A stretch of DNA of 64,000 bases, from positions 66,617,403 through 66,681,402 of the forward strand of contig OZ023266.1 of NCBI GenBank assembly GCA_964006375.1, in the 5' to 3' direction. The translations under genes were made by a program, and so were the position numbers. This DNA comes from Tillus elongatus. Taxonomy: Eukaryota; Arthropoda; Insecta; Coleoptera; Cleridae. The notes below the pieces were generated by a model. It did no database searches and was not told where the DNA came from. It saw nothing but the letters and a program-made list of their open reading frames with translations. This document shows positions 1 to 64,000 of this stretch, in pieces (positions within the stretch are counted from its first letter, which is position 1; each line of letters starts with the position of its first letter).

Positions 1-1180
1 CTTTAGTTTTAAAAACATCGTCAGTCACCCATGATTTTTATTAGCAACATATTTCACCGACGAACACTTTACATTTTTATAACATCTTAGTTTTTGTTCT
101 TTGCGAGTAACCAATAGTCTTCGAAACCCAGAACTATCAAAATTTACACAAACTAGTATAATCAGTCGCTCTTTGGATAACTTACCACCAACACATTTTT
201 CGTTTTTGAATTTTAGAATTTTGTCCGACAACATTTTGTAAAAAATCCTGTCTAGTCTTCATCGAAGACATCACATGCCTGATTATTTCTCAGATATTTC
301 TCGAAGTTATTTTGAAGCCAATCTGATGTGACTTCCCGATTTACAAATTTCGCTTCCCCAAAAACTTTTCCTGAATTAATTGAATGTCTTTGTTTTAAAC
401 AAGAAATCGAACTTATAGGACAGTAAAGATTCTCTCCATATCACATTTCTCTACTAAGACAAACAGCTTTCCCCCGGAGAAATAGACTAATTATAGCAAT
501 GTTAGCTTGCCTCTGATATTTGAACTAATGAAACATTGCTTTGCCCAAATTTTTCCATGTCTGTTGTTTTCAGGCTTTTTCTCTTGTTGTCAATAGTGTT
601 GGAACCACTATCCTGGACAATAGCATTCTCGCCCTTTAAAATTGTTGATACTGTAGAAAATGCAATACCGTACTGCTTACAAATAACTTTTTTTCGTTCC
701 CGTTTTCGCTTGTTTTAATATCGACATTTTCTTTTCAATAGTAAGGCGTTTTCTTTTAATACCGGGCGCGGACATTGTGTAAACAAGACTATTCACCTGC
801 CTCAAACGCGCTGTGATCGAAAACTGATCGGAATAAGGCGCCAGTTTCAAGATTTAAACAGAAAAACAGTTGATTTCAAGTGGTAAGAGGGACTCTATTA
901 TTGTCTCAGTGGAATAACCCATAAATATTTTCTTTTGGGTTGTGTACAGTACAGTGTCATGTCTCAATCAAGAAACATGTGCATGTAGTCCTAGTGGGTC
1001 TCAATACTCATATTTTTAGGTAGATAGGCAACGAAATTCACAAAAAGACGAAGCCTTCCTGTTTACTTTCGCACATCTGTGTATCCCAATAAAAATGCGA
1101 TCGGGTCAGCACAATAATTACCTTGCTAAAACCGAAATCGCCTGAAAAGCGTTCTCGTTAAATCAGAAACATTGTAGCAT
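1..1180 (-). pseudogene. pogo/Tigger-like transposase, copy 1 (broken, cut by window edge)
   Basis: Minus-strand relic of a CENP-B/Tigger-type transposase, the enzyme that would excise and insert a pogo-family DNA transposon at TA. The frame opens with ATG at 775 (MSAPGIKRKRLTIEKKMSIL), a CENP-B type helix-turn-helix start. The DDE-domain part around 234-25 reads LSDKILKFKNEKCVGGKLSK and continues through RCYKNVKC and VKYVANK, the usual order in Tigger proteins. A TAG stop (254-252) replaces the Glu after the catalytic Asp, and a 1-bp deletion follows it. The 5' untranslated part (780-1180) matches, inverted, the sequence in front of copy 2 at 13127. The 3' half runs off the window. Seen: motifs and breaks. 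Known: family order. Clearly dead. Confidence 0.8.
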
Positions 1181-1224
1181 TGTTTCTTACACAAGTCCAT
1201 TCAAAGCATTAAATTTGCTCGTTA

Positions 1225-1464
1225 AATGAGAAGATTTAATGAAATTTGGCAGGTACCTTCCATTTGTGACTGCCTTCGATAAGTTCGTTAGCCAGAAAAA
1301 TTTTCCGTGAAAATTTTGAGTTTTCTTTCGGAAGATTTTTTTATCTCAGAAAATAACAACGCTATCTTACAAAAAAAAAGTTATAAGCATTTAATAAAAA
1401 AATGTTTAATGACACATTGTTTCTATGAAAATATACTACCATAACGCACTTGCTGCATCTAGAC
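1225..1464 (+). repeat. HETR, 5'-truncated copy
   Basis: Contains the HETR inner module (AAATTTGGCAGGTACC, then GTTAGCCAG, then TTTTGAGTTTTC) and ends with the 3' hairpin ACGCACTTGCTGCAT. The next HETR starts about 5 bp later, so the two are head to tail. Confidence 0.8.
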
Positions 1465-1468
1465 ATTT

Positions 1469-2909
<1,441 letters not shown>

Positions 2910-3395
2910 CATTTTTTATCTTATTATAGTAAAACGTTTTTGATGTTCACAACACCTAATCAATATCCTGTATATGGATGAATCAATCAAACCATATAAC
3001 GGATGTACGCTGAAGTAGTTATTAAAGCAAGACAAAAATTGATAATGGCCCGTATCCGTTATGTCGCCGAATAGGTGTGTGTGGATTAAGTACTTCCATT
3101 GCAATGGAACAGTTATCAAACTAACTGCATCGCTCAAGTCCTGATTTACACTCAATCTTTCATCAGATGCGGCGCCAAACGAAGAGAATAATCTAGAAAT
3201 CTATATTAATCTAGAAAATTGTAATGGGTATTATATAATAGAGTCATGTCCACATTCCTTTCCTGGATACATGGCGACGTCTGTATGTTTTCTGGATGCT
3301 AGAAATTTAATGATGATTTGTACAGACACATTTGTTGACGCCAGTTATTGTATAAGTAAATGATATAAACGACACGATAACATAATAGTAAAAAC
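2910..3395. other. AT-rich DNA, nothing recognised
   Basis: No reading frame of note, no clear match to the repeat families of the window. Lies between the 3' end of one HETR and a HETR 3'-end fragment. Confidence 0.5.
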
Positions 3396-3475
3396 TTCGG
3401 GACGCAGCAAGTGCGTTATAGTAGTGAAGTTTCACAAGAATGGTGCATTTTTAGCACAACATATTACTAAATTTA
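3396..3475 (-). repeat. HETR 3'-end fragment
   Basis: Begins GGGACGCAGCAAGTGCGTTA, the reverse of the HETR 3' hairpin, followed by TAGTAGTGAAGTTTCA. Only about 80 bp is recognisable. Confidence 0.65.
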
Positions 3476-3570
3476 ATACTTTAACCCGGCATTAGTCGCT
3501 AGGTATTTCAAAACGCCGTTTGTCGCGCGTCGAAGGTAACCCTCACACTACATATTTGATTTCTTTATTG

Positions 3571-3573
<3 letters not shown>

Positions 3574-3657
<84 letters not shown>
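3574..3657. repeat. (TA)n microsatellite
   Basis: About 84 bp of pure TA with no HETR flank recognised on either side. Confidence 0.95.
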
Positions 3658-3659
<2 letters not shown>

Positions 3660-4340
3660 CTGCACAGAATTTGAAATTTTAACACATAAATTTATTTATA
3701 TATAGGCAAGACAGTTTTCATGTTTTATTCCAAATATCCCAAATACTTTGTTACAAATTCCAGTTTTAGTCTGAGTCTGATGAGCTGCCTAAGCAATTAG
3801 CACAAGCATATGTTATAGTAGATGTATGTTCCAGTGGCGATTTCTCCTAGTGAGTTAGGTGTGCGCCGCACACCCTAAAATATAATTAAAATGTGCACAG
3901 TTAAATATGTTTTATTTCTTTTTCCCTTAGTCTTAATACACTACATATGTTATGACAATCGATTTAATTTACTTATTTGATTTCATAAATAGTCGGTTAA
4001 TAGAGACTTGGAATGAAGTCGGCACCACGTCTTCATTCAGAAAATATGAGTAGGTCAATAGCAACTGGGAATGAATTCGGGTCGGGTTAGGTGTGCGTTG
4101 TTATTTCCGAAGAACTTCACTCGACAGAGCTGTATTGGTATACAATACAGTCCCCCACCCATGTGTTTAAAATTGTAAGGAAATACCATTGCTTTTAACA
4201 CTGCAGTGAGCGGTAAAAATACCGCTCAAGACAAATGAATGGAACGCCGGTTTAACAAACGTTGTGATAGCATTATTTACAAACATTACAACTGCGCTTG
4301 CCTGGACCACAGTATTCTAGAATTAAAGACTATAATACAT

Positions 4341-4737
4341 TTTAGTAAATTTTCGTAGAAAAAATTCACTAATGGGGAGATCTCGACTTTTGAATTTTGA
4401 AAAATTGTTTGCAAATGAGCGCGAACTAGGACCCCTAGAACCCATATCCGGGGTCAGTTTCAATTTTTATATATAAGAATTTAATTTGAGTCAAGTTTTA
4501 AAATATAGAAATTTTTGATTAAAATGAAGAAACTGATTTCAAGTACCATCCATATTTCTAGAAATTGTAATGGTACATAATGAGCCGAGGTAATTTTGGA
4601 GATTAGAAATCAGATGACAGAACTTTGAGAACAATTGACATTTAGATTAAAATTTAGTCAAAATTGCATCATTTGCAGTCACAAGTTTAGACTTATTTGT
4701 AAGATGCTTTGTACTATTTATATAACAATAAACTATA

Positions 4738-4820
<83 letters not shown>

Positions 4821-5157
4821 AGTATCACACCGATAACTCAAAATATAATCGGCCGATTTTAATAAAATTTGGCATGTACCTTCCTTCTGTAAATGACTTG
4901 GATAATTTCGTTAGTCAGGAAAATCGGACGAGTTTTTCCGGGAAAATTTTGAGTTTTTATTCGAAAAAAATTTGTATCTCAAAAAATAAAAAAGATAAGA
5001 TAACCGAATTTGGTAGGTAGGTTTACGATATAAAAATTAAACTATACACCAAAATTTAGATTTCTATGTTGCAAGATAAAAAAGTTATAATAAAATATTT
5101 TGTGCCAGATCATTTCTATGAAAATTCACTACCATAACGCACTTGCTGCATCCAGGA
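4341..5157 (+). repeat. HETR, full-length copy nested in the hAT-like element
   Basis: 5' hairpin at 4341-4372, ATATCCGGGGTCAGTTT module, a roughly 260-bp unrelated stretch, TA tract (4741-4815), ATAACTCAAAATATAATCGG module, and 3' hairpin ACGCACTTGCTGCAT ending near 5153. The unrelated stretch between module and TA tract is absent from most other copies and is probably a later insertion. Confidence 0.8.
4741..4815. repeat. (TA)n microsatellite
   Basis: About 75 bp of TA inside a HETR. Confidence 0.95.
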
Positions 5158-5389
5158 TTTTTACACATTTTACTATTTAGTACCATATTAACATTGAACT
5201 ACTTTTAATGTTTACAGTTTTCACCCCGTTCCGGACAGTGCTAACGCTAACACAAATTTGTGTGAAGAGAAGAGCTTGATAATAATTCCATGTTCTTTTC
5301 GTGTTTTAAAGTTTTAAGTGACTTTTTAATTTGTTAGTGTTGCAGTGGGAAATTAATTTATTTATCTACGTATCATTCCCATATAGGTC

Positions 5390-5504
<115 letters not shown>

Positions 5505-5595
5505 TTTAGTGTTAATAATTTTTAAAACCACCACTAACAGCAACTCGTTACCGCACACCCAAACATTTTGGTCAGGAGACGCCACTGGTATGTTC

Positions 5596-5945
5596 CTGGC
5601 AAAACGGGCCTCTGGCACGAATTACATATCTTTTGCTTTTTCTGTCTTTCCGGCGAGGACAAAAATATCAAAAGCGGCTGGCTACATTTTCTGCTGGTGG
5701 CGGATTTTCAACTGGACCAACTCTTCTCATAGTGGTACGCAATGCCAGTGGCAAATTTGTAACCTGTAAGCGAGTTTCGAGATGTGGTCTGATGAGTGCA
5801 AGCGCTAAATCTTTTATAAACAGATGTCTCTCCTTTATAACGTTTTCATATTTGTTATTGGCTTTGTAAGTTATATAATTATTTACGATACCAATATTCA
5901 GCATTGAAAAGTAAGTCGTCAAGGGCCACCTACACCTCACTCCAG

Positions 5946-5946
<1 letters not shown>
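5596..5946. other. Unassigned DNA
   Basis: Short overlapping reading frames on both strands, none with a recognisable domain or with conserved repeat-family similarity. Confidence 0.4.
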
Positions 5947-6035
<89 letters not shown>

Positions 6036-6078
6036 ACAGATCTCTTCATTAGTGAATTTTTTAAAGAAAATTCACCAA
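5947..6078 (-). repeat. (TA)n tract plus HETR 5'-end fragment
   Basis: About 85 bp of TA followed by the HETR 5' hairpin in reverse (TTAGTGAATTTTTTAAAG, AAAATTCACC). The ATATCCGGGG module is missing between them. To the right GTATACGGAAAATCCAAACA and CACCATCCTGTA resemble a mariner-type end. Confidence 0.6.
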
Positions 6079-6361
6079 AAGGGTATACGGAAAATCCAAA
6101 CACCATCCTGTAGCTTGGGTCCTATTTAAACATATTTTTAGTTGAAATTCAAGAATGAAAGTTTTTTTAACACAGGAGCTTCTTGACGGTTTAGAAAATG
6201 TTCAATGTTTTATTCAACACCCTGTATAAAATTTATGTAAATTACCTGATTTTCACAGAACAACGGGCTAATAGTGGAAGAATAGTGCTTGCAAAGCTTT
6301 TAACAGAGTTCAGTTTAGTTAATATGAGTTTTTATACATGATATCGACCCTGTGAATTAAA

Positions 6362-7197
6362 GTCTAGACGCAGCAGATGTGTTATGGAAGTGATTTTCAT
6401 AAAAATGTTCTTAATAGCAAATATGTATTTAATACATCAGGTTGGACGCCCTCGTGGCGCAGGTTGGTAGGTGCCAGCCTGCTAAGCGAGAGGTCCCGGG
6501 TTCGATTCCTGGGCGAGCCAAGTTGACTTTGTCTGGAAAATTTGTAAAAATATTAAATGATGGGAAATGAATGTGCTAATGGCCTGAGATGCCGCAGCCA
6601 ATAATATTAAATAAAAAAATAAAAAATGCATCAGGTTGGTTACCGGTATAACCTATATAGTAGGAACAATGTACCATATGGAATCAAAACAACTTATTGT
6701 TTGAAAAAAAAATTCCGAAAATAAACTTAAAATGTTTCAGAGAAAACTGGTTTCCTAGCCAACGAACCTTAGGTTAATAGCAAATTGAGTTATTGAAATT
6801 TCAAGCATTTAATGAAAATTCGCCACCAAAACGCACTTTCTGCATATAGATTTTTTTTTCTTACAAACATGCATCATATTTTGATGAGAAATGCAAAAAT
6901 GCAATAATATAAGGGATGTTCGAAAAAAAAAAGTAGGTATCACCAACGACTTATGGGCCATATGTCACCCTATAATTAACCAACGTATACAATTTTTTCT
7001 CGTATCTTGTATAATAACAACTATATTGAGGTTTACCGTAGAAATGCATCATTCTGTATATATGTAAACAGCTAAAAACTGAAACTAAACCCAGATATGT
7101 ATTCTAGGGGGCCTAGTTGCACGCATTTGAAGAAATCTTTTTAAAATTCAAAAGTCGCGGTCTGCTCACTAACGAATTTTTTGTACGAAAATTAGCC
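6362..7197 (-). repeat. HETR, full-length copy interrupted by a SINE
   Basis: Reverse orientation: 3' hairpin (GACGCAGCAGATGTGTTA) at the left, compact-form sequence, the TATCACCAACGACTTATGGG block, the ATATGTATTCTAGGGGGCC module and a diverged 5' hairpin ending near 7197. The TA tract has shrunk to a few repeats. The SINE at 6446-6628 splits it. Confidence 0.7.
6446..6628 (+). mobile_element. tRNA-derived SINE
   Basis: The head is tRNA-like: an A box within TGGCGCAGGTTGGTAGG and a B box GGTTCGATTCC, spaced as in a tRNA. An unrelated tail and an A-rich end (AATAAAAAAATAAAAAATG) follow. The target duplication CATCAGGTTGG is present at 6435-6445 and again at 6629-6639, interrupting HETR sequence. 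Pol III transcription and LINE-driven insertion are expected for this class. A diverged second copy lies at 61697-61840. Confidence 0.85.
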
Positions 7198-8258
<1,061 letters not shown>

Positions 8259-8446
8259 ACAGTAATCGTAAAGTGCCATGAAACTATAATTTTTGACAGT
8301 TCTCTAAATTCTACAATTTTGAAGTGCTTTGTAGGCGTCAAAAGAGTTTTCGTGCTATTCTTTAAATTTTGATACGGTGCAGTATTTTCGTTTTTAGTTA
8401 TTTGTTGATACTGAGCTGCTCATTAATATTATTTCCTCCTCTCAAG

Positions 8447-9526
8447 ATGGTTTTCATTAAGTACACTTCAGCGGATTTGACTGATATGTTGTTAATTTAT
8501 GGACAAACAAATCAAAATGCTAGACAAGCGGTGCGAGTTTATCAGGAAACTTATCCGCAAAGAAGAATTCCTGACAAAAATATTTTCCCACGTGTTGTAA
8601 GACATTTGAGAGAAACTGGTTCTTTAAAACCTTTAAAAGCTGACTCTGGACGCAGAAGATACCGCCGAACTGTACGAGTTGAAGAGGCAATATTAAATAG
8701 AGTTGAACGCGATCCTAGTACAAGTACGAGAATTATTGCCACCGAACTGGGTAATATTTCGGCATCATCAGTTCACAGAACTCTGAAGGATCAAAGTTTA
8801 TATCCCTATCATTTTACACGTGTCCAGGAACTTCTACCTAGAGACTTTCAACCAAGGGTAATGTTTTGTCAGTGGTTCTTAAACAAACTTAGGCACGACC
8901 AACATTTTTCTAAACGTGTACTATTTACTGATGAGGCGTCATTTACGCGAAAAGGTATCGTAAATTTTCACAATTTACATACATGGGCCGATGAAAACCC
9001 ACACTCTCTAAGAGTTGCAAATTCGCAGTATCAATTTTCCATCAATATTTGGGCTGCTATTATTGAAAATCACATAATTGGTCCTGTTGTTCTACCGAAT
9101 CGTCTTGACCATGAATCATATTTAAACTTTTTACAAAATGATTTGCCGTTGTTACTACCGCTTTTTATGAGAAATGGTACAATGTGGTTCCAGCATGATG
9201 GTGCGCCCGCACATTTTGCAGCAGTTGTAAGAACATATTTAGCCAACACATACGGTCACCGATGGATTGGTCGTGGAGGTCCGGTGTCATGGCCACCTCG
9301 ATCTCCGGACCTGAATCCTCTCGATTTTTATTTGTGGGGTCATTTAAAAGAAATAGTGTATAAAACACCAGTAAATACACGAGAAGAATTGTTGGGAAGA
9401 ATATAATATGCATTTGACAGCATTAGAGAAGATCAAAATATTTGCAGAAGAGTAAGAAGATCTTTGCGCAGAAGGTTAAATAATTGTAACGACGCTAATG
9501 GTGGTCACTTTCAACATTTTCTTTAG
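8447..9526 (+). pseudogene. IS630/Tc1/mariner-superfamily transposase, one in-frame stop
   Basis: The enzyme would cut and join transposon ends at TA sites. Start chosen at ATG 8447 (MVFIKYTSADLTDMLLIYGQ), which opens an N-terminal helix-turn-helix domain of the type found in many insect mariner-like proteins; a second helix-turn-helix (STSTRIIATELG) follows near residue 90. The catalytic triad is visible: D162 in VLFTDEASF, D251 in FQHDGAPAH, D288 in SPDLNPLDFYLWG. The spacing of the last two is 36 residues, giving DD36D. A TAA at 9404-9406 interrupts after residue 319, but the same frame stays open to TAG at 9524 and encodes a typical basic tail ending GGHFQHFL. So there is one disabling substitution in an otherwise full-length gene of about 359 codons. 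The stop removes only the tail, so residual function cannot be excluded. Confidence 0.88.
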
Positions 9527-9772
9527 CTTTGTTATTAAAGTCAATTGAGTAATGTACAAAAAACAAGAGTTTGGAAAAATCATGGTGTCTTTACGATTAC
9601 TTTTTTCATTTTTTATTTTTATTTTTTATTTATCATTTTTTATCAATGTTTGTAATATTCATTTCAATGTTTATCACCAATAAGTTTTACGTAGGTTAGT
9701 TATTTGCACGTTTATTGCTGTGATGTTTACTGTATGTTTTGTTTTTCATATTCTTATGGTTGCAGTAAACAT

Positions 9773-9793
9773 ATATTATTATTATTATTATTA
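9773..9793. repeat. (ATT)n short tandem repeat
   Basis: Seven ATT-type units just inside the right inverted repeat. Confidence 0.8.
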
Positions 9794-10239
9794 CGCCGAC
9801 TAATCGGTACTTTGCCCCTTTTTATAAAATTAATCATATCTCCTAGGGGATACCCTGAACGAAAAAATACCAGGAGGTAGCTTTTGTGGCTTATGTAATA
9901 AGCTTCATAACTGATGTATCAAAATTGGAAAAAGACAGTGGCGCACATATTTTTCCCCAAATGAATTTTTACAGTTGCCCCGTACGCACGCCACTGACGC
10001 AGTTGTAAGCAGATTCTCACTTGAAAATATGCACTTTCATAATACACTTTCAAGTTCCAAGTTTCATTAAAATCAATCCAGTGGTTTTGAAATTATTTAT
10101 AAAAAATTAAAAAAAAAAAATTCAACTCCCTGTATATTGGAAACTATGCGTTTCCGGGCCCATGTGCACAGTAACTTTTTTTCTTATTTTTTAGTAAGGA
10201 ATTGCCCCACGAGCGATGGTGCATGTTTTTTGAAACAGC

Positions 10240-10242
<3 letters not shown>
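9788..10242 (-). repeat. Right terminal inverted repeat
   Basis: Inverted match of 7799-8258, ending TTTTTTGAAACAGCCTG against the TA tract. Confidence 0.9.
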
Positions 10243-10321
<79 letters not shown>

Positions 10322-10432
10322 AAACTGTCCCCGTATATGGGTTCTAGGAGGCCTAGTTCTTGCTCATTTGAAGAATTTTTTTCAAAATTCAAAAGTCGCC
10401 ATCTCCTCATTTTTTAAAGAAAATTCAATAAA
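10243..10432 (-). repeat. HETR, right part of the split copy
   Basis: TA tract (10243-10318), the CCCCGTATATGGGTTCTAGG module in reverse, and a decayed 5' hairpin. With 7198-7798 it forms one HETR into which the mariner-like element jumped. Confidence 0.75.
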
Positions 10433-10908
10433 ATGTTAAAATACACGTCACATTCGGTTAAAAACGCGCTTTCCTCGTACACATAACAATGTTTTATTTC
10501 TAATATATGTGGTGGAAATTGTAAACAAGCATCCGTTTAAGGTGCTACCTATGTAATACCAAACAACATTATCAATATCAATTATCCTATCAATATGCGT
10601 AAGATTGCGATATGTTCCGGTTTAGGTAATGGCTTTCCGGTCAACTTGTGCCTTGTTCTCATACAGTAAAGCTATGTTGCCAAAGCTCAAGACTAGAAAT
10701 AGCTGTGCTAGAGGGTCTTATAGGATTTAATATATTAACCTATGGAAATTTATACAACTTACTACTAGATTTAACCTTACATCGGGCGTGCGATATTTCA
10801 CAGGCGTTAGCCAAATTACATAACGCTTTTATTAGCTCACTTTCTCTGTCCGGTACATCACTTGCAATCAAAATTGCGATTTGTTGCAGCTGAAGGTATG
10901 AAATTTGG
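10433..10908. other. Unassigned DNA left of the retrozyme array
   Basis: No domain, repeat or RNA signal recognised. It ends with the first copy of the 14-bp direct repeat TAAGAGTGTATAAG (10909-10922) that flanks the array. Confidence 0.5.
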
Positions 10909-10953
10909 TAAGAGTGTATAAGAAAGACTAGATGTATTCTCGCAACAATTAGA

Positions 10954-10996
10954 ACCGTAGACCGGTTTCGCTCTCATTAGAGCTCTTCAGTACGGC
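10954..10996 (-). ncRNA. Hammerhead ribozyme, unit 1
   Basis: Read on the minus strand: stem I GCCGTA, core CTGAAGA, stem II GCTCT-AATG-AGAGC, core GAAA, stem III half CCGGT (ACCGGT with the core A), C17 at 10960, stem I partner TACGGT. All conserved core positions (CUGANGA, GAAA, H17) are present. Stem III is too short for a hairpin but is self-complementary, as in Penelope and retrozyme hammerheads that act as dimers. Confidence 0.88.
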
Positions 10997-11261
10997 ATAC
11001 TAATTGTAGCAAAAATGCACCAAAAATAACACGGCTATGGTATAGCCAGTCTTAAAACACTAAGTGAGTGGTGAACGTGTCGCCACCTAGTTCGGAACCA
11101 AGTACTATGTTGTCACGCCCGCTCCAAATAACACAGAGTGTTAAAAATAGAGACAGTATACAACTAACTAACAATTTAAAAAAATTGTTAGCCTTGGCCC
11201 ATTTCTACCCCAATATAGGGACAAAGTATGTAAGACTAGATGCATTCTCGCAACAATTAGA

Positions 11262-11304
11262 ACCGTAGATCGGTTTCGCTCTCATTAGAGCTCTTCAGTA
11301 CGGC
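11262..11304 (-). ncRNA. Hammerhead ribozyme, unit 2
   Basis: Same motif as unit 1 except that stem III reads ACCGAT, making the triplet before the cut AUC instead of GUC and breaking one stem III pair. Confidence 0.82.
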
Positions 11305-11569
11305 ATACTAATTGTAGCAAAAATGCACCAAAAATAACACGGCTATGGTATAGCCAGTCTTAAAACACTAAGTGAGTGGTGAACGTGTCGCCACCTAGTT
11401 CGGAACCAAGTACTATGTTGTCACGCCCGCTCCAAATAACACAGAGTGTTAAAAATAGAGACAGTATACAACTAACTAACAATTTAAAAAAATTGTTAGC
11501 CTTGGCCCATTTCTACCCCAATATAGGGACAAAGTATGTAAGACTAGATGCATTCTCGCAACAATTAGA

Positions 11570-11612
11570 ACCGTAGATCGGTTTCGCTCTCATTAGAGCT
11601 CTTCAGTACGGC
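11570..11612 (-). ncRNA. Hammerhead ribozyme, unit 3
   Basis: Same as unit 2, with the ACCGAT form of stem III; all core bases intact. Confidence 0.82.
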
Positions 11613-11899
11613 ATACTAATTGTAGCAAAAATGCACCAAAAATAACACGGCTATGGTATAGCCAGTCTTAAAACACTAAGTGAGTGGTGAACGTGTCGCC
11701 ACTGAGTGGTGAACGTGTCGCCACCTAGTTCGGAACCAAGTACTATGTTGTCACGCCCGCTCCAAATAACACAGAGTGTTAAAAATAGAGACAGTATACA
11801 ACTAACTAACAATTTAGAAAAATTGATAGCCCTGGCCCATTTCTACCCCAATATAGGGACAAAGTATGTAAGACTAGATTAATTCTCGTAACAATTAGA

Positions 11900-11942
11900 A
11901 CCGTAGACCGGTTTCGCTCTCATTAGAGCTCTTCAGTACGGC
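11900..11942 (-). ncRNA. Hammerhead ribozyme, unit 4
   Basis: Same as unit 1, with the self-complementary ACCGGT form of stem III. It lies 330 bp from unit 3 because of the 22-bp duplication. Confidence 0.88.
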
Positions 11943-12207
11943 ATACTAATTGTAGCAAAAATGCACCAAAAATAACACGGCTATGGTATAGCCAGTCTTA
12001 AAACACTAAGTGAGTGGTGAACGTGTCGCCACCTAGTTCGGAACCAAGTACTATGTTGTCAAGCCCGCTCCAAATAACACAGAATGTTAAAAATAGAGAC
12101 AGTATACAACTAACTAACAATTTAAAAAAATTGTTAGCCCTGGCCCATTTCTACCCCAATATAGGGACAAAGTATGTAAGACTAGATGCATTCTCGCAAC
12201 AATTAGA

Positions 12208-12250
12208 ACCGTAGATCGGTTTCGCTCTCATTAGAGCTCTTCAGTACGGC
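12208..12250 (-). ncRNA. Hammerhead ribozyme, unit 5
   Basis: Core intact; ACCGAT form of stem III. Confidence 0.82.
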
Positions 12251-12341
12251 ATACTAATTGTAGAAAAAATGCACCAAAAATAACACGGCTATGGTATAGC
12301 CAGTCTTAAAACACTAAGTGAGTGGTGAACGTGTCGCCACC

Positions 12342-12473
12342 AATTTTTTTAAATTGTTAGTTAGTTGTATACTGTCTCTATTTTTAACACTCTGTGTTAT
12401 TTGGAGCGGGCGTGACAACATAGTACTTGGTTCCGAACTAGGTGGCGACACGTTCACCACTCACTTAGTGTTT
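12342..12473 (+). repeat. Inverted partial retrozyme unit
   Basis: Reverse complement of the unit segment from AAAACACTAAGTGAG to AATTTAAAAAAATT. With the adjacent direct unit it forms an imperfect palindrome around 12341/12342. It contains no ribozyme. On the minus strand it is the 5' end of the insertion, the position where twin priming leaves inversions. Confidence 0.85.
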
Positions 12474-12487
12474 TAAGAGTGTATAAG

Positions 12488-12904
<417 letters not shown>

Positions 12905-12939
12905 AACAGGATTTTTAACACGGCATTTCTGTATACTAC

Positions 12940-13034
12940 ACAAGGAGAAAGGTTAAGGGCAAGGCCGCAGGGAGACAACCGCATACACCTGTATGCGGTT
13001 ATCTCCCTGCGGCCTTGCCCTTAACCTTTCTTCT

Positions 13035-13037
<3 letters not shown>
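12940..13037. repeat. Near-perfect 98-bp palindrome
   Basis: Arms of about 48 bp around a 2-bp centre at 12988-12989. The inner arms (AAGGCCGCAGGGAGA to GCATACA) match their partner with a single mismatch near ACAACC/GGTTAT. It is GC-rich, in contrast to the TA tracts on both sides, and could extrude as a cruciform or form an RNA hairpin. Not a terminator context. Confidence 0.92.

Positions 13038-13114
<77 letters not shown>
13038..13114. repeat. (TA)n microsatellite
   Basis: About 77 bp of TA, right of the palindrome and just left of the pogo-like element. Confidence 0.95.
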
Positions 13115-13119
<5 letters not shown>

Positions 13120-13126
13120 ATGTATA

Positions 13127-14420
13127 CAGTGGGGTCCGGGTTTTACGTGTAACAGATTTAACGAGACCGCTTTTTAGGCTACTTCGGTTTTATCGAGATA
13201 ATTATTACGCTGGCCCGTTCACATTTTTATTGGAAGACACCTATGTGTTAAAGTAAACAAGAGGGCTTCGTCTTCTGTAAATTCCATTGCCTCTCTACCT
13301 AAAAATATGAGCATTCAAACAGACTAGGACATGATGCACATGTTTCTTGACTGAGACATGGGACTAATGGGTAATAAATTTTACTGTACACAACACAAGA
13401 GAAAATATTTATGGGTTCTTCCACTCACAAAATGATACAGTCCCTCTTGCCACTTGAAATCAACGTTTGTTAGTTCGATACAACTGTACATTTGTGTGGC
13501 TTGTTTTTATGTTTAAATCTTGAAACTTGCGTCTTAATCCGATGAGTTTTCGATCACCGCGCGTTTAAGGCAGGTGAAGAGAGTCTTGTTTACATAATAT
13601 CCGCGTCCGGTATTGGAAGAAAACTCATTAGCATTGCAGAGAAAATGTCGATATTAAAACAAGTGAAAGCAGAAACGAAAAAAAGTGATGTTTGTAGGCA
13701 GTACGGTATTGCATTTTTTACATTATCAACAATTTTAAAGTACGAAAATGCTATTGTCCAGGCTAGTGGTTCCAACACTATTGACAACAAGAGAAAAAGT
13801 TTAGAAACAACCGACCTGGAGAACTTGGACGAAGCATTGTTTGATTGTTTTAAATATCAGAAGCACGCCAACATTGCTACAAGTGGTCTATTTCTCCAGG
13901 AGAAATCTGTTTCTCCTGGTAGAGAAATGGGATATGGAGAGAATTTCGAGTGTTCTACAAGTTGTATTTCTTATTTTAAACAAAATTTTTCATTAATTGA
14001 GGAAAAGTTTCTGGGGAAGCGAAATCTGTAAAGAAGGAAATATCCGAGGAATATCAGGCATGTGATGTCTTCAATGCAGACTAGACAGGACTTTTTTATA
14101 AAATGTTGCCGGACAAAACTCTAAAATTCCAAAATGTGTTGCTGGAAACTTATCCAGTTTACCTAGTTTGTGTAAATTATGACGGTTCTGAGTTTCGACG
14201 ACTATTAGGTACTGGCAAAGCACAAAAACCAAGATGTTTTAAGAATGTAAAGAGTTTGTTGGTGAAATATGTTGCTAACCAAAAAGCATGGGTGACTGAC
14301 GATATTTTTAAAACTGAAGCAGAAGAATGGGATAGCGAACTGGAAACAAGTAACAACCTAACAAGCTCATATGTATATCTTATTTCTTTTATCTCACCAT
14401 GAAATTGCTGTTTACTAAGA
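13127..14420 (+). pseudogene. pogo/Tigger-like element and transposase, copy 2 (broken)
   Basis: The 5' end is CAGTGGGGTCCGGG at 13127, preceded by TA, as expected for pogo elements. The transposase starts at 13598, where the initiator ATG (kept in copy 1) has become ATA. The helix-turn-helix reads MSILKQVKAETKKSDVCRQY then GIAFFTLSTILK, followed by the CENP-B type DNA-binding region (DLENLDEALFDCFKYQKHAN). The frame is shifted after about 13930. The catalytic segment DVFNAD-stop-TGLFYK has a TAG at 14082-14084 in place of the Glu after Asp, the same stop as in copy 1. Then LPDKTLKFQN, RCFKNVKS, VKYVANQKAWVTDDIF. The C-terminal half and 3' end are missing; a HETR begins at 14525. Confidence 0.85.
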
Positions 14421-14524
14421 ATAAGTATTACAATTAGAGCCATATGTAGGCTTGAGGTACGAACGTACGTATTAACATCGTTGTCTTGAAGAAAATTCTT
14501 TAAAAGTCTCAAAATTCGTAACTT

Positions 14525-14969
14525 GTAGTGAATTTTCGTAGAAAAAAATCACTATTGGGGAGATCCCGACTTTTGAATTTTGAAAACATTTTTGCAAATG
14601 AGCGCGAACCAGGGCTTCTAGAACCCATATCCGGGGTATCACAGCGATAACTTAAAAAATAATGGGCCGATTTAGATAAAATTTGGCATGTACCTTCCTT
14701 TTGCAAATGTTTTAGATAAATTCGTTAGTCAGGAAACTCTAACGAGGTTTTCCGGGAAAATTTTGAGTTTTCATTCGAAAAAAATTTTATCTCAAAAAAT
14801 AAAAAAGCTACGATAACCAAATTTGGTAGGTAGGTTTACGATATAAAAATTAAACTATATACCAAAATTTAGATTTCTATGTTACAAGAAAAAAAAGTTA
14901 CAATAAAATATTTTGTGCCAGATCATTTATATGAAAATTCACTACCATAACGCACTTGCTGCGTCCAGG
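14525..14969 (+). repeat. HETR, short copy without microsatellite
   Basis: 5' hairpin, then ATATCCGGGG joined directly to TATCACAGCGATAAC: the TA tract and its flanks are precisely absent. Ends with ACGCACTTGCTGCGTCCAG. At 445 bp it shows the minimal two-module body. Confidence 0.85.
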
Positions 14970-15817
14970 CTGTTTGTCACGCCGACTTTGTTACTCTTCT
15001 AGTTTCAGAAATAGTGCGCCTTTTTAAGTGGAGCACCTGTTATAGATTGTTTTTAGTACCTTTTCCGTATTTTCCAACAGCTTTTTCTGACTTTTTTGTA
15101 TTGATACCTACTCTTCCATTGAAGTTTTCAACTAAAATTAGTGTTTCATTTCTATTTGTTGCTACTACAGTTGATTCCACAATTCTGAAACATCGTGTAA
15201 ACTTGCACGTATTGTCCATTTGAAATTACTACCGTAAAAACTTTTTATTGCCTTATTTTTATTTCAAATTTTGTCTTGACTTATCGCTTAGATATTGCCT
15301 ACCACTCTATAATCCCGTCTATATTTTCACTAAATTGTGTTGTTGCAAGCCCAAACATTACTAAGCATATTGGTGAAACACACTGTTAAATTATATATAC
15401 CTACTAATAAATATACCAATACTTACTATTTAACCTTAGCCTATCTGGGCTATTCGTTTTTTCCATAAACTCCACCGTACACCGTTACATGTGCCACAGT
15501 ATTTTCCACCCATCCATGTCTTTTTGTTTCAGCCAAAGTTAATACAACAAGTTTTGCAAAATTTGATATAAGTTCTTCTTCAATTGGAAATATAATTGTG
15601 TTCCTTCCTTATTTAAAAATTATTACAAATATTGAACAGCTAACTTTGTTACCAAGGTCTGAGATTTATGTTAAGATTTCAAATTTTAATCAAAATATTT
15701 GCGATAATGAAGAAATATGACAAGAAATATAAAATCAGGATTTTAAATTTTCTTTGGGATATTTTAGAAACCTTTGAAGATCTGACTTCGTCAGATGATT
15801 AAGTTTTTTAGTACATA
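14970..15817. other. AT-rich DNA, nothing recognised
   Basis: No domain or repeat-family match seen in either strand. Confidence 0.45.
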
Positions 15818-16960
15818 CAGTATTGTGCAAATAAATTGAATCATAGGCAAAATTTATAGTATTGCTTAAAAATAATTGTTTCGTTAAATGACACATTTAC
15901 AATTATACTAATTAATAGGAAATATGTCCCCATTTGACGTCAATATTAATTTTACTTGTTTTCGGCATTGACTCAACAAGTTATTGACAGTGTCCAGACA
16001 TCCACTTATCTTGCTACCACACGCGAATGACAGCTTCTATCATCTTTGTTTTGGTATTACACTCGATTTTACAATCTAGCCTTCAAGTGTCCCAAAGGTG
16101 TGGTATGGTGTTTACATCCGGTGAATTTTCGGGCCAGTCTAAGACTGTTAGTTATCTTGAAAATATTTCATCATTTCCTTCAATTTGTGACAGGGGGCAT
16201 CCTGTTGGTGATTTGCTTCTCCTTGGGGTTGGCACTTTGTACGTTTTTTGTGTGCAAATGAGGTTCCAATAATGCTTTGTATTTTTAGCTGTTATTCCCT
16301 GCATTCTATTTGCGCCAGAGATCCAACGCCCATGTGCTAAAAAAGACCCCAGCACATGTTTTGGATGTTTGACAGTGTGGTCAACGTAGGCCGGATTCAC
16401 TTGTTCGTTTGAAGACTTTCTAACAAATTTAGATCGTCGATCTTGAACTATGAACCAAGTCTTATTTGTATATAACACCTTTTTTCAGTCTTCTATAGTC
16501 CATCTGCCATATTTGCTGACCCATAACAGCCTCCGCTTCTATATATGTACAATCGGTAAGGAGTTGTTTTTCCTGTGGTTGAATAGCCCTCCACCAGTTT
16601 CTAGAAGTCTCTTACGAGCAGTTGAGTCACGAATTGTTGCACCAGATGCTGCACCAGATGTTGCAACTCATGGCTTGTTTTTCTTGGACACAATTTGCTC
16701 TTTCAAAGCAATACACTGTCATCCCTTGCGGTGGTCTTTCTTTTTTTTTCACAACTGCCCGATCTCTTTACCTTAGCTAAACCTGTGTGTCCCTTTTACT
16801 CTTCAGAACGCACCAATTGTTCACTGACTTACTCCACATTTATTAGATATCTCTTTCTGTTACATAGACGTGTGCTCAGTGGAGTTGATAGTCTTATCGC
16901 GCATCCTACACGTAATATCAATCGCGAAAATTTAACTACACAAAGTTACTTATCAGTGGT
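15818..16960 (-). pseudogene. Tc1-like transposase and element (decayed)
   Basis: Minus-strand relic of a Tc1-family transposase. The left element end is CAGTATTGTGCAAATAAATT at 15818, preceded by TA, a typical Tc1 terminus. In coding order (right to left): DSTARKRLLETGGG (second helix-turn-helix region, about 16640), KRRLLWVSKYGRWTIED, then LYTNKTWFIVQDRRSKFVRK where the first catalytic Asp of the FTDE motif is Asn, VKHPKHVLGSF, and near 16130 a broken version of WPENSPDVNTI with the third acidic position lost. The tail LVESMPKTSKINIDVKWG is recognisable near 15960. Several frameshifts and stops; the right end was not found. Unrelated in detail to the mariner-like copies at 7799 and 38121. 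Confidence 0.82.
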
Positions 16961-17193
16961 ACAGAAATTCGCAGGAATAAACTTTGTGTAAAATATATAG
17001 ACAACGATTTTTAACAAACCGTAATAGGGCGGTAGGTTATGTTTTAATGATTTGAGAGCTGAAAGTGACAAATTACTATGTTGCAGTATGTATGTTCTGG
17101 AAGTATAAGTCCATTGGCCACAGACTTTGAAATTTTTAGCGTGATGTTGCAATATGTAAATAACGAAAAAAAAATAACTTTCACCATAATCTA

Positions 17194-17641
17194 AGGTCTG
17201 TCTTATCGCCCGAGTCTGTAGCTCTCTTGTGTTTTTATAAATCCTATCACTGAGACATTGAATAGTGCTAACCCTGATTGTATGTATAAAATTTCATTTG
17301 TTAAAAATATGTTTATTAATTTTCGTATAGAGGTGCTTACGCTATGAGGTCATCTACCACGGACTTGGCAACGATGTTGCGGTCAGTCAATGTGATAACG
17401 ACCTTTGTCAACCTCGCGTTTCCGCACACACAGGAGTGTGTGTTATTGTTTCCTTTTAAGAACAGTTGAACACACATATCATGGCGAATCGCATTATCAC
17501 ATGAATTAGTATGTAATGGCGACATGCTTCTCCACTCGAAACAATCAATGTGCTCTGGGAATTGTCTATGCCCAATGAATATATAATCAGAACTCGGGGC
17601 TCCGGTATTTTTTTCCGGGTTATTAGTAAGTAGACAGACCT
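17194..17641. mobile_element. MITE-like element
   Basis: Inverted ends AGGTCTGTCTTATCGCCCGA and AGGTCTGTCTACTTACTAAT (right end read in reverse) with TA next to both. No coding capacity. Probably a Tc1/mariner-type MITE; the ends are imperfect. Confidence 0.45.
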
Positions 17642-17696
17642 ATATTACCTAAAGATATAGATTAGTCTATATTCATCTATACATAATTAGACAGTT

Positions 17697-17760
17697 TGGA
17701 TGCAGCCAGTGCGTTATGATAGAGAAGTTTCATAAGAAATTTCAAATGCTTTTAACTAAT
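17697..17760 (-). repeat. HETR 3'-end fragment
   Basis: TTGGATGCAGCCAGTGCGTT and the following ATGATAGAGAAGTTTCAT match the reversed HETR 3' end. Confidence 0.55.
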
Positions 17761-17998
17761 TTTTTATATATTATTAACCCAGAAATGATAGTTCTAGTGG
17801 AAGGTAAAACATCTTTAAATGCACAATATCCATACAAAATTTTATCTCCAGCTCTATCGAAATTGACATTGGAGTACTGCAAGTTTGAGTATTGGGCCTA
17901 GTACTTTCTTCCTAATATAATAATATATAAATAATATTGAGGTCTCGTGCTTCGCTAAAGAAATGTCTGTTGTGCTTTACGCAGACGCGTTTTTGATT

Positions 17999-18050
17999 GT
18001 CTGGACGCAGCAAGTTCGTTATGGCAGTGAATTTTAATCAAAATAATCTA
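17999..18050 (-). repeat. HETR 3'-end fragment
   Basis: TCTGGACGCAGCAAGTTCGT then ATGGCAGTGAATTTTAATCA; no further HETR sequence follows. Confidence 0.6.
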
Positions 18051-18159
18051 CTCACCTCTTTAACGAAAATGATATGTATATACTCAAGAAGGTTACTGCG
18101 GTCATTAGTTTGAGATATACTTGGTTTTTGGATTAAACAGCGACCACGATTTATTAAAA

Positions 18160-18206
18160 CTTGACGTTTAGGCTCCTGTCTTGGAGCCATTTCGAAGAAG
18201 TTAAGG
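18160..18206 (-). ncRNA. Hammerhead-like motif, decayed
   Basis: Minus strand: stem I AACTT / AAGTT, a perfect 6-bp stem II GGCTCC-AAGACA-GGAGCC, and ACGTC after it. The first core block is degraded (CTTCGAAAT where CTGAAGAT is usual) and GAAA has become TAAA, so it should be inactive. The arrangement matches hammerheads of Penelope-like elements. It lies about 1.4 kb downstream of the Penelope-like frame and on the same strand. Confidence 0.55.
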
Positions 18207-18210
18207 AAAT

Positions 18211-19470
18211 ATGGAAGAAAATTAACTCTAAGGCCCTAATCTGCCTATTCCTTAGAGCGGTGGATAAGTGTAAATTGAGTGGTTGTAGCTCGATTACGCG
18301 GCTTCAATCTGCATAGATCCCAAATCTCACTGCTGATCGTCGCTGAAGTCTCTTTAAGTGTGTTCAACCCTAGACCTGAGAGAGATCTGACGATGCGTCG
18401 TCGTCTTGTATTCTTTATAAAGTTTCGCGTACCTGCCTGGTTATCAGTGTAATTGGTCAGGTCAATCTCTATTAAGTCAGGTCCTTTCGTAACGGTACTT
18501 AAAAGATAAGAAGATTAGAGGTATCTTTGTTTCCAACACAGAGATTGCGAATTTCTCGACTTTATATAGTCAACTAATAGATCACCAACCCATACTTCAT
18601 TTGAATAGACCATAATAGCAATACACACGTCTATGGGATGGTCTGCTCTGTGGTTTTCAGGCCTGTCATTTAGTTTATGTCTATACATTTTCGGGCCGAC
18701 ATGTCGCTCCTGTCATATGTCATTTCCGTTTCGTTTTCAGTGCTGAACCTGCGCCTTATTGTTTGGTCTGCGTTTTTCACTGAAGAGGTCTTTTTAAGCT
18801 TAATTTTGCAAGTTAAAACAAAAATTCGTTCTTATTTTCAATAAAAGTTGCTTCTGTTTGTGTTAGTAACACCTATGAGGCTAGTGGATCCATCCTACAG
18901 CAACAGATGAAACTTGTTCCTTGGACATTCAGCTGTATAGTTTTTTAGTCCTGTTTAACAATGGACAATTAAGTAGACACGCCATTTTGGCGTTTTTAAT
19001 TTTCATAAAAAATAAAAAATCAATTTCCCGTCATTTTCATTCAGATAATACGTTGTAATATTCTCTGAAAGTTTTTTCTCAGCTGTATGGCTTACTAAAT
19101 GTTTGTGCTGTGTGCTGTTACTTCCACTTTTATCTTCAGGTTAACTGATAAGGCCCTTCTAGAGGGTAGCGTTTTAAGACTTTGTTAAAAGTTTTCAGAT
19201 TAATTGTGAGCTTTTAAATCTCAGGACAAATTAACGTTTTGTTACGGTTCAGTTTGACTTGCATTTGCTTTTTTTTTGCATGTTGTAGTGTGTATTGTTA
19301 ACTTGTAATCTTTAGTAGTTGTGTAGTTGGATAGCTTTTTAACTTTTGACTTAATGTTAAGGTCAGTTATTGGTACCTCCTTTGTATCTTTTATACTTTG
19401 TGTTGTGCCCTCGCAGAAATAGCCTACCAGAAAACTCAGTTTTTATGACAAGCCTTTTGTAAATTCTAGA
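18211..19470. other. Non-coding flank of the Penelope-like element
   Basis: No open frame of note. Lies between two hammerhead-like motifs, so it may hold the element's terminal repeat, but I could not pair it with a second copy. Confidence 0.4.
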
Positions 19471-19513
19471 TTCCCCTGAGGATTACCGAGTAACAGGTCG
19501 AAACGCGTGGGAA
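19471..19513 (+). ncRNA. Hammerhead-like motif, nearly complete
   Basis: Plus strand: stem I TTCCC / GGGAA, core CTGAGGA (19476-19482), a weak stem II built on ACC / GGT, core GAAA (19500-19503), self-complementary ACGCGT. The base at position 17 is G or missing, which should prevent cutting. The orientation is opposite to the neighbouring Penelope-like frame. Confidence 0.6.
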
Positions 19514-19571
19514 CAAGGAATAGACACTTGTTTGGAAAGAAAAAGCTTTTTTATTCAACTCACCCAAAGAT

Positions 19572-21610
19572 GTCAACCCCAAACATTTTGACGTTTAGGA
19601 ACAACAATATTGAGTCAGATAATGGGGTAGTTAAATTGTCGATCGAATAAGTTGTCTTTTTGTGTGTTTGTAATGAGGATATAATGGGTTTCCATGTAGT
19701 CGAAAGGCGAAGATCAGCATCTCTCTTATTTAAACAATCTGGACGTTTTTAGATCTCTAGACTGCTTCACGGTGAATTCTGGTTTTGAAGTTGTAAACTG
19801 GGGCTATTGTTTTGGCATTGTCCAAGTCTATCTTGGGTCCTGTATGAATATGATGCATGGCCAATGCGGATGTTCTAACTGCGAATGTGTGTGCATATAT
19901 TGAGTGCCTCGGTGGTTCAGTGGTTCTCCTTTCACGTTTTCAGTACATAGTGTAACATTAACATCAACCGAGTTTCTGGCATTGTATTTGAGTAAGTTGA
20001 ATGTCTGCACGTTCTTTCCTTCGCAGGAGGCGTAAATCCATCAGTCCCGTGTACATGCGATGTTGGGCACGTAAAAGATCCTTACCCTTACAGAAAGGCT
20101 GGGGTTAGGTAAGATTTCCAGGATAGTGAGTGGGAACTGCTCCCTGGTGTTGTTGCTTGTGCGTAGTCGCGGAAATAGACCGACATTAAAGCAAAAAATA
20201 TATATTCTATTGTGGATAGGTCTATTCGTTTGTCCTACATAGGTTTAGAAGCAGTCGAGACAAGGAATTTTTCGGATTCGTATCCTTGGAAGTTTTTATT
20301 AGGTTTGGCAGTTTTTGCTCTGTTGTGAATATGGGTTTGATATCATGGGTTCTAAAAATTCGGCTGATTTTGTCGGTGACATCTTTACTGTATGGTGAGA
20401 AGGCTTTGTGATGTTGCGAGGATTTTGTCTGTTTTTGTTGTGGTGTAGTGGCTGGTTGTTGTGCGTTTCTAATGTTTCGTAGTTTGTAATTTTTGTCGTA
20501 CCCGTTTTCTAGCAATGTCTGCCTTAAAAAGTTTATTTCTGTTTGTCTACTGTTGTCGTGTGTTAATCTAAAAGATCGTGTTACCAGTGTTTGAATCACG
20601 GAATTAGTTGCGATGGGTGATGGTGAGACTGGGCGTTAATGTAACGATTAGTGTGGGTTGGTTTTCGGTACACAGTGCAAGAAAATCCTGTGTCATAGTT
20701 TTTAGTGGTGCGTACATATGAGAAAGGCGGAGAAAAATTATTTCCTATTCCCGTGGTGAACAGTATTTGGGGGTCGACGATATTTAGGCAAGAAAGGAAT
20801 TTAACGTGTGGCCAGTCAGCGAAAATATCGTCAAAGTATCTTAACCAGCAGGTTGGTTTTATTTAGGATGAATTGAGAGCTTACGTGTCGAAATTTTCCA
20901 TGAAAATGTTATCCAGTGCAGGAGAGGGTGATGGTTCATCCATTGGAGCACCATGAGCTTGTTTGTAAAATTTGTTTAGGAAAAGGAATTAAGTGTTAGA
21001 TGTGCTATGTTTTAGAAGGGCTATGGTACCGTGTAGAATATTGGGTTTATTTTTGAGAATGTCAAGAGTATGTTAGTATACAAGCAAACAATATCGAAGA
21101 TAACTAGGATGTCGTTTTGAGAAATGGTGCTGTTTTGAATAAAATCAATAAATGGGTGGAGTTTTTGACAGAAGATGTAGCTTTCTCTATTAATGTAGAG
21201 TTTTGGCCAGACGTTTTGCAAGTTTTTTGTGTGGCTGAACAGTGGGCGCTCATGAAGCGGAATATCAAGCTTATAGATCTTCCGGAGACTGCATTTTCTA
21301 GGGACCCGAGACGATTCTTCGACTAGTTCTTTTTTTATGTCAGGGCTGAGTTGGAAGCCGCTGGTGATTGTTTTAGTTGTCTTCTGAAGGTAACTTTTAG
21401 GATCTTTAGAAATTTATTTATAGTCTCTGCTATTAGTAAATTGTCTAAATTTTGTATTTATTCTGTTTTGTCGAGTATATGACTGTAGCGTTGCCTGTCT
21501 GCTGGTAGAATTACAATTTCTGTGTTTCGGTTGAGATCTCAGATTGATTGTCGTTCGTGATCGTTTAAATCTTAAAGATGTCCTCTCCTACAGATACTCC
21601 TAAGCCTGTT
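19572..21610 (-). pseudogene. Penelope-like retroelement, RT and GIY-YIG endonuclease (broken)
   Basis: Minus strand. Penelope-like elements encode a reverse transcriptase joined to a GIY-YIG nuclease and copy RNA into the chromosome. Order seen from the right: KDPKSYLQKTTKTITSGFQL and SPDIKKELVE (about 21420-21330), FIDFIQNSTISQNDILV leading to FDIVCLYTN (RT motif A, near 21100), a GAPMD block near 20950, WLRYFDDIFADW (RT motif C, near 20840, FDD for the usual VDD), the connector with RSFRLTHDNSRQTEINFLR, TYVGQTNRS (GIY-YIG core, near 20235), and the nuclease tail REAVEI then LRLSTTWKPII near 19690. At least four frame changes and several stops: dead. Hammerhead-like motifs lie on both flanks. 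Confidence 0.85.
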
Positions 21611-21688
21611 CTAGCGAACTCCGGATACAGGTTGTCCTGGGATCTGACCGTGCTCACAGACCAACGACAGGCCAGATATAATAAAAGT

Positions 21689-22608
<920 letters not shown>

Positions 22609-22988
22609 TAGTGGATAAATCCGTCAAACAAGTGACGCTGATTAATGTAGCCATTCCGAATACCAATAATTTGCAGACAGAGTACAACGTGAAACTTATC
22701 AAGTACAGAAAACTCAATATGGAAGTGAAGAGACAGTGGAGGGCAGATAGTGTCCTAGTGATCCCGATAGTCGTGTCGTCGAGTGATGTTGTTTCTAAGA
22801 ATCTTCTAGAACATATCAACAGACTAGCCCTTGGAAAACACATTAATAGGGATATGCAGAAAACCGTTATCCTAGCAACTGCTCACATTGTGCGGAGGTT
22901 TCTGGGAAATGTAGAAGTGACGTGTTGTCGTTCAGTGCCCGATAACTTGGAAACGGCCATATCTGAGCTCAATCCGTTTGGTATCTGA
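22609..22988 (+). pseudogene. LINE C-terminal fragment
   Basis: An open frame of about 125 codons ending TGA at 22986, without its own start and cut on the left exactly at a HETR end. The order VTLINVAIPNTNNLQTEY, KLIKYRKLNMEVKRQW, VLVIPIVVSSSDVVSKNL and QKTVILATAHIVRRFL is that of the C-terminal region behind the RT in a class of non-LTR retrotransposons (IDIAVP...IPVVVG type). The RT itself is absent. No stop or frameshift within the fragment, so it is younger than its neighbours. Clade not resolved by eye. Confidence 0.6.
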
Positions 22989-24399
22989 CTTACCAGCAAT
23001 GTGTGAATGTTGCTATTTTAGAAGGTGTGAAAGCCTTTCAGCATAAGTCGGTAATAATAATATAACCGTACTTGCTGCGTTCAGACTTTTTTTAAATCTA
23101 CTAGGACCTCTGGCAAGACCATAAAACAAAACACTCTGTATATAAACAGTTTAGGTGTTAACTTTGTTATTCTGGAATAAGCGACATATCTACCTATATA
23201 TGTTCTGACCTAATGAAAATGATTATTTATTATTTTGCTAATGAAGAAATGGTTTCTATTACGCATTTGCGTGTCGCTTGTTAATTATTATTTTACTGAT
23301 ATTGCCACCAAATGACCAAAGCAGTATAAATTATTGAAAATTATTTTATAGCAGACATTGGCTGCAGTAATGGGTGATAAAATATTAATGCATTAGATTT
23401 GATTCTATTAAGGTTACATCTATAAATAAGCCCTACCTATTTCCGTTGTATGTACCGTTAAGGCGAATAACGTGCGTGGGTGAATTCTTATGTGCATGAA
23501 GATGAAACATTAATCAAAAGGAAGAGTTTCCAGTAACAAATAAAGATGTATTTTGTATAAAGGGATATTTTAGCAGCTGGAATAACACATGTAGCTATAT
23601 TTTTCTTATGTGAGAGTCTGAAGTCAAAAATGAGCCTACACTTGTGTCATAACGGCCTTAGGTTACCTCTACTTTCGGAAACAATGGAAATACGTTAACA
23701 AAATTGTGTATAGATAAGTTTTCTATAAAGCTGCTCTATTCAACTAAAATATCTTTGTTTTGCCGCTGCTTGTTAAACAGGAAGTAGCTCCCAACTTTGA
23801 TGTTTTAAAGAGACCAGCCTGTACATTTTTATGTTCTTAGATTCCACGACAACATGTAGTGCCATATTATGTAGCATATCCTTTCGAAAATTTTACACCA
23901 TATTCATTTATTTAACATAATGTATTTATTTTGGAAGATGCAGATTCATAGAAGCCGAATACATATCAGACAGATGATGTTGGTTAAGTAAAATTGTAAA
24001 GCAGAGCTATTTAATAGTATGTCAGGGCTTAGAGTAAAGATAACTGAGGAACAATTGTACGGGGTTTTCAAAAAATATTACTAACTCCACGTTTGAAAAA
24101 TATATCTACACCCATTTTTTTTAATAACAAACCAAACTTTTAGTTCAGTTTATAAATATTCAAGGATCTGTTAGATCGAGAACTCTTAGCATGAATAAAT
24201 AAATAGTCGCTGTGATAATCTCCTCTTCAGAAAAACTTTTTAATGAAATGAATTTGAGGTCGAAGGCTTGATTACAAATAAGCTTAATAACTAACCGCTT
24301 CATAATCAACCCAGCCTTAAATTTAATGAGAAAATCTTAAATGTTTTGTAACATTCGTATTTCTGCACCACTCGATTTCTAATGGAAAAGTTTCAATTT
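22989..24399. other. AT-rich DNA with one HETR 3'-end scrap
   Basis: ACCGTACTTGCTGCGTTCAG at 23068-23088 is a HETR 3' end without a body. Nothing else recognised over about 1.3 kb. Confidence 0.5.
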
Positions 24400-24905
24400 T
24401 CCCCAATCAATCTCCTGTTACTTTTCTGAAGCGATTTTACTCACAAACAATACAAACTAGCTTGTGAACAGCTACCTGTGTATCAAATTCGATCTCGATG
24501 GCTAAATTACAAACCAATTTGCTATTTCACGCCTACATGATCTGCATCTACTTGAATTTTGCGACAAAATGTCGGGTTTGTCGTAATATTTGAATTTATG
24601 TTCTTAATAAATCTCATGAAACGATGTATTTTCAATGTTAAAGTGCAAAGCGCAATCAACCAATCCCTGATATCTCACCCCTCTTCTCCTGAAGCGATCT
24701 CGCTCAAAACAATCCAAACAGTTCATTTGTGGACTGCTACCTATATAAACAATTTGGAGTCGATAGCACAATCCATTCTAAAGTGATTGCGGCAACTAAC
24801 AGATAGACCAACCTACAGACAGACCGACCTACAGACAGACCGACCTACAGACAGACCGACCCACAGACCAACGGACCAACGGACCGACAGACCAACGGAC
24901 CTGAC
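24400..24905 (+). repeat. GACC-tailed dispersed repeat
   Basis: Two diverged copies of a roughly 110-bp block (CTCCTGTTACTTTTCTGAAG near 24413 and CTCTTCTCCTGAAGCGATCT near 24681), followed by a GACAGACCGACCTACA minisatellite (24805-24900). The same block with a GTCGGTC tract is present inverted at 52915-53110. The pairing of a conserved block with a GTCY tract recalls insect mini-me-type repeats. Confidence 0.65.
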
Positions 24906-25170
24906 CTAATTAGTTTTCGTTCGCAAATCAGGTTTCTTACTTCGTATTTTGGAAGTATTTATGACGTTTGAGCTAATGAAATGATTTTTCCGTTCCCGTT
25001 ACCATACTTCTTCGATGTCTAAGTATCATATACTATAAATATACTGACTTTCCAAAAAATCAAAACACCCAGTAAGAGTCGAGCAATGCAATGAAATCTC
25101 TATACTACTCGGTTTTGGCTCTGTTAAAAAATGTTAACAATATGGACAAAACAATTTAGCAGGTGTACAC

Positions 25171-25320
25171 TTATAGCGAATTTTCATTAAGAAAAATTGG
25201 CTCATAGAGAGGTCACGATGAAAAGCTTTTGAAAAAATTTCTTCAGATGAGCGCGAATTTGGGTCCCTAGAACCCAAAACCAAGGTCCGTTAAAATTGGA
25301 ATATGTTGTATGTATGTATA
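25171..25320 (+). repeat. HETR 5'-end fragment
   Basis: Diverged 5' hairpin (GCGAATTTTCATTAAGAAAA) and GAGCGCGAATTTGGGTCCCT then AGAACCCA. Ends before the TA tract. Confidence 0.65.
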
Positions 25321-26129
25321 TATGTAACTTGGACCGCGGACGAATTCGTATGTCAGCTATAACGGACATTTTTTCCCCAAAAAATATACGAAAATATTTT
25401 ACAAATCCCTATATATTTGTTAGTATTAGAGTAACTAGAATGAGATTTTACATGTGGCTAGAAATGGTGTAAATAAACCTATATTGTGAATTTTAAGTAA
25501 TTTGGTACACAATATTTAGAGTTTTTCCAAATTAAAAATAAAATCTGAAAGACATGCGTTCAAACGACTTAGTGGTTAAAGTCCAATGCCTAACAGACAG
25601 AGTAGTTAACTGCCACGCGTAGATTAATTCATACAACAGGTATAAACCACACATCAACGGTAACCAAATTAAATAAATACCAGACATAAAAAATACTACC
25701 CGAACCAACAATCGTGAAATCTCTGCCACAATTATGGAAAATGGCAGACGACATAAAAATTTGCCAAGTGATTGTTATTTAACGGGGGATTCAATCAAAT
25801 GTTAAAATACACTATATTTATAGCTTGATGAATAGCCTCAAATACAGTTTTAGCGCAGCATAGATATATTAAGCTGTGGTTTTAGACTGAAAGTGTTGTA
25901 TAATATAGTAGAATGTAAACAAAGTCAAGTCAAGTCTATAAAAATGATTCTAAAATAGTTTCTTTTATCTTTAAACTTAAACATAAGACGTCATACAAAA
26001 CCGAAGCAGTGCTTGAATGTATTTCAATGGCAATTCTACTAATTCTGTAATTAATTGTTACGTATACTTTTAACATACTACCCCGTGTATGAAGCCTCTG
26101 TTAAGTATCATGTAAACAAAACGTTAGTT
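25321..26129. other. AT-rich DNA, nothing recognised
   Basis: Short frames only; no domain or repeat match. Confidence 0.45.
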
Positions 26130-26205
26130 GACGTATCAGATAGCTCAGTGGTAGCGTGCTGGTCTTTTGCGCAGAAGTTTGCATGATCAAGTGCAGCTCG
26201 ATGAA
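26130..26205 (+). other. tRNA-like relic
   Basis: ATAGCTCAGTGGTAGCGTGC is a good A box and TCTTTTGCGCAGAAG suggests an anticodon arm, but the B box (GTTTGCATGATCAAG) is degraded and acceptor arms do not pair. A dead tRNA copy or an old SINE head. Confidence 0.4.
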
Positions 26206-26574
26206 TGTATGTTTTTTGTTGTTTTATTTTTACATTTGGTGAAACAGTAGTGCACAGATTTCATACGTTTTGAACAAGATATTATTTTTGTTGAAAACGC
26301 CTGAATAACTTTGTCACCTTTGAGCCTGAAATTCTAATTTTCAGTAGATATTTTGTTATTATTGATATTGAAAAAACCGGTTTGATTAGATTGACTAAAA
26401 CAAAATCATTCGATTAATAAGGAAAAAAGCTGCTACGTTTATAATTTGGCAGATACTTTACTTTTCTAAATATTAATTAAGTTTCCTTCTGAAGATCTTT
26501 TGTATAACTTTAGTGAAATTTGTAATACAAGTTTCTTTTAAAGAGACTTACACTATCCATAGATATAGCAAAAT
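26206..26574. other. AT-rich DNA, nothing recognised
   Basis: No feature seen. Confidence 0.45.
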
Positions 26575-26743
26575 GTTTATGTCAAGAAAATGTCGAAAGG
26601 AGAATGTTTTACAAACCCTGAGGTCTTAGCTTCAACCGCCATTGTCCTTCATTTTACAAAAATATTTCCAGAAAATGCATTTCAAATAGACCCTTTCTCT
26701 GATGCTTTGGCAGAGGGTTTAGCTACAGAGTTTATCGTTTAAT

Positions 26744-26808
<65 letters not shown>
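26575..26808 (+). repeat. HETR long-form fragment ending in a TA tract
   Basis: Long-form block ATTGTCCTTCATTTTAC, AATAGACCCTTTCTCTGATG, then TTTAATGGTATATA expanding into a TA tract (26747-26808). The LINE lies immediately beyond; HETR sequence resumes at 28722. Confidence 0.75.
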
Positions 26809-28845
<2,037 letters not shown>

Positions 28846-28847
28846 TT

Positions 28848-31352
<2,505 letters not shown>

Positions 31353-31635
31353 ATTATAATTATTTGCACCCCACAGTTTTCTGTTCTGAACACTTCTTTC
31401 TAATTTCTAACCAAACTTATTAGACGTTGACACTCAGCACACTAGCAGGTGTGCCAATTATATTATATAATTCACATAGCAGTGCAAGAAGCAGCCATAG
31501 CCACAACATAGTTGAGTAGGTGTGATAAGTGATACATTTCTTTTTTTTTCCGTTTTAAGGGGTTTCATCAACTCTGACCTCCCTTGAATACCCCAAGTGC
31601 AGCGTATGTTGCATAAAGGGCTTACGCTGTCACAA

Positions 31636-31945
31636 GAGTGCTTCATTAAAAATGGGATATCCGAAAGCTGGGGATACCAGACGTCAAATTGTGACGATTG
31701 GCGTAAACATGCCTTATCCGAAAGTTGATATTGTTGAAGATTAAAATTTTATCTGTTTATTTTGCCATTATTCTAAAAATATCCAGGTTAGGAACTTTAA
31801 AATTTTGAAGTTCTGTTTTTTTAGACGATGAATAAAATACGTTTTGCAAATTTCGCGTTGCTCATTGAAGGCACCACTTATGACCAATTTCTGCGAAATT
31901 TACAGTTAATAACTACTCACCATATATGCATAACATGGAATTTAA
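31636..31945 (+). repeat. Left arm of a long inverted repeat
   Basis: Matches 33365-33682 inverted. Shared landmarks include ATCCGAAAGCTGG, ACGTCAAATTGTGAC, AACATGCC-TATCCGAAAGTTGAT, AAATATC-AGGTT and GACCAATTTC. Either long terminal repeats of a DNA element about 2 kb long or two opposed copies of one repeat. Confidence 0.7.
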
Positions 31946-31949
31946 CCCC

Positions 31950-32262
31950 AGAGAGTCCCAGCTCACCACACCAACTTCCATTATGCTACAGGCAGCTTGC
32001 ATGCACGCGCAGACGACGCCGAGGAGTTTGCCGGTGACTAAGACCAGCCCATCATCAGCGTACGCCTGGGCGTAGAAGCCGCTCTCGGAGAGCCGCTCCA
32101 AGAGGCCGTCCATGACCAGACACCATAGATGGGGCGAAAGGCAGCCACCCGTCACCCCGACGTCCATCCCCCGGCCCCACCAAGGTCAGCGAAACTCTCC
32201 TGTCCTCCAACATGCTCGCCACCCAGCTTATTAGGAACCTCGGCGTTTCCCTATCCTGTAGG
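31950..32262 (-). pseudogene. R1/I-type LINE fragment, GC-rich
   Basis: Minus strand: ETPRFLISWVASMLEDRRVS, then after a frame change GMDVGVTGGCLSPHLWCLVM, DGLLERLSESGFYAQAYADD (YADD catalytic site of an RT, near 32050) and LVLVTGKLLGVVCACMQAAC. Only about 100 codons of the RT palm remain, with no 5' or 3' part. It is far richer in GC than its surroundings and ends abruptly on the right against a HETR fragment. Confidence 0.75.
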
Positions 32263-32405
32263 GCGGTACACATATAAAAATTGAAACTGACCCCGGATGT
32301 GGGTTCTAGGGGTCCTAGTTCGCGCTCATTTGCAAAATTTTTTTTCAAAATTCAAAAGCCGGGATCTCCCTGAAGTAGTGATTTTTTTCTACGAAAGTTC
32401 ACTAA
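32263..32405 (-). repeat. HETR 5'-end fragment
   Basis: Reverse orientation: ACACATATAAAAATTGAAAC, CCCCGGATGTGGGTTCTAGG, and the 5' hairpin ending near 32403. TA tract lost; the LINE fragment is joined in its place. Confidence 0.75.
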
Positions 32406-32873
32406 ATGTTGAAACGTCGAAATTGATCATTCTGGTAGTCATACATTAGTACGCATTAGCGTTTTTTAAGTTAAAAATACGGCTCGAAATGACTAACAAG
32501 CTCCTAGATCTATGTCTCAGCCGTCATTTTTTTTCATTTAGTTAAAATATGAGAAAAATCAATTTCAAACAAAAATTGTATGGTGTAAATAATCAATACG
32601 TCAGAAAATTAATATACTAGAGTATATACCTGTTAGTACATACATCTGTCATGTCGACAATGGCAGAGAGGTGGAGGAAGCAGTGTGGATTGAATAATGG
32701 ACTACAATAACACACGTTCTAATCTCAGTTAGTGACTTCACTTTCTTTTAATTTTTTTAGTCTTCTTTCATTTTACCGTTATCTGATCAGATTGTAAATT
32801 TTTAATACAGCCGTAGACTTTTCCCGTGGCTTCACAAGTGTTTGTTCTTTTCTGCAGCCGATTTAAATTTTAT
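32406..32873. other. AT-rich DNA, nothing recognised
   Basis: No domain or family match. Confidence 0.45.
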
Positions 32874-33165
32874 CTGGACGCAGCAAGTGCGTTATGATAG
32901 CGAATTTTTATTAAAGTTTTAAATTTCAATCGCTCAATTTGCTATTCACCTAAGGTTTGTTGGCCAGAAATCAGTTTTTTCTGGACCATTTAAACTTTAA
33001 TTTCGGAAAATTTTTGTACATTTTCAAACAATAGAGTCATTTTGATGAAATATGGTACATTGTTTCTACTATATAGGTTATACTGGTAACCAATTACCAT
33101 GCCTGCTTTCTTTAAAAAAAGACATATTTGTTATTAAAAATATGTTTATGAACATTCACTATTAT
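32874..33165 (-). repeat. HETR compact form, one end lost
   Basis: Begins CTGGACGCAGCAAGTGCGTT and carries the compact-form body (GGTACATTGTTTCTACTATA, GGTTATACTGGTAACC). The second hairpin end has decayed after ATGAACATTCACTA. Confidence 0.75.
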
Positions 33166-33364
33166 TTATGTTTTAATATATTATATTATATTTATTATTT
33201 ATATGTTCTAGGAAATAAAAATAATAACTTGGTTTTCTTCACTTTTAATGTCTCCTATTATCAAAAGAAAACGTTTGTTAAATCAAATTTTCTCGAAAAT
33301 GGATCGAGATACCGAAATGAAACAAAAATACATAATTATTTGAAAAATTATTGCTCTTTCATGT

Positions 33365-33682
33365 TCTTAATTAAATGTCATGTTAGATTACACGGTGAAG
33401 AGTTATTAATTGTAAATATCGGTGAAATTGGTCGTAACTGGTGCCCTCTATCAGCAACACGAAATTGCAATACGCATCTTATTCGTCTCCGAAAAAAACG
33501 TAACTAAAAATTTTCAAGTTCTGAACCTAGATATTTTCAGAATATTTACCAAAAAAAAAACAATTAAAACACCCTGTATTTCCGAAACTATCAACTTTCG
33601 GATAGGGCATGTTTGAGACAAAGGTCACAATTTGACGTGTCTCCAGCTTTCGGATTTCCCATTGCTAATGAATCATTCTGTA
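33365..33682 (-). repeat. Right arm of the long inverted repeat
   Basis: Inverted match of 31636-31945, interrupted by an AAACACCCTGTAT stretch that looks like a mariner-type end. Confidence 0.7.
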
Positions 33683-34513
33683 TATGTTTCATTTAGTGCA
33701 CTTTATTATATAACCTATATAAAACGCACACCAATGTGTCTAAAAAAGTATTGTGCGGAATAATCAAGCTGAATATGTTTTTTTTTATTAGATACTATTT
33801 CACAAAAAAAAATAATTAATGAGATCAATTACAAGATACTTTTAGACTTTGCCACTTAGGTAAAGTAAATGGAAATATGTAGTTCAATTTTTTTATCTAG
33901 TAGTTCATAGAAGGCAAAGCCTATATGTGTCCTAATGAGACAGACATCATGAACTTTATTGTTGGGCTGATGAGTATGTATTTACTAACTTCTTGAATAG
34001 TTCGAGATTATATATGTCTTCGGAAATAAGGGGCCATTCCAAAACATAGACCTTCTTGTCAAGAGAGTAATTTGACATTAAAACGTAGAAGGAAGATGTA
34101 TGGCACTCTCTTAATTCACACCTCTATTTTGGGATCTTATTTTACGTACAAACCCCAAGAGCAGAGCTTAAAGCAGGGAAAATCACCTAGACACAAAATC
34201 TGGCCTTATTGCACCAATATCTGGTTCCAGACTTCCACTAAAAGCAAGTATAGTATACTGTTTCCATAAAAGCCAAGCAGACATGACTGAAAGGTGGTGT
34301 CATTAGACTTATGGAAGAAGAGTTAGGAAGGCCGCTGTAATGATTTGTATGCTTATTGCATGTTAATAAAGTACCACTTCGCCATTTACTGAACCATTTG
34401 GATGGCCAAAATACAGGACGTCATGGATTTTCAAAAAATACGCCGACTGAAAAATTACCAATTGCTCCATTTCGACAAAATTGATGCAAGTTTTCCTGAG
34501 ATTAACCATCAAG
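33683..34513. other. AT-rich DNA with one stray unit of the next array
   Basis: GTCAAGAGAGTAATTTGACA then TTAAAACGTAG at 34058-34088 match the unit of the array at 34514. Nothing else recognised. Confidence 0.5.
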
Positions 34514-35290
34514 AAGAAAGATGATTCGTAATGGACTGTTTGTCGCAAAGGTAATTTGTCATTAAAAACGTACGATTTTTAACTAAAGTCTAGGAAAGAA
34601 AGAATTCTCAATGGAGAGAAATTTGACAAAAAAACGTACGCTTTTTAACTAAAGTCTAGAAAAGGAAGAGGATTCGTAATAAACTGTTTGTCAAAAGGGC
34701 GATTTGACATTAAAAACGTACGGTTTTTGACTAAAGTCAAGGAAAGAAAGAGGATTCGCAATGGACTTTTTGTCAAATGGGTAATTTGACATTAAAAACG
34801 TACAGTTTTTGATCACAGTCTAGGAAAGTAAAAGTATTCGTAATGGACTGTTTGTCAAGAGGGTAATTTGACATTAAAAACGTACTATTTTTGACTAAAT
34901 TCTAGGAAAGAAAGAGGATTTGTAATGGACTGTTTGTCAAAAGGGTAATTTGACATACAGTTTTTTTTATTAAAATTTAGGAAAGAAAGGGGATTCGTAA
35001 TGGACTGTTTGTCAAGGGGGTAATTTGACATTAAAAATGTACGGTTTTTGACTAAAGTCTGGGAAAGAAAGAGGATTTGTAATGGACTATTTGTCAGGAG
35101 GGTAATTTGATATTAAAAACGTACGGTTTTTGATTAAAGTCTAGGAAAGGAAAATGATTCGTAGTAGACTGTTTGTCAAGAGGGTAGTTTCACATTAAAA
35201 AGTACGGTTTTTGACTCAAGTCTAGGAAAGAAGAAGGATTCGTAATAAACTGTTTGTAAAGGGGGTAACTTGACATTACAAACGTATCGT
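34514..35290. repeat. Tandem array of about 83-bp units
   Basis: Nine to ten diverged units built on ATTCGTAATGGACTGTTTGT, AATTTGACATTAAAAACGTA, CGGTTTTTGACTAAAGTCTA and GGAAAGAAAGAGG. Unit identity falls and lengths vary by indels, so it is an old minisatellite. No conserved frame. Confidence 0.85.
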
Positions 35291-35299
35291 ATTTTATTA

Positions 35300-35995
35300 G
35301 CGGGTTTTCTGATTAAAGTTTACAAGCGCATGAATGTCAGAGTCCTCCAACTTTTCTCCTCTGGTTTAGACACGTGAGATTGACTGTAATAATGTCTCCT
35401 GTGAGCCGAACAGCTCGTTTTTGAATATAATATAGGCGATACAAGGTTGTCTTTGGGACAGCAAACTAAATAAGAGGACAATATTCTAAATGTGGACGTA
35501 TATGTGCGTTATACAGCCTTGCAACCTGCTGTGATTAAAAAAACGTTTAACCTGAAACAGAAACCAAAACTTTTTCGCTTCTGCATTTACAATACTGGAA
35601 CCATGTAAATACAAGCAAAGATCGTCCGCGACAGTTATACCTAATGTGAATAGTGTGGGTTTTTTGGTCAGTATTTTGCCAGCCATCTGAACGTTTAGGT
35701 CCTGTAGCTCACTCTTTCTAGAGAAGAGGCAATTGTGTGATTTTGAGGCACTAAACGTAACCAGAGTCCCAGCTGATAGTCTTAGACAGGTCATCATTTA
35801 GGGAGTTGGTTACTTCGAGTCTCACTGATAAGGTGCTAGAAACATATATTAGGCGAGTGGATCAGAATGGGCTGCCATAGTAGTACTATCGTCAGCGAAG
35901 CTGTGGATCGGATCTTTGGTTGTTAATAGATCATTTATATATAAAAGACAAAGTGTTGGAGCCAAAACGGAACCGCGTGGAACAAAATAAGGTTG
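35300..35995 (-). pseudogene. LINE reverse transcriptase relic
   Basis: Minus strand: VPRGSVLAPTLCLLYINDLL (RT block 4), DPIHSFADDSTT (catalytic FADD, near 35900), then TLVTFSASKSHNCLFSRKSE, PTLFTLGITVADDLCLYLHG (thumb) and, after a frame change, a tail resembling RPHLEY...PKTTL and HRRKVGDLSL positions. The FADDST spelling and thumb belong to a LINE type distinct from the CR1/jockey copy at 26811. No endonuclease, several stops. Confidence 0.7.
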
Positions 35996-36540
35996 CATGT
36001 TTTATTTTTGTGACTTTTGTGTAAGATAGCATTAGAAACAAAGACTATTATTAGTTAAATTATTTCTTTATGTGATTTGTTATAAATATAAACACTTTGA
36101 CTGGACCTAAAATAACTAAATTATATTCTGGGTATTCAGATCCATAGATATTTCAGTGATTTATGCTAATGTTTCCTTATTCAACACAAAAACATAAAAG
36201 GTGTAGATAATTAAAAACTATCTGTGATATACACACAATGCGTATCTCCTTTTGTAACTTTACAAATTTAACTGGGAAACAATCGTTTTACACCTATTGT
36301 TATCTTATGAATGTGAAATCGTGGAGAAGTTACAGATGATTTATCTCAGGGAAGAGGCTCAGCTGCAAGTGTATATGATAGGAAAACAATAGAAGCTTTC
36401 CCTGCAGATAGGAAATACAAAGATTCTAACGATAAATCAAGTAAAATGATTTTTACTGTGATATCTACTCAAAATTGCCCTAAAAATATAACTACTAAAT
36501 TCTTGTCTTACAAATTTTCAGGAACATCATTTAAACATCA
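35996..36540. other. AT-rich DNA, nothing recognised
   Basis: No signal seen. Confidence 0.45.
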
Positions 36541-36950
36541 TTGACTGGTTATACAGAGTCTATATTCTCTATGTGTAACATTTTATTTTTATTAGAGCTT
36601 TTGAGACAGTACGTAGTTACGCACAGAGATGACGATTTTGTCGCACATCTCACAAAGTTCTCTGACGCTCTGAGGGTACTGTTATCCGAATTAATTTTTG
36701 TTTTGATTGTCATTAGTATAGTACCTTGACGAGCTCTAATGTGAGAGGAACTGGGATCTGTTTCTAATGATAGTCAAAATGCATCTAGCCTTACATAAGT
36801 TGTTTTATGCATTAGGGAAGAAAGTATCAGTGCTGTATACAGTATTTATATGTTTAACATTTTGTCTTAATTAGAGCTGTTGGGCTAACATAGTACCTAC
36901 TTACGATTTGAGATGGCGATTCTGTCGATTCCTGTTCTCTGAAGCTGGCC
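36541..36950 (+). repeat. Dispersed retrozyme relic, about 1.4 units
   Basis: Plus-strand homologue of the 308-bp unit. Two starts of the TATACAG...TATTT...TTAACATTTT block at 36552 and 36838 give a period near 286. Between them lies a decayed hammerhead, TTGACGA-GCTCT-AATGTG-AGAGG (about 36726-36750), followed by ATGCATCTAGCCTTACATA, which matches the array unit. GAGATGGCGATTCTGTCG follows in the second unit. Confidence 0.7.
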
Positions 36951-37274
36951 ACTTTTAGATAGATTACTTCAGATTAACACTGGTTAATAACAGCAAAAAG
37001 ATGACAGTAAAAGATAACGGATACCTTGGCTGCAGTTTATTACGCATCTAGGCATCAGCTTCTTAAAAAAAATCAAACAGCACTCTTTGTTTAAAACCGA
37101 CAACACCCCATGAGGTGTGGTCTCTGGTTTCTGCTGATTGTTCAAAGAATACCCCAGTGGATGGTGGATCTGGCCATATTGTTAGGCACGTTGTTGGTCA
37201 GCTTGCTACACCACTTTGTACCATATCAATCAGTCATTTCTGTCTGGGACTTTTCCTTAACCGATTACATAATT
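36951..37274. other. Unassigned DNA
   Basis: No signal seen. Confidence 0.4.
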
Positions 37275-38045
37275 AATTAAGTAGTGAGTCTTTTCGTTCA
37301 GCGCGGTTTTGTGAAGGGTAGGTCAACAACAAGTCCCATATATCATCTGACTCTGTTTGTCCACGATAGGCTTTATAAAAAAACAACATATACAGGTCTT
37401 TTTTATGATTTTTAGAAGGCATTTGATTGCCTTAACCACGATCTTTTTATGAACAAGCTGTGCACAATGGGAATTACAGGTAATGCCTTTGAGTGGATAT
37501 TATCTTGAGAACAGGTGTCACAGTGATACATTCTGGTATCTCTTTTATATTGTATTTGTTGGTGTCGGTTGATCGGTTGGTTTTGTATGCTGATGACACA
37601 AATGCATCAGTATATTGCGTCGATAACAACCAAGCCTTAGCAACAAGTAATGCTATATGTAGGTGGGCAGAAACCAGCGGTTTGATATTTAACGTGGATA
37701 AGTCTTCTCATATAGAATTCCTGTCAAGAAATGTATCCGTCATCCAGAGAGAGCCATTTGATACAAATCAGAGGCGGATCAGAAGCTAACTTTGGAACAA
37801 CACATATATGCTTTTTCGGCTAGGCTGAGTTCTTCGTGTTTTCTTTTGCGCTCTTTGAAAGGCACAGTTAATAGGGAGATTTTGGTGGCAGTTTATTGTG
37901 TTTCAGTGACCTGCTTTATGTGCTAATATGTTGGGGTGGTTCCATGAATCCGGACGAGGTATTTAGATATCAGAAAAGGTGTTTGAGGTGCATGGAGGTG
38001 GTACGCTCAGACGATCCCTAACGAGTTTAAATATTTTATGTTTGA
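37275..38045 (+). pseudogene. LINE reverse transcriptase relic
   Basis: Plus strand: QRGFVKGRSTTSPIYHL, LFYDF-stop-KAFDCLNHDLF (motif A region), VLYADDTNASVYCVDNNQAL (catalytic YADD near 37590), TSGLIFNVDKSSHIEFLSR (thumb). Multiple stops and frame changes, 5' and 3' truncated. Similar in type to the CR1/jockey copy at 26811. Confidence 0.75.
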
Positions 38046-38120
38046 ATTTTTATTAACGGGTGCATTTTACTCCATGAGCGAATTTCTTAGTGCGTAGGTT
38101 CTTTCTGAGAAGTATGTGTT

Positions 38121-38780
38121 GTGCTTCTGTGGCCACGCTGGCCAAATTATTCGGTTTCCGCTACTGGTGTAAAAAAAGTTGTTACAAAATTTATGCGTAC
38201 TGGGAGTGTTTTAAATGTTAAGAAGAGAAAATCCGAGCTAAATGAAGAAGACAATGCTGCAGCTGCATTAACTATGGATTCTAGTAGGCGTTTTCCGAAA
38301 TCATCATTAAGAAGAAGGGCATTAAAAATTGGCAAAATTAGCAAATCGCATTTGCAACAAATTTATCGTACCAACAAGGTGAAACATTTTAAAGTAAAAC
38401 TTATACAAACTTTGGAAGAAGATAAGGAGGCAAAATGATTAGATTTTTGTTTATGGCACGGCGAACAATATCTACATGCAACAGGAATCGTTCGAGAATG
38501 GTTAGATCGGGAATTTCCTGGGCGGTGGATTGGTCGATATGGGCCACTACCTTGGCCTCCCAGTAGTCCCGATCTTACCATAATGGACTTTTATTTATGG
38601 GGCTATGTCAAACAGAAAGTCTACGCGGCTCCATCAAACAACGATCTTGATTTGTTGAAACTGAGGTTGAGAGAAGCAATTGACGGTATTCCAATTCAAC
38701 ATATTTAAAATGCCTACAAAGCATTTACCAAACGGGCTGAGTTATGTGTATCGGGAGGTGGCAGCACATTTGAATAATTT
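38121..38780 (+). pseudogene. Mariner-like transposase relic, internally deleted
   Basis: N-terminal helix-turn-helix part VKKVVTKFMRTGSVLNVKK, a second DNA-binding region (FPKSSLRRRALKIGKISKSH), then a jump that removes the catalytic first and second Asp. After a stop at 38436 the frame continues with GIVREWLDREFPGRWIGRYG, WPPSSPDLTIMDFYLWG (third Asp present) and KAFTKRAELCVSGGGSTFE. The C-terminal part is close in type to the transposase at 8447. A probable right element end, CAGGGTGTTTTAG read in reverse, lies at about 39043 beside TA. Non-functional. Confidence 0.75.
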
Positions 38781-39304
<524 letters not shown>

Positions 39305-39713
39305 TTACAAAGCACTTCAATAGACGTAGGTGCGGTGTTGCCACATCTCCAGAATTTCCCCAACATCTGGGAATTTTTGCACAATCTGGCAACACCGCCT
39401 CCCCACCCCCCTGGGGGTGTCTGGGGTGACCCCCCACAGGCGAAGTCTCAACCCTCTAGGACCAGAAATAACGAAGTTACCAACTTGTACCCCGTCGGAA
39501 CGGATAACTGAGGTCTGCACATTCCGAACACCCTGTATATACACCCTGTATACGCAGAGAAACCCTTACACCCTGTATACGCAGAGAGATCTTATAGTTC
39601 GAGAAACACCTCTTGTGTAACATAGGAGTGGTGACCACATTTGGATCATCCTGTATATACATCCCCCTGTATACACACGGGACCGATCTGTAGTCACAGA
39701 ACCTTCTAGTAAA

Positions 39714-39738
39714 AGAAGGTTCTGGAACGTTCTGGAAT
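39714..39738 (+). promoter_or_regulatory. Five-unit heat-shock element
   Basis: GAA-GG-TTC-TG-GAA-CG-TTC-TG-GAA: five alternating nGAAn units without a mismatch, the binding pattern of heat-shock factor. A further GAA is in phase at 39740-39742 and an AGAACCTTCT pair lies upstream at 39699-39706. The mirrored copy is at 43420-43442. Confidence 0.85.
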
Positions 39739-39773
39739 GGAACGCTCTAGAAAGGAGGGGAAGGTACGGCGAG

Positions 39774-39810
39774 TATATAAAAGCGAAAGCAAGCCAGTCC
39801 GAGTTCAGTT
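39774..39810 (+). promoter_or_regulatory. LTR core promoter: TATA box and initiator
   Basis: TATATAAAA at 39774-39782 and TTCAGTT at 39804-39810, about 30 bp apart, an arthropod initiator (TCAGT). Places the U3/R border near 39806. Confidence 0.75.
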
Positions 39811-40046
39811 CAGTAAGAGAATGTGGTAGTGACTTGAAGAAGCAGTGTAAAGTGTTAAGAGAGTAGCTACTGTAGTACCAGTGTAGATACTTGTGTGCAG
39901 ATTAGTAATTGTAGACAGTAAATTAAGTGTTTTGTGAGAGAGACATTCTAGAAATTTTATTGTATCCATATTTAGAATGTAAATAAAGTTGTTTTGTTAA
40001 AATTAAAAGTCTCACTTATCCAGAACCCGGAGAAAACGTAACAATT

Positions 40047-40064
40047 TGGTGTCAGAAGTGGGAT
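40047..40064 (+). other. Primer-binding site, plus orientation, at the RT junction
   Basis: TGGTGTCAGAAGTGGGAT: exactly 18 nt from TGG to the point where the sequence becomes antisense RT. 18 nt is the length copied from a tRNA primer before its modified A58. The primer tRNA was not identified. Confidence 0.7.
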
Positions 40065-43053
40065 TGAGTTGCAGATTGGCACCTCTCAGCCTGGAGAAAA
40101 CTTGCTTCAGATTCGACAGGTGTTCATCGAAAGTCCTTCCAATCACCATGACATCGTCAAGATACACCAGGCATGTTTCCCATGTAAGTCCTCTCAGCAC
40201 TAACTCCATTAGTCGTTCGAAGGTGGCAGGAGCATTACACAGGCCGAATGGCATGACCTTGAATTGGTACAACCCATTCCCGGTTGAAAAAGCAGTCTTC
40301 TCCTTATCCTCTTTATGGAGTTCTACTTGCCAGTAACCACTTTTCAGGTCTAATGTAGAGAACCACTTTGATCCGGCCAAAGTGTTCAAAGTGTCGTCGA
40401 TCCGGGGCAGGGGATAACTGTCTTTCTTGGTGACATCATTCAGCTTCCTATAGTCCACGCAAAATCTCATAGTGCCGTCTTTCTTGGTGACCAAAACTAC
40501 TGGGGACGACCAAGGACTATTAGACTCCTCGATCACACCATCTTCCAGCATTTCGTTAACCATCGCCTTGATTTCTGATTGCTTGGCAAAAGGCAGTCTT
40601 CTCGGCGGCTGTCTAATTGGTCTTGCGTCGCCAGTATTAATCCTGTGTTGCACTAGACTCGTACGACCTGTGATTTTATCTTGAGCGAAAATATCGGCCT
40701 CCTCCAATACGAACTTCAGGGCCATCTCCATCTCCATATTGTTCAATTGGCCCCATGAATTCTTGAACCGCTCTACTATTTCTACTGGCAGTCTTCTGTC
40801 TAATGCAGTGGGTGTCACGTTTTTGGACAACGTCACTCGGTCAATGGGTTCGCAAGTGGCGATAACTTCACCTCTCTTCAATGTGACCCTGTTAGTTTGT
40901 ACGTTAGCCACTCTTATGGGTATTGTCCTCTTAGGGTTTACTAAGCATCGTGCGACGAGGGCACCATCATGCCTATCTTTTAGGGGCTCCGCTATGAGAG
41001 CAGACATACCATCAAGTTTCTTCTCTAGCCTGGCTCTGACAATCTTCTCACTGTTACCAGGAATCCGTGTATCTTCGTCGACAATAAGTCTCACCCTGGG
41101 ATTAGCTTCGCCTGCTGTTGGAGATAAATACAACTCTTCGTTACCGATTTTCAAGATCTTATTCTGGAAGTCTACTGATAGGACATCGAAATCTTCCATT
41201 AAATCCAGGCCCAGAATAAATTCGTCGACGATTTCTGCGACGACAGCCCTTACCTGTAGCTCAGTACTGCCCAGCCTAATGTAAACAGTGGCCTCTCCAT
41301 GCACGGGTATTCTATCCCCTTTTGCCGTCTCCAATACAGGCTGTTTGTTGGTAGTGAGTGCCGACTTGTTTGGCAACATGTCTGGGCGTACAACGGATCT
41401 AGTGGCGCCAGTATCGATGGTGAAACCGCATTGTCTCCCGTCTATGCTACCAGGTATAACGAGGCTCTCGTGGTAGCGTCGGATAGTGGAGACCCTGACT
41501 TTGGGGCCTTGGGTCCCGCATGCCACGTGTCGCCCACCTACACTGGCGTCAGGTCGTTTTCCCTGATGGCGCTCACTGTTGGTATATTCTTGTCTTCTGC
41601 GAGCCACCTGTTGGGTTTGTGAGCACTGCCTACTTATGTGCCCTTTCCTACCACACTTGTAGCATTCTATGTCTGACCAATCTGCTTTCGTCCTACGTGC
41701 CCCAACCGGTGCAGTGAGCTTGCTTATGGCTTCTTTTAACAACTTCATTTCTTGCCTTAGTTCCGCTGTTGTGTCTGCAAAGTCCTCTATCTCCTTCACT
41801 TCGCGCAGCCTGTTGCGGCGAGGTTGAGATGCATTCTTCGCTGCTTCAAATTCCAAGCCATAAATTACGCAGTCTGTAAGTGTTTTGAACCTTCCGAGCC
41901 TTAAAGCTTGTTGCATTTCATTGTCAAGTACCCCATCGATGAAGGTCTGGACGGTGATCTGGTTGACAAATTCTTCTGGGGCTTGGGGATATGCCAGTCG
42001 CACAATTTTCTCCACTTCGGCACTAAATTCTTGCAGCGTCTCATTTGGCTTTTGGACCCTTGACTTTAGTTGTGTCTGGTAGACCTGGCTCATGTACTTG
42101 TTACCATATCTCAAATCTAGGGCCTGTATCACTGTTAAGTAGTTTTGCTGTTTCGACTCCGGGGTGTTCTGGAGGATTTCTAGGGCTTTACCTCGAAGCG
42201 AGAGAATTAGAGCAGTTGCTGCCTGTTGTTCGCTCCACCCATTGCTGAGAGCTGCCGCCTCAAACTGCCTCCTGTACATGGGCCACGATGTTTCTCCGTC
42301 AAAAGTCGGCGGCTTCAAGGTTCCATGAGGCTGCTGCACGATTGGCATATCTTCTTCCGGCCGATTTTGAACTGGGGACATTCCAGTAACTCCTCTTGGA
42401 TGAGTTCTGTCAGTCTGGCCCATCACCTGCTCTGTCAGTTCTCTATGTCTGACTTCTGTGCCTTCCATCATCATCTTCATTTGTTCTTTCAACCCCTCCA
42501 CTTCTTCCCATCGTTTGTTCAAATCCTCTGTTACATTTTCTACTTTCCTGTTTACCACTCCTATTGTATTTTCCACATCTTCTACTTTCTTGTCCACATT
42601 TTCTACTTTCTTGTCCACATTTTCTATTTGTTCGTTGATCTGTTCTATTTCTTCTTTTACACCAACTCTCATATTGTGGAACATACTTCGGAGGTCTTCT
42701 CTGTCTTCTTCGCGTTGCTTCTTGAGTTCTTCTTTATCTTCAAGACGCCTCTGTTCCTCCTCTTGTCGTCTTCTCTCGTCTTCTTCGCGCCGTCTTCTTT
42801 CTTCTTCTTGTCGCCGTTGTTCGTCTTCTTTGCGTCGTCTTCTTTCATCTTCTTGTCGCCGTTGTTCGTCTTCTTCGCGTTGCCTCTTGAGGTCTTCTTT
42901 ATCTTCTTGTCGCCGTCGTTCGTCTTCTTCGCGCCGTCTTCTTTCTTCTTCTTGTCGTCGTTGTTCGTCTTCTTCGCGTTGCTTTTTCAGTAAGTCCATC
43001 AACTCTTTGATTTCAGCCATCTTGTCGTAGTCAGTCGATCTGGTGTTTACCAT
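40065..43053 (-). pseudogene. gag-pol: Ty3/gypsy Gag-Pol polyprotein, truncated in the RT
   Basis: One open frame of about 996 element codons from ATG at 43053 with no break, fused at its end to antisense primer-binding-site and LTR sequence (the frame closes at 40012). Residues 10-190 are a highly charged RRQEEERRRREED-type coiled coil, unusual in its length. Gag capsid follows (LKPPTFDGETSWPMYRRQFE, about 245-420). The zinc knuckle CYKCGRKGHISRQC is near residue 465. The protease has FTIDTGATRSVV near 545. RT spans about 780-990 with VDYRKLN, LDLKSGYWQVEL, MPFGLCNAPATFERLM and catalytic YLDD near 963. It stops after LQLNP, before the thumb; RNase H is absent. Gag and Pol share one frame here. 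The protein would assemble particles and copy RNA, but cannot in this truncated state. Confidence 0.92.
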
Positions 43054-43092
43054 TTACAGCTAGCTTGCTTGTTCACTTCTTCACTCACTTAT

Positions 43093-43110
43093 CCCACACT
43101 TCTGACACCA
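43093..43110 (-). other. Primer-binding site, minus orientation
   Basis: Reads TGGTGTCAGAAGTGTGGG on the minus strand, 3 nt after the LTR end. It differs from the plus-strand site by an extra TG near its 3' side. Confidence 0.7.
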
Positions 43111-43113
43111 AAT

Positions 43114-43854
43114 TGTTACGTTTTCTCCGGGTTCTGGATAAGTGAGACTTTAAATCTTAACAAAACAACTTTATTTACATTCTAAATATGGATACAATAA
43201 AATTTCTAGAATGTCTCTCTCACAAAACACTTAATTTACTGTCTACAATTACTAATCTGCACACAAGTATCTACACTGGTACTACAGTAGCTACTCTCTT
43301 AACACTTTACACTGCTTCTTCAAGTCACTACCACATTCTCTTACTGAACTGAACTCGGACTGGCTTGCTTTCGCTTTTATATACTCGCCGTACCTTCCCC
43401 TCCTTTCTAGAGCGTTCCATTCCAGAACGTTCCAGAACCTTCTTTTACTAGAAGGTTCTGTGACTACAGATCGGTCCCGTGTGTATACAGGGGGATGTAT
43501 ATACAGGATGATCCAAATGTGGTCACCACTCCTATGTTACACAAGAGGTGTTTCTCGAACTATAAGATCTCTCTGCGTATACAGGGTGTAAGGGTTTCTC
43601 TGCGTATACAGGGTGTATATACAGGGTGTTCGGAATGTGCAGACCTCAGTTATCCGTTCCGACGGGGTACAAGTTGGTAACTTCGTTATTTCTGGTCCTA
43701 GAGGGTTGAGACTTCGCCTGTGGGGGGTCACCCCAGACACCCCCAGGGGGGTGGGGAGGCGGTGTTGCCAGATTGTGCAAAAATTCCCAGATGTTGGGGA
43801 AATTCTGGAGATGTGGCAACACCGCACCTACGTCTATTGAAGTGCTTTGTAACA
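43114..43854 (-). repeat. LTR, minus orientation
   Basis: 741 bp, inverted copy of 39303-40043; the only differences noticed are two substitutions in the U5 region near 43155. Contains the mirrored TATA box, and the heat-shock element at 43420-43442. It serves as upstream LTR for gag and as downstream LTR for integrase. Confidence 0.92.
43420..43442 (-). promoter_or_regulatory. Five-unit heat-shock element in the second LTR
   Basis: TTC-CA-GAA-CG-TTC-CA-GAA-CC-TTC on the plus strand, the exact mirror of the element at 39714. Confidence 0.85.
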
Positions 43855-43866
43855 CTGCCCCCCTCC
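43855..43866 (-). other. Polypurine tract
   Basis: GGAGGGGGGCAG read on the minus strand, between the integrase stop and the LTR; primes plus-strand DNA synthesis in LTR retroelements. Confidence 0.8.
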
Positions 43867-46922
<3,056 letters not shown>

Positions 46923-46984
46923 GAACTTTTTATTAGTTGATTGATGAATAAATTTTGATTTGATTTGATATGTTTTGATTATCA

Positions 46985-47215
46985 TAAGTGTAGCTGACGA
47001 GCTCTAATGAGGGCGAAACGAGTATGTTTTCAAAGGTTGATTAAAAATGCCCCAACCCTTACACACTTTATGCCCTATATTTGCAAACGAAGTAACAGAA
47101 CCGACGATTTATGGTTGTGCACAGTCTTCTCAGAGTGTTTGAGACTACATGGTACTTAGCTACCACCGAGATGGCAAATCTGTCGGACATCTTACAATGT
47201 TCTCAGGGCAACATA
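46985..47215 (+). repeat. Dispersed retrozyme relic with hammerhead core
   Basis: Plus strand: CTGACGA (46994-47000), GCTCT-AATG-AGGGC, GAAA (47015-47018), ACGAGT, A17. Stem I does not pair. AAAAATGCCCCAACCCTTAC, ACACTTTATGCCC and the GAGATGGCAAATCTGTCGGA block follow in the same order as in the 308-bp unit. Confidence 0.72.
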
Positions 47216-49129
47216 CGTTATTACAATCTTGTTCCGGTAATATTGCAGCTCGGAGACGTAAATGACGAACCCGCCCTCACAAGGAAAAAGGTACCTTGGC
47301 CAGTTTTCACAGATCATCTTAAAAACGCCCTTGGTAATATTCTGGTTATCCGCAGCATCCCCGAACTCGAGGGTACAGTGGATAATCTACAGTCCAAAAT
47401 TCAATGTTCTATCGAACATGCATCAAGGACGTACCTCGCCCCGAGCAATCTGCCGGCATTTCCGTCCAGTATCAAAGAAATGATACTCGAAAAGAACAGC
47501 GTGCGTAGACTAGCTCAACGCACCGGAAACCCCACCGACGAACGAAACGCAAACAGACTCATCAAACAAGTACGATCCGCCTTACCAGAACTCGGCAACA
47601 ATCGTTGGGAGGAGCGCCTGTAAACCCTGTCTACCCAAGACAATTCCATCTTCGCACCCAAAAACTTCCGATATCCCCACTTCACGGCCGTAACGGTGTC
47701 GCATGCACAGATGCGGAGAAAGCTACTGCATTCGCAGATCATCTGGAGTTGCAATTCCACCCAAATTATAACAACGTTGATCTGTCGCACGTAGCAAGAA
47801 CGCACCGCTATGTCAGGAATACGCTTCGCGCCACCCCAGACACAACTATCGAGCCCACAACTTTCGAAGAAATTTCCCAAATAACTAAATCATTAAAAAA
47901 TAGGAAAGCTCGGGGGACGATGGAATCTCCAACGTAGCCCTGAAAAACCTCCCCCACAAAGCCGTGGTATTCCTAGTTACGATTATGAATGCCATGCTGC
48001 GACTTCAACACGTTCCTTCCATGTGAAAACTAGCCGATATTATCAACATCCCGAAACCCAGTAAAGATCCGCTGTTCCCCCAAAACTACAGGCCCATTAG
48101 CCTACTGGCAGTCATCCGCAAAATCGCCGAAAAACTGATTCAGAAAAGGCTAGCTTCATTCACCTCAGATAATCATATCTTCCCGGACGAGCAATTCGGC
48201 TTCAGACACCAGCACTCCACCACTGACCAAGTTTTTCGTGTGGTGGAAAACATCACCGAAGGATTTAATAAAAACAAGTCAACTGGTGCAATATTTCTTA
48301 ACATTGCTCAAGCCTTCGATAAGGTTAGACATGCGGGCCTCCTAAATAAACTTGTATCATTTAATTATCCTCTCTCTCTCTGATTCTGCTAATCAGGTTA
48401 TACCTGCAACAGAGGAAGTACCAACCGTCTAATTCCCTGGCAAGATTCCGCCAAATACCTCGGGGTTTTCCTCGACAAACACTTAACATGGCGCCCCCAT
48501 TACAAACATGCCCGACGAAAAGCCTCGCTGTTCATCTCGAAGCTGTTCCCGCTTCTAAATAGAAATTCCAAATTGTCCATCAACAATAAATTGCTCATCT
48601 ACAAAGTCGTCATCCGGCCAGCCTTGACCTATGCAACCCCTGCATGGGCCACCGCGGCCGCAACACACATCAAGACCCTTCAAATCATCAAGAATAAAAT
48701 TCTGAGAATGGTTACTGGAGCGCCATGGTTTGTCAGAAACAGTCATATTCAATCTGATCTGGAAATGCCTTCGATACTTGAGTTTATAACTCAACTATCC
48801 ACAACTCAGTTCGCTAAAGCCGCTTCTCACCCAAATGCTCTTCTCCGTAGTGCCACCGACTACGATGAACAACTTCTACATAAGCATAAGCGACCAAAGC
48901 TTAAACTTACCCGCTAACGCCCCCGCGGCAAAATCAGAATGGAAACATTTAACCCCAAAAGTCATTGTGTGTATTCTTTCCGACGGAGGTATGGACTAAG
49001 GTCCGGTACTCCTACGGAGGGAGTTTTAGTGAGTAGGTGTACTAAGAGTACGAGTCTCACAGTACCTCGATATCCCACGGCACTACGGTGTCCTGAATGA
49101 GGTGTGCATGAGGCATATCTCCCTCCTGT

Positions 49130-49130
<1 letters not shown>
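47216..49130 (+). pseudogene. Jockey-clade LINE, 5'-truncated and broken
   Basis: Plus strand. The end of the endonuclease (LVPVILQLGDVNDEPALTRK) is followed by the linker (WPVFTDHLKNAL, ELGNNRWEERL), then RT blocks in shifted frames: CTDAEKATAFADHLELQFHP, ALKNLPHKAVVFLVTIMNAM, SKDPLFPQNYRPISLLAVIR, FGFRHQHSTTDQVFRVVENI and AIFLNIAQAFDKVRHAGLLN, where the motif A catalytic Asp is Asn. The YADD block is deleted near 48380. The C-terminal part (GVFLDKHLTWRPHYKHARRK, IRPALTYATPAWATAAATHI, FVRNSHIQSDLEMPSILEFI) is open to TAA at 48915. A roughly 215-bp 3' untranslated region ends at a short TA tract (49135-49166). Order and wording fit jockey. Dead. Confidence 0.85.
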
Positions 49131-49166
<36 letters not shown>

Positions 49167-49170
<4 letters not shown>

Positions 49171-49741
49171 TTCAATGAAGCATGTTTGCTAGAATTTAAA
49201 ACGTTTAGCCATCATTCAAATAATTTATTGAGATACCAAAATAGAAACATTTGCTAACAAAGGAAACCACACATCTAAAGGTACATCAAGGCTTTTTAGG
49301 TTTTTGAATTAAATATTGTACCATAGAGAAGAGTTTGAAAACAAGTAATCCCGCGGATACTTTATTTAATATTTGCGTAGCATATGACTATTTAGTTTAA
49401 ACAATTATGCTATATGCTATAAATACACTTTTGCTTTATAAATAACTTCATATATTATTATTTTCAATAGGAAACGGTTGGCTCTCACAATTACTATGAT
49501 AATTTTGTGCGACATACATAATTTAACAACCGTGGACCTTGAAAGAGAGTAATAATTACGCTGCCGTGGAAAACCGAAAGTGTATCGACTTTGTTTCATA
49601 TTGACTGTAAACATCAGGTGATAGTAAATATTCACACCTGCACTAACAGGTATAAAGTACGCATATTAATCATCTACCCCATAAAACGAGGCTGATTTAT
49701 TCCTTTGTTATTGCTCTTGCATAGGACAACGGAGATGTATA
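49167..49741. other. AT-rich DNA, nothing recognised
   Basis: No signal seen. Confidence 0.45.
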
Positions 49742-50249
49742 CAGTAGCGGCTTGTGCCTTAATGCATTGGGGCTGCGCAAGAAAAAAAGTTCGGGACGCA
49801 GCAAGTGCGTTATGGTAGTGAATTTTTATTAAATGTTTCAAATTTGAACAACTCAAGTTTCTATAAACCTAGAAAGTTGAATTTTGGTGTATAGTAAGGT
49901 CTTGCCCAGTGCAACATATCCACCAAATTTCATCAAAATAGTTTTGTAATTTTAGGAGAAAAAAAATTTTTTCAAAAGAAAACTCAAAATTTGAATAACT
50001 CAATTTTCTGAAAATGTAGAAAGATGAATTTTAGTGCGTAGTAAGGTCTTTTGCAAGGCAACATATCCACAAAATGACATTAATTTGTAATTTTCGGAGA
50101 AAAAATTTTTTTTTTTGCAACGGAAGTCAAAATTTTCCCGGAAAACCTTATCCGATTTTCCTGACTAACGAACTCATCAAAGCCATTAAAAAGAAAGGCA
50201 CTTGCCGAGTTTCATTGAAATCAGTTGGTTATTTTTTGAGTTATCGGTT

Positions 50250-50303
<54 letters not shown>

Positions 50304-51106
50304 TGATATGGGTTCTAGGGGTCCTAGTTCTCGCTTATTTGAAATTTTTTTTGAAAAGTCTCTCCATCGATACCTCTCTAATAGTGAATTTTTTAAAATA
50401 AAAATTCACTAAAAATTATGGGCTCGCCTCTTTTTTCCCCGAAAATGTATTATAAAAAAACCTACTTACTAAACTAACTAAACTTAATAATTATTAACTA
50501 CTTACCAACTTTTCCTCTAGTTAGCTATAGGTTATAGTAGTAAAAAAGTCGCTTAAAAAGTTGACCTTTAAAATATTCACAATTATTTTGTCCACTTATT
50601 AAGCAACCCGAAGTAGTAGCCATCATAATAATAATAATTGTCTTGTTAGAACATGTAAACAACAACGAAATCTAATTAAAATCAATCCGAAGCGAAGCAC
50701 TACACAAAAATTACTACACACGCTATGCAAAAAGTGCACTGCAAACTGCAACTGTGAAATTTTAAAGCGCACAACCAGATTGCTTATTCGGTCGTTTTCG
50801 ACGAAGATAGTCGATCATTTTGCATTGAAGTGTCGCATTTTCTTAGAGCGCCGAAAAATACACACCGACGTGCGACTGATGTATATGGATGTATATAACG
50901 TCTGCAACCATTAAGACTATACTTCTTCTGATTCTGAATTAATGGCTGCCGACTTTGCGATCCTCGATATACTAATTTTGTTTGTTGAATGCAGGAGGTA
51001 AAAAAGTAAATAAAAATTTATTAAAATATAGCATAGCAAAAAAAAAAAATTTCACGGCAGGCGGCAGTGCGCGCGCACGGGCGCACTTATTGAGGAGTCG
51101 CCCTTG
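49742..51106. mobile_element. Possible second hAT-like element
   Basis: Left CAGTAGCGGCTTGTGCC, with GGGGCTGCGC inward; right, in reverse, CAAGGGCGACTCCTC then GTGCGCCCGTGCGC. Partial match to the ends at 3832/5587. No convincing 8-bp target duplication. Like that element it contains a HETR (49792-50413). Confidence 0.35.
49792..50413 (-). repeat. HETR, full-length copy
   Basis: GGGACGCAGCAAGTGCGTTA at the left, a duplicated AACTCAA...AAGGTCTTG block, TA tract (50251-50297), GATATGGGTTCTAGGGGTCC module and 5' hairpin ending AAAAATTCACTAAAAA. Confidence 0.85.
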
Positions 51107-51939
51107 ATACTAACGGGTCTTTTCAATCTTTGGTCATCCCAGTACATGTTAAGGTGGACAACCTAAAGCATGGATTACACTTAAAAACCTTTGTGTTTTT
51201 GTTATTGCTACATGTTCTCTATATACTACGATGGCCTAATATTTATAATTTAGACTTGAAACTGTACCGCTTGCGTTTTAGTTAATAATCATCCAATAAA
51301 AAAACACAATAATCAATTTAATCGGTTTGTGTTTAATAATCAACACGCCCCTTTAGCATTTTTATGTCGTAAAATCGACGTAGTTGCAAACATATACTCC
51401 AGAAAATTATCTCATGTTTAGTGTATTTGAGTTTTAAACACGCAAAATAAATAAAGTTCTTTGTTGCCGAAAGGAGGTTATAAAATATTATTTACAAAAA
51501 ATTAACCCTGATACATCGATAAACAGCATCCTTTGTATATTCCATTTAAAAATAGCATCAAGCTCTCCTGGAGAGGTTAATGTCTTCTCTTGTTACACTC
51601 ATACGTTCTCATCTACTAATAGTGTAGGAATATTCCAAAAGGCTGAAATACCTAGTTGTTTTATATTATAAGATCCTAATAAGGTGTTAGCAATTAGCAT
51701 CAGCGGAGTAGATTTCGAGGTTATGCCATGCGCAAAGCTTACACGCTTCTCTGTGACAAATAGCTACGTGTAGTCAGATTAAACTAGGAGAGACAGAGAT
51801 GGCTTTTAATTTTAAATACCGTGAACGTAAAGAATCGGAAGCTTAATATTTATACATAATGAAACGTCGTTCTAAATTGCTTTTAAACAAATTGAATCAC
51901 TGTCATTAAATTTTTTATTTATTAGTATACATTCGCATG
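51107..51939. other. AT-rich DNA, nothing recognised
   Basis: No signal seen. Confidence 0.45.
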
Positions 51940-52180
51940 CTAAAATTTAGCGCTTTTGGTCGCAAACTTTGTCCCGGTAGTAGGAAAGAAATGGTCCAAG
52001 GCTGAAAATTTACAGAATTGATGGTTGGTTGTACCACAGCATAATTTGATTATGCTGTAGTTGTACACTGTACATAGCTCTGTTTATAAAATTTTGTGTA
52101 AACTAGAACTGCCCTGACAACATACTACCTGGTCCTGCACCGAGATGGCGTCCCTGTCCTATCTCTCACAATGTTTTCCT
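51940..52180 (+). repeat. Dispersed retrozyme relic without ribozyme
   Basis: AAACTTTGTCCCGGTAGTAG, GAAATGGTCCAAGGCTGA, TGTACACTGTACATAGCTCT and GACAACATACTACC match the 308-bp unit in order. The hammerhead should lie just left of it but is not recognisable. Confidence 0.65.
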
Positions 52181-52561
52181 GTCTGATATCCATTGTTTAG
52201 ATTTTTATCTACAATTTATTTAAATAGCATAGCAGTACAGATAACGTCATCTGTCTTTGTCCAACATTGTAGATATTGCATTACAGAATCTGAAGTGATG
52301 TCGAGGATTATTTTATTATTAACTTCAAATAACTTTATTTTCCTTTAATCAAACGACTTGAAAATTGGTACACAACCACGTCTGTCTATGTTCTTTTAAG
52401 TTGTAAATTTTCGTTTCAATCACTTAGACAATTTGAGAGATATTGCGTTTTAAAAAATATGTTTAAATTTTTTATTAAGAAAAATTGGCCGTTAAGATTT
52501 GATTAATGCACTCATTCAAGCTATTAGCAAAGTAAGGGTAATTCCTAAATTTGGTCCAAAT

Positions 52562-52565
<4 letters not shown>
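52181..52565. other. AT-rich DNA, nothing recognised
   Basis: No signal seen. Confidence 0.45.

Positions 52566-52631
<66 letters not shown>
52566..52631. repeat. (TA)n microsatellite
   Basis: About 65 bp of TA. Confidence 0.95.
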
Positions 52632-52634
<3 letters not shown>

Positions 52635-52689
52635 GTAATATTTATTAAGATTGATTATACATTGTAACATTTGACAAATAAACAGAATC

Positions 52690-52800
52690 TAATTGACCAT
52701 GGAAATGGGTTCCAGAGGTCCTAATACGCGCTCATTTGAAGAAATTTTCCGAATGCCTCACCATCGCTACCTCTCTATTAGTGAAAATGTACTAATTAGG
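52690..52800 (-). repeat. HETR 5'-end fragment
   Basis: GAAATGGGTTCCAGAGGTCC, GCGCTCATTTGAAGAAATTT, CTCTCTATTAGTGAAAATGT: module and decayed 5' hairpin in reverse. Confidence 0.65.
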
Positions 52801-52914
52801 GGTTGAACGTGTGGAGGTGGAATCCTGTTGACACAAATTTCGACATTTTTTCTTTGCCAAAACGTGGTCAAAAGTCACAAAACATAGAGAAAATTTGATT
52901 CTGGAACGAAGTTT

Positions 52915-53110
52915 TTTTTGTATGTCGGTCTGTCGGTCGGTCGGTCGGTCTGTCGGTATGTACGTCTGTATGTTAATAGGCGCAATATATAAAATTGAGA
53001 TATCATCTTCAAATTTGGTATCCAGTTAGCAGCCGACAAAGGAACGCTTCGAATTGTTTTTGGGTAAGATTGCTTCAGGGGGTAGGGGAAAAATAACGTT
53101 CGAAAAGTTT
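52915..53110 (-). repeat. GTCGGTC-tailed dispersed repeat
   Basis: GTCGGTC tract at 52923-52960 joined to the block that, in reverse, reads CCCTGAAGCAATCTTACCC, TTTGTCGGCTGCTAACTGG. Same family as 24400-24905. Confidence 0.65.
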
Positions 53111-54052
53111 ATGGGTACAGGAATACAAATATTTTCTTTGTGGTCAAGTCATGGGCCCTAAATTAGTTCCATAAGATCGTCTTTCTGAAGAGAATAAATT
53201 ATCACAGCTTTGTGGAAGTTATGATTCAATTCGCAGCACTATTTTTTCTGGTACTTCTTTACTTTTTTGCAACAAGAAAACTTTGCTTATAACTTCAATT
53301 TTCACTTGGGGATCTGAAATTTGATAATATGGAGGATACGCTTTATAGTAGAAACTTGCTAACCATATATGGTCGCCACAGCTTTGTTGTTTTTTGAGAC
53401 ACCAACATTCAAAATTTTCCTGATAAAACCGGTACGATTTTCCTGGCTAACGAACTTGTTTTGGCGCTCATTTGAACAAATTTTTCTACGAAATTTCGCT
53501 TAAAGTGGGAAGTGGCACTTTGAGAGCGACGATGTGTTACAATAAGTTCTTTAGTTGGCATTTTAATAGTCAAGTAATATTATTGTAATAATATACGTAT
53601 AAAATTTATAAACGCAGTATCAAGATATTTTTGTAATTAACCTATGGCAATTAATTTATTAATTTTACACTAGTGTAAAACCTTGACGCGCTAATTATAA
53701 ATCATACGTTTAATTGCTTATGCACCAGCCTCTCTTTTACAATATAACCTCTTTATTATTGTTGTACTATTGTAAAGTGTGTACTGTTATCATTAAAACC
53801 ATCTATGGTAATTTTTATAATATATAATGAGTCGTAACGGACGTTCTTTTGTTGTTTTCCAAACCATACATGCTGCATTACTGTGTTTATTTGCTTTTTT
53901 AAAATTTATTAGCATTTGCTTTTTTCTACCAACTTATTTTCATAGACATATTGTTAACAAGCGTAATTAATTTCCTGTTTTGACTTTTAATTAACTGGAA
54001 TCAGAGGCTTTTGTTATGATCTTTGTGTGAATATTGAGTACTTTATTTGGCA

Positions 54053-54056
<4 letters not shown>
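53111..54056. other. AT-rich DNA with one HETR scrap
   Basis: GCGCTCATTTGAACAAATTT then TTCTACGAAATTTCGCTT near 53465-53501 match the HETR 5' side. Nothing else recognised. Confidence 0.45.

Positions 54057-54112
<56 letters not shown>
54057..54112. repeat. (TA)n microsatellite
   Basis: About 56 bp of TA. Confidence 0.95.
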
Positions 54113-54116
<4 letters not shown>

Positions 54117-54219
54117 TACAAAGCCAGTGTTATACCTAATTTTTTTTAAAGATATTCGTTCAGAACTTATTTGATGAAAGTATTGTGAAAAACGTAGTTT
54201 TAATTAACCAAAAAAAATT

Positions 54220-54450
54220 GGGGACGCAGCAAGTGCGTTATCGTAGTGAATTGTAATAAGAGTTGTACACTGATAGTACGGCATATTACCAAAATTAATA
54301 CTTTTAATTTAAGCAGACCTTGATCGGTTGTAAAGGTCCTAATACACGCTCATTTAAAGAATTTTCTCCGAAGGTGTTACCGTCCTAATACACGCTCATT
54401 TAAAACATAATTTTTCGAAGGTGTTACCATCGATACCTCTCTATTATCAT
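54220..54450 (-). repeat. HETR, internally deleted, with a local duplication
   Basis: GGGACGCAGCAAGTGCGTTA at the left joins quickly to the 5'-side module; the block CCTAATACACGCTCATTTAA...CGAAGGTGTTACC is present twice in tandem (about 54338-54438). Confidence 0.7.
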
Positions 54451-55004
54451 AAAAAATATTTAAATCTTGTGTTCTAGTTCGTTCTGATAAAAAACTTTAA
54501 ATGCCCAAAACTCAATTTTCTATAAAGCTAGAAATTAACATTTGGTATATCTAGATACAGCAAGTCTCTTTAAAAGAAACTTGTATTACAAATTTCATTA
54601 AAGTTACAAGAGCTGTCTAGAAGAAAACTTAATTCAGGTGAATTTGTAGTTTAGTCCACGGACAGTTAAATCTACTACCGACAGATAAAGTTTGGCCTCT
54701 TACATGCACGTTGACACTATTTTTACTTTGTGCTTCCTTGTTTTGCCGAGTTATTTATGTTTAAACTTCTTCGTTGGTCTGGTGCGGTAAGTGAAAAATG
54801 ATATATTTTCTCGCAATTTCTCTATTTTTTCGCTTGCTATCTTACATGATCCTTTCCCCGTACACGCCTTCCCTGCAGTTACGCATCACTATCTATTTTA
54901 ATACACTCATCCTTGTTTTGGACTGAGGGGTGGAGTGGGGGATAAGGTCCGCTACTTCGTCATGGAGGTTTTCCTTCCCCTCCTGCATGGCTATAGCCAC
55001 CCTC
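54451..55004. other. AT-rich DNA, nothing recognised
   Basis: No signal seen. Confidence 0.4.
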
Positions 55005-55280
55005 AATCCATAAACCACAAGACTATTTTCTTGGAAACAACCCCCAAGAAAGTTACGGGGCCTGGGGGAATAGGGGTGCTCTGCGGGGTAGACTGGATTT
55101 AAAAGAGGTACAGCTGCGAAACGCGAAGAAGGCAGCTTTTTGTGGTGCGACGAAAGAGTTTTCTCACATTTTCCCCTCATATTTTATTTTTATCCTTCCC
55201 CGCCTAGCACCCATATCCACTTCTCGCCCCATAAAATTCTTGGGGGTTGTTTGCAAGAAATTGCTCTTGGAGTTTGTGCA
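55005..55280. repeat. Inverted repeat, about 80-bp arms
   Basis: Arms 55020-55090 and 55192-55280 share AAACAACCCCCAAGAA, GGGGC and GGGTGCT-GCGGGG when one is reversed. GC-rich compared with its surroundings; the loop is about 100 bp. Confidence 0.6.
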
Positions 55281-56374
55281 TACAGGGGATTTCTAAGCAT
55301 ATTTCGAGGTCTAAGCATATTTCTGAAAAAAAAAATTCTTAAAAACCTCCCGTGAACTAAACTGCAAATTCACCTTAATTTATGTTTAGAAAGGGAATGT
55401 ATCAGCCAAATTATAAACGTGGCAGGTATTTTCCTTGTTAATCGCTTGGATGATTTCGTTTTAGTCAACCTAATCGGACTAGTTTTTCCAACAACAACAA
55501 AACTGTTTTAAAAGCAAATTCTTTTAGTGAAATTTCTTACAAAATTAATCAAGGAATATTAAAGTTAATATTCTTTACTCCAATTTTAGAGGGATATACG
55601 ATCATTTACTTAACCTCAAAACAGAACTGTCAAACCATAATAAATAAACACGTTAATATTTTTTTTGGTTTCCAATGTTAGAAGCATATGCAATCATTTA
55701 CTTAACCTCAAAACAGAACTGTCAAACCCATAATAAATAAACAAAACACACTATCACATCTGGTTTTCAAGCAGCTGATATAAAACTTCCTTATTTTCCC
55801 TCTCACTTTCAGATTGGGATATTTGGACATATTACCAATCCGAGCATCCGAATAGACCAACGCTATAGTTATAGTTTAAAGATAATAATAGTACAAAGCG
55901 CCTTACAAATAAGTATTCTATAATACAAAAATATCTAGAGCTCTCTGTACGACTTCATCTTCCTAACTGGAGTTTCAAAGGCTACTTGATGTAGCTTTCA
56001 GCCTTGGAGGAAGGAACACTATTGTATATTCTCTAGTTTCTCTCAATCGATTTTCTCCATGGCAGAAGCTCACGGTTGCCTCCTGTCAGCTAAAGCTTTT
56101 CTTACTGCTGCTCAGTGACTTGTCTGTAGACCTTTCTTGTTCACCTCTAATCTGGTAACACTCGATCGGTATTCGACCTTTCTCCGCATTCGCCTGGGAC
56201 GTAGACGGTTCACATATGCAGCCCTCTTACTTCACCCTTCTCCAGAGAGGACCTATAGTAGGTGGTATTGACTGTTCTACCTATCGCCGGAGTAGAGGAA
56301 TGGCCCTCCAAGGTAACTCTGAACCTGTTGTACCAGCATACTCCACGATGAGGCATCTGGTCCTATGTGTTCAT
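55281..56374. other. Unassigned DNA with a roughly 93-bp tandem duplication
   Basis: ATCATTTACTTAACCTCAAA then ACAGAACTGTCAAACC occurs at 55600 and again at 55693. Otherwise nothing recognised. Confidence 0.5.
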
Positions 56375-57894
56375 TTAGCAAGTCGCACTTAAGCTCCTCT
56401 TGGTACTATCATGGCGTTTGGGAAACCGTCGCGAATAGTAGCAAACCTGTTTGCGGTGAAGGCATCCCCGAAGGATAATTTTTCTATTTGGCCTTTTTCT
56501 CCCTACGTTTACACTAGGTGGTGTAGCTGTCTTTTGGCGTGGTCTTCTTTTTGGATTTTTTGGTCGCCCTCTTTGTCTGCTGCCTGTTTTCCGTTGCACT
56601 TCTGTCTGGAATTCTTAGGATCCATGACCAGTGTTTGAGTGTCTCAATTCTGATCAGATTGCCTTGAACCTCGGCGTCTTCCTATCTAATCATCACCTTC
56701 CTGGCTCAGTTTTCCACAAGTAGCAAGAGAATACAAGGTCCACTGTAACAGGCACATATACAGGATATGTGGCAGGTGCCACCAGAGAAACGTTAACTGC
56801 CCCCGGGATGGTGTCTTACACTTTAACTTTTATTGTTAGAAAACTTAAAAAATGAAAGAAGTCGGCCGATATTACAAAGGTATAAGGCCATGCAGAGAAG
56901 GTTAATAAAAATAATATTCCCCAAGACTAGCTGTAAGAGAGGCCTGTTTATTAGAAGAGATCCTCCAGTTAGTCGCTCTTAGGGAGATAGAAGATTCCTT
57001 GGACCTATTTTTTAACGTCCCCAGACCCATGGGGTACTTTGCAATCAATTAAGACATTCCTTCTTTCATGCTTTCGCCAGTGTTTTAGCACTTTTGCTGT
57101 TAGTTCGTCTTCACTATGAGTTCTCTAAGAGCTTCTTCAATTTTTTTCAAATGCGCAGACCGAGATCATCTTGATTTATCTTCCCTATCTCCTCTAATAA
57201 ATCTTCTGCACAATACATTTCTTCGTTTATATTGTAGCCTTCTTATCTATTGGTGAGCTTGACCAGATTATCCCTTATTTATGTAATTTTCAATTTCATT
57301 ACTACTAATTTTCATCCATGTTTCTTTTGCTCTCCTACAGTTTTGTCTGATTATATTTTAAATATCAGTGTTATTAATGTGTAGCTTCTTATTCTTAACA
57401 TTTTTTGACGTGCTTACTTACCTAATTAATATAAGCAAACAAAGGCATTTTAGGTCAATTATTTTTTAATAGCGAATTATCCAAATTATCAAGACTAAAA
57501 CACTTTGTATTTTATTAACTATAGTTTCTTTAGTCTTTTTTCTCCTAGATCCTTGTACTTTATGCACTTGTGACTATAATCAATAGAAAAACTTTCAATT
57601 AAATCTAGGCATCACCTTGATTGGTTGGTATCATGCAACACTACATAATTATGTCATTATCTCTCTTTATTATTCATGAACTAGGCAGCATACTAAAAAA
57701 GAGTTAATTTCATTTGAAATTATAGAACACTGAAGTGTGACACAAACCTGTAGCTACTTCAACGAACAAAGATAATTGCGTCTCTGTTTTTTTACTTGTT
57801 ACTCTAAACTAGTTCCATGTTAATACTTTGTCAGCAGCTACACTTATACGAGGTTTCATAAAATATAATTGATCTAAATGTTGAACTTTATCTT
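56375..57894. other. Unassigned DNA, possibly an old retroelement
   Basis: The minus strand around 56040-56600 has long near-open stretches with higher GC (for example RRFPKRHDSTKRSL and GRPKNPKRRPRQK) broken by stops. This looks like decayed coding sequence but I recognise no domain. 57000-57894 is plain AT-rich DNA. Confidence 0.3.
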
Positions 57895-58010
57895 TTAGTC
57901 AATTTTCATAACGAAAATTTCGCTTATAGAAACGTAACGACTTTTTAATTTTCAAATTTATTTTCAAATTAGCGCAAACTAGAACCCCTAGAACCCCATA
58001 TCCGAGGCTA
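57895..58010 (+). repeat. HETR 5'-end fragment
   Basis: TTTTCATAACGAAAATTTCG, AGCGCAAACTAGAACCCCTA, CCCCATATCCGAGG: decayed hairpin and module. Confidence 0.6.
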
Positions 58011-58107
58011 CAATATGGACGGAAAAAATTACAATTCAGATAGGAACAATACAAAAGTTTTAAAGATTTACATATAAACAACTATTAAAATTACGCCTGA
58101 AAAAATA

Positions 58108-58260
58108 AATAACAATAAACATTAACAAAATTTTTATGCTAAATTTGAATGACAGTTGATAAGCGTAAAAAAAACAATTTAAATAGTAGCTAGCTCGCAT
58201 ATGTTAGACTGGCGCTTATCAACTTTCATTAAAATTTTGTCAATATTTGTTGTTATTCAA
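58108..58260. repeat. Inverted repeat with about 50-bp arms
   Basis: AATAACAATAAACATTAACA...GTTGATAAGCG on the left faces CGCTTATCAAC...AATATTTGTTGTTATT on the right, spacer about 47 bp. Possibly a small MITE. Confidence 0.65.
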
Positions 58261-58577
58261 TTTTTTCAAGCTCTATTTTAAAACTCGCATTATAAGGAAG
58301 TATTTGAAGCTTTTATCTTTTCCTATGAATTCGCAAATTCACAAAATTTTTAATTTATTCCGCCTATTAGAGGAACAGAGATACCAAAGCTTCTAGAAGT
58401 AGCAAGAGATGCATATATATTCCAATATAAAAGGCGCTTCGCCTGGCTGGTAAGATCAGTTCTGTTCCGCCGTTTGAATCTCTTGTTCAAATAGGAGCCT
58501 TCATGAGTAAAAGTGCAAATTACGTCATAACCCAAGTTGTTCTCCCAGTATCAAATAACAGTCACCGTCCAAAAAAC
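58261..58577. other. Unassigned DNA
   Basis: No signal seen. Confidence 0.4.
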
Positions 58578-59216
58578 TAGTGCTGGGAATTTATCCGTTT
58601 GTGTATTCGAATATTCGTTCCGAAAGCTTCACGACTATTCGAATATTCGTGAAGTATTCGAATATTCGTGAAGTATTCGAATATTCGTGGAGTATTCGAA
58701 TATTTAAATATTCGTCGAGTATTCGAATATTCGCAGAGTATTCGAATATTCGCACAGTAATAAACACTCCCCTAAACCCATGACTGTGTCTTGTTATCAT
58801 TTTTTGAATCTGCCTCTGTTTCCTAGAAAATTAGCTATTTAATTCTTAACTTTCAAATAATTCCGGAAATTTTTCATTGTTTATTTTAGAAAAATTAATG
58901 ACAATTATAATGTCGGTTTCATTGTGCTTATCACAACAGCAGTTAGGTTTTTAGTCATATTTACGTTATTTGCAAGTACATATATAAATAAATAAATCTG
59001 CACCCCGTGTATTTGCGTTTTAAGCTGATAATGTGCTTAGTTAGAAAAACATGGCTAATTTATAATTTATAGCAGATGGTGTATATATATTTGAAACCAA
59101 GCAAAGTGCAAAGCTAACAAATTATTCATAATCACTTATTTGAAGAATCTACTTTTTTCTCCTAGAGTTCCCTGCGATGAGTGCTTCTAAGAATCTTCTG
59201 GGGATCAACCCCAGCC

Positions 59217-59310
<94 letters not shown>

Positions 59311-59394
59311 AATATTACTCTCGTTGAAATAATTCGTATTCGAATACTCCAATATTCGAATATTCGAACTATTCGTATTCGATTCCCAGCCCTA
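58578..59394. mobile_element. Non-autonomous element with CGAATATTCG minisatellite
   Basis: Inverted ends TAGTGCTGGGAAT and, reversed, TAGGGCTGGGAATC. Flanking 8-mers CAAAAAAC and CTCAAAAC agree at 6 of 8 positions. Inside: a 20-bp tandem repeat built on the palindrome CGAATATTCG (58605-58758), a TA tract (59220-59307) and another ATTCGAATA-rich stretch. Possibly hAT-like; no transposase. Confidence 0.5.
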
Positions 59395-59756
59395 CTCAAA
59401 ACCCCCCGAATTTTTCGCACCGCAGCCCTACCGCCAACGGTAGTCTGGAACCTATGGTGAGAAATATTTTACTGATAATATTTTTTAATTTTCTTTAAAT
59501 ATTTTTACTATTTTACATTTAGATTTCGTCTGTTCTGCTGTTCTCCAAGCTCACTCGTTTTCGAAACATAATTGCCCATTCCCCGATTTTCGTGCTCGGC
59601 CACTTTCGCAATACAGGCGTTCACTCCCATACTCTACCGTTAATCTCGTGTTATTTCTTTTGAATATTTGCAGAATCCTCTCTCTATTTTAACCGGTGTG
59701 CTTGTTTCCATAACTTACCCAAGCTAAATTAACCGAAAACATTTATTTTGATTTAC
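59395..59756. other. Unassigned DNA
   Basis: No signal seen. Confidence 0.4.
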
Positions 59757-60065
59757 AGCCCAGCACATATTGTGCGAGTGTAAAGCTCTGGACCGCAAAA
59801 GACAACTGATCTACGGTCAGTCTAGACCGGAGGCAGAGCAATATAAAACTTCACCCTACCAATCGCTGTGCAGACTAGTTCAAGGCACAGTGATTTTGGA
59901 ATGGGTGGAGTAAGACTAAGGGTATGCACAATCAACCAAAGGTTGCAGTGCTATCGTTGCGGACGAGCCCTGAGGAAAAAACCGTTCTCCTCTGTAGTCT
60001 CGAGAAAAATGAGATTGGCTGTGATAGATGAATCTCACATGAACCAAACAGTGTTATTCTAAATA
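59757..60065 (+). pseudogene. LINE 3'-terminal coding fragment
   Basis: AQHILCECKALDRKRQLIYG and YKTSPYQSLCRLVQGTVILE then WVE-stop match the end of the RNase H-bearing frame of R1/I-type LINEs (the HILCEC metal-binding segment). In another frame the next bases read TINQRLQCYRCGRALRKK. About 90 codons remain. Confidence 0.55.
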
Positions 60066-60084
60066 GATTCTAGGAGGAACAAGG

Positions 60085-60320
60085 CAGTTTTGGGGTAGAG
60101 ACCTAGACGTAAGAAGAATATTCCGAAGTATATTTCCTTTATAGGGCGTCAGAAGATGCAGTGATGAAAATAAACGTTTAGCCGAAACAGAAACACAAGG
60201 TTATTTGCTGTTGCTTTCGTATTATTGAAAATATGTAAGTGCCAGCAACGATAATCTGCGACAGTTATAACCAATGTAGAGTGTGGGTTTTTTGGGTAGT
60301 ACCATTATTTGAAGCCAGGG
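60085..60320 (-). pseudogene. LINE RT fragment
   Basis: The minus strand resembles, base for base, part of the relic at 35500-35700 (GTGTGGGTTTTTTGG on the plus strand, GCGACAGTTATA, AACGTTTA), the thumb region of the FADDST-type LINE. No open frame. Confidence 0.55.
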
Positions 60321-60496
60321 AAGAAAAGAAGCTGGCAGTGGAATTTGTATTTCATATAAAAAAACTGCGGTAGAAATTCTCGAAAACGATACGTTAGAGA
60401 TGTTACATATCCAAATTCAGGTACATAACGTGAGCGTATGTTTTAATAAGTAATAAGTCATTACTGTTTCAGAATACAGTCAGTAAAATGTAAGTT

Positions 60497-61644
<1,148 letters not shown>

Positions 61645-61696
61645 CTTTTTTAATAATTTGTTGAATGCGGTTTATCATTTCAACTGTTTAGAATAA

Positions 61697-61840
61697 AGGT
61701 TCTCGTGGCAGAGGCTTATAGGCGCGAGCCTGCAAAGCGAGAGGTCGTGGGGTTGATTCCCAAGTTGGCAAACGAAAGTTAATTGTCTGGAAAATCTAAA
61801 AATTAATAGATTGCGCTAATGCCACACCCATTAAAAAACT
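61697..61840 (+). mobile_element. tRNA-derived SINE, diverged copy
   Basis: CTCGTGGCAGAGGCTTATAG, GAGCCTGCAAAGCGAGAGGT, GGTTGATTCCC and TTGTCTGGAAAATCTAAAAA match the SINE at 6446 in order, with many changes. No clear target duplication. Confidence 0.7.
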
Positions 61841-61857
61841 GTTTAAATGTCTCCTTT

Positions 61858-61988
61858 TTAGTGAATTTTCTTAAAGAAAATTAACTAATGAAGAGATCGC
61901 GACATTTGAATTTATAAAAAATTTCTTCAAATCAGCGCGAACTTGGCGCACTAGAACACATATCCGGTGCCACTTTCAATTTTTATAT

Positions 61989-62078
<90 letters not shown>

Positions 62079-63185
62079 CACACCGATAACTCAAAAAATA
62101 ATGAGCCGATTTTGATCAAATTTGGCGAAAAAAATCCTTTTGCAAATGGCTTGGATGAGTTCGTTAGTCAGGAAAATCTGCCCTGGTTTTCCCGGAAAAT
62201 TTTGTGTTTTCTTTCGAAAAAAAATTATATCTCCGGAATTAACAAAGTAAGGGCAACCAAATTTGGTGCGCAGGTTTACATCCTTATAGGTAAGTGACCT
62301 ACCAAAATTTAGCTATGTAGGTCAAAAGACAAAAAGTTATAGGCATTTAAAAATAAATAAATTGGGGTTTTCCTCAAAACGTCAAAGTGGCGATTTAAAA
62401 TGTCAAAATTGGCAACATTTAGGCAAATAACTTAAATCTAATACGGGCTATAGAAATAAAATGTCTCAAGAGGGATGTTTTACAAACCCTAAAGTCTTAG
62501 TTTCAACCGTCATTGTCCTTCATTTTACTAAAATATTTGCAGAAAATTCATTTCAAATAGACCCTTTCTCTGATGCTTGGCAGTAGCCTTAGCTATAGAG
62601 TTTATCATTTAATGGTATATAATTTTTGTCGAATTTTCGTAAAAAATTAATAAAGCTCAATATATCCGTTATTATATAAGATATGAAGAAAATTTGTATA
62701 TATTAATTATAGGGTGTCTTGAGCTACATCTTAAAATAATATTTCTGCAATCACAGGCTGGCCCATAAGTCGTTGGTGATACAAATTTCCTTTTTTTAAT
62801 CAAACACGCCTTATGTTATTGCATTTTTGCATTTTCCATCGAAATATAATGCATGTTTGTAAGAAAATAAATTCTGGACGCAGCAAGTGCGTTATGGTAG
62901 CGAATTTTGATCAAATGTTTCATATTTGAACAGCTCAATTTGCTATTAACCTATAAGGTTGACCAAGAAACGTGTTTTTTCGGGAACATTTTAAGTTTAC
63001 TTTTGGAAATTTTTGTACATTTTCACACAATAAAGTTATTTTAATGGAACATGGCACATTGTTTTTACTATATAGGTTATACTAGTAACCAACTTTGATG
63101 CCTGCTTTCTTAAAAAAACACACATATTTGTTATTAAAAAGATTTTTATGAAAATTCACTACCATAACGCACTTGCTGCGTCCAG
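61858..63185 (+). repeat. HETR, long full-length copy
   Basis: 5' hairpin, ATATCCGGTGCCACTTTCAA module, TA tract (61993-62074), ATAACTCAAAAAATAATGAG module, long-form blocks, TAAGTCGTTGGTGATACAAA, then a complete compact form at 62874-63185 with CTGGACGCAGC...GCTGCGTCCAG inverted ends. Confidence 0.88.
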
Positions 63186-63204
63186 AATTTTTTATTTATA
63201 TGTT

Positions 63205-64000
63205 CAAGTCATATCGATAACTCAAACAATAATGGGCAGATTTTGATCAAATTGGTGAGTACCTTGCCTTCGCAAGTGGCTTGCGTAGGTTTGTTAGTAA
63301 GGAAAATTGTCCCGTTTTCCAGGGAGATTCTGCATTTTCCTTCGGAAAATTCTTATATCCGGAAATAAAAAAGTTGTGGCAACCAAATTTGGTACAGGGT
63401 TTAGGTTATAAAAAGTAAACTATCAACCAAAACTTAAGTCAGTAAGTTAGAAGACAAAAAAGTTCTAGGCATTTAAAGAAGACAATTTTGGGTTTTTCTT
63501 CATCAAAATCGCGATTTGAAACGTCAAAATCGGCAACATTTAGACAAAGAACTTGCAACGAATGCGGGTTTAGTAGAGAAAATGTAGCATGTAAAATGTA
63601 TTTCACGAAGCCTTAAGTTTCAGCTTCAACCGTCATTGTCCTTTATTTCATTAAAATCAGAAAACTCATTTCAAATAAACACTTTCTGATGCTTTGGCAG
63701 TAGTTTTAGTTATAGAGTTTATTGTTATAATTTATATAATTATGTCTATAATTTTTAGAGAATGTTCATAGAAAAAATTCGCTAATGAGAAGACTACCCC
63801 TTAGAACCCATATCCGGGGTTAGTTTCAGTTTTTATCTGTTTACATATATACACGCGACGCGTTTCTACGGTAAAGCTCAATATATCCGTTATTATACGA
63901 ATTACGAGAAACAATTGTATACGTTAATGATAGGGTGTTTTGAGCTGCATCTTAAAAAACTAATTTTACATTCACAGGCTGGCCCATAAGTCGTTGGTGG
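63205..64000 (+). repeat. HETR, 5'-truncated copy running off the window
   Basis: Begins TCATATCGATAACTCAAACA, then long-form blocks, a second GAACCCATATCCGGGGTTAG module at 63795, and TAAGTCGTTGGTGG at the edge. Head to tail with the previous copy. Confidence 0.75.

Follow-up and report, generated by a model that had tools for sequence, protein, structure and literature searches.

Two proposals have been made on how animal retrozymes move: that Penelope-like elements (PLEs), which are strong candidates, serve as helpers, and that the template is likely to be a circular RNA (PMC7229834; PMC11722881, in the available text of each). A tandem array of hammerhead-bearing units in the beetle Tillus elongatus raises this question at a single locus: what was copied there, and by which machinery? 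The window analysed is a stretch of 64,000 nucleotides of contig OZ023266.1. A preliminary description of it had reported a 308-bp tandem array at 10923..12473 with five hammerhead self-cleaving ribozymes on the minus strand, and had likened the array both to animal retrozymes and to hammerhead satellites. The best explanation, which we hold to be probable as a whole, is that an animal retrozyme, both non-coding and non-autonomous, was inserted here once: each of the two target strands primed its copying, at one of two fixed sites of the RNA, and the machinery was probably that of a PLE.

The coordinates of the features are collected in Table 1, with unit positions (u) counted so that u1 is the base following C17, which keeps the phase of the mapping independent of the search query. 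The tandem repetition was confirmed by TRF (period 308, 4.5 copies), but the reported extent holds only in part: the direct array occupies 10924-12341, and what follows from 12342, up to about 12478, is part of a unit that runs the other way. The element is thus bounded, with two arms lying head to head between direct repeats. The 3' end of the A-arm, on the left, falls at u36, termed site A, with one additional A at 10923, and the 3' end of the B-arm, on the right, falls at site B, where the final 5-8 nt overlap the target-site duplication. The B-arm is 98-99% complementary to most array units, and the 330-bp length of one unit is due to a duplication of 22 bp that is perfect. The 14-bp repeat occurs only twice in the window, even when one mismatch is allowed; in a chance control of 20,000 pairs of 21-mers 1.55 kb apart, with TA/TG runs excluded, the longest string in common was 12. 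Low-score Rfam matches to MIR821 and MIR6140 were rejected as the array paired with its inverted arm.

Table 1. Positions of the retrozyme insertion, its hammerheads and related copies in the window.
Feature	Position	Strand	Remarks
Left target-site duplication TAAGAGTGTATAAG	10909..10922	+	14-bp direct repeat
A-arm, ~4.5 tandem units of 308 bp (one 330 bp)	10924..12341	- (RNA sense)	
Hammerhead 1	10954..10996	-	C17 at 10960; stem III ACCGGU
Hammerhead 2	11262..11304	-	C17 at 11268; stem III ACCGAU
Hammerhead 3	11570..11612	-	C17 at 11576; stem III ACCGAU
22-bp tandem duplication in 330-bp unit	11681..11724	-	at self-complementary hairpin
Hammerhead 4	11900..11942	-	C17 at 11906; stem III ACCGGU
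Hammerhead 5	12208..12250	-	C17 at 12214; stem III ACCGAU
B-arm, partial unit u81-u221	12342..12481	+	opposite orientation
Right target-site duplication TAAGAGTGTATAAG	12474..12487	+	14-bp direct repeat
Degenerate old copy	36541..36940	+	nhmmer E 5.9e-10 and 2.5e-6; hammerhead core decayed
Degenerate old copy	46974..47198	+	nhmmer E 8.6e-4; hammerhead-like core at 46994-47018
Degenerate old copy	51962..52197	+	nhmmer E 6.2e-17; hammerhead segment outside match

The unit of 308 nt has a GC content of 0.399 and is without a long reading frame, the longest stop-free stretch being 66 codons in a trimer. No reverse transcriptase (RT) plus GIY-YIG frame was found in it, so the unit itself is not a PLE. 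The window contains three further, degenerate copies (in the one at 46974..47198, a second stretch, 47133-47177, reaches just E 0.58 with nhmmer), indicating a dispersed family with a young member at 10924-12481.

The five hammerheads were borne out, each of the units having the type I core, stem II, U16.1, C at H17 and a paired stem I, and the cleavage position given earlier as an example (10960) is correct. On the minus strand the order is GCCGTA-CTGAAGA-GCTCT(AATG)AGAGC-GAAA-CCG(G/A)T-C-TACGGT. N7 is A in all five units, which the hammerhead consensus permits. Stem I extends past its six pairs: beyond a small internal loop it carries on as a long helix. This internal loop and the AAUG loop II are both present in the motif, as the elements of a possible loop 1-loop 2 tertiary contact. 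Stem III is short throughout, as had been described, but it is not identical among the units: it consists of 1 bp closed by the loop CCGG in two of the five and CCGA in the other three. In a covariance-model search, no Rfam match was obtained at gathering thresholds, and RF02275 (Hammerhead_HH9) reached 21.9-25.4 bits against a cut-off of 52 (E 0.0015-0.02 in a 1.8-kb search).

The pattern CTGANGA-N14-GAAA occurs seven times in the window, five times in the array units on the minus strand and also at 8928, within a transposase frame, and at 46994, in an old copy; the mean in shuffled sequence was 0.14 and the largest count 1. A strict descriptor (at least five of six stem I pairs, stem II of at least 3 bp, GAAA, U16.1 and H17 not G) matched exactly the five units in the window, and 60 windows simulated with an order-1 Markov model gave one match in total. 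Among 137 units from the sampled genome insertions and the window, CTGANGA is kept in 127, the core, stem II and GAAA together are exact in 113, and stem III reads ACCGGTC in 126 and ACCGATC in 11. The distal part of stem I, compared by means of hand-anchored arms, retains 17/17 pairs in the old copy at 36.7 kb (four double changes, none broken, P 0.005) and 12/17 in the old copy at 47 kb (five broken, P 0.054). No match to the hammerhead core was found in viral and prokaryotic collections, which may exclude the window's own genome. At the level of sequence, a retrozyme-like 308-nt repeat with a predicted type I hammerhead in its units is supported, and self-cleavage is predicted.

The activity of a single motif may nevertheless be weak, given the 1-bp stem III and a competing fold in the free-folding model. 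In the ACCGGU unit the core ACUG pairs with the stem III CGGU, with -36.6 kcal/mol compared with -33.4 kcal/mol when the core is open, and in the ACCGAU unit the values are -40.4 and -40.1 kcal/mol. The competing pairing is therefore favoured by 3.2 kcal/mol in the former and by 0.3 kcal/mol in the latter, in a model of secondary structure alone.

The genome (1.72 Gb, 30 contigs) was searched with the 308-bp unit, which gave 1764 first-look candidates, 40 of them scored. Apart from the window itself, all distinct places among these 40 were fetched, in 36 loci (L009-L044) picked by similarity and not by layout. Together with the window they hold 38 insertions, or 36 after removal of the mirror copies L013 (of L012) and L020 (of L019); copies or HSPs below 90% (in L009, L026, L035 and L039) were excluded. 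The 36 non-duplicate insertions span nine contigs, indicating a dispersed, multi-copy family.

Two head-to-head arms are present in 23 of the 36 insertions, and all 23 have one outer 3' end at A and the other at B. The A ends have their maximal extent at u36-52 and the B ends at u207-221, except for u188 in L025; two 5' outer ends occur in none of the 36. If each arm were free to end at A or B, 23 mixed pairs out of 23 would have a probability of about 1.2e-7. The flanks of the two-armed insertions share 8-15 bp (31 in L035, within a TA repeat), compared with 4-7 in 479 of 506 mismatched flank pairs and 8 or more in 15 of them. The other 13 insertions, with which L037 was counted (its far end, and perhaps a second arm, lies beyond the fetched stretch), end at A in ten cases, at B in two and elsewhere in one (L031, u255), and their shared flank strings are 10 or 12 in two of the 13 and 3-5 in the remainder. 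A further two-armed insertion with A and B ends and an 11-bp repeat was found by chance beside a PLE (L053). Termination by Pol III at the TTTT beside site B was rejected as the cause of the B end, as site A is without such a run; T runs elsewhere in the unit are not usual ends, and just one of the 59 outer 3' ends (L031, u255) adjoins one.

This recurring layout bears directly on the comparison with satellites, which turned out to miss the mark: with its defined boundaries, its target-site duplication and a second arm in inverse orientation, the array is an insertion, and the same arrangement recurs in the genome. Ordinary satellite DNA grown by unequal crossing-over, with the hammerhead as a bystander, would agree with a tandem array and with a family at many places (1764 first-look candidates, 40 scored), but the examined arrays are short and have fixed ends, mostly with an opposite arm and a flank duplication. 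Satellite expansion was rejected because of the flank duplications and the fixed ends, and we regard it as extremely improbable.

The inner ends of the arms are scattered and slightly non-uniform (KS p = 0.029). A snap-back, in which the first cDNA copies itself, would also give inverted junctions, and self-priming has been proposed for rotifer Penelope elements (PMC3846280, available text). It is very unlikely here, since most insertions have arms with different inner ends (u133/u177 and u10/u121, for example; they are equal in L022) and the far end of the second arm lies at B and not anywhere.

It is also unlikely, though less so, that the RNA was moved by a retrotransposon of the LINE type, with an APE endonuclease, and that the inverted arm is the product of ordinary twin priming. 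Twin priming in LINEs uses a variable internal site, whereas two fixed start sites are used here, one of each in 23/23, and the lengths of the arms, with medians of 502 (A) and 480 (B), show no significant difference (Wilcoxon p = 0.80). Neither poly(A) nor any other tail was found at the junctions inspected, and the resident PLE has the same head-to-head layout as the retrozyme. The flank duplications of 8-15 bp, the inversion at the 5' side of the element and the short overlaps at junctions would nevertheless be expected from twin priming, which is described as giving this outline (PMC2837659, available text).

All 59 outer 3' ends are more than 15 nt away from the ribozyme cut site. The template must therefore have crossed the cut site either uncut or religated, and a cleaved linear monomer was rejected as the template. 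Mean unit divergence is 0.013 within an arm, 0.017 between the arms of an insertion and 0.029 between insertions (with the mirror copies L013 and L020 included). Variants off the consensus that are common to both arms number 1.70 per insertion (39 sites), compared with 0.31 for mismatched arms, and 105 sites are off the consensus in one arm only. The low divergence from arm to arm and the shared off-consensus variants favour one RNA, or closely related RNAs, for each insertion, with later mutation.

A circular template is not proved by the divergence and the shared variants. The variable sites within insertions number 145, of which 121 are singletons and 24 occur in two or more units; in the window array, u74 and stem III vary between units in all four combinations; and in L018, L023, L040 and L042 the arms differ by 0.040-0.067, above the mean between insertions. 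These four-combination sites, shared variable sites and divergent arms, and also the 105 sites off the consensus in one arm only, are unexplained by a single circular template. The first three would fit a linear multimer that was read off an existing array and left uncut, with a hammerhead that has no role in transposition, as would the crossing of the cut site by all outer ends and the normal insertion in vitro of hammerhead mutants of the anole PLE (PMC11167929). We nevertheless consider a linear multimer rather unlikely. The divergence within arms is just 0.003-0.007 in several insertions (L035, L036, L026 and L037), against 0.029 between insertions, and the sequence of hammerhead core, stem II and GAAA is unchanged in 113/137 units. 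A monomer bottleneck fits better, because copying a heterogeneous array cannot yield an array more uniform than its source.

A monomer passing through a circle is also in keeping with the predicted RNA structure. The predicted circular fold has -102.9 kcal/mol (z -6.3) in the sense orientation compared with -70.6 kcal/mol (z -3.65) in antisense, so the stronger fold is that of the ribozyme-bearing strand. Pairing of u31-37 with u214-220 is predicted with P 0.7-0.9, and u39-43 pair with u207-211 in the best fold, so that the predicted rod formed by the circular RNA would bring sites A and B opposite each other. This placement is a single coincidence, for which the chance is a few per cent, roughly 4% by our own estimate. 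In a diverged copy that is 86.5% identical over aligned columns, 74 of 105 pairs are unchanged, nine are lost to gaps, and ten one-sided and three double changes are compensatory (P 0.024). Nine of the 105 pairs are broken, compared with 18.7 expected under random substitution, and as few were seen in 0/2000 trials. Within the A:B helix of this copy, u33-u218 shows a double compensatory change and u37-u214 is broken.

PLEs are present in the same genome, and one has left remains in the window (20222-21413, minus strand). Pfam, PDB and protein searches with this remnant gave no match worth naming, and its PLE identity follows from its match, within its own genome, to copies whose 921-codon frames are intact. 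Of 7690 candidate relatives of the C-terminal piece, 150 were scored; these are mostly 68-74% identical, and their frames are open for up to 947 codons, often 921. One frame of the 921-codon family gave 58.4 bits with RVT_1 and 19.9 bits with GIY-YIG, the latter below the cut-off of 22.6, and relatives of it were found in many animals, Anolis carolinensis (43% identity) among them. A resident gypsy integrase has its best named relatives in a moth and in spiders, in keeping with an arthropod host. Among the 150 scored hits, PLE neighbours within 8 kb are head to head in 22 cases, tandem in five and tail to tail in none, a count that covers the whole list of 150; four of the five tandem pairs are spaced by 3063-3064 bp. 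Five PLE loci were fetched for being pairs, and L056 for being tandem.

The head-to-head and tandem layout of the resident PLE, together with the precedents in other PLEs (PMC3846280, in its available text, and PMC11167929), makes PLE machinery the candidate for mobilisation. The family examined here may not be the mobiliser itself, as both outer ends run into (TA)n in the five pairs fetched, as against 1/23 of the retrozyme insertions, and a comparison of a tandem PLE copy with the retrozyme unit gave no convincing sequence similarity (best E 0.42). The helper may be another PLE family. Apparent links between unit and PLE were rejected: the one in L053 is a separate retrozyme insertion, the one in L050 is an 85-bp stretch (3052-3135) that matches the unit at 75%, is separated from the PLE match by about 1.2 kb and was read as an old copy, and a hammerhead-like CTGATGA...GAAA within PLE copies lies inside the reading frame and has an unpaired stem II.

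A cycle consistent with these observations can be proposed. The type I hammerhead would cleave transcripts of tandem units at C17, with dimeric motifs as the probable active form in view of the 1-bp stem III, and the resulting monomers would be ligated into rod-shaped circles of 308 nt. A reverse transcriptase with an endonuclease, most likely from a PLE, would then make a staggered cut in the target, and both target 3' ends would prime copying of the RNA, one strand at A (about u36-41) and the other at B (about u207-214). Extension of each primer would cover anything between a fraction of a turn and many turns. Wherever the cDNA arms happen to stop, they would be joined to each other, and repair would leave the short target duplication. 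Self-cleavage, circularisation, the PLE identity of the machinery and one RNA per insertion are the steps that we infer. A more specific version, which we put forward tentatively and hold to be possible rather than probable, is that a PLE reverse transcriptase acts as a dimer and holds the rod at the point where A faces B, the two protomers working simultaneously, each priming from one DNA strand of the cut chromosome and running round the viroid-like 308-nt circle until the cDNAs join. It would be the structure of the RNA, and not homology to the target, that fixes both start sites. If true, target-primed reverse transcription would have a further, distinct mode, one that produces tandem inverted arrays in a single step.

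Animal retrozymes are already known, and what we class as new is the insertion signature, consisting of head-to-head arms with A and B ends. No description of head-to-head retrozyme insertions with two start sites was found in the literature searched, which lay mostly outside subscription papers. The signature bears on the helper and template proposals, and both become testable because an A end, a B end, head-to-head arms and a short duplication recur: if the proposals hold, A and B must be the start sites of the enzyme, and every insertion should trace to a single circle. It also explains how one event, without satellite expansion, can give rise to a hammerhead array, and it could guide the search for retrozyme insertions in further genomes.

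Among known systems, the cave-cricket pDo500 (PMC2837043) and the schistosome W elements (PMC8490949) are also hammerhead repeats of an insect and a worm. Unlike the insertion studied here, both are described as satellite DNA in the available text of these papers, with a possible target-site duplication mentioned for one W element (PMC8490949). The amphibian hammerheads of newt and axolotl (HHR_Amex1) have a 1-bp stem III with a palindromic tetraloop, and they are reported to cut poorly alone and best as dimers (PMC7229834, available text). The present hammerhead resembles them in its 1-bp stem III and palindromic tetraloop (A-CCGG-U), and differs in host, in sequence and in the non-palindromic CCGA loop of 11/137 units. 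The dimeric form of the amphibian motifs is the nearer parallel for this hammerhead.

The metazoan non-LTR retrozymes of Cervera and de la Pena (2020, PMC7229834) are described, in the available text, as tandem, non-coding repeats of low GC content with a type I hammerhead in each monomer of 170-400 nt, target-site duplications of more than 4 bp and PLEs in the same genome. The element studied here agrees with them in its tandem 308-nt unit with one type I hammerhead, its GC content of 40% (below 45%), its lack of coding capacity, the coexisting PLEs and the highly self-paired predicted circle. It also agrees in a target-site duplication of more than 4 bp, which is 14 bp here and is found in 23/23 two-armed insertions, with none in most of the 13 others. 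Unlike those retrozymes, which the main text of PMC7229834 presents as tandem repeats without mention of head-to-head arms or fixed end pairs, both features are the rule among the insertions sampled here.

The closest likeness in layout is to PLEs, in which minimal type I hammerheads have been reported (PMC3846280, available text; PMC11167929). Rotifer Penelope elements show direct repeats with a shorter inverted copy at the 5' side, head to head, a tail on one outer end, and a target-site duplication of 8-10 bp in several cases and none in others (PMC3846280, available text); with the anole PLE, both strands are cut and then extended, copying being started at internal sites of the RNA (PMC11167929). 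Unlike PLEs, the 308-bp unit encodes no protein. Within the unit, about 170 nt separate the two outer ends, unlike those of the rotifer PLE with its 31-bp tail (PMC3846280, available text), and the separate A and B sites contrast with the anole PLE, in which start sites showed no difference between the strands (PMC11167929). What the retrozyme insertions have in common with PLEs, as described in the accessible parts of these reports (PMC3846280, PMC11167929), is the combination of tandem copies, an inverted arm and a target-site duplication.

Relatives of the decayed Penelope-like element (PLE) in the window were abundant in the same genome, and many retained intact 921-codon frames; the identity of its C-terminal piece to the same-genome copies was mostly 68-74% (150 scored of 7690 candidates). 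Copies of the abundant PLE family were arranged head-to-head (L051-L055, chosen as pairs) or as a 3063-bp tandem (L056, chosen as tandem), and (TA)n was reached by both arms in all five fetched pairs, as if TA microsatellites were the target of this family.

In the window, a long (TA)n tract adjoins each array of a 141-bp tandem repeat, and a (TA)n-flanked palindrome looks, from its sequence, like a foldback element. The LINE frames, which we take to be jockey-like, gave no match in a Pfam search.

Transposable elements, repeats and hammerhead-like cores (window coordinates unless a locus is named)
Feature	Position	Strand or orientation	Remarks
Mariner-like transposase	8366-9406	+	346-codon stop-free frame; DUF4817 match, and DDE_3 match just sub-threshold
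Near-perfect palindrome, ~95 bp	12940-13037		between two (TA)n tracts; inspection
Decayed PLE	20222-21413	-	C-terminal piece matches same-genome copies
141-bp tandem repeat, first array	21855-22288	opposite to second	tandem-repeat report and inspection
141-bp tandem repeat, second array	29107-29541	opposite to first	tandem-repeat report and inspection
Ty3/gypsy-type retrotransposon	40012-45225	-	long gag-pol and integrase frames
Decayed LINE reading frames	47096-48917	+	immediately 3' of old retrozyme copy
Minimal hammerhead-like core	L051:209	+	GAAACGATCGT(C/A) next
Minimal hammerhead-like core	L051:6127	-	GAAACGATCGT(C/A) next
Minimal hammerhead-like core	L046:3035	-	GAAACGATCGT(C/A) next

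Mirror-image duplicates of the same retrozyme insertion were found twice, each time on one contig (L012/L013 on C8; L019/L020 on C1); each pair is either an artefact of assembly or a genomic segment duplicated in inverted orientation.

A separate repeat with minimal hammerhead-like cores was observed at loci L051 and L046, where the following GAAACGATCGT(C/A) is predicted to form a palindromic stem III; a palindromic stem III of this type is a trait of PLE-associated hammerheads.
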